This document shows, piece after piece, positions 1 to 48,392 of a stretch of DNA of 48,392 nucleotides. The notes beneath the pieces are model-generated. The model had not been told where the DNA came from and did not search any database. It saw nothing but the letters and a program-made list of their open reading frames with translations. Source of the DNA: Mycolicibacterium sp. GTDB taxonomy: Bacteria > Actinomycetota > Actinomycetes > Mycobacteriales > Mycobacteriaceae. The position numbers and the translations under genes were made by a program. The DNA is taken from the NCBI RefSeq assembly GCF_017853185.1, contig NZ_JAFMJZ010000007.1:1-48392 (forward strand), read 5' to 3'. Within the stretch, counting starts at the first letter, position 1, and each line of letters starts with the position of its first letter.

Positions 1-483
1 GTCGTCGAACTCATAGATCACCAGCAGCCCGGCGAACGCCGCGAGCACCCAGGCCAGCCCGCCCGCCAGTGCGGGCCGCAACGCGGCCACGATCATCACC
101 ACGCCCAGGGCCGCCGACCACGCCGTCGACTCGTTGAGGACGTGCCCCGCGGCGGACTGCGGGACCCCCAGGCCCGCGCCGAGGCTCTGGGTGATCGCCA
201 ACGCGACCTGCGTGACTCCGACGGCGCCCAGCGACCACCGCGGCCACGACGCCACCAGGGCGTCCAACCGGTCGGGCTCGCTGTTCACCGGGGCGCGGAC
301 GACCGCGACCTGGGAGCGCCCCGCCAGCCGGCGCAGCAACTGGGTCTGCTCCACCGCGGCCGCCTGCCAGTTCCGGCACGGCTCGCAGCCGGCGAGATGC
401 TCGTCGACATGGGACGACGGGATGGGTTCGCGTTCCCCGTCGATGCGTGCCGACAGCGCCTCACGAGCGATGTCGCAGTTCAT
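1..483 (-). CDS. Zinc-finger (HxxxCxxC) anti-sigma-factor-like membrane protein, C-terminus cut by the window edge
   Basis: Read from the reverse complement: MNCDIAREALSARIDGEREPIPSSHVDEHLAGCEPCRNWQ..., then hydrophobic segments. HVDEHLAGCEPC is a zf-HC2-type motif. Open to position 1, so absent from the ORF track. Confidence 0.75.
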   Translation of the reverse strand, partial: MNCDIAREALSARIDGEREPIPSSHVDEHLAGCEPCRNWQAAAVEQTQLLRRLAGRSQVAVVRAPVNSEPDRLDALVASWPRWSLGAVGVTQVALAITQSLGAGLGVPQSAAGHVLNESTAWSAALGVVMIVAALRPALAGGLAWVLAAFAGLLVIYEFDD

Positions 484-530
484 GTGTCAATAGTCGCGCA
501 GACGGGCCGGTTTGTTCCAGCCGCGGTCGA

Positions 531-1244
531 TCAGCGGCCCGCGGTGATGCCGGCCACCCGGGCGTCGGCGTCGGATCCGCAGACCGGCCGCAGCTCGAAG
601 CCGGCTGTCAGGTTGTCGGCGATGCGCTTCTTGAGGTCCCCGGAGGTGACGTGGGCCTGCAGGCTGCGGCCCGGGCAGTCGGTTTCCCCGGGAGCCACCT
701 GCTGATGGCTGGCGAGAGTGTTCACACCGATCCCGAACTGCTGGGCGGCCCAGGCGCACACCAGCGCGGCGCCGTCGAGTTGGGCCTCGGTGACCGCCTC
801 GGTGTCGAAGTCGCCCTCGCACAGCACCAGGAAGTGGCCGGTGGTGTCGTAGTCGGTGGCGGTGTCACCGGCGATCGCGGTGTCGCGCAGCGCGAAGATG
901 TTGCCGTTGCGGTCGACGGCCGCGTGGTAGGCGATGTCGACCCAGCCCTTGTCGTCCTGGTGATAGCGCTGGTGCTGTTGCAGTCGCGCGACGATGCCGC
1001 GGTTGTCCGGCAGCGCCACCGCGGAGTGGTGAATGGTCATCCGGGTGATGGTGTGCGGGCGGCCGCCGGCCCGGGCCGGGCGGGCACCCCAGGCCTGACG
1101 GCACAGCATCACCCCGGACCGTTCCGTCGACGTCAGCAGTCGCACAGCCGGCCCCGGTCCGTCCGCACAGCCGGCGACCGACGTCAGCCCGACGCCCGCC
1201 GCGAACGTCAGGAGCTGTCGCCGGTTGAGACTCACGTCCGTCAC
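531..1244 (-). CDS. Tat-type lipoprotein N-acetylmuramoyl-L-alanine amidase / PGRP-like (Amidase_2)
   Basis: N-terminus NRRQLLTFAAGVGLTSVAGC (twin Arg plus lipobox). Amidase_2 motifs IHHSA, AYHAAVDRNGNIFALRD, SHQQVAPGETDCPG. Confidence 0.85.
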   Translation of the reverse strand: MTDVSLNRRQLLTFAAGVGLTSVAGCADGPGPAVRLLTSTERSGVMLCRQAWGARPARAGGRPHTITRMTIHHSAVALPDNRGIVARLQQHQRYHQDDKGWVDIAYHAAVDRNGNIFALRDTAIAGDTATDYDTTGHFLVLCEGDFDTEAVTEAQLDGAALVCAWAAQQFGIGVNTLASHQQVAPGETDCPGRSLQAHVTSGDLKKRIADNLTAGFELRPVCGSDADARVAGITAGR

Positions 1245-2887
1245 CCTAGAGGCACGGCAGGGGGAGGCACGGCATGGGACCGGGCATGGGCGACGGCCTC
1301 CTCCAGGGAGTCGACCATGTGGTTCTCATGGCGCAGCGCGTCGAAGATTCCCATGTTGGTGAGCAGGCCGAGGTGTTCGGCCTGCACCCCCTTGATGATG
1401 ACGGTGATCCCGCGGGACTCGAGTTCCTCGGTGATCTCGGCCAGCGTGTGCGCCCCGGTCGCGTCGAGCATGCCCAGTTGCGACATCCGGATGATGACCA
1501 CCGACACCTGGTGCTGGTCGGCGTCGGTGATCGCAGTCGAAATGCGCTCGGCCGCTCCGAAGAACATCGCCCCGTCCAATCGCAGCAGCGCGATGCGCTC
1601 ATCACCGGGTTGGCGGGGGCCGGGAAGTTCCTCGCGGACGACGCTGCTGCGCCGCGCCACCGTGCGCAGCGCGAAGAACGCGGCGACGACGATCCCGATC
1701 TCGACCGCCTCGATCAGGTCGAAGCAGACGGTCACCACCGCGGTCAGCACGAACGCCAGCGCGTCGGATCGGGTCGAGTGCAGGATCTTGCGCACCGTGC
1801 CGAACGAGACCATCCGGAACGCGGTCACCATCAACACCCCGGCCAGGGCGGACAACGGGATCGCCGCCACCGGTCCGGTGGCCAGGTACACCACCGCCAG
1901 GAGAAGTAAGGAGTGCACGATCGCAGCCATGCGCGTGCGGGCTCCGGAGCGGACGTTGACAGCGGTTCGGGCGATCGCCCCGGTGGCGGGCATGCCGCCG
2001 AAGACCCCGGCCGCCACCGACGCCAGGCCCTGGCCCACCAGTTCGCGGTCCGGGTCATACGAGCCGGTCGGGGTCATCGTCGCGGCCACCCGCGCCGAGA
2101 GCAGCGACTCGATCGCGGCCAGGGCGGCGATCGCCACCGCCGCCCCGAACAGCGTGCGCATCGCCTCGAAGTCGACCTGAGGCATCGCCGGGGCGGGAAG
2201 GTGCGACGGCAATCTGCCGATGGTGGCCACCGGCAGGTGCCACGCCACGACCGCGACGGTCGCCACCACGACGGCGGTCAGCGACTCGGGGATGGCCCGG
2301 TGCAGCCGCGGCAGGCCGACCATGAGAACAGCGACCAGGCCGACGATCGCCAGGGTGGAACCTGCTGCCGCCCAGTCGGCCTCGCGGACCACCGTCCACG
2401 CCGCGGTCAACGTCCGGTGCCCGGCCGGGGCCGTCGTCCCGAACGCGCTGGGCACCTGCTGAAGGAAGATGATCGCGGCGATCCCGAGGGTGAAGCCCTC
2501 GATCACCGGCCACGGGATGAACGTCACGGCGCGACCGAGTCCGGTGAACCCGGCGGTGAGAACCAGAACGCCGGCCAGCAGCGTCACCACCGCGATGCTG
2601 CCCGCGCCGTGCGCGGCGACGATCGGGGCGAGCACCACCGCCATCGCCCCGGTCGGGCCGGACACCTGGACCGGCGAACCGCCGAACACCGCCGCCACCA
2701 GGCCGGCCACCACCGCGGTGATCAGACCCGCGGCGGCGCCGACGCCGGAACTGATCCCGAACGCCAGAGCCAACGGCAACGCGACGACGCCGACAGTGAT
2801 GCCGGCCAGCAGATCGATGCGCCAGGACTGCCGCAGCCCGGCGTAGTCACCGCGGTGGGGGAGCAGTCGCCGCCATTCGGCGGTCAT
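1241..2887 (-). CDS. SulP-family anion/sulfate permease with C-terminal STAS domain
   Basis: 548 aa, multi-TM; GISSGVGAAAGLITAVVAGLVAAVFGGSPVQVSGPTGAM; C-terminal STAS-like VVIIRMSQLGMLDATGAHTLAEI. Confidence 0.92.
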   Translation of the reverse strand: MTAEWRRLLPHRGDYAGLRQSWRIDLLAGITVGVVALPLALAFGISSGVGAAAGLITAVVAGLVAAVFGGSPVQVSGPTGAMAVVLAPIVAAHGAGSIAVVTLLAGVLVLTAGFTGLGRAVTFIPWPVIEGFTLGIAAIIFLQQVPSAFGTTAPAGHRTLTAAWTVVREADWAAAGSTLAIVGLVAVLMVGLPRLHRAIPESLTAVVVATVAVVAWHLPVATIGRLPSHLPAPAMPQVDFEAMRTLFGAAVAIAALAAIESLLSARVAATMTPTGSYDPDRELVGQGLASVAAGVFGGMPATGAIARTAVNVRSGARTRMAAIVHSLLLLAVVYLATGPVAAIPLSALAGVLMVTAFRMVSFGTVRKILHSTRSDALAFVLTAVVTVCFDLIEAVEIGIVVAAFFALRTVARRSSVVREELPGPRQPGDERIALLRLDGAMFFGAAERISTAITDADQHQVSVVIIRMSQLGMLDATGAHTLAEITEELESRGITVIIKGVQAEHLGLLTNMGIFDALRHENHMVDSLEEAVAHARSHAVPPPAVPLG

Positions 2888-3258
2888 CGGTGATCGCCGA
2901 CCGGGGGCAGCGCATCGAAGGCGTCGAACTGCTGCCGTTGTGACCGCAGGGTGTCGGCCAGGAACGCGCGGGCGATCACCAGTAGTTCAGCCACCGATGG
3001 ATGCGCGAGTTCGTAGAAGACCGCGTTGCCCACCCGTTCGGCCCGGACCACTCCATGCCGTTTGAGCACCGCGAGATGCTGGGACAGCAGGGTGGGCTCG
3101 ATGCCGGTCTCGGTGAGGATCTCGCCCACCCCGGTCGGGCGGGCGTTGGCGGACAGGATCTCCAGAACGCGGATCCGCGCCGGGTGCGACAACGCTTTGA
3201 AGAGATTCGCTTTGATCTCGTAGAGCGGCCGGTTGTCGCTGCCGGGGAAGACGGGCAT
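2884..3258 (-). CDS. ArsR-family winged-helix transcriptional regulator
   Basis: MPVFPGSDNRPLYEIKANLFKALSHPARIRVLEIL...LLSQHLAVLKRHGVVRAERVGNAVFYEL. ATG at 3258 preferred over the longer ORF start at 3582. 4-bp overlap with SulP. Confidence 0.88.
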   Translation of the reverse strand: MPVFPGSDNRPLYEIKANLFKALSHPARIRVLEILSANARPTGVGEILTETGIEPTLLSQHLAVLKRHGVVRAERVGNAVFYELAHPSVAELLVIARAFLADTLRSQRQQFDAFDALPPVGDHR

Positions 3259-3276
3259 CGGAACCTCACGAATTGA

Positions 3277-3300
3277 TGGATTGAACGAATTCTCAATCCA
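3277..3300. promoter_or_regulatory. Putative ArsR operator: TGGATTGA-N8-TCAATCCA
   Basis: Perfect 8-bp arms around an 8-bp spacer in the divergent region between arsR-like (start 3258, -) and the DUF2237 gene (start 3335, +). Confidence 0.55.
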
Positions 3301-3334
3301 CTGTACGGGTGCGATGTGGGTCGATACTGGTCCG

Positions 3335-3721
3335 ATGGTGGATCGCAACGTCCTCGGCGGCCCATTGGAGCCGTGTGGCACCGACCCGATGACCGGTTTC
3401 CACCGGGACGGCTGCTGCTCGACCGGCGAGGAGGACCGCGGCCTGCACACCATCTGCGCCGTCGTCACCGCCGAATTCCTCGACCACCAGCAGTCCATCG
3501 GCAACGACCTGTCGACCCCGATGCCGCAGTTCCGGTTCCCCGGCCTGGTGCCCGGCGACCGGTGGTGCGTCACCGCGCGCAACTGGCTGCGCGCTTACCG
3601 GGACGGCTGCGCGGCCCCGGTGGTGCTGGCGAGCACCCACGAACGCACCCTCGACGTGGTGCCGTTGGAGGCTCTCCAGGAGCACGCGGTGGACGTCCCG
3701 GACGACTTAACCGGGCTGTGA
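3335..3721 (+). CDS. DUF2237 family protein
   Basis: MVDRNVLGGPLEPCGTDPMTGFHRDGCCSTGEEDRGLHTICAVVTAEFLDHQQSIGNDLSTP, a characteristic DUF2237 sequence. Confidence 0.85.
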   Translation: MVDRNVLGGPLEPCGTDPMTGFHRDGCCSTGEEDRGLHTICAVVTAEFLDHQQSIGNDLSTPMPQFRFPGLVPGDRWCVTARNWLRAYRDGCAAPVVLASTHERTLDVVPLEALQEHAVDVPDDLTGL

Positions 3722-3998
3722 TTCGCTGATGGCTATTTGCTGGGCATGCGCAGAAAGCCGGCCCTCGGGGTTCTGTGACGGCCCTCACCGCTAATCATTT
3801 TGGGCGCTGAATTGCACTATAAAGGCAGTTCAATGGCCTTTTACGGCGGCGATTCGGGAAATTCCGAAAGTCCTGCGCAGAATGCGCAAAACTGACTAAA
3901 AAGCGCACTTCGTGGTTTGCGAGCACAAGAGCGACAGCTCCGTAACGCCGCGCCTAGCTTTGGCGAAAGGTTAATTACCGAAACGTTAGGAGCGCGAC

Positions 3999-5441
3999 AT
4001 GGTCGCCATTGGTTCCATCAGTTCCACGTGGCATCCCGGCCGTGGACAGGTGACCATCTGGACCGCCTCGCCGGCCAGCCGCGAGATCATGGCGCGCGCC
4101 GAGCGGGACCTCCTGGCGCCGAGCTTCCAGCAGGCGCAGCACCTGCGCACCGCGCACTTCGCCCGCAACATCGGTCGTGAGGTTCCGCGGTTGATCCTGG
4201 CCGCCTGGGACGTCGAGGGCTGGTGCGACATCGCCGCGATGACCGAGGCGATCAATGCCCACGTCCGTCGCCACGACACCTACCACAGTGCTTTCGATGT
4301 CAGGACCGTCGACGTCTCCGGTGACGATGAGATCGTCATCACCCGACGGACCGTCGGCGATCCGTCGGCGATCGAGTTCACCCCGGCCGCCATGGGCTTC
4401 ATGGAGCAGGACGAGGTGCGGTCCTTCGTGCAGTCGTCGACCCCGGGCACCTTGGAGTGGGATTGCTTCACCTTCGGTGTGATCCAGAAGGCCGACCACT
4501 TCACCGTCTACGCCAACATCGATCACCTGCACACCGACGGTTCGTCGGCCGTGCTGATCTACCGGGATATCAACCAGACCTACGAGGCCCTGGTCAACGA
4601 CGAGACCCACACCCTGCCGCAGGCCGGGGAGTACCGCGACTTCACCGCCAAGCAGCGGCTGCAGGTCGAGGCCATGACGCGGGACTCGCGGCCGATCAAG
4701 GACTGGATCGACTTCGCCAAGGAGGCCGACGGCGGCTGGCCGAGCTTCCCGCTGGAACTCGGCGACGCCGGCGTCACCGGTAAGGGCCGGGCCGTCACGA
4801 TCGAGCTGCTCAACGGCGAACAGACCCAGGCGTTCGACGCCGCCTGCCAGGCCGCCGGCGCGCGGTTCAGCGGTGGCGTGATGGCGTGTGCGGCGATGGC
4901 CGATCACCAGTTCACCGGTGCCGAGACCTTCCACACCTTCACCCCGTCGGACACCCGCAACCGTGAGCAGGCCGGAAGCGCCGGCTGGTACGCCAGCCTG
5001 TTCCCGGTCACCGTCGACGTCGAGGACGGCAACTTCGCGCAGATGGCGCGTTCGGCGCAGAAGTCGTTCGACGCCAACAAGAACCTGTCCGCGGTTCCGT
5101 TCGAGAAGGCCCTCGAGCTGGCCACCCCCGGTGAGCTCGGCCAGACCCAGTCGAGCCGGCCGATGATGGTCTCGCTGTTCGACTTCCGGAAGCTGACCGA
5201 CGCCAACGCCAACCGGCTCGGCATCTACATCGACGACCTGAACCACGGTGGCATCAACATGTGGGTCACCCGCAACGCCAACAACACCATCGTCACGGTG
5301 TCCTACCCGGACACCCTCGAGTCCCGGCACTCGGTGCACGAGTACCTGGGCGCCCTGCGGACCGCCTTCGTCGGCACCGCCGCCCTCAACGAGGCGTGGG
5401 CCGATCAGCTCGCCGACCAGGCTTTTGCTCATTCTGCTTAA
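3999..5441 (+). CDS. Condensation-domain acyltransferase, PapA (polyketide-associated protein)-like
   Basis: 480 aa; HxxxDG motif in NIDHLHTDGSSAVLIYRDI; resembles mycobacterial Pap acyltransferases. Confidence 0.75.
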   Translation: MVAIGSISSTWHPGRGQVTIWTASPASREIMARAERDLLAPSFQQAQHLRTAHFARNIGREVPRLILAAWDVEGWCDIAAMTEAINAHVRRHDTYHSAFDVRTVDVSGDDEIVITRRTVGDPSAIEFTPAAMGFMEQDEVRSFVQSSTPGTLEWDCFTFGVIQKADHFTVYANIDHLHTDGSSAVLIYRDINQTYEALVNDETHTLPQAGEYRDFTAKQRLQVEAMTRDSRPIKDWIDFAKEADGGWPSFPLELGDAGVTGKGRAVTIELLNGEQTQAFDAACQAAGARFSGGVMACAAMADHQFTGAETFHTFTPSDTRNREQAGSAGWYASLFPVTVDVEDGNFAQMARSAQKSFDANKNLSAVPFEKALELATPGELGQTQSSRPMMVSLFDFRKLTDANANRLGIYIDDLNHGGINMWVTRNANNTIVTVSYPDTLESRHSVHEYLGALRTAFVGTAALNEAWADQLADQAFAHSA

Positions 5442-5462
5442 GTAGCCGGGTAAGCTACCCGG

Positions 5463-7121
5463 GTGGCCGGGAAGGGTAAGCACCGCATCGACCTGCGGCT
5501 CGCAACGCAGATTCTGCTGTTGCAGCTGACGGTGGTGGCGCTGACCCTGGGAATCGCCTTCGCCCTGCTGGCCGTGGTGAGCCAACGCCGGCTGATCCAC
5601 GAGTACGGCACCCGCTCGTTGGACATCGCCCGGGTGGTCGCCGACGGCCCGGCGGTGCGCGAGGAAGTCGCGCGCGACAACGCGAACCTGCCGACGGTCG
5701 ACCAGTTGGAGGAGGGGCAACTGCAGAAGCTTGCCGGTCAGGTGCTGCACGCCACCGGAGCCCTGTTCGTGGTGATCACCACCGAGAAGGGGATCCGGCT
5801 GACCCATCCCAATCGCGATGAGTTGGGCAAGCCGGTCAGCACCGAGCCGTTCGCCGCGTTGACCGGTCGTGAGGAGGTCAGCCAGGCGACTGGCACCCTC
5901 GGGCCGTCCGTACGCGCGAAAGTCCCGGTGTTCGCACCGGATTCGGAGAAGGTCGTCGGTCAGGTCAGCGTCGGCATGTCCACCTCGTGGGTGTACCGCC
6001 TGCTCAGCAGCGACCTGCGCGCCGCTCTGCTGACCGGAGGCCCGGCACTGCTGACCGGCGGAGTTCTCTCGGTGCTGCTGGCCCGACGCTGGCGCAAGCA
6101 GACGCTGGATCTGCAGCCCACCGAGATGACCGAACTGGTGCGCACCCAGGAGGCGGTGCTGCACGGCATCGGCGAAGGAGTGCTGGCCGCCGACACCAAC
6201 GGCAACACCACCTTCGTCAACGACGAGGCCTGCCGGCTGCTCGAGATCGGTTCTGTCACAGGGCAACCCGTCGACCAGATCGGTCTGACCCCGCGTGTGC
6301 TGGGTGTGTTGCGCGCCTGCGATCCGACGCCGACGCTGGCCAACGTGGGGGACCGGGTGCTGGTGGTCTCGGCCCGGCCGGTGTCGCGGGAGGGCCAGGA
6401 ACTGGGCACCGTGCTCGTCGTCCGCGACCGCACCGACGTGGAGTCGCTGACCCGCCAGTTGGACGCGGTGCGGCTGATGAGCACCGTGCTGCGGGCGCAG
6501 CGCCATGAATACGCCAACCGGCTGCACCTGCTCAACGGCCTGCTGCACGGCGGTCACTCCGATGACGCCTCGCAGTATCTCGAGGAGCTGCTGGGCTCCG
6601 GCCCGTTGGGATCCGCGCTGCCCGGCATCGACACCATCCGCGACAACTACCTGCAGGCGCTGCTGGCGGCCAAGGCCGCCGGCGTCCGGGAGGCCGGCGT
6701 GACGCTGCGGATCGGCGAGAGCACCTGGGTGCCCGGACAGCTCGTCCTGCCGGTCGACGTCACCACCGTGCTGGGAAATCTGCTCGACAATGCCATCGAC
6801 GCCGCCCGTACCGGCAGCAGTACCGAGAAGGTGGTGGAAGTCGAACTGCTGCAAGACAATTCGACGCTGCACATCACCGTCGCCGACAGCGGCGACGGGG
6901 TGGCCTCGGACCTGACCGAGGAGATCTTCGTCGAGGGCGCCTCGACCAAACCTCAGTCCGACATCCCCGGCGGCCGCGGCATCGGCCTCACGCTGTCCCG
7001 GCAGATCGCCCGGGCACTCGGTGGCGACATCCGGTTGTCCCGTTCGCGTAATCCAGGGGCGGAACTGTGCGGTGCGGAGTTCATCGCCGTCCTGCCGGGC
7101 GTGATGGGGGAGTCGCAATGA
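5463..7121 (+). CDS. Sensor histidine kinase, CitA/DcuS-like
   Basis: GTG start; two TMs around a periplasmic sensor region, PAS region, HEYANRLHLLNGLL phosphoacceptor box, N-box GNLLDNAIDA, G-box GRGIGLTLSRQIA. Confidence 0.9.
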   Translation: MAGKGKHRIDLRLATQILLLQLTVVALTLGIAFALLAVVSQRRLIHEYGTRSLDIARVVADGPAVREEVARDNANLPTVDQLEEGQLQKLAGQVLHATGALFVVITTEKGIRLTHPNRDELGKPVSTEPFAALTGREEVSQATGTLGPSVRAKVPVFAPDSEKVVGQVSVGMSTSWVYRLLSSDLRAALLTGGPALLTGGVLSVLLARRWRKQTLDLQPTEMTELVRTQEAVLHGIGEGVLAADTNGNTTFVNDEACRLLEIGSVTGQPVDQIGLTPRVLGVLRACDPTPTLANVGDRVLVVSARPVSREGQELGTVLVVRDRTDVESLTRQLDAVRLMSTVLRAQRHEYANRLHLLNGLLHGGHSDDASQYLEELLGSGPLGSALPGIDTIRDNYLQALLAAKAAGVREAGVTLRIGESTWVPGQLVLPVDVTTVLGNLLDNAIDAARTGSSTEKVVEVELLQDNSTLHITVADSGDGVASDLTEEIFVEGASTKPQSDIPGGRGIGLTLSRQIARALGGDIRLSRSRNPGAELCGAEFIAVLPGVMGESQ

Positions 7122-7798
7122 CCAACCCCGATCTGACCGTGCTGGTGGTCGACGACGATTTCCGGGTCGCCCACATGCATGCCGGCATCGTCGAGGCGAT
7201 GCCCGGCTTCACGGTGGTCGGCACCGCCAACACGCTGGCCGCCGCCCGCAAGGTCGCCCCGGTCGACCTAGCCCTGGTCGACGTCTACCTGCCGGACGGG
7301 TCCGGGATCGACTTGGTCCGGGAACTGCACGGTGACGCCATGGTCCTCAGCGCCGCGACGGAGGCCGAGACCGTCCGTGCCGCGATGGCGGCCGGCGCGC
7401 TGAGTTATCTGGTCAAACCGTTCGCGCCGACCGATCTGGCCGCCCGGTTGTCCGGCTACGCCCGTTACCGGCGGATTCTGACCGGCCGGAACCTCTCCCA
7501 GGAGGAGATCGACGCCGCCCTGGACGCGTTGCGCCCCCGGGTGGCTCCCCAGCAGTCGCTCTCGGTCGCGCAGTCACCCACCAAGGACCTGGTGCTGGAG
7601 GCACTGGCCACCGCGGATGCGCCGATGTCGGCCGCCGAGGTCGCCGCCGCGATCGGGGTCTCGCGGGCGACCGCCCAGCGCTATCTGGCCAACATGGCCA
7701 CCACCGACGAGGTCAAGGTCGGGCTGCGTTACGGCACCACCGGACGCCCCGAGCAGGAGTTCACCGCGAAACCAAAGGGGCCAAAGAGACTGAAGTGA
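7118..7798 (+). CDS. Response regulator, CitB/DcuR-like
   Basis: ATGA overlap with the kinase; LVVDDDFRVAHMHAGIVE, LALVDVYLPDGSGIDLVRELH, YLVKPF, C-terminal HTH SAAEVAAAIGVSRATAQRYLANM. Confidence 0.92.
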   Translation: MTNPDLTVLVVDDDFRVAHMHAGIVEAMPGFTVVGTANTLAAARKVAPVDLALVDVYLPDGSGIDLVRELHGDAMVLSAATEAETVRAAMAAGALSYLVKPFAPTDLAARLSGYARYRRILTGRNLSQEEIDAALDALRPRVAPQQSLSVAQSPTKDLVLEALATADAPMSAAEVAAAIGVSRATAQRYLANMATTDEVKVGLRYGTTGRPEQEFTAKPKGPKRLK

Positions 7799-8018
7799 AT
7801 TGCGACGCGCCGGGTTTCGAATCGGCGGCGACAATTTTGCGCAGCAAACCACCTGCCTATTTGCAGCAAATACGGTGCAAGCGCCCGATGATGCGGGATT
7901 GGGGCCCAAAGCCCCTACTGGACAAGTTTGCTCGCGTACAACATGATACTTAGCTGAGGGGTTTCTCTCGGCAAAGAACGGGCAACGTTCGAAAGACACG
8001 ATTGAGGGGATTTTTGAC

Positions 8019-8921
8019 ATGAGCAGCCAAACCAAGCCGATGATGTCGACCGGGATGGGACTGGCCACAGCGGCCGCGATGGTCGCGGCGACGGTGGCGA
8101 TTCCAGTCGCCCACAAGCTGGCCGATGTGCAGATCCCGGCGTTCTCAAGTGCCTTCACTTTGGTTGATTCGGAGCATCACTGGAGCAACGGCAATGCCGG
8201 CAACTGGTCGGACTCGGACTCGGACGACTCGTCCTCGAGCAGCAGCAGCTACGACGACGACAACGACGGCGAGCATCACGACGATGACCACCACGGTGGC
8301 TTTGGCAATATCTTCGGCTTCGTCGGCAACTTCCTGACCAACAACCAGGCTGCCGTCGAGGCATTTGCCGCAGGGGTCCCCACCTTTTACCTCGGGCCGG
8401 TAGCCGTCGGCCAGGGTGTGCTGGCCAACGCGTTCTACAACGGCTACAACGGTTCGGCCACCGGGCTATCCGGTGTCTGGGCTTACGTCAGCAGCCAGAT
8501 CGGCAACGTCACCGAGTTCATCAAGAACGCCGTGCTGACCGTCACCAGCATGATCCCGTCGATCCCGCTCGGCCCGGTCTGGGTTGGCGGAAGCCGGCTG
8601 GCCAACGCCTTCTTCGACGGCTACAACGGTTCGGCGACCGGTCTCGCGGGGATCATCTCCTACGTGACCGCCTCGCTCGGCCTGCAGGCTCCGGCTCCGG
8701 CCGGTGCGGCCAAGTCCGCCGCGGCCACCTCCGCTGCGGCCTCGCTGCCGCGGGTCTCCGCTGCGACGGTCACGCTGGCTACCCCGGCCACCGCTGCCGC
8801 CGCCGCTGCCAAGCGCAACGTCGCCCGGGCGGCTGCCGCCGGGACCCCGCGGTCTGCGGCCAAGGCTGCCGGCGCGAAGTCTGCCCCGAAGGCCGCCGCT
8901 GCCTCGCGGCGCGCCCGGTAA
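8019..8921 (+). CDS. Secreted protein with acidic/His-rich segment, two internal repeats and Ala/Lys/Arg-rich tail; function unknown
   Basis: Hydrophobic N-terminal signal, SDSDSDDSSSSSSSYDDDNDGEHHDDDHHGG, two LGPVxVGxxxLANAFxxGYNGSATGLxG modules, basic Ala-rich C-terminus. Confidence 0.75.
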   Translation: MSSQTKPMMSTGMGLATAAAMVAATVAIPVAHKLADVQIPAFSSAFTLVDSEHHWSNGNAGNWSDSDSDDSSSSSSSYDDDNDGEHHDDDHHGGFGNIFGFVGNFLTNNQAAVEAFAAGVPTFYLGPVAVGQGVLANAFYNGYNGSATGLSGVWAYVSSQIGNVTEFIKNAVLTVTSMIPSIPLGPVWVGGSRLANAFFDGYNGSATGLAGIISYVTASLGLQAPAPAGAAKSAAATSAAASLPRVSAATVTLATPATAAAAAAKRNVARAAAAGTPRSAAKAAGAKSAPKAAAASRRAR

Positions 8922-8947
8922 GGCAACTGCGCAAGTCTGATTCACAG

Positions 8948-8986
8948 CGCGCGGGCGGATCACTCGAAAGGGTGACCGCCCGCGCG
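8948..8986. terminator. Strong GC-rich hairpin between convergent genes, likely bidirectional terminator
   Basis: CGCGCGGGCGG ... CCGCCCGCGCG (11-bp perfect arms; inner TCAC/GTGA also pairs around a bulged A), between CDS ends at 8921 (+) and 8993 (-). Confidence 0.65.
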
Positions 8987-8992
8987 TTGCGT

Positions 8993-10423
8993 TTACGGCA
9001 CTGAGTCGCCGGCTCTGCGGCGCCACAGTCGGGAGAGCATGCTCATCCTGATGTTCATTCGCGGTTGCGGCAGCGCCACCTCGTCGCTGCCGATCTCGGC
9101 GGCGATCAGTGCGTCCAGGTCGCGGTCGAGGTCGTCGATCAGCTGTCGGCTCTCTGGGGTACCGGCATTGGCGAGGTTGTGCACTTCGGCGGGATCCTCA
9201 GTGCGGTCATAGAGTTCGAGGTCGGCCGCTGCCCGGCCCTCGTGCTGTTCGCCGGGCAGGAAATAGCGCCCGTACTTGTGCCGTTCGGTGATGATGCCGC
9301 GCAGGAACCCGCGGTGCGGTCCGGCGAATCCCAGACTGGAGAAGGCGTCGCTGGTGATGAGCAGGCTGTCGCGGACCGGCCGGTCCGGATCGGACCACAG
9401 CGGACTCAGATCACGCCCCGGAAGTGGCCCCGCATCGGCATCCGCCGGCGCCTGCGCCGCCGCTAAGAGTGTCGGCAACAGGTCGACGGCGCCGGAGAGT
9501 CGCTGCGTCGACCGCCCCGCCGGGATGGTGCCGGGCCAGGCCATCGTCAGGGGAACCTGGGCGTTCTCGCGGTAGAGGTTGGCCGCCTTCTGCCGCAGTC
9601 CGTGGGCTCCGGCGAGATCGCCGTGGTCGGAGGTGGCCACCACCAGTGTGTTGGACTGGGCCCCTGAGGCGGCCAGCGCGTTCAACACGGTGCCGATGTG
9701 CCGGTCGACCTCCAGTTGCAGGTCGATGTAGGCGTTGATGAGAGTGCGCCAGGTCTTCTCTGTTCTCACGCGGCCGCCGGTGATGTCGCAGGTGAGTCGC
9801 CAGTGTTGTTGGGTGATCGGTTTGGTGCTCAGGTCGTCGCCGAAGTTGGGCGGAAGTTGCGCGCCGTGGTCGGGCACCCGGGGCTTGCGGAAGCGCGGAT
9901 AGAACATGATGTCGTGCGGGTTGACGAACGAGCACACCAGCAGCCACGGTTCGGGATCGGCGGAATGTCTGGTGATCCATTGGGCGGCGTGCTCGGCGGT
10001 GTTCCCGTCGACGAAGTGACCGCGATACGGAGCGCCATGCGCGTCGGGGCCGCGCCAGTCGTGAAAGCCATACTCCTGCAAGCCGTTTCGTTGCGACTCG
10101 CCGCCGAGGTGCCACTTGCCGAGGTATCCGCACCGGTAGCCCTCGGCGGACAGCAGATGCCCGAGGGTCGGGATCGTCGGACGCAATGGCTGTTGCCAGT
10201 CGAAGTTGGTGTTGTCGAACATCCCGGTGGCGGCGGCGTGCCGACCGGTCAGGATGGTCGCCCGGCTCGGGGTGCAGGGGAAGGTGTGCACGTGGTGGTT
10301 GGTGAACCGCATGCCCCCGGCCGCGAGCGCTTCCCGGTGCGGGAACCTGACATGTTCGGGGAACCACGTCTGCTCCCGCTCCTCATCGGTGAGCAGCAGC
10401 AGGATGTTCGGGCGGGCGGTCAC
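8993..10423 (-). CDS. Type I sulfatase (arylsulfatase family)
   Basis: RPNILLLLTDEE, FPCTPSRATILTGR (C-x-P-S-R formylglycine motif), GKWHLG, SDHGD. GTG start at 10423 preferred over the longer ORF. Confidence 0.9.
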   Translation of the reverse strand: MTARPNILLLLTDEEREQTWFPEHVRFPHREALAAGGMRFTNHHVHTFPCTPSRATILTGRHAAATGMFDNTNFDWQQPLRPTIPTLGHLLSAEGYRCGYLGKWHLGGESQRNGLQEYGFHDWRGPDAHGAPYRGHFVDGNTAEHAAQWITRHSADPEPWLLVCSFVNPHDIMFYPRFRKPRVPDHGAQLPPNFGDDLSTKPITQQHWRLTCDITGGRVRTEKTWRTLINAYIDLQLEVDRHIGTVLNALAASGAQSNTLVVATSDHGDLAGAHGLRQKAANLYRENAQVPLTMAWPGTIPAGRSTQRLSGAVDLLPTLLAAAQAPADADAGPLPGRDLSPLWSDPDRPVRDSLLITSDAFSSLGFAGPHRGFLRGIITERHKYGRYFLPGEQHEGRAAADLELYDRTEDPAEVHNLANAGTPESRQLIDDLDRDLDALIAAEIGSDEVALPQPRMNIRMSMLSRLWRRRAGDSVP

Positions 10424-11214
10424 GGGCAGGCATCCGCCGGCGGCAACGGATTCACCGCGAGAATGCGGGCGACGCCGTCGACAAGCCATGCGGCTCCCGG
10501 GTTGTCCAGGGCCGCCCGGTAGACCTCTTCGGCCGGATCGGCCACCAGTTCGCCGCACGCGATCGACCGCCGCTTGGTGCTGGCAGTCAGGAAGGCGGCG
10601 GGCGGGGGACCGGGCCAGCCGGTGGTGGCCGGCGTCGTCGTGGAATGGGGGTCCAACTCGTAGACCGCCACCCGGTCCGGGATGTACGGAATGCGGGCTG
10701 CACCGTTGGAGAGGGCGTAAGCGCGGTCGACGAGACCACGCAGAGCTGTCCGGGCGTTCTTCTGTGCCGGGCTCAAACCGGACTCGAAGGTGTCGTCGAA
10801 TGCGTACACACTCACCTGCTGCGGGCCGTGGCTACCGTTCAGTGTCACCGTGGTGGTTCCGACATCGGTGACGCCGGGCGTGCCGAAGTCGGTGGCCGGA
10901 TTCACGACGGTCTCACCGGTCGAGACGAACGTTGCCATCGCCGCCGGATCCAGTCGGGCGATCTCGTAGCGAGCCGGAACCGCTTGTATAGCAAGGCTAT
11001 TCACCGTGGTGAGCATCCGGCCATCGCCGTAGATCTGCAGCGTCGGTGAGGCCAGCGCTTGGGACACCGCCGGGTCCATACCGCCGCTGGTGCCCACTGA
11101 GAACACCACCTTGTCGGCGGGCGGGGGAGCAGTGGGCGCTGACCCGGCGTTGGCCGAGCAAGCCGGAATCATCAGCACCGCCACAACAGCGACACGCAAC
11201 CATGCCACTCTCAT
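10420..11214 (-). CDS. Putative lipoprotein of unknown function
   Basis: MRVAWLRVAVVAVLMIPACSANAG signal/lipobox-like; stop overlaps the sulfatase GTG start. Confidence 0.75.
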   Translation of the reverse strand: MRVAWLRVAVVAVLMIPACSANAGSAPTAPPPADKVVFSVGTSGGMDPAVSQALASPTLQIYGDGRMLTTVNSLAIQAVPARYEIARLDPAAMATFVSTGETVVNPATDFGTPGVTDVGTTTVTLNGSHGPQQVSVYAFDDTFESGLSPAQKNARTALRGLVDRAYALSNGAARIPYIPDRVAVYELDPHSTTTPATTGWPGPPPAAFLTASTKRRSIACGELVADPAEEVYRAALDNPGAAWLVDGVARILAVNPLPPADACP

Positions 11215-11245
11215 CGCACGAGCCTAGTCATGTGGTGGGATCGAG

Positions 11246-11902
11246 GTGATGGGACACGTGATGCGGTGGATCGTGGCGGTGGCGGCGTTTCTCTGTGCCG
11301 CCGCAACGCCGTTGCCGGCCGTCGCGGCACCGAACGCACCCGTCGTCACCCCGGTGACGGCCGCCGACCTCGGGGCCACCTGGCGCACGGAATGCCCGGT
11401 GGGCCCGGCCGATCTTCGCCGGGTGGAACTGACCTACACCGGCTTCGACGGGCAGCAGCACCGCGGCGCCCTGGTGGTGAACCGGACCGTCGTCGACGAC
11501 GTCATCGCGATCTTCGACCAGTTGCAACGACTGCACTATCCGATCCAGCGCATGCAGACCGTCGATCACTATCCGGGCGCCGAGGACGAGCTCTCAATGC
11601 AGGACAACAACACCTCGGCGTTCAACTGTCGACCCCTCCCCGGGAGCAAGCCGGGCAGCAAGGCCTGGTCCCAGCACGCCTACGGCCGCGCGATCGACAT
11701 CAACCCGCTGATCAACCCGTACCTCGACGCCGGCGGAGATCTGCAGCCCAAGACCGCCGCCCGCTACCTCGACCGCAGCCGCGACGATCCGGGCATCCTG
11801 CGCGCGGACTCACCGGCGGTGGCGGCCTTCACCGATCACGGCTGGCGTTGGGGCGGGGCCTGGCGCAATCCGGTCGACTACCAGCACTTCGAGATCGGCT
11901 GA
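11246..11902 (+). CDS. Secreted M15-family D-Ala-D-Ala carboxypeptidase-like peptidase
   Basis: Signal peptide; SQHAYGRAIDINPLINPY and FTDHGWRWGGAWRNPVDYQHFEI zinc-peptidase motifs. Confidence 0.87.
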   Translation: MMGHVMRWIVAVAAFLCAAATPLPAVAAPNAPVVTPVTAADLGATWRTECPVGPADLRRVELTYTGFDGQQHRGALVVNRTVVDDVIAIFDQLQRLHYPIQRMQTVDHYPGAEDELSMQDNNTSAFNCRPLPGSKPGSKAWSQHAYGRAIDINPLINPYLDAGGDLQPKTAARYLDRSRDDPGILRADSPAVAAFTDHGWRWGGAWRNPVDYQHFEIG

Positions 11903-11917
11903 CAAGAAAGGTGAGCG

Positions 11918-12487
11918 ATGGCTCCCGATGAGAGATTCATGATCGAGGCGTGCCGGTTGGCCCGGGAGTCTGTGGACAACGGATGGGGCGGGCCGTTCGG
12001 GGCGGTCATCGTCAAGGACGGACAGATCGTCGCCCGCGGACAGAACCGGGTCCTGCTGACCGGCGATCCGACCGCGCACGCCGAGGTCGAGACCATCCGC
12101 AAGGCGGCGGCGGTCCTCAATCCGGAGGCGCCGAGCATCGCGCCCGAATACGTCAACACCTCACTGCTGCAACTGGTTCCGCACCCCGAAGGTTCCGCCG
12201 ACCTGGTGCCCGAACGCGCGAAGATGCTGATGGGCCATGAGATCTACATCAGCGGCGCGCCGTGCCCGATGTGCATGAGCGCCATCTACTGGGCACGCAT
12301 CGACGCGGTGTACTTCGCCTGCGATCTGGCCGCCACCCGCGAGATCGGATTCGACGACGAGTTCCAGTACCAGGATTTCGCCAGGCCGTATGCCGAGCGC
12401 CGGATGCATATCGAGCAGTACAAGCCCGAGTTGGGCGCTGCGGCCTATCGGGCCTGGGACACCCGGCCCGGCAAGCATCCGTACTGA
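11918..12487 (+). CDS. Nucleoside/cytidine-deaminase-family protein
   Basis: THAE-type motif DPTAHAEVETIR plus PCPMCMSAIYWARI zinc-binding signature. Confidence 0.9.
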   Translation: MAPDERFMIEACRLARESVDNGWGGPFGAVIVKDGQIVARGQNRVLLTGDPTAHAEVETIRKAAAVLNPEAPSIAPEYVNTSLLQLVPHPEGSADLVPERAKMLMGHEIYISGAPCPMCMSAIYWARIDAVYFACDLAATREIGFDDEFQYQDFARPYAERRMHIEQYKPELGAAAYRAWDTRPGKHPY

Positions 12488-12547
12488 GCCGCTGGTACTG
12501 GGGATACCGGGCCAGGGGCCTGGACTTCGGAGCGTTGCACTGCAATT

Positions 12548-12563
12548 CTGGACAGGTGTCCAG
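12548..12563. promoter_or_regulatory. Palindrome CTGGACA-GG-TGTCCAG overlapping the start of the Rieske gene
   Basis: Perfect 7-bp arms with 2-bp spacer, overlapping a possible GTG start at 12556. Confidence 0.4.
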
Positions 12564-12570
12564 TCTGTCT

Positions 12571-13539
12571 ATGACGCCGACGGGATGGTTCCAGGTCGCC
12601 TGGTCCGACGAGATCGCCGTCGGCGGGGTCCATCGCATGACCTACTTCGGCCGCGACATGGTGGCCTGGCGGGCGCAGTCCGGCCTGCTGACCGTGATGG
12701 ACGCCTACTGCGAACACCTCGGCGCGCACCTGGGTTACGGCGGACACGTCGACGGGGAAGCGATCCAGTGCCCGTTCCACGGCTGGCAGTGGGACGCCGA
12801 GGGTCGCAACGTCTGCATCCCGTACGAGGCGCGGCCCAACCGGGGACGGCGGATGCGCACCTATCCGGTGACCGAGTGCAACGAGTCGGTCTACCTCTGG
12901 CACGACGTCAACGGCCGGGATCCCTACTTCGACGTACCGGACATCTTCGGCGACTTCGACGACGGCCGCACGCTCGCCGACTACTACCCGCAGCACCGGC
13001 TCCACCGCCCGCAGGAGCGGTTGCACCCGCAGTACGTGCTCGAGAACGGCGTCGACTTCGCTCACTTCAAGTTCGTGCACAAGACGCCGATCGTTCCGCT
13101 GTTCACCCGGCACGACTTCTCCCGGCCGACCTCCTACGTCGACTTCACCATCACCTTCGAAGGAGATGACGGTCAGTCGATCGGCGACATCAGGAGCGGG
13201 GTCGAGGCGATCAACGGCGGCCTCGGCGTCGCTGTCACCAAGAGTTGGGGCATGGTCGACAACCGCACGATTTCGGCCGTCACCCCGGTCGATGAGCACA
13301 CCTGCGACGTCCGCTTCACCGTCTACATCGGCCGTATTCCGGGTGACGACTCGCCCAAAGCCCAGGCGCGCGCGGAGTCGTTCGGGCAGATGGTGATCGA
13401 CCAGTTCGCCGCCGACATCGAGATCTGGTCGCACCAGCGCTACCGCGCCGCACCGGCGCTGGCCCCGTCCGAACAGGACAGCTTCATGGAGTTCCGCAAC
13501 TGGGCGAGTCAGTTCTATCCCGAAAGCCGAAGCATATGA
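12571..13539 (+). CDS. Rieske 2Fe-2S aromatic-ring/steroid-type oxygenase subunit (KshA-like)
   Basis: CEHLGAHLGYGGHVDGEAIQCPFHGWQW Rieske motif; ENGVDFAHFKFVHK mononuclear-iron region. ATG 12571 or GTG 12556 possible. Confidence 0.85.
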   Translation: MTPTGWFQVAWSDEIAVGGVHRMTYFGRDMVAWRAQSGLLTVMDAYCEHLGAHLGYGGHVDGEAIQCPFHGWQWDAEGRNVCIPYEARPNRGRRMRTYPVTECNESVYLWHDVNGRDPYFDVPDIFGDFDDGRTLADYYPQHRLHRPQERLHPQYVLENGVDFAHFKFVHKTPIVPLFTRHDFSRPTSYVDFTITFEGDDGQSIGDIRSGVEAINGGLGVAVTKSWGMVDNRTISAVTPVDEHTCDVRFTVYIGRIPGDDSPKAQARAESFGQMVIDQFAADIEIWSHQRYRAAPALAPSEQDSFMEFRNWASQFYPESRSI

Positions 13540-14609
13540 ACAAGATTCGCGTGTTCCAGGTCGCCACCGGCAACGTCGGCACCGAGATGATCAAACGCAT
13601 TCAGCATCACCCCGACCTGGAACTGGTCGGATTGCACTGCTACACGCCCGAGAAGATCGGCCGCGACGCCGGCGAGATCGCCGGGATCGGACCGATCGGG
13701 GTGACAGCCACCGGCACCGTCGCCGAGATCGTCGCCGCCAAGCCCGACGTGCTGACCTTCCACGGGGTGTTCCCCGACGAGGACCTCTACGTCGCAGTCC
13801 TCGAAGCGGGCATCGACATCGTCACCACCGCGGACTGGATCACCGGCTGGCATCGCGACACCAACCACCCGCACGCCAGCGGCAAGCCGGTCACGAAGTT
13901 GCTCCAAGAGGCTTGCGAGACAGGCGGATCCACCTTCTACGGCACCGGGATGAACCCCGGCGTCAACCAGATCCTCGGCGTGGTGTGCTCAGCCGACGTC
14001 GCCGAGATCGAGAACATCACCACCATCGAGTCCGTCGACGTGTCATGCCATCACTCCGCCGACACCTGGAAGGAGGTCGGCTACGGCCTGCCGGTCGATC
14101 ATCCCGGCCTGCCGGACATGCTGGAGCGCTACACCAGGGTGTTCGCCGACAGCGTGCTGATGATGGCCGACTGCTTCGACCTGACCCTCGACGAGGTGAA
14201 GTTCAGCTACGAACTCGGCGCCTGCACCACCGACGTCGACCTGGGCTGGTACCAGCTGCCCGAAGGCTCGCTGGGTGCCAGCTACATCAAGTACCAGGGC
14301 ATGGTCGGCGGCGTGCCGAAGATCGAGACGCATCTGGAGTGGCAGATGACCCCGCACACCGCGCCGCACTGGAACATCAAGGGCTGCTACATCACCCAGA
14401 TCAAGGGCGACCCGGTGATCTACAACAAGCACCTGGTGCTGCCGGGCCCCGGCATCGACCTCTCCGACCCGTCGTCGTTCGCCTCGATCGGGATGACGGT
14501 CACCGGCATGCCCGCCCTGAACGCGATCAAGTCTGTCGTCGCCGCGCCGCCGGGACTGCTCACCAGCGCCGACCTCCCATTGCGCGGGTTCGCCGGCCGC
14601 TTCAAGTAG
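13536..14609 (+). CDS. NAD(P)-binding dihydrodipicolinate reductase-like / amine dehydrogenase family protein
   Basis: ATGA overlap with the Rieske gene; MNKIRVFQVATGNVGTEMIKRIQHHPDLELVG Rossmann start; FYGTGMNPGV motif. Confidence 0.8.
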   Translation: MNKIRVFQVATGNVGTEMIKRIQHHPDLELVGLHCYTPEKIGRDAGEIAGIGPIGVTATGTVAEIVAAKPDVLTFHGVFPDEDLYVAVLEAGIDIVTTADWITGWHRDTNHPHASGKPVTKLLQEACETGGSTFYGTGMNPGVNQILGVVCSADVAEIENITTIESVDVSCHHSADTWKEVGYGLPVDHPGLPDMLERYTRVFADSVLMMADCFDLTLDEVKFSYELGACTTDVDLGWYQLPEGSLGASYIKYQGMVGGVPKIETHLEWQMTPHTAPHWNIKGCYITQIKGDPVIYNKHLVLPGPGIDLSDPSSFASIGMTVTGMPALNAIKSVVAAPPGLLTSADLPLRGFAGRFK

Positions 14610-14618
14610 CGCCGGCGG

Positions 14619-15860
14619 TCAGGAGGTCGGCTTGCGGAACAACCGCGGCAGGAAGCCAAGTAGCCCCAGCACCGCGATGATCGGCAGCGACCACCACCAG
14701 TTGAAGCCGGTCTTGTTCTCGACCGCGGGAGCCGCCGGCGCCGCGGGGTGCGATACGCCCTGAGTGTTGGCGGCCGTGGGCGCCAGGAAGGCGATCGGGG
14801 CCGCCGGCGCCAACTGGCTGTCGATGTTGCCGATGATCGAGTAGTTGTCCTCGACGGCCACCGCGCGAACACCGGAACCGGGGCCGAGGTTGATGTTGTT
14901 GAGGTTCACCCAGACGATGTTCGGGCTCAGCGCCGACTCGAAGTAGTACACCTTGTTGGTGGAGTCGGCCACCGAGCGCCAGTAGGTGGGGGACAGGTTC
15001 GGATGCTGCGGATCACCCACGCCCCACGGCACCGACACATTGCGCATGACGCTGAAAACCCCTGCGACAGCTTGCCGTTCGTCGGTGGTCTGCGGCAGCT
15101 TGCTCAGGTAGTAGGAGGCGCGGACGAACCGGTCCTGGGACTGGATCGAGCCGGGCAGATCTTTGTTCTTGTCGACGTCGTCCCACTTGGCGTTGAGTTT
15201 CAGTTGCTCGTCGTAGGTGGGACTGTTGGTCATCACCTGGTACTGGCGGCCGTGGTGGATCACCGGCTTGCCGTCGAGGTATTCGATGATCGCCGAATCG
15301 CCGGAGGCATCGGCGACCGACAGGTGCACCGTCGGATGTGCCGCGTTGCCCGGGCCGAAGTTGATCGGAACGACGTAGATCGACGGGTTGGTGAAGGCCT
15401 CGACCACCTCGTTGACGGTCGCAAAACTGGTCAGCACGTAGTCCACCCAGCCGGCGAAGGACAGCCGCGGCCGGTTGTCGGTCGGAGCCGGCCCGAAGTC
15501 GCTCTCGCCGAGGTAGAGCAGGTTGGCCACCAGGCCGGTGGTGTTCATCCCGTCGAACACCCCGTCGATCGGCCCGCTCGGGTCGGTGGTGCCGGCCACC
15601 TCGATCGCGCCGTACTTACGGGTCCAGGTCAACGAGTTCACCCCGCCGGCGCCGTCCTGGGTGCTGCCCGCCGGGACGGCGTACAGGTGGGAGTGAAACG
15701 AGTACGGCCAGTCCATCGAACGGCCGGTGATCACCATGCCGTCCGGCCCCAGCCAGGTCACCCGGCTGCAGGCATTCGCGGCCGGGGCCAGAGCGAGCAA
15801 CGACAGCACCGCCGTGACGGCGGCGACGACCCGGTAGCGCGCGGAGTTCGGCATGTTCAT
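14619..15860 (-). CDS. Linear amide C-N hydrolase (choloylglycine hydrolase / penicillin acylase-like Ntn family), C-terminal TM anchor
   Basis: Signal peptide ending APAANA|CSRVTWLGPDGMVITGRSMDW with Cys as predicted mature N-terminus; C-terminal WWWSLPIIAVLGLLGFLPRLFRK. ATG 15860 preceded by AGGAAGG. Confidence 0.87.
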   Translation of the reverse strand: MNMPNSARYRVVAAVTAVLSLLALAPAANACSRVTWLGPDGMVITGRSMDWPYSFHSHLYAVPAGSTQDGAGGVNSLTWTRKYGAIEVAGTTDPSGPIDGVFDGMNTTGLVANLLYLGESDFGPAPTDNRPRLSFAGWVDYVLTSFATVNEVVEAFTNPSIYVVPINFGPGNAAHPTVHLSVADASGDSAIIEYLDGKPVIHHGRQYQVMTNSPTYDEQLKLNAKWDDVDKNKDLPGSIQSQDRFVRASYYLSKLPQTTDERQAVAGVFSVMRNVSVPWGVGDPQHPNLSPTYWRSVADSTNKVYYFESALSPNIVWVNLNNINLGPGSGVRAVAVEDNYSIIGNIDSQLAPAAPIAFLAPTAANTQGVSHPAAPAAPAVENKTGFNWWWSLPIIAVLGLLGFLPRLFRKPTS

Positions 15861-15950
15861 CCTTCCTGGCCCCCGGGTCATCATCGCAGCTCACGGCGTC
15901 GCTAAAGCCGATTCGCCGCATCAGCGTGCCGATGACCGCAGAATGGGGTC

Positions 15951-17588
15951 ATGGAACCGCGGCGCCGTCTGGGCGTTCAGGACGCTCTCTGGCTGGAGAT
16001 GGACCGTCCCAACAACCTGATGGTGGTCGACTCGGTGATCTGGACGGCCCAGCCGCTGGACTTCGCCAAGGTGCGTGCCGTGGTCGAGGAACGGCTGCTC
16101 AACCGCTACCCGGTGTTCCGCAGTCTGGCGGTCAAGGACGACGACGGCTCGTGGTGGTGGGAGCTTGACGAGAACTTCGACTTCGACAACCACGTCGCAC
16201 TGATCTCGCTGAAGAAGCCCGACGACCCGCGCGCCCTGCAGGAGCTGGTGGGCGCGCATCGCACCGAGATGCTGGACCGCAATCGTCCACTGTGGCAGGC
16301 GATCTGGGTCAAGCGATACCGCGGCGGCAGCGCGATGATCCTGCGCAGTCACCACGCCATCGCCGATGGGATGCGGATGGTGCAGCTGTCGATGAGCCTG
16401 TTCGACGCGACCCCGCAGGGCGGCCCGATCATGGCTCCCGCGGTGATCCAGCAGGGCGTCCAGACCCAGCCGCCCGGTCAGTCGGTCGCCCAACGCGTCC
16501 GGGCGACCGCCGCCGGGGCGGCCCAGGCCGCCGGTGGCGTGATCTCCCGGGTGACCGGTGCGCTCGGCGGACTGGCCGACGCCCCGCAGGCGTTGCAGCA
16601 GGTCGGGAGGATGGGCAGATTCGCACTGCGCAATCCACTGGGCGCGGGCGACACCGTGGTGCATGCGGTCCAGGCCACCGGGGCCGCGGTGGTCCAGACG
16701 GTGCGCGCGGCACTGCTGCCGGGCGGCGGTTCGATGGTCGACGTGTTCTCGGCAGCGCCCGGCGACGTCGACACCCTGCGCAAGTTGCTGATCGGCACCC
16801 GCAACGACGCCACCATCTGGACCGGGGAGGCCGGCGGCGAGAAGAGCGTGGCGTGGTCGGAGCCGATGTCGCTGCCGGCCATCAAGGCGGTGGCCCGGGC
16901 CAACCGGTGCACGGTCAACGACGTGCTGGTGACCACCGTCGCCGGAACGCTGCACGACTACCTCAAGGCACACGGTGCGCGGTGCTCCTCGGTGACCTTC
17001 ATGGTCCCGGTGAACCTCAAGCCGATCGACCTGACCCTGCCCGAGACCCTGGGTAATGAGTTCGCCCTGGTGCAACTGGAACTGCCGACCGACGAACCCG
17101 ACGCCGGCAAGGTGCTGGAGGCGGCCAAGCGCCGGATGGACCGGATCAAGAACGGTCACGAGGCCGCGGTGGCGTTCCGGTTGCAGGAGACCATCGCCGG
17201 GTTCAGCAGGAGCCTCTATGAGGCCTCGGTGGATCTGTTCACCAACCGCACCCTGGGAACCCTGACCAACGTCCCCGGGCCACCCATGCCGGTGTACCTG
17301 GCCGGCAGCCTGGTGGACGGCATGGTGGGGTGGGCGCCGATCTCCGGTGATCAGCCGATGAGCTTCACCATCTACAGCTACGACGGTGAGGTGACCGTCG
17401 GAATCGCTTGTGACACAAAGCTTGTGCCCGACCACGAGATGATCATCGAGGGCTTCGGCGCCGCGTTCGCCCGGCTGGTCGACGCCACCCCCGGGGCCGA
17501 TCTGATGCAGATCACCTGGGGCGGTGCCGGGCGTGGTCCCCGAGGCCCTAAGCAGGGTCCTGGGCGAGGTCGCGACCGGCGGCGATGA
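15951..17588 (+). CDS. Wax ester synthase/diacylglycerol acyltransferase (WS/DGAT family)
   Basis: N-terminal LGVQDALWLEMDRPNNLMVVDSV; HHAIADG (HHxxxDG); NVPGPPMPVYLAG near the C-terminus. Confidence 0.93.
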   Translation: MEPRRRLGVQDALWLEMDRPNNLMVVDSVIWTAQPLDFAKVRAVVEERLLNRYPVFRSLAVKDDDGSWWWELDENFDFDNHVALISLKKPDDPRALQELVGAHRTEMLDRNRPLWQAIWVKRYRGGSAMILRSHHAIADGMRMVQLSMSLFDATPQGGPIMAPAVIQQGVQTQPPGQSVAQRVRATAAGAAQAAGGVISRVTGALGGLADAPQALQQVGRMGRFALRNPLGAGDTVVHAVQATGAAVVQTVRAALLPGGGSMVDVFSAAPGDVDTLRKLLIGTRNDATIWTGEAGGEKSVAWSEPMSLPAIKAVARANRCTVNDVLVTTVAGTLHDYLKAHGARCSSVTFMVPVNLKPIDLTLPETLGNEFALVQLELPTDEPDAGKVLEAAKRRMDRIKNGHEAAVAFRLQETIAGFSRSLYEASVDLFTNRTLGTLTNVPGPPMPVYLAGSLVDGMVGWAPISGDQPMSFTIYSYDGEVTVGIACDTKLVPDHEMIIEGFGAAFARLVDATPGADLMQITWGGAGRGPRGPKQGPGRGRDRRR

Positions 17589-18168
17589 GCGCCTTACGTC
17601 CGATGGCGAGGATGTTCTCGTCGAAGTCCAGGCCGTCCCGGTAGGACAGTTCCAAGAGGCGGTCGGCCATCTCGACGAACACCAGCATGGCCCGCGGGTC
17701 GGCGTCGGCGGGCATCAGGCCGGCCTCGACGAGGATCGCCTGCATCCGTCCGGCCAGGGTCTGCATCCGGGCCCGGACGTAGCCGGTGACCGCGGGGGAG
17801 GTCCGGCCGCCCATCCAGATCCGCGCGGTGCTCGGATGCTCCCGGTAGTACCGCACGTGCAGGTCGATCTCGTTGTCGAGCAACTCGGCCACCGAGGTGA
17901 CCTGCCAGGTCTGTTCGGCCTGCACGCAGCGGGCGTCGAGGTCGGCGCACTGCCGTTCGAGCAACTCGCCGAGGATGGCCTCCCGGTCCGGGAAGAACCG
18001 GTAGAGCGAGGGGTAGGAGACGCCGGCCCGGTCGGCGATCGCCCTGGTGGTGGCGGCGTCGACGCCCTGTTCGTCGGCGATCGCGGCGGCCGCGTCGAGG
18101 ATGCGGGTGACCGTCAGCCGGCTGCGTTCCTGCACCGGCGCCCGGCGGGCCACACTCGCGGTCGTCAC
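17548..18168 (-). CDS. TetR-family transcriptional regulator
   Basis: RILDAAAAIADEQGVDAATTRAIADRAGVSYPSLYRFFPDREAIL; GTG start at 18168 preferred over 18213, which would lie in the likely operator. 3' end overlaps WS/DGAT convergently. Confidence 0.9.
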   Translation of the reverse strand: MTTASVARRAPVQERSRLTVTRILDAAAAIADEQGVDAATTRAIADRAGVSYPSLYRFFPDREAILGELLERQCADLDARCVQAEQTWQVTSVAELLDNEIDLHVRYYREHPSTARIWMGGRTSPAVTGYVRARMQTLAGRMQAILVEAGLMPADADPRAMLVFVEMADRLLELSYRDGLDFDENILAIGRKALIAAGRDLAQDPA

Positions 18169-18185
18169 CAGATTCGTCCTTTTCC

Positions 18186-18218
18186 TTGACAGCTGTCGGC
18201 AAAAATATAACATTGTTA
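18186..18218. promoter_or_regulatory. Putative divergent promoter/operator between tetR-like gene and FMO
   Basis: TTGACA at 18186-18191, palindrome GACAGCTGTC 18188-18197, inverted repeat TAACA-T-TGTTA 18208-18218. Confidence 0.5.
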
Positions 18219-18252
18219 GCGTTTACGCCAGCGCTCGAAAACGGGAGATCCG

Positions 18253-19776
18253 ATGTCCGTCACCACGCTCAATGCGGCCCGCCCCACCGAATCCCTGACC
18301 GGCCACGTCGACGTGCTCATCGTCGGGGCCGGCATCTCCGGCATCGGGCTGGGCCACTACCTGGTCAAGATGCAGCCCGGCCGGTCGTTCGCCATCGTCG
18401 ACGGCCGCGACGCGATCGGCGGCACCTGGGACCTGTTCCGCTACCCGGGAATCCGGTCGGACTCCGACCTGTTCACCTTCGGCTACGAGTTCAAGCCGTG
18501 GACGTCGCAGAACGCCATCGCCGACGCCGACGAGATCCTCAACTACATGCACGAGGTCGTCGAAGAGGACGGCCTGGCCAAGCGGATCTACTTCCACCAC
18601 AAGGTGATCAGCGCCGACTTCGACTCCGCCACCGCTAAGTGGACCGCGACGCTGGAGCGCGACGGCAAGCAGTGGCAGGTCACCGCCGACTGGCTGTTCG
18701 GCGCGACCGGCTATTACGACTACGCCGCCGGTCACCGGCCGCACTTCGACGGCGAGGAGGACTTCGAGGGCACCATCGTGCATCCGCAGTTCTGGCCCGA
18801 GGACCTCGACTACAAGAACAAGGACGTCGTCGTGATCGGCAGTGGCGCCACCGCCGTCACGCTGATCCCGGCGATGGCCGACGACACCGCGCACATCACC
18901 ATGCTGCAGCGTTCGCCCACGTACGTGATGCCGCTGCCCAAACGCGACCCGGTGGCCAACGGGCTGAACAAGGTGTTGCCGGAGAAGCTCGCCTACAAGA
19001 TCAACCGCGGACTCAACAAGGGCCGGCAACGGTTCATCTACAACCTGGGCCAGAACCAGCCCAAGATCGCCCGTCGGATCATCCGGTTCTTCAACGAACA
19101 GGCGCTGCCCAAGGGCTACGACATCGACACCCACTTCAACCCGACCTACAAGCCGTGGGATCAGCGGTTGTGCGCTGTGCCGGACAACGATCTGTTCAAG
19201 GCCATCTCCAAGGGCAAGGCCTCGGTGGTCACCGACAAGATCGTGCGGTTCACCAAGACCGGCATCCTGCTGGCCTCGGGACGGGAACTGAAGGCCGACA
19301 TCATCGTCACCGCGACGGGTCTGAAGCTGTTGCCGTTCGGCGGTATCGGGGTTTCGGTCGACGGGGTCGCCAAGGATCCGCACGACACCGTGGTCTACAA
19401 GAGCTTCATGCTTTCGGGCATTCCGAACATGGCCTTCGCGTTCGGCTACACCAACTCGTCCTGGACGCTGAAGGTCGACCTGGTCTGCGAGCACCTGTGC
19501 CGGCTGATGTCCTACATGGATCAGCACGGCTACACCACCGTGGTGCCGGTCTGCGACGACCAGTCGCTGGAGAAGCGTCCGATGCTGGACTTCCCGGCCG
19601 GTTACATCACCCGCGCCGTGGACCAGTTCCCGCAGCAGGGCACCACCGGACCGTGGACCGTCGAGATGAACTTCCGGGCCGACGCCCGGCGGCTGCGCAA
19701 GGGGCCGGTCGAGGATGCGGCGCTGCGGTTCTCGGTGGCCCGCCCGGCGGTGACGTCCGGAGCTGCCAGCGCATGA
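18253..19776 (+). CDS. Flavin-containing / Baeyer-Villiger monooxygenase (EthA/MymA-like)
   Basis: VLIVGAGISGIGLG, GGTWDLFRYPGIRSDSDLFTFGYEFKPW, FEGTIVHPQFW, VIGSGATA. Confidence 0.93.
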   Translation: MSVTTLNAARPTESLTGHVDVLIVGAGISGIGLGHYLVKMQPGRSFAIVDGRDAIGGTWDLFRYPGIRSDSDLFTFGYEFKPWTSQNAIADADEILNYMHEVVEEDGLAKRIYFHHKVISADFDSATAKWTATLERDGKQWQVTADWLFGATGYYDYAAGHRPHFDGEEDFEGTIVHPQFWPEDLDYKNKDVVVIGSGATAVTLIPAMADDTAHITMLQRSPTYVMPLPKRDPVANGLNKVLPEKLAYKINRGLNKGRQRFIYNLGQNQPKIARRIIRFFNEQALPKGYDIDTHFNPTYKPWDQRLCAVPDNDLFKAISKGKASVVTDKIVRFTKTGILLASGRELKADIIVTATGLKLLPFGGIGVSVDGVAKDPHDTVVYKSFMLSGIPNMAFAFGYTNSSWTLKVDLVCEHLCRLMSYMDQHGYTTVVPVCDDQSLEKRPMLDFPAGYITRAVDQFPQQGTTGPWTVEMNFRADARRLRKGPVEDAALRFSVARPAVTSGAASA

Positions 19777-20627
19777 GCCGGCCCGCCTTCGTCGAGGTGG
19801 GGGGCAGGCGCGTCCGGGTTCGGGTGGACGGTGATCCGCACAAGCCGCCGGTGCTGTTGATCCACGGCATCGGTCGCAGCCTGGAGGACTGGGATCCGCA
19901 GTACGAGCCGCTGGCGGCCGCGCACCGGGTGATCGCCGTCGACGTCCCGGGCTTCGGCTTCTCCGACCGGCCCGACGGCCCGATCTCGTTGTCCACCTTC
20001 GCCAATGGCGTGCTGGGTGCGGTCGACGTGCTGGGCGAGACCAGGCCGCTGCACATCGTCGGCAACTCCCTCGGCGGAGCCATCACGTTGCAGATCCTGG
20101 CGACCCGGCCCGAACGGGTGGCCAGCATGGCGCTCATCGACAGCGCGGGCTTCGGCAGCGAGGTGACGATGCTGCTGCGAATCCTTGCCATGCCCGTCAT
20201 CGGCCCGCTGAGCACCAAGCGCACCACCCGCCCGGCCGCCCGGATGCTGGAGCGGGCCTGTTTCGCCGATCCGGCGCTGGCCACCGAACACCGCGTCGAC
20301 CGGGCGATGGCGATCGCCGCCAAGCCGCACCACGGCGAGGTGATGCTGGCCACCGCGCTGCAACTGGCCAGCGGTCGTGGGATCAAGCCGGGCTGGCGCC
20401 GCCAGCTGGCCGCCTTCGCCGCATTGCACCAGCGGCCCACCCTGGTGATGTGGGGCGAGAAGGACAAGGTGCTGCCGGCGCATCACATCGACGAGGCCCG
20501 GCGGGTCTTCCCGCACGCCGAAACCCATCTGCTGCCCGGGGTCGGCCACATGCCGCAGATCGAAGCCCCCGACGAGTTCGCCGATCTGCTGCTGCCGTTC
20601 CTGGCCAAGGCGACGGCGAACAGCTGA
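19773..20627 (+). CDS. Alpha/beta hydrolase
   Basis: PVLLIHGIGRSLEDWD, nucleophile elbow GNSLGG, C-terminal GVGHMPQIEAP; ATGA overlap with FMO. Confidence 0.92.
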   Translation: MSRPAFVEVGGRRVRVRVDGDPHKPPVLLIHGIGRSLEDWDPQYEPLAAAHRVIAVDVPGFGFSDRPDGPISLSTFANGVLGAVDVLGETRPLHIVGNSLGGAITLQILATRPERVASMALIDSAGFGSEVTMLLRILAMPVIGPLSTKRTTRPAARMLERACFADPALATEHRVDRAMAIAAKPHHGEVMLATALQLASGRGIKPGWRRQLAAFAALHQRPTLVMWGEKDKVLPAHHIDEARRVFPHAETHLLPGVGHMPQIEAPDEFADLLLPFLAKATANS

Positions 20628-21917
20628 TCAGGGCCGGCGGCTGTGCGCCGCCGCGCGCCCTGGCGTCACTGGCTTGCTTCTGTGCGCCGCGCCGGCGGAA
20701 ACCTTGCCTCGCAACGGCTTAGCCGTGACCGACGCAGCTGGTGCCGACGAATCCGCCGGTGTGTACGGCGTCGGCGGTCCGTACGGTTCGATCGCGCCGG
20801 TGTCCACCGCCGGCCCGCCCACACCGTAGGGCCCCGGTGCGGTGGTGCCGAACGGCCGGTTGGCCGGATCACCGGAGACATAGGCGATCCCGTTGTCCCA
20901 GCCGGTCGGGATGGCGGTCAGGAAATCCACCAGGGTCTTGACCGGATTGGGGATGTAGAGCGGATTGGCCATCGTCGGCGTGCCGGGGTTGATCGTGCGG
21001 TCGTACCCGGTCTCGACCAGAACCCGCAGCGGCGGATCCAACACGGTGGCGATCAGCGGTCCGAGCCAGGGCACCACGGTGATCGGCGCGAGTATCGGCA
21101 GGGTCGGCGCCGGGATGAGGTAGTACGTCGAATCCTGGTACTGCCCTTGGAGTTCCGGGGTGCCGATGTCCAACGGCCGCAGGTGCACGAAGTAGTACCC
21201 CGCGATCGCATTGATCATCGTCAGCAGATTGAACGGGTTGGTGGGGGAGTCCGACATCAGGTCGTACTGTCCTGCCACGTCGACGGTCGTCAGCGGTGCG
21301 GATTGCGGTGAGTCGGTCGGCGTCGCGCCGTTGAAACTCACCCCGAGGAACGGGATGTGCAGCCCGGGCACCCGGGCCAGGATGCCGCCGTCGGGCCGGT
21401 TGGGGTTGGACTGCATGACGAAGTTCACCGCCGCGGTCGACGGCGAGGCGATCAGCGAGGCCTTCTCGTCGCTGGCGATCGTCGCGCTCTGCGAGTAACC
21501 GAAGACGACGTAGCCGGTATCGGTCAGCGGCGCGGTCACGGTGTGGCCGTACGGCGGTTCGGTGACCACACATGCGGTGCCGCGCACGCACTTGTCGAGG
21601 TTGGCCATCCCGGCCGCCACCGAGGCGTCGAAGCTCAGCCCCCACAAGCCACTCATGATGCCCATCTGCTCGGGGGTGTAGACCGCGACCCGGGTGCAGA
21701 CCGCGGCACACAGTCCGGTGTCGGCGACGTACTTGTCGCTCATGGTGTCCACGTAGTAGCCGACCCAGTCCGACGGTTGCGGTGGCACCTTCAGCGGGTT
21801 GAAGGTGCCACCCATGATCAGGGCGGTCGTGGCCGAGGCGGCGTCAGCCGGAGCAGCGGCGGCGAGGGTGATCGCGGCCAGTGCCGCCGCGACACCGCTA
21901 CGAATCCGCACGCCCAT
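20628..21917 (-). CDS. Secreted PE-PPE-domain (serine hydrolase-like) protein
   Basis: Signal peptide; TALIMGGTFNPLKVP, VVFGYSQSATIAS, VMQSNPNRPDGGILARVPGLHIPFLGVSFNGATP. Confidence 0.85.
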   Translation of the reverse strand: MGVRIRSGVAAALAAITLAAAAPADAASATTALIMGGTFNPLKVPPQPSDWVGYYVDTMSDKYVADTGLCAAVCTRVAVYTPEQMGIMSGLWGLSFDASVAAGMANLDKCVRGTACVVTEPPYGHTVTAPLTDTGYVVFGYSQSATIASDEKASLIASPSTAAVNFVMQSNPNRPDGGILARVPGLHIPFLGVSFNGATPTDSPQSAPLTTVDVAGQYDLMSDSPTNPFNLLTMINAIAGYYFVHLRPLDIGTPELQGQYQDSTYYLIPAPTLPILAPITVVPWLGPLIATVLDPPLRVLVETGYDRTINPGTPTMANPLYIPNPVKTLVDFLTAIPTGWDNGIAYVSGDPANRPFGTTAPGPYGVGGPAVDTGAIEPYGPPTPYTPADSSAPAASVTAKPLRGKVSAGAAHRSKPVTPGRAAAHSRRP

Positions 21918-21977
21918 CGAACGACGGTAACCGCCGGCGGGCTGAAAGGGGAGTAGCGCAGCCGTGAGCTCTGGGGA

Positions 21978-22634
21978 TCAGTTCATTGAAACGTCGAGGA
22001 TCGTTCGCTGGACACCCGCGCCCGGCCCATCGAAGTGCCACCACTCACCGGAGTACACCGCCAGGCCCCCGGCAGCCATCGCGTTGCGCAACACCGCCCG
22101 GTTGGCCTGCTGCTGGGCGGTGAGGCCGTCGGTGGCGAAGGCCGTTGCGCGGGCGGTGAAGTCGTCGAAACCGGTGCCCATGTCGACCGGGCGGCCGGCC
22201 AGGGTGATCGTCACGTCCACCGACCGCGCGCTCTCGTGGCTGCGCGCGTACGGTCCCGGCTTGGCCACCCAGGCCGGGTTCGGCACCGCCTCGAACATCC
22301 GGACCTGAACCTCGTGCGGCCGGTAGCAGTCCCAGAAAACCAGGGTCGCGCCCTGGGCGCGCAGGGCGGCCGCGGCCGCGGTCAACCCCGGCGCCAGTGA
22401 CTCATGGACCAGGCAACGGGCGTTGGACGGATACAACTGGACGCCGACGAAGTTGTCGGCCGTGGCGTAGCGGAGGTCGATGATCGCGTCGGGCACCACC
22501 GAGCGGACGTCGACGAAGCCGGCGGCCCGGGCCTGCGGGGAGACCGGCGGGACGCCACCGTCGGGTGCGGCGCTCACCGGAGTCGCGGAGACGACGGCGA
22601 GGGTCACCAGGGCGGCTGTCAACCGGGTGCGCAT
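21978..22634 (-). CDS. Secreted VanX-type D-Ala-D-Ala dipeptidase (M15D)
   Basis: DLRYATADNFVG, VFWDCYRPHEVQ, SHESARSVDVTI, GEWWHFD. ATG at 22634 within a longer ORF. Confidence 0.87.
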   Translation of the reverse strand: MRTRLTAALVTLAVVSATPVSAAPDGGVPPVSPQARAAGFVDVRSVVPDAIIDLRYATADNFVGVQLYPSNARCLVHESLAPGLTAAAAALRAQGATLVFWDCYRPHEVQVRMFEAVPNPAWVAKPGPYARSHESARSVDVTITLAGRPVDMGTGFDDFTARATAFATDGLTAQQQANRAVLRNAMAAGGLAVYSGEWWHFDGPGAGVQRTILDVSMN

Positions 22635-23521
22635 CACTGCATTGTCTCTGCAGGAGTCAAATCCAGGTGTTCGGCCTCGTAGCGGTACCGCGGATAGCTC
22701 AGCCGCCGGTGGGTGCGCCAGACGATCAGCGCGGCCGCCAGCACGGCGGCGACCAGTGCCCCGATCCCGGCGTTGAGCACTGCGGCGTCGCGGGAGATCA
22801 CCCCGCGGTCGGCGAGCACCTGGACGTAGGTGGCGGTGCCGTTGACCGACCCGTGCAGCAGCATCACCAGCAGCAGGCTGGCCCGGGTGTTGTTCGACAG
22901 CCAGGTGAACACCACGCTGATGGCGGTGGTGAAACAGACGAAGATGGCCGCGTCGACCGCCCCGGTGACCGCGTCGGCGCTGAACCAGGCCGGTGCGTAC
23001 AGGAAGAAGTGCCAGCCCGCCCACAGCAGACCCAGCAGCAGGCTGGCGCGCAACGGCCCGAACCGGTGTTGCATCCGGGGCAGCGCGAACCCGCGCCACC
23101 CCGACTCCTCGAACAGCGGGCCGAAGATGAAATGCGCGGCGAACGCGGCGGGATACAGCGCCAGCGCCGATGGTGTCAGCACGCGGAAGATCTCGGGCCC
23201 GGCTACCGCCGCGGTGAACAGCAGTTCGATGACCGGAATCAGCAGCAGCGCAACGAGATACCAGATCGCGCCGACGTCCCAGCACGTCAGGCGTTGCAGC
23301 AACCGGCGGATTCCGGCGCGCCCCTGGGTCACGGCCGTCATGAAGAAGGCCGTTCCGGTGACCCCGACGGCCACCCCGGGCAACGCCGCCAGCGACGGCA
23401 CATGGCGGGTCTCGGAGAACGCCGGGATCCCGTTGAGCAGCAGCGGCGTCCACAACGCCCAGGTCACCGCGTAGGCGAGGACGAAGAACGAGATCAGCGG
23501 GTGAGCGCGCAGCAGTCGCAT
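22634..23521 (-). CDS. CPBP family intramembrane glutamic endopeptidase (CAAX protease-like)
   Basis: Multi-TM; EESGWRGFALPRM and LLWAGWHFFLYAPAW motifs. Overlaps the vanX-like gene start by 1 nt. Confidence 0.9.
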   Translation of the reverse strand: MRLLRAHPLISFFVLAYAVTWALWTPLLLNGIPAFSETRHVPSLAALPGVAVGVTGTAFFMTAVTQGRAGIRRLLQRLTCWDVGAIWYLVALLLIPVIELLFTAAVAGPEIFRVLTPSALALYPAAFAAHFIFGPLFEESGWRGFALPRMQHRFGPLRASLLLGLLWAGWHFFLYAPAWFSADAVTGAVDAAIFVCFTTAISVVFTWLSNNTRASLLLVMLLHGSVNGTATYVQVLADRGVISRDAAVLNAGIGALVAAVLAAALIVWRTHRRLSYPRYRYEAEHLDLTPAETMQ

Positions 23522-23588
23522 GGTGCCCTCCTTACCACCGACTCAGAGGTGGCTGTAACGAAACGCCGGCATGGGCGGATGAACGGGT

Positions 23589-23942
23589 ATGGGAGTTCGC
23601 ATCGCACGCCGGCTTCGGGACGGCGCCGTCGCCCTCAGCCTGGGGATGACGCTCTGGACAGCGCCGCACGGCCTGGCCGACACGGCTGAGCCCGCCCCGC
23701 CACCGGCGGCCGAGGTGACCCCGTTGGCTGCACCGGCGGTGACCCCGCCGGACGGGATGCCGCACCTGCCCAGCCCGGACAGCCTGCCGCCCGGGACGAC
23801 CCAATCCGCGCCCGAACATCGCAACCTCGGGTACCTGCGGCAGATCTGGCAGGCGGTGCAAAGCCACGACGTAACGATGTCCGACGCACTGCTGCTGATC
23901 GCCCAGCGGCCGATGGACACACCGGCCAGAGAGCCGGGCTGA
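23589..23942 (+). CDS. Small Pro-rich putative secreted protein, unknown function
   Basis: 117 aa; basic/hydrophobic N-terminus, PAPPPAAEVTPLAAPAVTPPDG linker, helical C-terminal segment. Confidence 0.55.
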   Translation: MGVRIARRLRDGAVALSLGMTLWTAPHGLADTAEPAPPPAAEVTPLAAPAVTPPDGMPHLPSPDSLPPGTTQSAPEHRNLGYLRQIWQAVQSHDVTMSDALLLIAQRPMDTPAREPG

Positions 23943-23949
23943 GCCCGGG

Positions 23950-24606
23950 CTAATCCGGGCCGATGCTCACGACGACCTCGTTGCGGCGCAGGAACGGTAG
24001 CGTCCACGGCGGGTCGTAGAACCAGCCCATCGGCTCTCCGGCCGGCTCGATCCCGTTGTCCCGCAGGGACTTCAGCAGCTCTTCGGTGCGTTCGGCCACC
24101 GCCCGGTTGGTGAGCATCCCGGCGAACCTCAGTACCGCCACCCGATCCGGCGGGACTGTGACCAGGCGCACCCGATCGTCGTTGGGCGTGGGCAGGCTCT
24201 CCAGGGTGTACTCCGACGGCATGAAGAACCGGATCACCCACTGGCCGTCGGCCCCGCGCTCGGCGGCCACCGGCGCGGTCATCGCGATCTTCTCGTTCTG
24301 CTGGGCGCCTTTCCCGTTCTGCTGGGCGACGGGGGCCGTCATCGCGATCTTGGCCCTGGCGGTGTTGCCGCCGAAGATGTACCCCGCCAGCCGCCGGAAC
24401 CCCTCGTTGCGGGCGGCATCCTCGTCGGCGTCGACGGAGGTCTCCGCGGCGATCCGGGTGCCGTAGCGGCGGATCTCGACGTCGCCCACCTTGCGCTCCA
24501 CCGTGAACGACGGTTCCTCGGTGCCGTGCCGGATGCCCACGATCGTGCCCGCGGCCTCGGCGACCTGTCCCGCCGCGCCGATGATCTTGTTCAGCATGTC
24601 CGCCAA
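23950..24606 (-). CDS. SOUL-family heme-binding protein
   Basis: EVRRY-like VGDVEIRRYGTRIAAET, KIAMTAPVAQQ, FFMPSEYTLESLPTPND, RVAVLRFAG. Confidence 0.9.
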   Translation of the reverse strand: MADMLNKIIGAAGQVAEAAGTIVGIRHGTEEPSFTVERKVGDVEIRRYGTRIAAETSVDADEDAARNEGFRRLAGYIFGGNTARAKIAMTAPVAQQNGKGAQQNEKIAMTAPVAAERGADGQWVIRFFMPSEYTLESLPTPNDDRVRLVTVPPDRVAVLRFAGMLTNRAVAERTEELLKSLRDNGIEPAGEPMGWFYDPPWTLPFLRRNEVVVSIGPD

Positions 24607-24643
24607 TGTACCTGCGGTTTCCGGTCCCCGGCCGGGCCCGGAT

Positions 24644-25720
24644 TCAGTCCCGGCTGAACTGCGCGTACCGGGTGCGATGCTGGTCGGTGGATCCGTATTC
24701 GTACTGGACGGCGGTGAGCCGCTTGAAGTAGTGGCCGACGGCCAGTTCCTCGGTCATGCCCATGCCGCCGTGCAGTTGCACCGCGTTCTGGCCGATGAAC
24801 CGCGCCGCCCGGCCGATGGTCGCCTTGGCCGCCGAGACCGCCCGGGCCCGGTCGCGTCGGCCGGCATCGAGATTGAGCACCGCCAGGTACACCGCCGACA
24901 CCGACTGCTCGAGTTCCATGTACATGTCCACCATCCGGTGCTGCAGCACCTGGAACCCGCCGATCGGCTGGCCGAACTGCTGGCGCTGCTTGCAATAGGC
25001 CACGGTGTCGGCGAGCACCCGTCGCATCGCGCCGACCGCCTCGGCGCACACCGCGGCGGCCCCCTCGTCGCGGGCCTGCTCCAGCGAGGCCGCCGCGTCA
25101 GCGGAGATCAGCGCGTCGGCGGGTAACCGCAGACCGTCGAACGCCAGGTCGGCGGCCCGGCGGTCGTCGACGGTGCGGTAGCCGTGCATCGGTGTGCCGG
25201 CCTCGGTGAGGAACAGCCCGACGCCATCGCCGGTATGCGCGGCGATCAGGAGATGAGTGGCGATCGGTGCGTTCATCACGACCGCCGGGGAGCCGGTGAG
25301 GACCCAGTGCTCTCCGTCGCGAACAGCGTTGACGCACAACGGATCCAGGGATACCGCCACGATGGACGATCCCGCTGCGATCTGCTCGAGCACCGCCTCG
25401 GCCGCCGGGTTGCCGGCCCGGTCCAGCAGCCCGCCGGCCACCACCACGGTGTCGACGAACGGCTCGATCACCAGGGCCCGGCCCAGTTCCTCGGCGATCA
25501 CCATGATCTCGACCGGTCCACCGCCCATGCCGCCGGCGCTCTCGGGCAGGGCGGCGCCGAGGATGCCGAGTTCGTCGGCGAAGGCCCGCCAGATCTCGGG
25601 CTGCCAACCCGCGCCGGTCTTCGCCGCGGTGCGGCTCTTCTCGAGGTCGTAGCGGGTGGCCAGGAACTTGCCCAGGCCGTCGCGCAGCAGTTCCTGTTCG
25701 GTGCTCAGGTTGAAGTCCAT
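24644..25720 (-). CDS. Acyl-CoA dehydrogenase family protein (FadE-like)
   Basis: MDFNLSTEQELLRDGLGKFL; RQQFGQPIGGFQVLQHRMVDMYMELEQ; C-terminus lacks the usual EIQR motif. Confidence 0.88.
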   Translation of the reverse strand: MDFNLSTEQELLRDGLGKFLATRYDLEKSRTAAKTGAGWQPEIWRAFADELGILGAALPESAGGMGGGPVEIMVIAEELGRALVIEPFVDTVVVAGGLLDRAGNPAAEAVLEQIAAGSSIVAVSLDPLCVNAVRDGEHWVLTGSPAVVMNAPIATHLLIAAHTGDGVGLFLTEAGTPMHGYRTVDDRRAADLAFDGLRLPADALISADAAASLEQARDEGAAAVCAEAVGAMRRVLADTVAYCKQRQQFGQPIGGFQVLQHRMVDMYMELEQSVSAVYLAVLNLDAGRRDRARAVSAAKATIGRAARFIGQNAVQLHGGMGMTEELAVGHYFKRLTAVQYEYGSTDQHRTRYAQFSRD

Positions 25721-25738
25721 GTTCACAGCCCCCGTGTC

Positions 25739-26947
25739 CTACAGGCCCAGCGTGGCTTTGGCCAGGATGTTGCGCTGAATCTCGTTGCTGCCCGCGTAGA
25801 TCGAGCCGGCCCGGTCGTTGAAGTAGCGCAGCGGGGCCATCGCCTGCCACGGCTCGCCGCTGACGTAGCCGTCGGGTGGTGGGAGGTAGTCGGCCACCGG
25901 GCCGCCCGGCCGGGCGGCATGGGGCTGATAGGCGCGGCCGTGCGGGCCGGCGGCCTCCATCGCCAGTTCGGTGATGGCCTGACTGAGTTCGGTCGACAGG
26001 ATCTTCAGCATCGACGACGCCGCTCCGGGATTGCCGCCGGCGGCGACGGTGGACAGCATCCGGTGTTCGAGGATCTCCAGGACGTCGGTGCGGATCCGGA
26101 CGTCGGCGAGTTTGGCGGCAAACGCCGGATCGTCGAGCAGATCCCCGGCGTTGCGGGCGATCGACTCGGCCATCACCTGCAGGCCCGGGGCCGATGCGCC
26201 ACCGCCGCGTTCGAACTCCAACAGGTACTTGGCCACCGTCCAGCCGTCGTCGATCCGGCCGATCACATTCGATTTGGGCACCCGCACGCCGTCGAAGAAG
26301 ATCTGGGTCTGAATCTCCTCGCCGGAGGTCATCACCAGCGGCCGGATCTCGATGCCGGGGCTGGTCATGTCGATCAGTACGAAGGTGATCCCGTGCTGCT
26401 TCTTGTCGCTGCGGGTGGTGCGCACCAGGGCGAAGATCCAGTTCGCCTCCATGGCGTGGGTGGTCCAGATCTTGCTGCCGGTGCAGACCAGGTGGTCGCC
26501 GTCGTCCACCGCGGCCATCGACAGTGAGGCGAGATCGGACCCGGACTCCGGTTCGGAGTAGCCCTGGCAGAAGAAGACCTCTCCGGTGAGGATGCGGGGC
26601 AGGAAGTAGTCCTTCTGCTCAGCCGTGCCGAAGGCGATGATGGCGTGGGCGACCATGCGAATCCCCATGGGGGACAGGGCCGGCGCGCCGGCGAGGGTGG
26701 ATTCCCGGCTGAAGATGTAGTGCTGGGTCAGCGTCCAGTCGCAGCCGCCGTGCTCCACCGGCCAGGCCGGAGCCGCCCAGCCCCGTGCGTGCAGGATCGC
26801 CTGCCACGCCATGCTGGCCTCATGGTCGGCGTACACACTCGTCATCAACCGGCCGGCCCGGCGCAGGTTTTCGGTCAGGTTCTCGTCGAGGAACGCCCGC
26901 ACCTCATCGCGGAACTCGAGGTCCTCCGGTGACCAGGTCAGGTCCAT
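25739..26947 (-). CDS. Acyl-CoA dehydrogenase (FadE-like)
   Basis: FFCQGYSEPESGSDLASLSMAAVDDGDHLVCTGSKIWTTHA; C-terminal SIYAGSNEIQRNILAKATLGL. Confidence 0.93.
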   Translation of the reverse strand: MDLTWSPEDLEFRDEVRAFLDENLTENLRRAGRLMTSVYADHEASMAWQAILHARGWAAPAWPVEHGGCDWTLTQHYIFSRESTLAGAPALSPMGIRMVAHAIIAFGTAEQKDYFLPRILTGEVFFCQGYSEPESGSDLASLSMAAVDDGDHLVCTGSKIWTTHAMEANWIFALVRTTRSDKKQHGITFVLIDMTSPGIEIRPLVMTSGEEIQTQIFFDGVRVPKSNVIGRIDDGWTVAKYLLEFERGGGASAPGLQVMAESIARNAGDLLDDPAFAAKLADVRIRTDVLEILEHRMLSTVAAGGNPGAASSMLKILSTELSQAITELAMEAAGPHGRAYQPHAARPGGPVADYLPPPDGYVSGEPWQAMAPLRYFNDRAGSIYAGSNEIQRNILAKATLGL

Positions 26948-27066
26948 CGGCCATCCCTTTCAGCGCTCGCCCCTGCCAGGAACGGTAAACCCCCGCGTTT
27001 AGAGCGGTCGGCAGGGGGGAACTCCGCCGACGGCACGCCGTGAGCGGTGCCCCGAATCGTGACCCG

Positions 27067-27103
27067 GAGAGGCCCGGTCCCTGCACAAGGGCCCGGGCCT
27101 CTC
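27067..27103. other. Strong hairpin in the divergent fadE / GNAT-AAA intergenic region
   Basis: GAGAGGCCCGG...CCGGGCCTCTC (11-bp perfect arms); inner CCCT/AGGG pairs after one mismatch; 5-nt loop GCACA. Confidence 0.6.
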
Positions 27104-27198
27104 GTTCGCAAACTGGCAACCGAAGTCCCCGGGATGGGGGATGCGCTGCGCGCCGTGCCCGGCAGGCTCTACCGGACAGCAGTGACAGGAGGTGTGCG

Positions 27199-28488
27199 AT
27201 GCCGGCGTGGCGCCTGCGCGACTATCACGACGAGGACCTGGACCAGGCGATCCAGGTGTGGGACCAGAGCCGCGGTCCCGGTTCGGCCGAACCGGTGTTC
27301 AGCGTCGCCGAGGTGATGGCGGCCGCCCGCACCGGCCAGCCCGCAGTGGTCGCCGAAGTGGGCGACGAGGTGGTCGGCATGGCGGTGGCCCAGACCCAGG
27401 GGGAACGGGCCTGGATCCTGTTGGTGGCGTTGAGTGCCCGATGGCGGCACCGGGGGATCGGCAGCGCCCTGCTGTCGGATCTGGAGCGCAGACTGCGCTC
27501 GCAGGGGGTGCGGCGGATCTGTGCGGTCATGCCCGAGGGCGCCACCGGCTCTGTGGCGCTGGAGAATTCGGGGTACGCGCGTCGGGACGGCCTGGTGTAT
27601 TACGAGTTGCTCGAACACCTCGGCCCCGATCAGGTCAATCTGCTCGACGAACTCGGCGGCCAGATGTTGCCGCCCGGGTTGTGGGGCGATATGGCCGGCA
27701 TGGAAACCGAGAAGTCGATCATCGAGCGACGCATCGTCGACCCGCTGGCCCATCCGGACATCGCCGACCGCTACGGGGTGCAGCCGCCCAAGGCGGTCAT
27801 CCTGTTCGGCCCGCCCGGTACCGGCAAGACCAGTTTCGCCAAGGCCATCTCGTCACGACTCGGCTGGCCGTTCGTCGAGCTGTTCCCGTCCCGGCTGGCG
27901 GCCACCGGCAGCGGCGGACTGGCGGCCTCGCTGCGGGAGGCGTTCGCCGAACTGGCCGAACTCGACGAACTGGTGCTGTTCATCGACGAGGTGGAGGAGA
28001 TCGCCACCGCCCGCTCCGGGGCGTCGACCACCGAACTGGGCGTCACCAACGAACTGCTCAAGCTGATCCCGGCGTTCCGCCAGCACGACAGCCGGCTGCT
28101 GGTGTGCGCCACCAACGTCGTGCACTCGCTGGACTCGGCCTTCCTGCGCCCGGGACGCTTCGACTACGTGATTCCGGTCGGGCCGCCCGATCAGCCGGCC
28201 CGCCGGGCGGTGTGGCAGCGCTATCTCGGTGCGGCCAGTGTTCATGCCAACGCCCACATCGACGTCGACCGGCTGGTGACGGCCTCGGAGTTGTTCACCC
28301 CTGCCGACATCGAGTTCGCAGCGCGCAAGGGGGCGCAGGCCGCGTTCGAGCGGGAGATGCGTTCTCGCGCCGGCCAGCCGGCCAGCACCGAGGACTACCT
28401 GCAGGCGATCAGTGCGATCAGGCCCACGCTGACCTCGGAGATGCTGGCCGAGTTCGAGCGCGGCAAGGAGGACTTCGCCCGGCTGTGA
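27199..28488 (+). CDS. Bifunctional GNAT N-acetyltransferase / AAA ATPase fusion protein
   Basis: N-terminal GNAT (ALSARWRHRGIGSALLSDLERRL); C-terminal AAA with Walker A GPPGTGKTS, Walker B LVLFIDEVEEIA, FLRPGRFDYVI. ATG 27199 preceded by AGGAGG. Confidence 0.88.
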   Translation: MPAWRLRDYHDEDLDQAIQVWDQSRGPGSAEPVFSVAEVMAAARTGQPAVVAEVGDEVVGMAVAQTQGERAWILLVALSARWRHRGIGSALLSDLERRLRSQGVRRICAVMPEGATGSVALENSGYARRDGLVYYELLEHLGPDQVNLLDELGGQMLPPGLWGDMAGMETEKSIIERRIVDPLAHPDIADRYGVQPPKAVILFGPPGTGKTSFAKAISSRLGWPFVELFPSRLAATGSGGLAASLREAFAELAELDELVLFIDEVEEIATARSGASTTELGVTNELLKLIPAFRQHDSRLLVCATNVVHSLDSAFLRPGRFDYVIPVGPPDQPARRAVWQRYLGAASVHANAHIDVDRLVTASELFTPADIEFAARKGAQAAFEREMRSRAGQPASTEDYLQAISAIRPTLTSEMLAEFERGKEDFARL

Positions 28489-28545
28489 AACCGACTCGCC
28501 GACTCGCAATTGACGAAACAAACTTCCGTAGTTAGTGTTCGGGTT

Positions 28546-29517
28546 ATGGGCGATGTGCAGCTGGTGGTTCCGCCGTGGGCGTGGGTCGCCCTGACCGTGG
28601 TGATCGCGGCCATGCTCGCCGTCGATCTGTTCCTGCACCGCGACGACCACGTGGTGGGCTTCCGGGAGGCCGCCGTCTGGTCGTGCGTGTGGATCGCCGC
28701 CGGACTCGGCTTCGGCGCGGTCCTGTGGTGGATCTACGGCGGTGACGTCGCCGGCACCTATTTCGCCGGCTACCTGATCGAGAAGGCGTTGTCGGTGGAC
28801 AACGTCTTCATCTTCGCGATGGTTTTCACCTACTTCGCGGTGCCGGACCGCTACCAGCACAAGGTGCTGTTCTGGGGTGTGATCGGCGCCCTTCTGTTCC
28901 GGCTGGTCTTCATCTTCGTCGGCGCCGAACTGCTCAAGACCTTCTTCTGGACGGCCTACCTGTTCGGCGCGTTCCTGATCTACACGGCCTACAAGATGGC
29001 CTTCCAGCACGACGAGGACCTACAGCCGGAACGCAATCTGCTGGTGCGGGCGGTCCGTCGGGTGATCCCGGTCGACCCGGTCTACGACGGCGGGAAGTTC
29101 TTCACCCGGAGATCGGGCCGTCGCGTCGCCACCCTGCTGTTCGTCGTGCTGATCGCGGTGGAGGCCACCGACCTGATCTTCGCGATCGACTCGGTGGCCG
29201 CCGTGCTGGCGATCACGACGAGCACCTTCATCGTGTGGACTGCCAACGCGTTCGCCGTGCTCGGCCTGCGCAGCCTGTACTTCTGCCTGGCCGGACTCAT
29301 GCGCCGGTTCGTGCATCTGCATTACGGACTCGCCGTGCTGCTCGCGTTCGCCGGGGTCAAGCTGATCCTGTCGGAGACCCCGGTGGGCAAACTGCCGATC
29401 CCGTTGACCCTCGGCGTCATCGTCGTCACCCTGGCCGCCTCGATCGTGTGGAGTCTTCGGGCGACCAGGAACGCCGAGGACGACGAAGCGGGTTTCGCGA
29501 ATGAGAAAGGCGGGTAG
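28546..29517 (+). CDS. TerC family integral membrane protein
   Basis: GYLIEKALSVDNVFIFAMVF, VEATDLIFAIDSVAAVLAIT, multi-TM. Confidence 0.93.
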   Translation: MGDVQLVVPPWAWVALTVVIAAMLAVDLFLHRDDHVVGFREAAVWSCVWIAAGLGFGAVLWWIYGGDVAGTYFAGYLIEKALSVDNVFIFAMVFTYFAVPDRYQHKVLFWGVIGALLFRLVFIFVGAELLKTFFWTAYLFGAFLIYTAYKMAFQHDEDLQPERNLLVRAVRRVIPVDPVYDGGKFFTRRSGRRVATLLFVVLIAVEATDLIFAIDSVAAVLAITTSTFIVWTANAFAVLGLRSLYFCLAGLMRRFVHLHYGLAVLLAFAGVKLILSETPVGKLPIPLTLGVIVVTLAASIVWSLRATRNAEDDEAGFANEKGG

Positions 29518-29526
29518 CCGGTCACC

Positions 29527-29811
29527 ATGGTTGACGCCCCAGTCCGCGGCTGGACATTCCTGACCAATCACGGCCATGTGCTCCTCATCCTGGCCGGGGG
29601 TGAGGTGCTGACCGCACGTGAACTCGGGTTGAAGATCGGGATCACCGAACGCGCGGTCCAGGCGATCCTGGCCGACCTCACCGCCGAGGGCTACCTGATC
29701 AAGACGAAGCAGGGCCGGCGAAACACCTACACCGTCGATCGCAGCGGGCGGCTCCGTCATCCGCTGGAGTCGCACCGCACGGTCGGCGACCTGATCGACT
29801 CGATGAATTAG
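29527..29811 (+). CDS. Small winged-helix transcriptional regulator
   Basis: 94 aa; LTARELGLKIGITERAVQAILADLTAEGYLIKTKQGRRNTYTVD. Confidence 0.82.
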   Translation: MVDAPVRGWTFLTNHGHVLLILAGGEVLTARELGLKIGITERAVQAILADLTAEGYLIKTKQGRRNTYTVDRSGRLRHPLESHRTVGDLIDSMN

Positions 29812-29820
29812 CCGCTTGGC

Positions 29821-31344
29821 TCAGCGGACGTCGAACGAGACCGTGTGCCACCCGGTGGCGCCGTCGGGGATCACGCCCATCCGCTCCTCGGTCTGCACCG
29901 CTCCGGTGTTGTCGGTGGCGCGCACCGTGATGGTGTGCGGTCCCGGGGTGGCGTTCCAGGGGAAGGACCACAGCCGCCAGGTGTCGTTGGAATAGGCGGC
30001 GCCCAGTTGCGCGGGCTGCCACGACCCGTCGTCGATGCGGACCTCGACGGTCTTGATGCCGCGATGCTGTGCCCAGGCCACCCCGCCGAAGGTGGTGGGT
30101 CCGGCCGCGACGCGTTGTCCGATTCTCGGCACGTCGATCCGCGACTCGGTCTTGATCGGCCCCTTGGCCGACCAGCCCAGCTTGGTCCAGTACGCCTCGG
30201 CGTGATCGAACCGGGTCAGCTCCAGATCGGTCAGCCACTTCGTGGCAGAGACGTATCCGTACAGGCCGGGCACCACCAGCCGGGCCGGGTAGCCGTGTTC
30301 GACCGGAAGCGGCACACCGTTCATCCCGATCGCCAGCAGCGCATCGCGGCCGTCGGTGAGGGCCTCGACCGGCGTCCCGGCGGTCCAGCCGTCCACCGAG
30401 GTGGACAGCACCATGTCGGCGTCGGGGCGCACACCGGCAGCTGCCAACAGGTCTGCCACCCGGTACCCGGTCCAGGTGGCGTTCGAGATCAGATCGCCGC
30501 CCACCGGATTGGAGACACAGGTCAGCGTCACCGTCTTCTCAATCGCCTCGAACCGGCGCAGGTCGTCGAAGCTGTAGGTCACCTCGCGGTCGACCATGCC
30601 GTGGATGCGCAGCTTCCAGTCCGCGCGTGACACCTGCGGCACGCTCAGCGCGGTGTCGATCCGGTAGAACTTGTCGTTCGGGGTGATGAAACTCGGCAGC
30701 CCAACGCCTTTCGGAGCCACATCGGCCGGCGGCGGGGCGGGCGGGGAGGCCGGTTCGGGCAAGATCAGCTCGACGCGCTCGGCATCGATCGAGCGCAACT
30801 TGCGGGTGAGCAGTATGCCGGTGACACCGGCCACCACACCGGCCGCGCCGAAGCCGAGGGTCATCAGGGATCGCCGTCGGCCGGGATCGACGTCGACGGA
30901 CGCCGCGGTTCCGGTATCCGCGGCTGGAGAAGTCAACAGGCGCAGCACCCCGACGGCGCAGGCGACGCCGACCACCGTCGGCACGATGTCGAGGATTCCG
31001 GCGCCGGGACGGGTGAGCACCGCCGCGCAGCCGGCCACCCCGGCGGCGATCATCGCCAGGCTGCCGACCGGGATGCGGGAGCGCTCCCACAGTGCGGAGA
31101 CCGCGGCCACCGCAGCGATGACGACCAGCACCATCACCGTCAGGAACAGCTTGTCGGAGGTGCCGAAGGTCTGGATCGCCCATTCCTTGACCGGGCCGGG
31201 GGTCAGGTTGATCACCGCGCTGCCCACCGAGGTCCGGACGTCGGCGGCGGGGGAGAAGAACGTCGCCAGCAGCTGAGCCACCCCGACACCGACGGCCGCG
31301 GCCGCCAGTCCTGCCGCCATCCGCCCGCTCTTAAAATCGGCCAT
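29821..31344 (-). CDS. Membrane-anchored molybdopterin-dependent (sulfite-oxidase-like) oxidoreductase
   Basis: N-terminal TMs then VTLTCVSNPVGGDLISNATWTGYRVADLL, GYPARLVVPGLYGYVSATKWLTDLEL. Confidence 0.88.
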   Translation of the reverse strand: MADFKSGRMAAGLAAAAVGVGVAQLLATFFSPAADVRTSVGSAVINLTPGPVKEWAIQTFGTSDKLFLTVMVLVVIAAVAAVSALWERSRIPVGSLAMIAAGVAGCAAVLTRPGAGILDIVPTVVGVACAVGVLRLLTSPAADTGTAASVDVDPGRRRSLMTLGFGAAGVVAGVTGILLTRKLRSIDAERVELILPEPASPPAPPPADVAPKGVGLPSFITPNDKFYRIDTALSVPQVSRADWKLRIHGMVDREVTYSFDDLRRFEAIEKTVTLTCVSNPVGGDLISNATWTGYRVADLLAAAGVRPDADMVLSTSVDGWTAGTPVEALTDGRDALLAIGMNGVPLPVEHGYPARLVVPGLYGYVSATKWLTDLELTRFDHAEAYWTKLGWSAKGPIKTESRIDVPRIGQRVAAGPTTFGGVAWAQHRGIKTVEVRIDDGSWQPAQLGAAYSNDTWRLWSFPWNATPGPHTITVRATDNTGAVQTEERMGVIPDGATGWHTVSFDVR

Positions 31345-31448
31345 ATTCCCAAAATAGCCCAGATGAGGCCGGGTGGGCCGCCTGCTGCCACCCGTCCCGC
31401 CGCGCGGTAACGTCCGAAGCGGGGCCGATGACTACAGGAGGCGACGCG

Positions 31449-33611
31449 ATGTCCATCGCACTGACCGATGACCACCGTGAACTGGGCGAGGTCGCCCGTT
31501 CGTTCCTGACCGCACAGAAGGCGCGTTGGGCGGCCCGCGAACTGCTCGACGCCGACGCCGAGACCAAGCCGGCCTTCTGGCGGGAACTGGCCGGACTCGG
31601 CTGGCTCGGTCTGCACATCGACGAGCAGTACGGGGGCTCCGGTTTCGGCCTGCCGGAACTGGTCGTGGTCATCGACGAACTCGGCCGGGCGGTGGCGCCG
31701 GGGCCCTTCGTCCCGACCGCGGTGGTCTCCGCGGTGATCGCCGCCGTCGGCAGCGAGGAGCAGAAGGCCCGGCTGCTGCCCGGTCTCGTCGACGGATCCC
31801 GCACGGCGGCAGTCGGTTTCGGCGGTGCGGTGACGGTGTCGGACGGTCACGCCTCCGGGGATGCCGGAGTGGTGATCGGCGCGGGCCTGGCCGACGTTCT
31901 CCTGCTCGCCGCCGGCGACGACATGATCGTGGTGGACCGGGCGGCCGCCGGGGTGACCGTGCAACTGCCGGGCAGTCTGGACCGGACCCGGCGCTGTGGC
32001 CACGTGGTTCTGGCCGACGCCGCCGTGCGCGACGACGTGCTGCCCGGCGCGCACGCCGCCGCACTGGCCCGGGCCCGCACCCTGTTCGCGGCCGAGGCCG
32101 TCGGCGGTGCGTCGGACTGCGTGGACGCCGCCGTCGAGTACGCCAAGGTGCGCGAGCAGTTCGGCCGCACCATCGCCACGTTCCAGGCGGTCAAGCACCA
32201 TTGCGCCAACATGCTGGTCGGGTCGGAGTCGGCGGTGGCGTGCGTGTGGGACGCCGCCCGCGCTGCCGCCGACGACGAGCAACAGTTCCAGCTGATCGCC
32301 GCGGCCGCCGCGACGCTGGCCTTCAGCGGCTATGTCCGCAACGCCGAACTCAACATCCAGGTGCACGGCGGGATCGGGTTCACCTGGGAGCACGACGCCC
32401 ACCTGCACCTGCGCCGCGCGATGACGTTGCAGGCACTGCTCGGCGGGGACGGCCCGGCCACCGACGTGTTCACCCTGACCGTGGCCGGGACCAGCCGAGC
32501 CAACAGCCTGGACCTGCCGGCCGAGGCCGATGCGATGCGCACCGAGATCCGCGCCGAGGCGCAGCGCATCGCAGCGCTGGACGAGAAGGCCCAACTCGAC
32601 GAACTCATCGCGACGGGCTACCTCATGCCGCACTGGCCGAAGCCGTGGGGCCGCGCCGCCGGGGCGGTGGAGCAACTCCTGGTCGAGGAGGAGTTCGCCG
32701 CGGCCGGGGTGAAGAAGCCGGACTACGGGATCACCGGCTGGGTGATCCTCACCCTGATCCAGCACGGAACGCCTTCGCAGATCGAACGATTCGTGGAGAA
32801 GGCACTGCGCAAGGACGAGATCTGGTGCCAGCTGTTCTCCGAGCCGTCGGCCGGCTCGGACGCCGCCGCGGTCAAGACCCGCGCCACCCGGGTCGAGGGC
32901 GGCTGGAAGATCAACGGGCAGAAGGTCTGGACCAGTGGCGCGCACTACTGCCGGCGCGGATTGGCAACCGTGCGTACCGATTTCGACGGACCGAAGCACG
33001 CCGGGATCACCATGGTCATCCTCGACATGAAGGCGCCGGGCGTGGAGGTGCGGCCGCTGCGCCAGATCACCGGCGGTTCGGAGTTCAACGAGGTCTTCTT
33101 CAACGACGTCTTCGTGCCGGACGAGGACGTCGTCGGCGAACCCAACGCCGGCTGGGCCGTCGCGCGGGCCACCCTTGGCAACGAGCGGGTGAGCATCGGC
33201 GGCGGCGCCGGCGGTATCGCCCCGGCGTCAGCCTGGCTGGTCCACCTGGCCCAGACGCACGGCGACCGCATGGTGGGTGCGGTCCAGCGGGTCGGCCGGT
33301 TCCTCGCCGAGGACGAGGCACTGCGGTTGCTCAACCTGCGCCGTGCCGTCCGCAGCATCGAGGGCGCCGGTCCGGGGCCGGAGGGCAACATCACCAAACT
33401 CAAACTGGCCGAACACTTTCAGGAGCAGGGCGTGATCGCGGCGAGCCTGCTCGGTCCGGAGATGGTCCTCGACAGCGGTGAGGGGGCGCTGGCCGCGCGG
33501 GCGGCGATGGGCGCCCGCGGCATGGCGATCGCCGGCGGCACCTCCGAGGTGACCCGCAATCAGATCGCCGAACGCATCCTCGGCATGCCTCGCGATCCGC
33601 TGATCAAGTAG
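31449..33611 (+). CDS. Double-domain (fused) acyl-CoA dehydrogenase, FadE-like
   Basis: 720 aa with two ACAD modules: first with REQFGRTIATFQAVKHHCANM; second with CQLFSEPSAGSDAAAVKTRA, WKINGQKVWTSGA and GGTSEVTRNQIAERILG. Confidence 0.9.
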   Translation: MSIALTDDHRELGEVARSFLTAQKARWAARELLDADAETKPAFWRELAGLGWLGLHIDEQYGGSGFGLPELVVVIDELGRAVAPGPFVPTAVVSAVIAAVGSEEQKARLLPGLVDGSRTAAVGFGGAVTVSDGHASGDAGVVIGAGLADVLLLAAGDDMIVVDRAAAGVTVQLPGSLDRTRRCGHVVLADAAVRDDVLPGAHAAALARARTLFAAEAVGGASDCVDAAVEYAKVREQFGRTIATFQAVKHHCANMLVGSESAVACVWDAARAAADDEQQFQLIAAAAATLAFSGYVRNAELNIQVHGGIGFTWEHDAHLHLRRAMTLQALLGGDGPATDVFTLTVAGTSRANSLDLPAEADAMRTEIRAEAQRIAALDEKAQLDELIATGYLMPHWPKPWGRAAGAVEQLLVEEEFAAAGVKKPDYGITGWVILTLIQHGTPSQIERFVEKALRKDEIWCQLFSEPSAGSDAAAVKTRATRVEGGWKINGQKVWTSGAHYCRRGLATVRTDFDGPKHAGITMVILDMKAPGVEVRPLRQITGGSEFNEVFFNDVFVPDEDVVGEPNAGWAVARATLGNERVSIGGGAGGIAPASAWLVHLAQTHGDRMVGAVQRVGRFLAEDEALRLLNLRRAVRSIEGAGPGPEGNITKLKLAEHFQEQGVIAASLLGPEMVLDSGEGALAARAAMGARGMAIAGGTSEVTRNQIAERILGMPRDPLIK

Positions 33612-33621
33612 CCCGCCTCCT

Positions 33622-33684
33622 CGTTGAGTGAGGAACCTTGCAGACAAAGTGCGAGTGCGTCTCTGCAAGGCTCCTCACTCGACG
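33622..33684. repeat. Near-perfect inverted repeat (about 23-bp stem) between fadE and the first MASE1-phosphatase gene
   Basis: GAGTGAGGAACCTTGCAGA (33626-33644) versus TCTGCAAGGCTCCTCACTC (33662-33680), one mismatch; CGTT/GACG extends the stem with one G-U pair. Confidence 0.75.
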
Positions 33685-33725
33685 GAAAAATGGGCATCTG
33701 ACGCCGGTGCCATAGGGTGGTTTTC

Positions 33726-35843
33726 ATGAACCGGGCGTACGGAGCTGAATTCGTTCGCCTGTTCACCATGGTGTTCCTGGCGTTCACCACCGGTGCGGTG
33801 TTGTCCTGGGAGTCCTTCGGCTCGGATATCGGTCCCTCGTTCTTCTACCCGTCGGCCGGTGTCACCGCCGCCGCCATGATGCTCAGCCGGCGTGCGCTGT
33901 GGCCCGCGGTCGCCGCCGCCGTCGTCCCCGCCGAGATCCTGGTCGACACCTTCTACGGGAGCCCGCTGCCGCTGTCGCTGGCCTTCGCCGCGTCCAATGT
34001 GGTGGAACCGTTGATCGGGGCGTCGCTGGTGCTGGCCTGGTGCGGTGGCCGGCCGGATCTGCGCAGGCGCAAGGATTTCGTGCTGTTCCTCCTCGGTGCC
34101 TGCCTGGCCGGGCCGTTCGTGGGTGGACTCATCGGCGGCACCGCCAGCGCGATGAACAGTGGCGCCCCGTGGCTCAGCACGGCGGTCACCTGGTGGTCCG
34201 GTGATGCGCTCGGCGTGCTGGTGATGGCCTCGCCGATCCTGTTGTGGACCTACCAGTCCGACGTCCTGCGGCGCCGCCCGTGGGAGACGGCCGGGGTGTT
34301 GACAGTGACCGCGGCGCTGTCGATCGCGTCCTTCTGGACCGAGGCCCCGCCGTCGATGCTGATCCTTCCGGTCCTGGCCTGGGCGGCCTTCCGGCTCGAC
34401 ATGCTCGGCGCCGCGATAGCCGGCGCCCTGGCCGCGTTCCTGGCCAACACGATGACGATGCACGGACGGGGACTGTTCCGCAGCGCGAACGTCTCACAGG
34501 AGGCCCGGGTCGTCCTCACCCAGGCCTTCGTCGCGACCATCCTGGTGGTCGCCATGCTGATCGGGCAGGAGGCCGCGGCGCGGCTGAACGCGGTGCGGGA
34601 ACGGGAGACCGAGCGCCGGGAACGGATGCGCCTGGAGACCCTCGCACGGCTGGCCCGCCAGCTGTCCGCCGCCCTCACGCCGCAGGACATCGGTCAGGCG
34701 CTGCAGAGCGAGGTGCTCAACGAGGCCGACGCCCAGGGCCTCAGTCTCGGACTGGTCAGCGCCGACGGCAGCAGGCTGGAATGGATCACCATGTCCGGCT
34801 ACCCCGCCGCGATGACCCAGGCGTTCGGAAACGGTGTCAGCCTGGACGTGCGGACGGCGGCCACCGATTCGGTCCGATCGGGCAAGCAGATCGAGATCCA
34901 GACGGCCGCCGAGTACGCCGCGGTGTATCCCGAAGCCGCGCAGTGGGTGCTGGGCGGCGGGGTTGAGGCGGTAATGAGCTGGCCGCTGGATTCCGGCGGG
35001 GCGCCGTTCGGAGCACTGGTCCTGACGTGGTCCGAATCGCAGCCGATGGACATCTCGCAACGCGCCTACATCTCGGCGGTGGCCACCATGGTGAGCCAGG
35101 CATTGGTACGGGCGCGCCTCTACGCCGACGAGCATGCCCGCGCGGCGGTGCTGCATTCGGTGGCCCAACCGGTGGCCCAGGTCGACGCGATCGGACTCGA
35201 GTACCGCGCGCTGTACCAACCCGCCGATGCCGCGCGCGGATTGGGCGGTGACTGGTACAGCGTGCTGGCACTCCCGGACCACCGGACCTATCTGTCCGTC
35301 GGAGACGTCATCGGTCACGGACTGCTCTCCGTCGAGGACATGGCGCGGCTGCGCAGCACCGGGAACGCCTATGCCCATCAGGGCCTGGCGCCGGCGCAGA
35401 TCCTCACCGAGCTGAATCGCTTCGCCACCCATCAGATTCGCGGTGAGTTCGCCAGCACCCTGGTGGCGATCTTCGATCCGCTGACCAACTCGTTGACCTA
35501 CAGTTCGGCCGGTCACCTGCCGGCCCTGCTGCGCCGAGACCAGACCGGCGAGGTGATCCGGCTCGCTCATTCGCAGGGGCCGTTGCTCGGACCGTTCGAC
35601 GACGCCGTCTACGTCCAGTGCAGTGTTTCGGTGCGTCCCGGTGATGTGCTGGTGATGTACACCGACGGACTCGTCGAGCACCACGACGAGGATCTCCGGG
35701 CCGGGATCTCCCACCTCGAGCACGTGCTGGAGGCCTGGCCGCCGGCCGCCCTGCTGGACTGCGAGGCCCTGGCGCAGGACGTGGCCCCGGCCCCGCACGA
35801 CGACGACCTCTGCCTGCTGATGGTGCGCTTCGGTCCCGGCTGA
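33726..35843 (+). CDS. MASE1-GAF-SpoIIE/PP2C serine phosphatase, paralog 1
   Basis: Multi-TM MASE1-like N-terminus (PSAGVTAAAMMLSRRALWP, SWWSGDALGVLVMASPILLW-type), GAF region, SpoIIE core GLGGDWYSVLALPDHRTYLSVGDVIGHG, YTDGLVE, DDDLCLLMVRF. Confidence 0.9.
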   Translation: MNRAYGAEFVRLFTMVFLAFTTGAVLSWESFGSDIGPSFFYPSAGVTAAAMMLSRRALWPAVAAAVVPAEILVDTFYGSPLPLSLAFAASNVVEPLIGASLVLAWCGGRPDLRRRKDFVLFLLGACLAGPFVGGLIGGTASAMNSGAPWLSTAVTWWSGDALGVLVMASPILLWTYQSDVLRRRPWETAGVLTVTAALSIASFWTEAPPSMLILPVLAWAAFRLDMLGAAIAGALAAFLANTMTMHGRGLFRSANVSQEARVVLTQAFVATILVVAMLIGQEAAARLNAVRERETERRERMRLETLARLARQLSAALTPQDIGQALQSEVLNEADAQGLSLGLVSADGSRLEWITMSGYPAAMTQAFGNGVSLDVRTAATDSVRSGKQIEIQTAAEYAAVYPEAAQWVLGGGVEAVMSWPLDSGGAPFGALVLTWSESQPMDISQRAYISAVATMVSQALVRARLYADEHARAAVLHSVAQPVAQVDAIGLEYRALYQPADAARGLGGDWYSVLALPDHRTYLSVGDVIGHGLLSVEDMARLRSTGNAYAHQGLAPAQILTELNRFATHQIRGEFASTLVAIFDPLTNSLTYSSAGHLPALLRRDQTGEVIRLAHSQGPLLGPFDDAVYVQCSVSVRPGDVLVMYTDGLVEHHDEDLRAGISHLEHVLEAWPPAALLDCEALAQDVAPAPHDDDLCLLMVRFGPG

Positions 35844-35881
35844 CACCCCCAGGGCTCCAAGGTGGTCGATAGTCTGCTGAC

Positions 35882-38020
35882 ATGAGCCCGAGCGGGGGAG
35901 ACCGGGACGCTGATGTCCGGCGTACCGCCACCGGCTTGTTCACTGCGGTGTTCGTGGCCTATGCCGCCGGTTCAGTGCTGTCGTGGGAGGCCTTCGGGGC
36001 CACGGTGGGTCCGGCCTTCTTCCCCTCAGCCGGTGTCACGGTGGCCGCGATGCTGCTCAGCCGGCGTTCGCTGTGGCCGGTGATCGTCGTGGCGGTGCTG
36101 CTCGCGGAGTTCCTGGTCGACGTCGTCTACGGCGAGCTTCCCACCGAGGTGATCGGCTATGCGATCGCGAATGCGGTCGAACCGGTGGTGGGCGCCGCCC
36201 TGGTGCGCGCCTGGTGCGGCGGCACACCCGATCTGCGCCACCGCAAGGACCTCCTGCTGTTCATCGCCGGCGCCTGCATCGTGGGGCCGTTGGTGGGGGC
36301 GCTGATCGGCGGCTGGAACATCTCGGTGCTGCATCACGTCTGGTTCCCCGCCGCGGTCGTGCACTGGTTCGCCGGTGACGCGATCGGTGTCCTGGTGGTG
36401 GCCGCGCCGATCCTGTTGTGGCGCAAGCAGTCCTACGTCATCCGGGATCGGCCCTGGGAGACCGCCTGCGTTCTCGCCGCGTCCGCCCTGGTCTCGGTCG
36501 GGGCGTTCTGGAGCCAGATCCCGCCGTCGATGCTGGTGCTGCCCATTCTGGCCTGGGCCGCATTGCGGCTCGACATGATCGGCGCCGCGACGGCCGGAAT
36601 CGTGGTGGCCTTCGTGGCCAACATCATGACCGTCTCCGGCCGTGGACTGTTCATCAAGATGGACATGCCGGAAGCCAGCAAGCTGGCGCTCGCGCAGGTT
36701 TTCATCGCCGTCAATGTGCTCGTCGCCATGCTGATCGCGCAGGAGGCCGCCGCGCGGATGCGAGCCGTCCGCGAACGCGAGGTGGAGCGACGCGAACGGT
36801 TGCGTCTGGAAACGCTGGCGCGGCTGGGGCAGCAATTGGCGGCGGCACTGACCCCTAAGGACATCGGTGATGCGCTGGAGGGCCAGGTCCTCAACGAGGC
36901 CGGTGCCAAGGCGGTGAACCTGGGCCTGGTCGGTCCCGATCGACAGACGCTGGAATGGATCACCATGGCCGGCTACCCGCAGGCCGTGCTTGACGAGTTC
37001 GGCGGCGGTGTGGCGATCAGTGAGCGGACCGTGGCCACCGACGTGGTGCGATCCGGTCAGCCGGTGCTGGTGCGGACATCGGCGGAATACGCGCGGCGTT
37101 ATCCCGCCAAGGTGTACTGGCAACAGATGAGCGGCACCGAGAGCGTGGTGGGCTGGCCGCTGTCATCCGGTGGCTCTCCGATCGGGGCGCTGCTGCTGGT
37201 GTGGTCGGAGCGCCAGCCACTCAATGCCGCCCAGCTCGCCTACGTCTCGGCGGTGGCCACCCTGGTGAGTCAGGCCCTCGTGCGTGCCCGGATCTACGCC
37301 GACGAACACGCCCGGGCTGCCGTGCTGCAATCGGCGGTGCTGCCGACCACGCCGACCGGCACCCTCGGACTGGACCTGTGCGTCGTCTACGAACCGGCCG
37401 ACGTCGCCCAGGGGCTGGGCGGCGACTGGTACGACCTGATGCGGATTCCGGGCGATCGCCGGTACCTCGCCGTGGGCGATGTGGTGGGACACGGCTTGCC
37501 GGCGGTGGAGGACATGGCCCAGTTGCGCAGCGCCGGCCGGGCGATGGCCCACCAGGGGCTTTCCCCGTCGCGGTTGCTCGCCGAACTCAACGGTTTCACC
37601 AGGGACGCCAGCCGGGGCAAGTTCGCCACCATGGCGGTCGTCATTCTGGATTCCGCAGCCGGCACGCTGACCTACGGTTCGGCCGGGCACCCGCCCTGCC
37701 TGCTGCGGCGGGCCGCGACCGGTGCGGTGATCCGACTCTTCGACGCCCAGGGTCCGGTCCTCGGTCCGCTGGAGGACATCGACTATCCGGAGATGACGGT
37801 GCCCGTCGCACCCGGAGACGTCCTGGTGATGTACACCGACGGTCTGGTCGAATCCCGCGGTTCGGACATCGAAGTCGGCATCGCGCGACTCGAGCAGATC
37901 ATCGCCGGGTGGGGTCCGGACGCCGTGCTGCCCGACGGATGCGCGTCGTTGCAGGAAGTGCTTGCCCCCCGGCCGCGCAGCGACGACATCTGCATCATCG
38001 CCGTGCGGTTCGGCGACTAG
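35882..38020 (+). CDS. MASE1-GAF-SpoIIE/PP2C serine phosphatase, paralog 2
   Basis: Same architecture; GLGGDWYDLMRIPGDRRYLAVGDVVGHG, YTDGLVE, SDDICIIAVRF. Confidence 0.9.
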   Translation: MSPSGGDRDADVRRTATGLFTAVFVAYAAGSVLSWEAFGATVGPAFFPSAGVTVAAMLLSRRSLWPVIVVAVLLAEFLVDVVYGELPTEVIGYAIANAVEPVVGAALVRAWCGGTPDLRHRKDLLLFIAGACIVGPLVGALIGGWNISVLHHVWFPAAVVHWFAGDAIGVLVVAAPILLWRKQSYVIRDRPWETACVLAASALVSVGAFWSQIPPSMLVLPILAWAALRLDMIGAATAGIVVAFVANIMTVSGRGLFIKMDMPEASKLALAQVFIAVNVLVAMLIAQEAAARMRAVREREVERRERLRLETLARLGQQLAAALTPKDIGDALEGQVLNEAGAKAVNLGLVGPDRQTLEWITMAGYPQAVLDEFGGGVAISERTVATDVVRSGQPVLVRTSAEYARRYPAKVYWQQMSGTESVVGWPLSSGGSPIGALLLVWSERQPLNAAQLAYVSAVATLVSQALVRARIYADEHARAAVLQSAVLPTTPTGTLGLDLCVVYEPADVAQGLGGDWYDLMRIPGDRRYLAVGDVVGHGLPAVEDMAQLRSAGRAMAHQGLSPSRLLAELNGFTRDASRGKFATMAVVILDSAAGTLTYGSAGHPPCLLRRAATGAVIRLFDAQGPVLGPLEDIDYPEMTVPVAPGDVLVMYTDGLVESRGSDIEVGIARLEQIIAGWGPDAVLPDGCASLQEVLAPRPRSDDICIIAVRFGD

Positions 38021-38442
38021 ACCCCGAGCAGGCTGACCCCGGACTCGCCGGCCTGTGCGGCGGCCAGGTCGGCAGGGGCGACCGCACCGTGGCGAACCAC
38101 CACCGCGCCCGCTGAGGCCCAGTCGGCGAGCGCCTCGTCGATCGGCCCGGAGAACACCAGGACCGCGGCCACCATGTGGCGGCCGGTGATGGTGTCGACC
38201 ACGATGTCGAGGTCGGACTGGCTCAGCAGTCGGGTGTCCAGGGCGTCGAATTCGGCGAGGCCGGCATCGACCCGGCTGGCCGGCACCGTGCTGGCGATGC
38301 CCTGGATCGAGCGGATGAACTCGGCGTCGAGCACCGTGACCGAGCCGGATTCGGCGAGGGTGTGCAGCCGGTCGAAGCCGGCGCGCACCGGCGCGGACTC
38401 CTCGAATTCGACGACGACGTACTGGGTATCGGTCACGCTCAC
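38017..38442 (-). CDS. DUF6325/DUF1269-like small protein in the hyp cluster
   Basis: 141 aa; TQYVVVEFEESAPVRAGFDRLHTLAESGSVTVLDAEFIRS; GTGA overlap with hypB. Confidence 0.7.
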   Translation of the reverse strand: MSVTDTQYVVVEFEESAPVRAGFDRLHTLAESGSVTVLDAEFIRSIQGIASTVPASRVDAGLAEFDALDTRLLSQSDLDIVVDTITGRHMVAAVLVFSGPIDEALADWASAGAVVVRHGAVAPADLAAAQAGESGVSLLGV

Positions 38443-39221
38443 TTCTTAGCACCTGCCCGCGCGAAGTCGCGCAGCCAGTCGAACCAGGCGCTCATGCCCT
38501 CGCCGGTGCGGGCGCTGACCGGCAGGATGGTGGCCGTCGGGTTCACCTCGCGGACGCGGGCGACGTAGATGTCGACGTCGGCGTCCAGGTGCGGCACCAG
38601 GTCGATCTTGTTGAGCAGCACCACATCCACCGAACGGAACATCACCGGATACTTCAGCGGCTTGTCCTCACCTTCGGTGACCGAGTACACCATCGCCTTG
38701 GCGTGCTCACCGACGTCGAACTCGGCCGGGCACACCAGGTTTCCGACGTTCTCGATCACCACCAGGTCCAGTGCGCCCAGGTCCAGGCCCTGCAGTGCCC
38801 GGTTGACCATCGGGGCGTCGAGATGGCATTCGCCGCCGAAGCCGTTGTTGGTGTTCAGCAGCGAGATCTGCGCACCGCGGCCGCCGAGTTTGGCGGCGTC
38901 GAGGTCGGTGGCGATATCGCCCTCGACGATGCCGACGGCGACCTCGCCGGCCAGTTCGTCGAGGGTGGCCGCCAGCACGGTGGTCTTGCCCGATCCGGGC
39001 GAGCTCATCAGGTTCAGCGCTCGAATCCCGTTGGCCTCGAAGGCTTCCCGGTTGATCGCGGCGCGGTTGTCGTTCTCGGCGAAGATCGACTCCAGCACCT
39101 CGATACGCTCGGTGCCGGTCGCATAGCCGCTGTGGTCGCCGAGGTGATCGTGGTGGTGATCCCCATGATCGTGATCGTGGCTGTGCTCGGTGCCGTCGTC
39201 GTGACGGTGAAAACGACCCAT
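38439..39221 (-). CDS. hypB: Hydrogenase nickel incorporation GTPase HypB
   Basis: His-rich N-terminus HSHDHDHGDHHHDH; LMSSPGSGKTTVL; NVGNLVCPAEFDVGEHAKAMVYSVTEGEDKPLKYP; LNKIDLVPH. Confidence 0.96.
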   Translation of the reverse strand: MGRFHRHDDGTEHSHDHDHGDHHHDHLGDHSGYATGTERIEVLESIFAENDNRAAINREAFEANGIRALNLMSSPGSGKTTVLAATLDELAGEVAVGIVEGDIATDLDAAKLGGRGAQISLLNTNNGFGGECHLDAPMVNRALQGLDLGALDLVVIENVGNLVCPAEFDVGEHAKAMVYSVTEGEDKPLKYPVMFRSVDVVLLNKIDLVPHLDADVDIYVARVREVNPTATILPVSARTGEGMSAWFDWLRDFARAGAKK

Positions 39222-39227
39222 TTCTTT

Positions 39228-39572
39228 TCAGACCCTCTCGGAGACTTCCAACGAGGTCACCAGGAACTCCTCGCCCCGGACCACTTCCACATCGCCGCTG
39301 TCGCACTGCGGGCACATCACCGACCACCGGGAGGCGATCTCGGACTGCGCGCCGCAGGCGCGGCACTTCACCTCGGCCGGCACCAGCTCCAGTTCCAGTT
39401 CGGCCTCGGCCATGTCCTCGTGGTCGCGGACGATGGTCCAGCAGAACAGCAGGGTGTCGGGTACGACCTGACGCAGCGCGCCGACCTGCAGACGCACCAC
39501 GTCGACCCGGCGCCCGGCGGCGTGCGGTTTGACGACGCCGGCAATCGCCTGGCACAGCGACAGTTCGTGCAC
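39228..39572 (-). CDS. hypA: Hydrogenase maturation nickel metallochaperone HypA
   Basis: GTG start gives (M)HELSLCQAIAGVV; CRACGAQSEI...CPQCDSGDVEVVRGEEFLVTSLEV zinc site. Confidence 0.95.
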   Translation of the reverse strand: MHELSLCQAIAGVVKPHAAGRRVDVVRLQVGALRQVVPDTLLFCWTIVRDHEDMAEAELELELVPAEVKCRACGAQSEIASRWSVMCPQCDSGDVEVVRGEEFLVTSLEVSERV

Positions 39573-39629
39573 CGGCAGAACGCTACCCAAAGGGCGAAAT
39601 AGACGTGTCGTCGGCGTTAAGATCCCGCC

Positions 39630-41657
39630 GTGGGGCGTCATGAGGGGGTGTCCGCACCGTCCGCCCCGATCCGGGTGTTCGTCATCGTGTTCGTGGCCTA
39701 CCTTGCCGGCGCGGTCGCTTCGGCGTGGGCGTTCGGTTCCACGACGGCCTCAGCGTTTTTCGTACCGGGCGGGATGACCGTCGCGGCACTGTTGCTGACG
39801 CATCGCTCCCGGTGGCCGGTGATCATCGCGGCACTGGTGATCGCTGAACTCATCGTCGATCGGGTCAGCGGATTGAACTGGGCGATCTCGGCCGGCTTCG
39901 CCGTGGGCAACACCGCAGAGGCCCTGGTCGGTGCGGCGGTGGTCCGGGCCTGGTGCGGCGGGACCCCCGACCTGCGCAGGACAAGAGATCTGACCGTGTA
40001 CGTCCTCGGTGCTGCCGGTGTCGGCGCGCTGTGTGGCGCCCTGATCGGAGGCCTCACCAAGCTCTGGGCGTTCGGGGTGCCGCTGTTCCAGGGGATGTCG
40101 CAGTGGTTCGCCGGCGATGCGATCAGCGTTCTGACCATCGGCGCCTCGATTCTGTTGTGGAGCAGGCAATCCCACATCCTGCGGTCACGTCCGCTGGAAA
40201 CGGCCGCCATTCTCGCCGCCGCGGCGGTGGGGTCGGTCATCGCGTTCAGCACGGAGATCCTCCCGGCCACCACCACGCTGCCGGTGCTGGCCGTCGCGGC
40301 GGTGCGCCTCGGGGTTCTGGGCACCGCGCTGACCGGAGTGATCGTGGCCGCGATCGGCAACTACCTCACCGGATCGCAGCACGGGCTCCTCGGTCACGCC
40401 GATACCGCTGACCCGCTGAAAGTCGCACTGGCCCAGGTCTTCGTCGCGGTTCTGGTGCTGACCGCCATGGTCATCGCCCAGGAGGTGGCCACGCGGACCA
40501 GTGCCGTCCGGGAGCGGGACGTGGAGCGTGGCGAGCGGCTGCGGCTGGAGTCGCTGTCCGGGTTGGCGCAGGAACTGTCGGCCGCGCTCACCCCGCTCGA
40601 TGTCGGCAAGGTGATCGGGCGCCGGCTACCCGGCGATCTCGGTGCGACGGCGTTCAATCTGGGGCTGCTCGATCATGACCGCGGCCGGCTGGAGTGGGTG
40701 GCAGAGGAGGGTGGCCGCCACGAACCGGCCATCGCCGACGATGTGGTGCGGTCCGCCGTCCCGGTGGTCGTCGACCAGGATTCCGGATCGCTGGCCGCCT
40801 GGCCGCTGTTCTCCGGTGAGCGCGTCACCGGTGTCCTCCAGCTGGGATTCGGCCCGTCGCACCAGTTCGATGCCGAGCAGCTGACCTACATCTCCGCCGT
40901 GGCCGCGATGGTGGGTGAGGCACTGGCCCGCGCGCAGTCCTACGCCGACGAGCATGCCCGGGCGGCGGTGCTGCACTCCGCGCTGCATCCGGCCAGCCCG
41001 CCGGCGATCGTGGGGATCGAGTACTGCGTGTGTTACGAACCCGCCGACACCGTGCACGGTCTGGGCGGCGACTGGTACGACGTGCTGTCGTTGCCGGACA
41101 ACCGGACCTACCTCGCCGTCGGCGACATCGTCGGGCACGGTCTGCAGGCGGTCGAGGACATGGCCGCGATGCGTAGCGCCGGGCGCGCCCTGGCCCATCG
41201 GGGACAGTCTCCGGCCCAGATGCTGGTCGACCTCAACAGCTTCACCGAGAACGTCATCCGCAGCGAGTTCGTCACCATGGTGTCGGCGGTCTTCGACCAC
41301 ACATCCGGTGTGCTGTCCTACAGTTCCGCAGGTCATCCGCCGGCGTTCCTGCGCAAGGCTGAGACCGGCGAGGTGATCCAGCTCGTCGACGCCAACGGAC
41401 CCGTCCTGGGACCGGTGAAGAGCGCGCACTACTCCGACGGCAGCATCGCGGTCGGTCCCGGGGACATCCTCGTCATGTACACCGACGGCCTGGTGGAGGG
41501 TCCCGGGCAGGTGGTCTCGGACGGGATCTCGCGGGCCGCGCACACGGTCGCCGCCTGGCCTGCGGTGAAACTGTTCGATTGCACAGCGCTGGCCGATCAC
41601 CTTGCCCCGGCGCCGCGGTCGGACGACGTCTGCGTGCTCGTCGTTCGGTTCCGTTAA
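39630..41657 (+). CDS. MASE1-GAF-SpoIIE/PP2C serine phosphatase, paralog 3
   Basis: Same MASE1-like N-terminus; shortened GAF region; GLGGDWYDVLSLPDNRTYLAVGDIVGHG, YTDGLVE, SDDVCVLVVRF. Confidence 0.9.
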   Translation: MGRHEGVSAPSAPIRVFVIVFVAYLAGAVASAWAFGSTTASAFFVPGGMTVAALLLTHRSRWPVIIAALVIAELIVDRVSGLNWAISAGFAVGNTAEALVGAAVVRAWCGGTPDLRRTRDLTVYVLGAAGVGALCGALIGGLTKLWAFGVPLFQGMSQWFAGDAISVLTIGASILLWSRQSHILRSRPLETAAILAAAAVGSVIAFSTEILPATTTLPVLAVAAVRLGVLGTALTGVIVAAIGNYLTGSQHGLLGHADTADPLKVALAQVFVAVLVLTAMVIAQEVATRTSAVRERDVERGERLRLESLSGLAQELSAALTPLDVGKVIGRRLPGDLGATAFNLGLLDHDRGRLEWVAEEGGRHEPAIADDVVRSAVPVVVDQDSGSLAAWPLFSGERVTGVLQLGFGPSHQFDAEQLTYISAVAAMVGEALARAQSYADEHARAAVLHSALHPASPPAIVGIEYCVCYEPADTVHGLGGDWYDVLSLPDNRTYLAVGDIVGHGLQAVEDMAAMRSAGRALAHRGQSPAQMLVDLNSFTENVIRSEFVTMVSAVFDHTSGVLSYSSAGHPPAFLRKAETGEVIQLVDANGPVLGPVKSAHYSDGSIAVGPGDILVMYTDGLVEGPGQVVSDGISRAAHTVAAWPAVKLFDCTALADHLAPAPRSDDVCVLVVRFR

Positions 41658-41667
41658 CGTAATCGCC

Positions 41668-43953
41668 GTGGTCGTTCGGGTTCGGCTCGACATCACCGGC
41701 GTGGTCCAGGGGGTGGGATTCCGCCCGGCTGTCGCACGCATCGCCGCCCGGCATGGGCTCAGCGGGTGGGTCTACAACGACGCCGGGTCGGTGCACTGCG
41801 AATTCGAGGGCCCGGCGGCCGACGTCGAGTCGGCGATCGCGGCACTGCGTGGCGGTCCGCCGCCGATGGCCCGCATCGACACCGTGGTGCGCACCGATGT
41901 GACGCCGGCCGGGCAGACCGGTTTCGAGATCGTCGCGAGCCGGACCGGGGATGACGGCCGGACTCTGGTGCCGCCGGATATCGCGATGTGTGCGGACTGC
42001 CTGCGCGAGATGCGCGACCCGGCCGACCGACGCTTCGGGCACCCGTTCATCACCTGCACCAACTGCGGTCCGCGCTACACCGTCATCACCGACCTGCCGT
42101 ATGACCGGCCGGCCACCACGATGGCCGGTTTCCCGATGTGCGAACGGTGCGCCGCGGAGTACCGCGATCCGGCAGATCGCCGCTATCACGCGCAGACCAT
42201 CGCCTGCCCGGAATGCGGACCCACGCTGTCGTCATCTCTCGATGCGGCCGCCGACGCACTGCGTGACGGGCAGGTGGTCGCGGTCAAGGGAATCGGCGGA
42301 TTCCACCTGGCCTGCCGGGCCGACGACGACGCCGTCGTCACCCGGCTCCGCACCCGAAAGAACCGGCCCGCCAAGCCTTTTGCGGTCATGGTCGCCGATC
42401 TGGCCGCCGCCCGGAAGATTGCCGACATCGGCGACGCCGCCGCGGCGGCGCTGAGTTCACCCGCCGCCCCGATCGTCCTGGTGCCCGGCAGGCCGGATGC
42501 GGTCGCCGACACGGTGGCACCCGGTCTGGCCGATCTGGGCGTGATGCTGGCCTACTCGCCGATCCACCATCTGCTCTTCGACCGCCTGGGGCCCATCCCG
42601 CTGGTGATGACCTCGGCCAACCAAGGCGGCTCGCCGATCGTCTTCCGCGATGAGGATCTCGGCTGGATCGACGGTCTGGCCGATGCCGTGCTGACTCACG
42701 ACCGGCCGATCGGCGTGCCGTGCGAGGACTCGGTGGTCGCCATCGACGACGAGGGTGGTGAACTGCCGTTGCGGCGGTCGCGGGGGTACGCGCCGCTGCC
42801 GGTGACGGTCCCGGTGTCCGGCGCGGAGACGATCCTGGCGACCGGGGGCGACCTCAAGACCACCTTCTGTCTGATGGGGGCCGACGGCCGCGCGCACCTG
42901 TCATCCCACCTCGGCGATATGGCCGACCCGCGCACCCAGGTCTGCTTCGAGAGCACCCTGGAGCACCTGGCGTTCATGACCGATCGCCGGCCCGAGGTGA
43001 TCGCCCACGACATGCACCCGGGTTACGCGACCACGTCCTGGGCCCGCCGCCACGCTCAGGGCCGGCCTGTCGTCCCGGTCCAGCATCACCACGCCCACGC
43101 CGTCTCGCTGCTGGCCGACCGGGGCAGGCTGGGCACCCCGGTGCTGGCCGTCACCTACGACGGCACCGGCTACGGCACCGACGGCAGCATCTGGGGCGGC
43201 GAGCTGCTGCTGGTCACCGAGCCGTCGGAGTTCACCCGGGTCGGGCACCTTGCCCCGTTCGCGCTGCCCGGCGGCGAGGGTGCGGTGCGCCAGCCCGCCC
43301 GGATCGCCCTGGACCTGCTGCACCGCGCCGGGGTGGACTGGGACGACGATCTGGCGCCGGTGGCCGCGGTGGGCGCCGACGGCCTGCACATCCTGGGCCA
43401 GCAGATTCCGCGCGGGCTGGGCTGCGTGACCACCACCAGCATGGGCAGGCTGTTCGACGCCGTCGCCAGCCTGCTGGGGCTGTGCCAGACGGTCAGCTAC
43501 GAGGGCCAGGCGGCCGTCGAACTCGAGGCCCTGGCCCGCTCAGGCTTGACCAGGGGCAGCCCGGTCGCGCTGGACTTCGACGTCAACGGCGGACTGATGG
43601 ATCCCGCCCCGGTGATCGCCGGCCTCGTCGCGGGCTTGCGGGCCGGGACGGACAGGTCCGATCTGGCCGCAGGATTCCACCACGCGGTGGTGCGGTCGAC
43701 CGCGGCGGCGGCCCTGGACTGCGCCCGCGCCGCCGGCGTCCCGGTGATCGGCCTGACCGGCGGGGTCTTCGCCAATCGCATACTGCTGCAGGGTCTGCGG
43801 CAAACCCTGTCCAACCGTGGCCACGAGGTGCTCACGCACCGTATCGTTCCCTGTGACGACGGAGGCTTGGCGTTGGGCCAGGCCACAATTGCCGCAGCCG
43901 TCAGAGAATCGGAAAGGACCGGCGCATGTGCCTCGGAGTCCCCGGCAAAGTGA
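41668..43953 (+). CDS. hypF: Carbamoyltransferase HypF
   Basis: Acylphosphatase domain ITGVVQGVGFRPAVARIA; zinc fingers CADCLREM...CTNCGPRYT, CERC..CPECGP; YrdC-like KGIGGFHLACRAD; VQHHHAHA; GGVFANRILLQ. Confidence 0.96.
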   Translation: MVVRVRLDITGVVQGVGFRPAVARIAARHGLSGWVYNDAGSVHCEFEGPAADVESAIAALRGGPPPMARIDTVVRTDVTPAGQTGFEIVASRTGDDGRTLVPPDIAMCADCLREMRDPADRRFGHPFITCTNCGPRYTVITDLPYDRPATTMAGFPMCERCAAEYRDPADRRYHAQTIACPECGPTLSSSLDAAADALRDGQVVAVKGIGGFHLACRADDDAVVTRLRTRKNRPAKPFAVMVADLAAARKIADIGDAAAAALSSPAAPIVLVPGRPDAVADTVAPGLADLGVMLAYSPIHHLLFDRLGPIPLVMTSANQGGSPIVFRDEDLGWIDGLADAVLTHDRPIGVPCEDSVVAIDDEGGELPLRRSRGYAPLPVTVPVSGAETILATGGDLKTTFCLMGADGRAHLSSHLGDMADPRTQVCFESTLEHLAFMTDRRPEVIAHDMHPGYATTSWARRHAQGRPVVPVQHHHAHAVSLLADRGRLGTPVLAVTYDGTGYGTDGSIWGGELLLVTEPSEFTRVGHLAPFALPGGEGAVRQPARIALDLLHRAGVDWDDDLAPVAAVGADGLHILGQQIPRGLGCVTTTSMGRLFDAVASLLGLCQTVSYEGQAAVELEALARSGLTRGSPVALDFDVNGGLMDPAPVIAGLVAGLRAGTDRSDLAAGFHHAVVRSTAAAALDCARAAGVPVIGLTGGVFANRILLQGLRQTLSNRGHEVLTHRIVPCDDGGLALGQATIAAAVRESERTGACASESPAK

Positions 43954-44171
43954 TCGCCATCTGGGAGGAGTCGGGCACCCGGATGTCGACCGTCGACTTC
44001 GGCGGTACCACCAAGACCGTGTGCCTGGCCTACCTGCCGGATATGGAGATCGGCGAATACACCATCGTGCACGCGGGGTTCGCGATCACCCGCCTCGATG
44101 AGGCCTCGGCCAACGAGACCCTGCAGATGTTCGCCGATCTGGGCATCTTGGAGGAAGAGCTCGGCGCATGA
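43926..44171 (+). CDS. hypC: HypC/HybG/HupF family chaperone
   Basis: [17 protein letters not shown]...[24 protein letters not shown]; overlaps the hypF 3' end. Confidence 0.96.
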
Positions 44172-45271
44172 AGTACCTCGACGAGTTCCGCGACCCGGCC
44201 GCCGCCAAGGCGCTGGTCGACAACATCCGCCGGACCTCGACGCGTCCCTGGACCATCATGGAAGTCTGTGGGGGACAGACGCATTCGATCATCCGCAACG
44301 GAATCGACCAGCTGCTCGAAGGCGCCGTCGAGTTCATCCACGGCCCCGGCTGCCCGGTCTGCGTGACCCCGCTGGAGATGATCGACCGCGCCCTGGAGAT
44401 CGCCGGACGCGAGGACGTCATCTTCTGCTCCTTCGGCGACATGCTCCGCGTCCCCGGCAGTCATCAGGACCTGTTCTCCGTCAAGGCCCGCGGCGGTGAC
44501 ATCCGCATCGTCTACTCGCCGCTGGACGCCACCCGGATCGCCGCGGAGAACCCCGACAAGGAGGTGGTGTTCTTCGGCGTCGGGTTCGAGACCACCGCCC
44601 CGGCCAACGCCATGTCGGTGCTGCACGCCCAGCGCCTCGGCCTGACCAACTTCTCCATGCTGGTCTCCCACGTCCTGGTGCCGCCGGCCATCACCGCGAT
44701 CCTCTCCTCGCCGACCAACCGGGTGCAGGGGTTCCTCGCCGCCGGCCACGTCTGCACCGTCATGGGCACCGCCGAGTACGGGCCGCTGGTCGAGCAGTTC
44801 GGAGTGCCGATCGTGGTCACCGGGTTCGAGCCGCTGGACATCCTCGAGGGGGTGCGCCAGGTGGTCGAGATGCTCGAAGAAGGTAAGGCTGAACTGCGCA
44901 ACGCCTACCCGCGGGCTGTCACCGAGACCGGCAACACCGTCGCGCAGCAGGCGCTGGCCGACGTGTTCACCGTCGTCGACCGGCAGTGGCGCGGCATCGG
45001 GATGATCCCCAAGTCGGGGTGGACGCTGTCGCCCAAGTACGCCGAGTTCGACGCCGAACTCAAGTTCGGGGTGGGGCATCTGCAGGTGCAGGAGTCCGAC
45101 CTGTGCCACGCCGGGGAGGTGCTGCAGGGCCTGATCAAACCCAACCAGTGCCCGGCGTTCGGCACGGCCTGCACGCCGCGCACCCCGTTGGGCGCGACCA
45201 TGGTCTCCAGCGAGGGAGCGTGCGCGGCCTACTACCAGTTCCGTCGGCTGGAGTCTTCGGCCAGTGTCTGA
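44168..45271 (+). CDS. hypD: Hydrogenase formation protein HypD
   Basis: [70 protein letters not shown]. Confidence 0.97.
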
Positions 45272-46328
45272 TCTCCCGGACCCGTCGAACTGGGTCTGCC
45301 CGATGCCGCTGCGCGAAACCAAGCGCATCGTCATGGGCCACGGCGGCGGCGGCATCCTGTCCGAGGAACTCATCGAGAACCTTTTCCTGCGCGCGTTCGG
45401 CTCATCCGGCGGGCCGTCCCGCGACTCGGCGGTGCTCGAGGTCGGCACCGGCCGCATCGCGCTGACCACCGACTCCTACGTCGTCAACCCGCTGTTCTTC
45501 CCGGGCGGCAACATCGGCGACCTCGCCGTTCACGGCACCATCAACGATCTGGCCTGCAGCGGGGCCCAGCCGATCGGACTCACTGCGGGCTTCATCCTCG
45601 AAGAGGGCCTGGAACTCGACGTGCTCGGCGCCATCGTGACGACCATGGGCAAGGCCGCCGCCGACGCGGGCGTCGGCATCGTCACCGGTGACACCAAAGT
45701 CGTCGGAAAGGGAAGTGCGGACGGGCTTTTCATCAACACCGCCGGCGTCGGCATCATTCCGGACGGGGTGAACATCGGACCCGAGCGGGCCCGCCCGGGT
45801 GATCACATCATCGTCTCGGGCAACCTCGGCGAGCACGGGGTTGCCATCATGAGCGTCCGCGAAGGCATCGACTTCGGCACCACGGTGACCACCGACAGCG
45901 CGCCCCTGCACCGGCTGGTGGCCGCCATGCTGGCGGCGGTCGACGAGCCGAATGCCGTTCACGTACTGCGTGATCCGACCCGCGGCGGACTGGTCGCCTC
46001 CGCCGTCGAGATCGCCCGCACCTCGAAGGTGGGGATCGAACTCGACGAGGCCCGCATCCCGGTGCCGGAGACCGTCGCCTCGGCATGCGGATTCCTCGGC
46101 CTGGACCCGCTTCAGGTGGCCAACGAGGGCAAGATGGTGGCCTTCGTCGATCCCGTGCACAGCGAGGCGGTGCTGGCTGCCATGCGCGCCCGCCCTGAGG
46201 GTGCGAACGCGGCGATCATCGGACGCGTCGTCGAGGAGCATCCAGGGATGGTGGTGGCCAAGACGCCGTTCGGTACCACCCGGGTGGTGGAACGCGAACT
46301 GGGCGAACAGCTTCCGCGAATCTGCTGA
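45264..46328 (+). CDS. hypE: Carbamoyl dehydratase HypE
   Basis: [56 protein letters not shown]-terminal PRIC with terminal Cys. Confidence 0.97.
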
Positions 46329-46334
46329 GTGCTG

Positions 46335-47408
46335 ATGGCCGAACCCATGGTCCCCGGCGTCACCGGGACGCTCGACGAAGCGGCCGTGGCCGCTCTGGCC
46401 GGTTGGGTGCGCGCACAAGGTCTCGGCAAGACCGTCACCGACGTCGAACCACTGGCCGGGGGATCGCAGAACGTCGTCGTCCGGCTGCGCATCGACGGTC
46501 GGCACCTGGTGCTGCGCCGCCCGCCGCCGCACCCACGGCCCAACAGCGACCGCACCATGCAACGTGAGATCGCCGTGCTGCACACCCTGGCCGGCAGCGA
46601 CGTTCCGCACCCGCGGATCGTGGCGGCCTGTGATGACCTCGACGTGCTCGGCGTCGTCTTCTATCTGATGGAGGAGGTCGACGGCTTCAATCCGGGCAAC
46701 GAGATCGCGCCCGCCTATGTCCACGACCCGCAGATGCGTCATCAGGTCGGGCTGAACTACGCCGCCGACGTCGCCCGACTGGGCCAGGCCGACTGGATGG
46801 GCAGCGAACTGGCCGACTGGATGCGGCCGGGCTCCTTCCTGGAACGGCAAGTGCCGCAATGGCGTTCATCGGTGGCGGCCTACCGCTCCCAGGACGGCTA
46901 CGACCACGACTCACTGCCGGGTGTCGACGACCTGTGCGACTGGCTGGACGCCAACCGTCCGAAGGACTACGTGCCCGGGATCGTGCACGGCGACATCCAC
47001 CTCAACAACACCATGCTGCGCCGGGAGGTCCCGGAGGTGGCGGCCTTCGTCGACTGGGAGATGTGCACCATCGGCGACCCGTTGCTCGACCTGGGCTGGA
47101 TGCTGGTGTGCTGGCCGCTGGAGCCCAATCCGCTGGGATCGGCCGGGTATCTCGCCGAACTCGGCGGATTGGCAACGCGCACAGAGCTTCTCGAGGCCTA
47201 CCTCGACGCCGGCGGCCGGCGCACCGAGCACCTGGACTGGTACCTGGCGCTGGCCTGCCTCAAACTCGGCGTCGTCATCGAGGGCACCTGGGCCCGCTAT
47301 CTGGCCGGCCGGGCGTCCCGGGAGGCGGGGGAGCGGTTGCACGCCAGCGCGGTCATGTTGATGGGTATGGGTACGGCTGTGGCGGCCGGGGAGAACCCGT
47401 TCAGCTGA
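46335..47408 (+). CDS. Phosphotransferase (APH/choline kinase-like) family protein
   Basis: PLAGGSQNVVVRLRIDGRHLVLRRPP, IVHGDIHLNNTML, VDWEMCTIGDPLLDLGWML. GTG at 46329 directly after the hypE stop is an alternative start. Confidence 0.9.
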   Translation: MAEPMVPGVTGTLDEAAVAALAGWVRAQGLGKTVTDVEPLAGGSQNVVVRLRIDGRHLVLRRPPPHPRPNSDRTMQREIAVLHTLAGSDVPHPRIVAACDDLDVLGVVFYLMEEVDGFNPGNEIAPAYVHDPQMRHQVGLNYAADVARLGQADWMGSELADWMRPGSFLERQVPQWRSSVAAYRSQDGYDHDSLPGVDDLCDWLDANRPKDYVPGIVHGDIHLNNTMLRREVPEVAAFVDWEMCTIGDPLLDLGWMLVCWPLEPNPLGSAGYLAELGGLATRTELLEAYLDAGGRRTEHLDWYLALACLKLGVVIEGTWARYLAGRASREAGERLHASAVMLMGMGTAVAAGENPFS

Positions 47409-47413
47409 CTCCC

Positions 47414-47473
47414 GCGAGCAGACACAAACTCGCACCAATTTCTGCTTTCGGGTGCGAGTTTGCGTCTGCTCGC
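47414..47473. repeat. Long inverted repeat (23-bp arms, one mismatch), likely bidirectional terminator / dispersed palindromic element
   Basis: GCGAGCAGACACAAACTCGCACC (47414-47436), 14-nt loop, GGTGCGAGTTTGCGTCTGCTCGC (47451-47473), between convergent genes ending at 47408 and 47487. Confidence 0.8.
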
Positions 47474-47486
47474 GCGGGGAGGGCGC

Positions 47487-47882
47487 TTAGCCGGCAGCGG
47501 CCGCTTCGGCGGCGATCTGCTCGAACTGCTCGCCCATCCGCGCCGCCAGCGCGGTGGCCGCCGAGAGCGGGCGCACCATCACCATGAAGTCGTCGATCAA
47601 ACCGTCGTCGTTGGTGTGCAGGAAGTCGCATCCGGTGATCGCCTTGCCGTCCACCGTCGCCTCGAACACCAGGGCGTGGTCGCGCCCGCCGTCGATCTCG
47701 CGCACGTAGCGGAAGTCCTCGAACACCCGCATCACGCCGCGCAGGATCGCCGCGGTGATCGGCTTACCCGGATACGGCTTGAAGGCCACCGGGCTGGTGA
47801 ACACGACGTCATCGGCCAGCAGGGCCTCCATGGCCGCGGCATCACGGGCCTCGACGGCCGCCCGGAACGGATGCACGCTCAC
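47487..47882 (-). CDS. SnoaL-like / NTF2-fold protein
   Basis: HPFRAAVEARDAAAMEALLADDVVFTSPVAFKPYPGK...GCDFLHTNDDGLIDDFMVMVRPLSAATALAARMGEQ. GTG start at 47882. Confidence 0.82.
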   Translation of the reverse strand: MSVHPFRAAVEARDAAAMEALLADDVVFTSPVAFKPYPGKPITAAILRGVMRVFEDFRYVREIDGGRDHALVFEATVDGKAITGCDFLHTNDDGLIDDFMVMVRPLSAATALAARMGEQFEQIAAEAAAAG

Positions 47883-48004
47883 TTGTTCGCGTTGCAGGTG
47901 CACTGCTGCGCGGTGGGCACGTTGCGCATCACGTCGGCCACGTGTTCACCGCAACCGGCCCAGGTGGTCTTGTGGCAGCGGGGGCATTCGACGGCGTAGC
48001 ACAT
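47879..48004 (-). CDS. 41-aa Cys-rich putative zinc-ribbon microprotein
   Basis: MCYAVECPRCHKTTWAGCGEHVADVMRNVPTAQQCTCNANK, six Cys; GTGA overlap with the downstream SnoaL-like gene. Confidence 0.7.
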   Translation of the reverse strand: MCYAVECPRCHKTTWAGCGEHVADVMRNVPTAQQCTCNANK

Positions 48005-48026
48005 TGTGGGTGTCCTTTCGGATCGG

Positions 48027-48392
48027 TCAGACGTTGGTGGAATCTGCGGTCTGAGAATCTGCAGTCTGGGCGGCAATCGTCGCACGGACCTCGTCCATGT
48101 CGAGTTCTTTGATCTTGCCGATGATCTCTTCCAGCGCCGGCGCCGGCAGCGCACCCGGCTGGGAGTAGAGCAGGATGCCGTCGCGGAACGCCATGATCGT
48201 CGGGATGGACCGGATCTGCAGTGCCCCGGCGAGTTCCTGCTCCACCTCGGTGTTGACCTTGGCGTGCACGATGTCGGGGTGGGCGGTGGCGGACTTCTCG
48301 AACACCGGCGCGAAGGCGCGGCACGGACCGCACCAGGTGGCCCAGAAATCGACCAGCACGATCGGCTTCTCGGTGACCGTCTTCTCGAAGTC
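48027..48392 (-). CDS. Thioredoxin-like protein, N-terminus cut by the window edge
   Basis: Reverse strand: DFEKTVTEKPIVLVDFWATWCGPCRAFAPVFEKSA...QIRSIPTIMAFRDG; WCGPC active site. Confidence 0.92.
   Translation of the reverse strand, partial: DFEKTVTEKPIVLVDFWATWCGPCRAFAPVFEKSATAHPDIVHAKVNTEVEQELAGALQIRSIPTIMAFRDGILLYSQPGALPAPALEEIIGKIKELDMDEVRATIAAQTADSQTADSTNV

Follow-up and report, generated by a model that had tools for sequence, protein, structure and literature searches.

Three genes of the window (the whole stretch of 48 392 nucleotides of Mycolicibacterium sp. DNA that was analysed) encode proteins, here called MS1, MS2 and MS3, which by their domains and catalytic residues are real, intact membrane-anchored serine/threonine phosphatases of the RsbU/SpoIIE type. 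They are probably RsbU/Rv1364c-type enzymes with a MASE1 input that act on STAS anti-anti-sigma factors, and their position beside the huc/hyp hydrogenase genes would be inherited.

Domains, catalytic residues and relatives of the phosphatases

The three full-length membrane phosphatases described in the earlier note were recovered as open reading frames on the plus strand, each with Pfam matches to MASE1 and SpoIIE. MS1 (33726–35843, 705 aa; MASE1 E 2.3e-31, SpoIIE E 2.4e-41) has an alternative in-frame GTG start at 33717, 9 bases upstream. It is separated by 38 bp from MS2 (35882–38020, 712 aa; MASE1 1e-26, SpoIIE 5.3e-45). MS3 (39630–41657, 675 aa; MASE1 3e-22, SpoIIE 9e-40) starts with GTG and has a shorter GAF region. 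Scores were 79–110 bits for MASE1 (Pfam curated cut-off 29.8) and 137–154 bits for SpoIIE/PP2C (cut-off 25). The GAF part of the MASE1-GAF-SpoIIE architecture claimed for all three was above the cut-off in MS2 only (GAF_2, E 1.3e-8; 35.6 bits, cut-off 28.6); matches in MS1 and MS3 were weak and below it. A GAF-like fold was present in the predicted structure of MS3 (pLDDT 88.9), with the GAF structure 5w10 among the fold matches. Hydrophobic segments across residues ~5–290 of the MS proteins fit a multi-pass membrane region, and long helices were seen in the MS3 model.

The linker VRERExERRERxRLETLARL, described as shared, was exact in MS1 and MS2 and deviated in MS3 (VRERDVERGERLRLESLSGL). 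The metal-coordinating aspartate motifs GGDW, GDVxGHG, YTDG and the terminal DD were found in all three proteins. Metal-site residues D481, D499 and D619 were invariant in 30/30 homologues, and D665/D666 were conserved in 29/30. Domains and catalytic aspartates thus agree with SpoIIE/PP2C membrane phosphatases of the partner-switching type, as first predicted. A reading of the proteins as MASE1 sensors only was dropped because the catalytic residues are all intact. MS2, the copy type widespread in Mycobacterium, shares 57% and 52% identity with the other two copies. The likeness of MS1–MS3 is far beyond chance and the copies are old paralogues; recent duplication was rejected as their origin.

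The RsbU domain of Rv1364c from M. tuberculosis (PDB 3ke6) was the best PDB match both for a sequence profile of the three copies (E 5.5e-24) and for the fold of the MS3 model (E 4.7e-12). Rv1364c (PAS-SpoIIE/RsbU-RsbW-STAS) is a soluble protein with PAS as its input, and its single chain also includes RsbW and STAS domains, whereas the MS proteins are membrane-anchored, have MASE1 and GAF and possess neither an RsbW nor a STAS domain. In the SigB pathway of B. subtilis, RsbU and RsbP have, like the MS proteins, a regulatory N-terminal module and a linker helix ahead of the PP2C effector; they receive input by RsbT binding or through a PAS domain, in contrast to the membrane MASE1 domain. SiaA of P. 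aeruginosa is, like the MS proteins, a membrane-anchored PP2C phosphatase and gave a PP2C fold match (6k4e), but its NCBIfam match was weak, limited to the catalytic part and far below the curated cut-off, and its sensor differs. RsfR of M. smegmatis, from the same genus, resembles the MS proteins in being a PP2C phosphatase with a STAS anti-sigma antagonist as expected target (PMC10950880). It is controlled by a receiver domain and the RsfS kinase and is encoded beside rsfB-rsbW2 (PMC10950880), whereas in the MS proteins the input is a membrane domain of the same chain, and partner genes are absent next to them. The MASE1 of E. coli DgcE, a membrane domain of ~300 residues, was shown to serve as the site where input signals dock (PMC6510439). 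The same input domain is found in DgcE, in other MASE1 proteins and in the MS proteins; the effector is a diguanylate cyclase in DgcE and PP2C in the MS proteins. No paper on MASE1 with SpoIIE was found in a literature search.

Gene order in the window and in related loci

Upstream of the phosphatase site, the conserved neighbour is a gene for a fadE-like acyl-CoA dehydrogenase (31428–33611, plus strand, 727 aa). Between MS2 and MS3, the hypA and hypB genes reported earlier were confirmed, together with a small gene, and all three were assigned to the minus strand: hypA (39228–39581, likely true start near 39572, VHELSLCQ...), hypB (38439–39221, a CobW/HypB/UreG GTPase with a His-rich N terminus) and the small gene (38017–38442). 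The name DUF6325 given to the last was not retained: no Pfam or NCBIfam match was obtained even at E 0.1 to 1. Its product is a small conserved protein of no assigned family, with relatives in L037 (79%), L060 (57%) and L061 (46%), and the gene shares 4 bases with the convergent MS2 stop. MS1 and MS2 are therefore convergent with the minus-strand genes, which lie tail-to-tail with MS2, and MS3 is divergent from hypA. The 10-bp spacing claimed between MS3 and hypF is correct, since MS3 ends at 41657 and hypF (41668–43953) starts with GTG at 41668. Then follow hypC (43926–44171), hypD (44168–45271), hypE (45264–46328) and an APH-type phosphotransferase gene (46329–47408), all on the plus strand. 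From its placement, MS3 is the only copy that may be co-transcribed with hyp genes (hypFCDE). The strict SigF promoter consensus GGWWT-N16-17-GGGTAY had no match in the window, so SigF autoregulation is not supported; in the window and the loci scanned, none was found near phosphatase or hyp starts.

Conserved synteny beyond the strain had been named earlier as a test. Phosphatase-huc/hyp synteny does exist in other mycobacterial loci and is therefore not a strain oddity; Mycolicibacterium litorale F4, a culturable environmental species, is one example of linkage. At the conserved site, the fadE neighbour was kept in 22/23 loci, against 12/23 for the huc/hyp neighbour. The huc/hyp block was found relocated, typically 85–137 kb away, with the phosphatase remaining at fadE and the APH phosphotransferase gene directly 3' of it; relocated huc/hyp was compared in L042, L043 and L092 against L083 and L084. 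In the tree, loci in the moved state branch from within the linked ones. One locus (L068) was grouped with the linked loci because a huc-operon gene (DUF6390) lies 1.6 kb downstream, which leaves the nesting of the unlinked clade unchanged. In linked loci, MS2 is convergent with hyp/huc. The MS2 proteins of these loci are only ~60% identical and the linkage persists, which could reflect selection.

Family distribution and the link with hydrogenase genes

A total of 296 sampled Mycobacterium genomes was surveyed, with hypD of the window's type as the hydrogenase marker. The MASE1-GAF-SpoIIE family was present in 38. Window-type hypD occurred in 28 of these 38 genomes and in 39 of the other 258 (Fisher p 4e-13, uncorrected for kinship). 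The phosphatase was found without window-type hypD in 10/38 genomes, including a complete one (G303) with no hypD match of any sort at E 1e-60, and window-type hypD without phosphatase in 39/67. The two genes were at most 20 kb apart in 13 of the 28 genomes having both. The family is thus neither restricted to genomes with huc/hyp nor kept linked to it, as would suit a dedicated regulator. Copies at other chromosomal sites had as neighbours genes for ribonucleotide reductase, an AhpC/DUF742 fusion, EngA, and carboxymuconolactone decarboxylase-like, GGDEF-EAL and trehalase-like proteins; no common theme was seen among these neighbours. In a phosphatase-free genome (L086), a SpoIIE gene was observed ~8 kb from hypB. 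Its product is a different, GAF-GAF-SpoIIE-HATPase-like protein (domains read by eye) and many genes lie between; it was not accepted as a family member and was taken as incidental.

For the atmospheric-H2 hydrogenase Huc, no direct regulator is known in M. smegmatis (PMC13098282), which makes any sensor encoded next to huc/hyp an obvious suspect. The MS proteins would then be dedicated hydrogenase regulators, whose MASE1 senses a respiratory, redox, energy or H2-related signal and which raise huc/hyp via partner switching, the linkage being selected. This agrees with the adjacency conserved in several mycobacterial lineages (L037, L039–L041, L053, L056, L060, L061, L065, L066, L071), with the statistical co-occurrence of phosphatase and Huc-type hypD and with the position of MS3 just upstream of hypF. 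Starvation and hypoxia induce huc (PMC13098282), and the respiratory chain is monitored by SigF partner switching (PMC10950880, PMC7693655). We nevertheless regard such a role as unlikely, given the genomes with only one of the two genes, the phosphatase that stays at the fadE site after huc/hyp has moved ~100 kb, the convergent orientation of MS2 and the decay of MS3 to a remnant in L039. For hydrogenase terms, the M. smegmatis sigF regulon table gave only the group-3b genes MSMEG_3928/3929, not huc (PMC4694148). On these grounds, and with fadE the better kept neighbour, the earlier suggestion of a link from this arrangement to hydrogenase maturation is not supported. More doubtful still is the idea that the MS proteins are the missing membrane sensors which couple respiratory or energy state to huc/hyp by partner switching, with MS3 giving feedback through co-production with HypFCDE. 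Literature searches on SpoIIE with hydrogenase gave nothing relevant. A direct link between the phosphatases and huc/hyp expression may exist; as the adjacency is often broken without phosphatase loss, a general stress switch is a likelier target than hydrogenase assembly. Judged by gene order, the adjacency is most likely inherited synteny and not evidence for a dedicated hydrogenase circuit.

An MS3 copy with hypA on one side and hypF on the other was seen in the window, L038, L039 and L060 only; in L037, L061, L065, L066 and L071 the two hyp genes are immediate neighbours that face each other. The L039 copy, from a metagenome assembly, is a 323-aa remnant without part of MASE1, GAF and the C-terminal catalytic aspartates, ahead of an intact hypF. 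These observations would suit a passenger whose translation is merely coupled to hypF, which has no hydrogenase role and decays in some lineages. We hold this to be highly improbable: the window MS3 is of full length and has kept every catalytic residue, and, as contig ends truncate the copies of L038 and L060, the comparison comes down to a single intact and a single decayed case.

Candidate partners and proposed mechanism

The absence of an RsbV/RsbW-like partner noted earlier holds for the window, where no STAS, RsbW or sigma gene linked to the phosphatases was found; the genome encodes such genes outside it. No STAS or RsbW gene adjoined any phosphatase copy inspected, which counts against the preferred explanation. 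In the genome, 9 matches to STAS were counted along with several HATPase_c_2 genes, among them a STAS-HATPase pair (contig C72) and a HATPase-STAS-(GAF-ANTAR) gene row (contig C182). SigF is encoded on contig C256 (SigBFG 306.8 bits, curated cut-off 234), with a HATPase_c_2 match upstream. The 11 SpoIIE matches of the genome imply several substrates.

In the predicted architecture, a MASE1 membrane input of ~280 residues is followed by a long helix, GAF, a linker helix and the PP2C catalytic domain. Substrate, signal and output are proposed as follows. A membrane-borne signal would change the dimer or the linker helix, and the PP2C domain would strip the phosphate from a serine of a STAS anti-anti-sigma factor encoded elsewhere. 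The dephosphorylated STAS protein would bind an anti-sigma kinase like RsbW, and a sigma factor of the SigF type would be released. In M. smegmatis, SigF is under the control of RsfR, which takes the phosphate off the STAS protein RsfB, and a role in the SigF pathway was proposed for Rv1364c (PMC10950880). The copies would have arisen by old duplications at the fadE ... phosphatase ... APH site, which in one mycobacterial lineage also holds the huc/hyp block; MS3 lies between hypA and hypF, where it may be co-transcribed with hypFCDE, only in close relatives of the window. The substrate might instead belong to a STAS/HATPase module other than that of SigF, for example the C182 row, with antitermination or another sigma factor as output. 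The variety of STAS and HATPase_c_2 genes and the number of SpoIIE matches favour such a module, but the closest solved relative, Rv1364c, was proposed for SigF; we consider it a minority possibility, rather unlikely overall.

Adjacency is a poor guide to function when orthologues show that the neighbourhood can be broken. Species that have the phosphatase and huc/hyp together, linked or unlinked, and species with one but not the other form a fair test set. The analysis names a MASE1-GAF-SpoIIE family through which environmental mycobacteria may plausibly feed a further signal into stress control of the SigF type.

Domain composition and gene order

The three MASE1-GAF-SpoIIE phosphatase genes expected from the earlier note were found as open reading frames on the plus strand at 33726-35843 (MS1), 35882-38020 (MS2) and 39630-41657 (MS3). 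In Pfam, MASE1 and SpoIIE were far over cut-off in all three proteins; GAF passed its cut-off in MS2 and was weak in the other two. The set of PP2C metal-site aspartates was complete in each copy. MS2 is 57% identical to MS1 and 52% to MS3. Because this identity is even across the domains (MASE1 0.43-0.55, GAF 0.39-0.55, SpoIIE 0.54-0.55), the copies are, judged by sequence, old paralogues. MS3 was modelled with AlphaFold2 from 30 homologues (pLDDT 88.9, pTM 0.54). In the model, a membrane part of several helices leads through a long helix to a GAF-like domain, which a linker helix connects to the PP2C domain. The top PDB match of the model was the RsbU domain of M. tuberculosis Rv1364c, as was that of the three-copy sequence profile.

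MS1 and MS2 are spaced by 38 bp. The hypA-hypB operon proposed between MS2 and MS3 does lie there, but its three genes (small gene, 38017-38442; hypB, 38439-39221; hypA, 39228-39581) are on the minus strand, and therefore MS2 and the operon end tail to tail, with a 4-base overlap. The DUF6325 label given to the small gene had no support in Pfam or NCBIfam. MS3 starts at 39630 and diverges from hypA. Behind it, at a distance of 10 bp, comes hypF, then hypC, hypD, hypE and an APH-type phosphotransferase gene (46329-47408). MS3 is the only copy that could plausibly share a transcript with the hyp genes. The strong hairpin between fadE and MS1 (33620-33687; RNA MFE -49.4 kcal/mol, z -7.2) belongs to a REP- or MITE-like palindromic repeat that is scattered over the genome at a dozen or more places (CGTTGAGTGAGGAACCTTGCAGA...TCTGCAAGGTTCCTCACTCAACG, ~75-87% identity), several of them at contig ends.

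Neighbourhood and history in relatives

One genome per species was scanned, yielding 39 loci (L numbers), nearly all from Mycobacteriaceae, onto which the window genes and the genes of the Huc hydrogenase operon (huc) were mapped. One site recurred: fadE, (zinc peptidase, epimerase), phosphatase, then a variable downstream part. This part was huc with hyp in L040, L041, L053, L056 and probably L068, hyp alone in L037, L039, L060, L061, L065, L066 and L071, APH directly in L042-L047, L049-L051 and L059, and none of these in L052. Of the 23 loci at this site with upstream sequence, 22 kept fadE and 12 had huc/hyp alongside. In two unlinked genomes, an intact huc-hyp unit (G412, L084) or hypFCDE (G416, L083) lay ~100 kb from the phosphatase, which in G416 (L092) was flanked by epimerase and APH. 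MASE1-SpoIIE genes also occurred at unrelated sites (L048, L054, L055, L057, L058, L062, L063, L069, L070, L074), with no hyp near and no common neighbour. In two genomes also having a linked hyp locus, an extra MS1-type copy (L064, L067) was located elsewhere, near ribonucleotide reductase.

In a tree of 51 homologues, MS2-type proteins grouped together; a separate group contained MS1, MS3 and a fourth type without GAF. This fourth paralogue (L039:5940-7637, 565 aa; L060:3597-5381, 594 aa) has MASE1 joined straight to SpoIIE and retains the catalytic motifs. Because the fadE-phosphatase-APH loci nested among huc/hyp-linked loci, the linkage is, as the tree indicates, the older state in that subclade and was lost later, the phosphatase staying. 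Among the compared loci, the window, L038, L039 and L060 alone had MS3 between hypA and hypF; in L061 a relative was positioned before the small gene. The L039 copy is a 323-aa remnant that has lost its GAF domain, a portion of MASE1 and the C-terminal catalytic aspartates, and hypF is intact behind it. The copies of L038 and L060 are cut by contig ends.

The phosphatase was counted in 296 Mycobacterium genomes with MS2 as query (E <= 1e-80) and was present in 38. Close hypD (window hypD as query, E < 1e-200, ~80% identity or more, counted by hand) was present in 67 of the same genomes. Both occurred together in 28, a strong association (p 4e-13) in a naive test that ignores kinship among genomes. 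Their distance was <20 kb in 13 of these 28 and 85 kb to 1.6 Mb on the same contig in 6; in 9 they were on separate contigs. Ten of the 38 positive genomes had no close hypD. One of these ten, the complete genome G303, gave no hypD match at E 1e-60 and had its phosphatase still at the fadE site (L094). Conversely, 39 of the 67 genomes with close hypD had no phosphatase.

Possible hydrogenase link and proposed partner switching

The earlier note proposed a membrane signal feeding hydrogenase maturation or a sigma factor. A dedicated link to hydrogenase is a possible but improbable reading, against which the comparative evidence speaks. The huc operon is apparently absent from the window's own genome (G000), although not certainly so, since this genome is 91% complete. 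Hydrogenase large-subunit matches were found on contigs C85 (L076) and C50 (L077), and the window hyp genes lie apart from both. The former is of a different, non-Huc type (25% to HucL, the Huc large subunit) with a NifU/Rieske-like gene near; for the latter, only N- and C-terminal parts matched. In the M. smegmatis sigF regulon table, the hydrogenase entries under the terms searched were group 3b genes, not huc (PMC4694148). The link is nevertheless worth testing, because carbon starvation induces huc through direct regulators that are not known (PMC13098282).

As the note had said, no STAS or RsbW partner was found in the window, where the sole STAS domain is part of a sulfate permease. Elsewhere in G000, SigF was over the curated cut-off on contig C256, with a HATPase_c_2 match upstream, and C72 carries a STAS-HATPase_c_2 pair. 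On C182 (L078), genes for HATPase_c_2 (300 aa), STAS (103 aa) and GAF-ANTAR (262 aa) proteins form a row, a possible partner switch with antitermination output. Contig C64 carries three SpoIIE genes, and another membrane phosphatase, MASE1-CHASE-SpoIIE (870 aa), is encoded there (L081:5129-7741). SigF of M. smegmatis, which responds to respiratory-chain state, is under the control of the PP2C phosphatase RsfR through dephosphorylation of the STAS protein RsfB (PMC10950880, PMC7693655). In E. coli DgcE, MASE1 was shown to act at the membrane as the docking site through which signals enter (PMC6510439). Because of these G000 SigF, STAS and HATPase genes and both precedents, partner switching is most likely the mechanism of the MS phosphatases, with signal and substrate inferred. 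The MS proteins are a new, locally expanded family within the well-known RsbU/SpoIIE phosphatases with diverse sensors.
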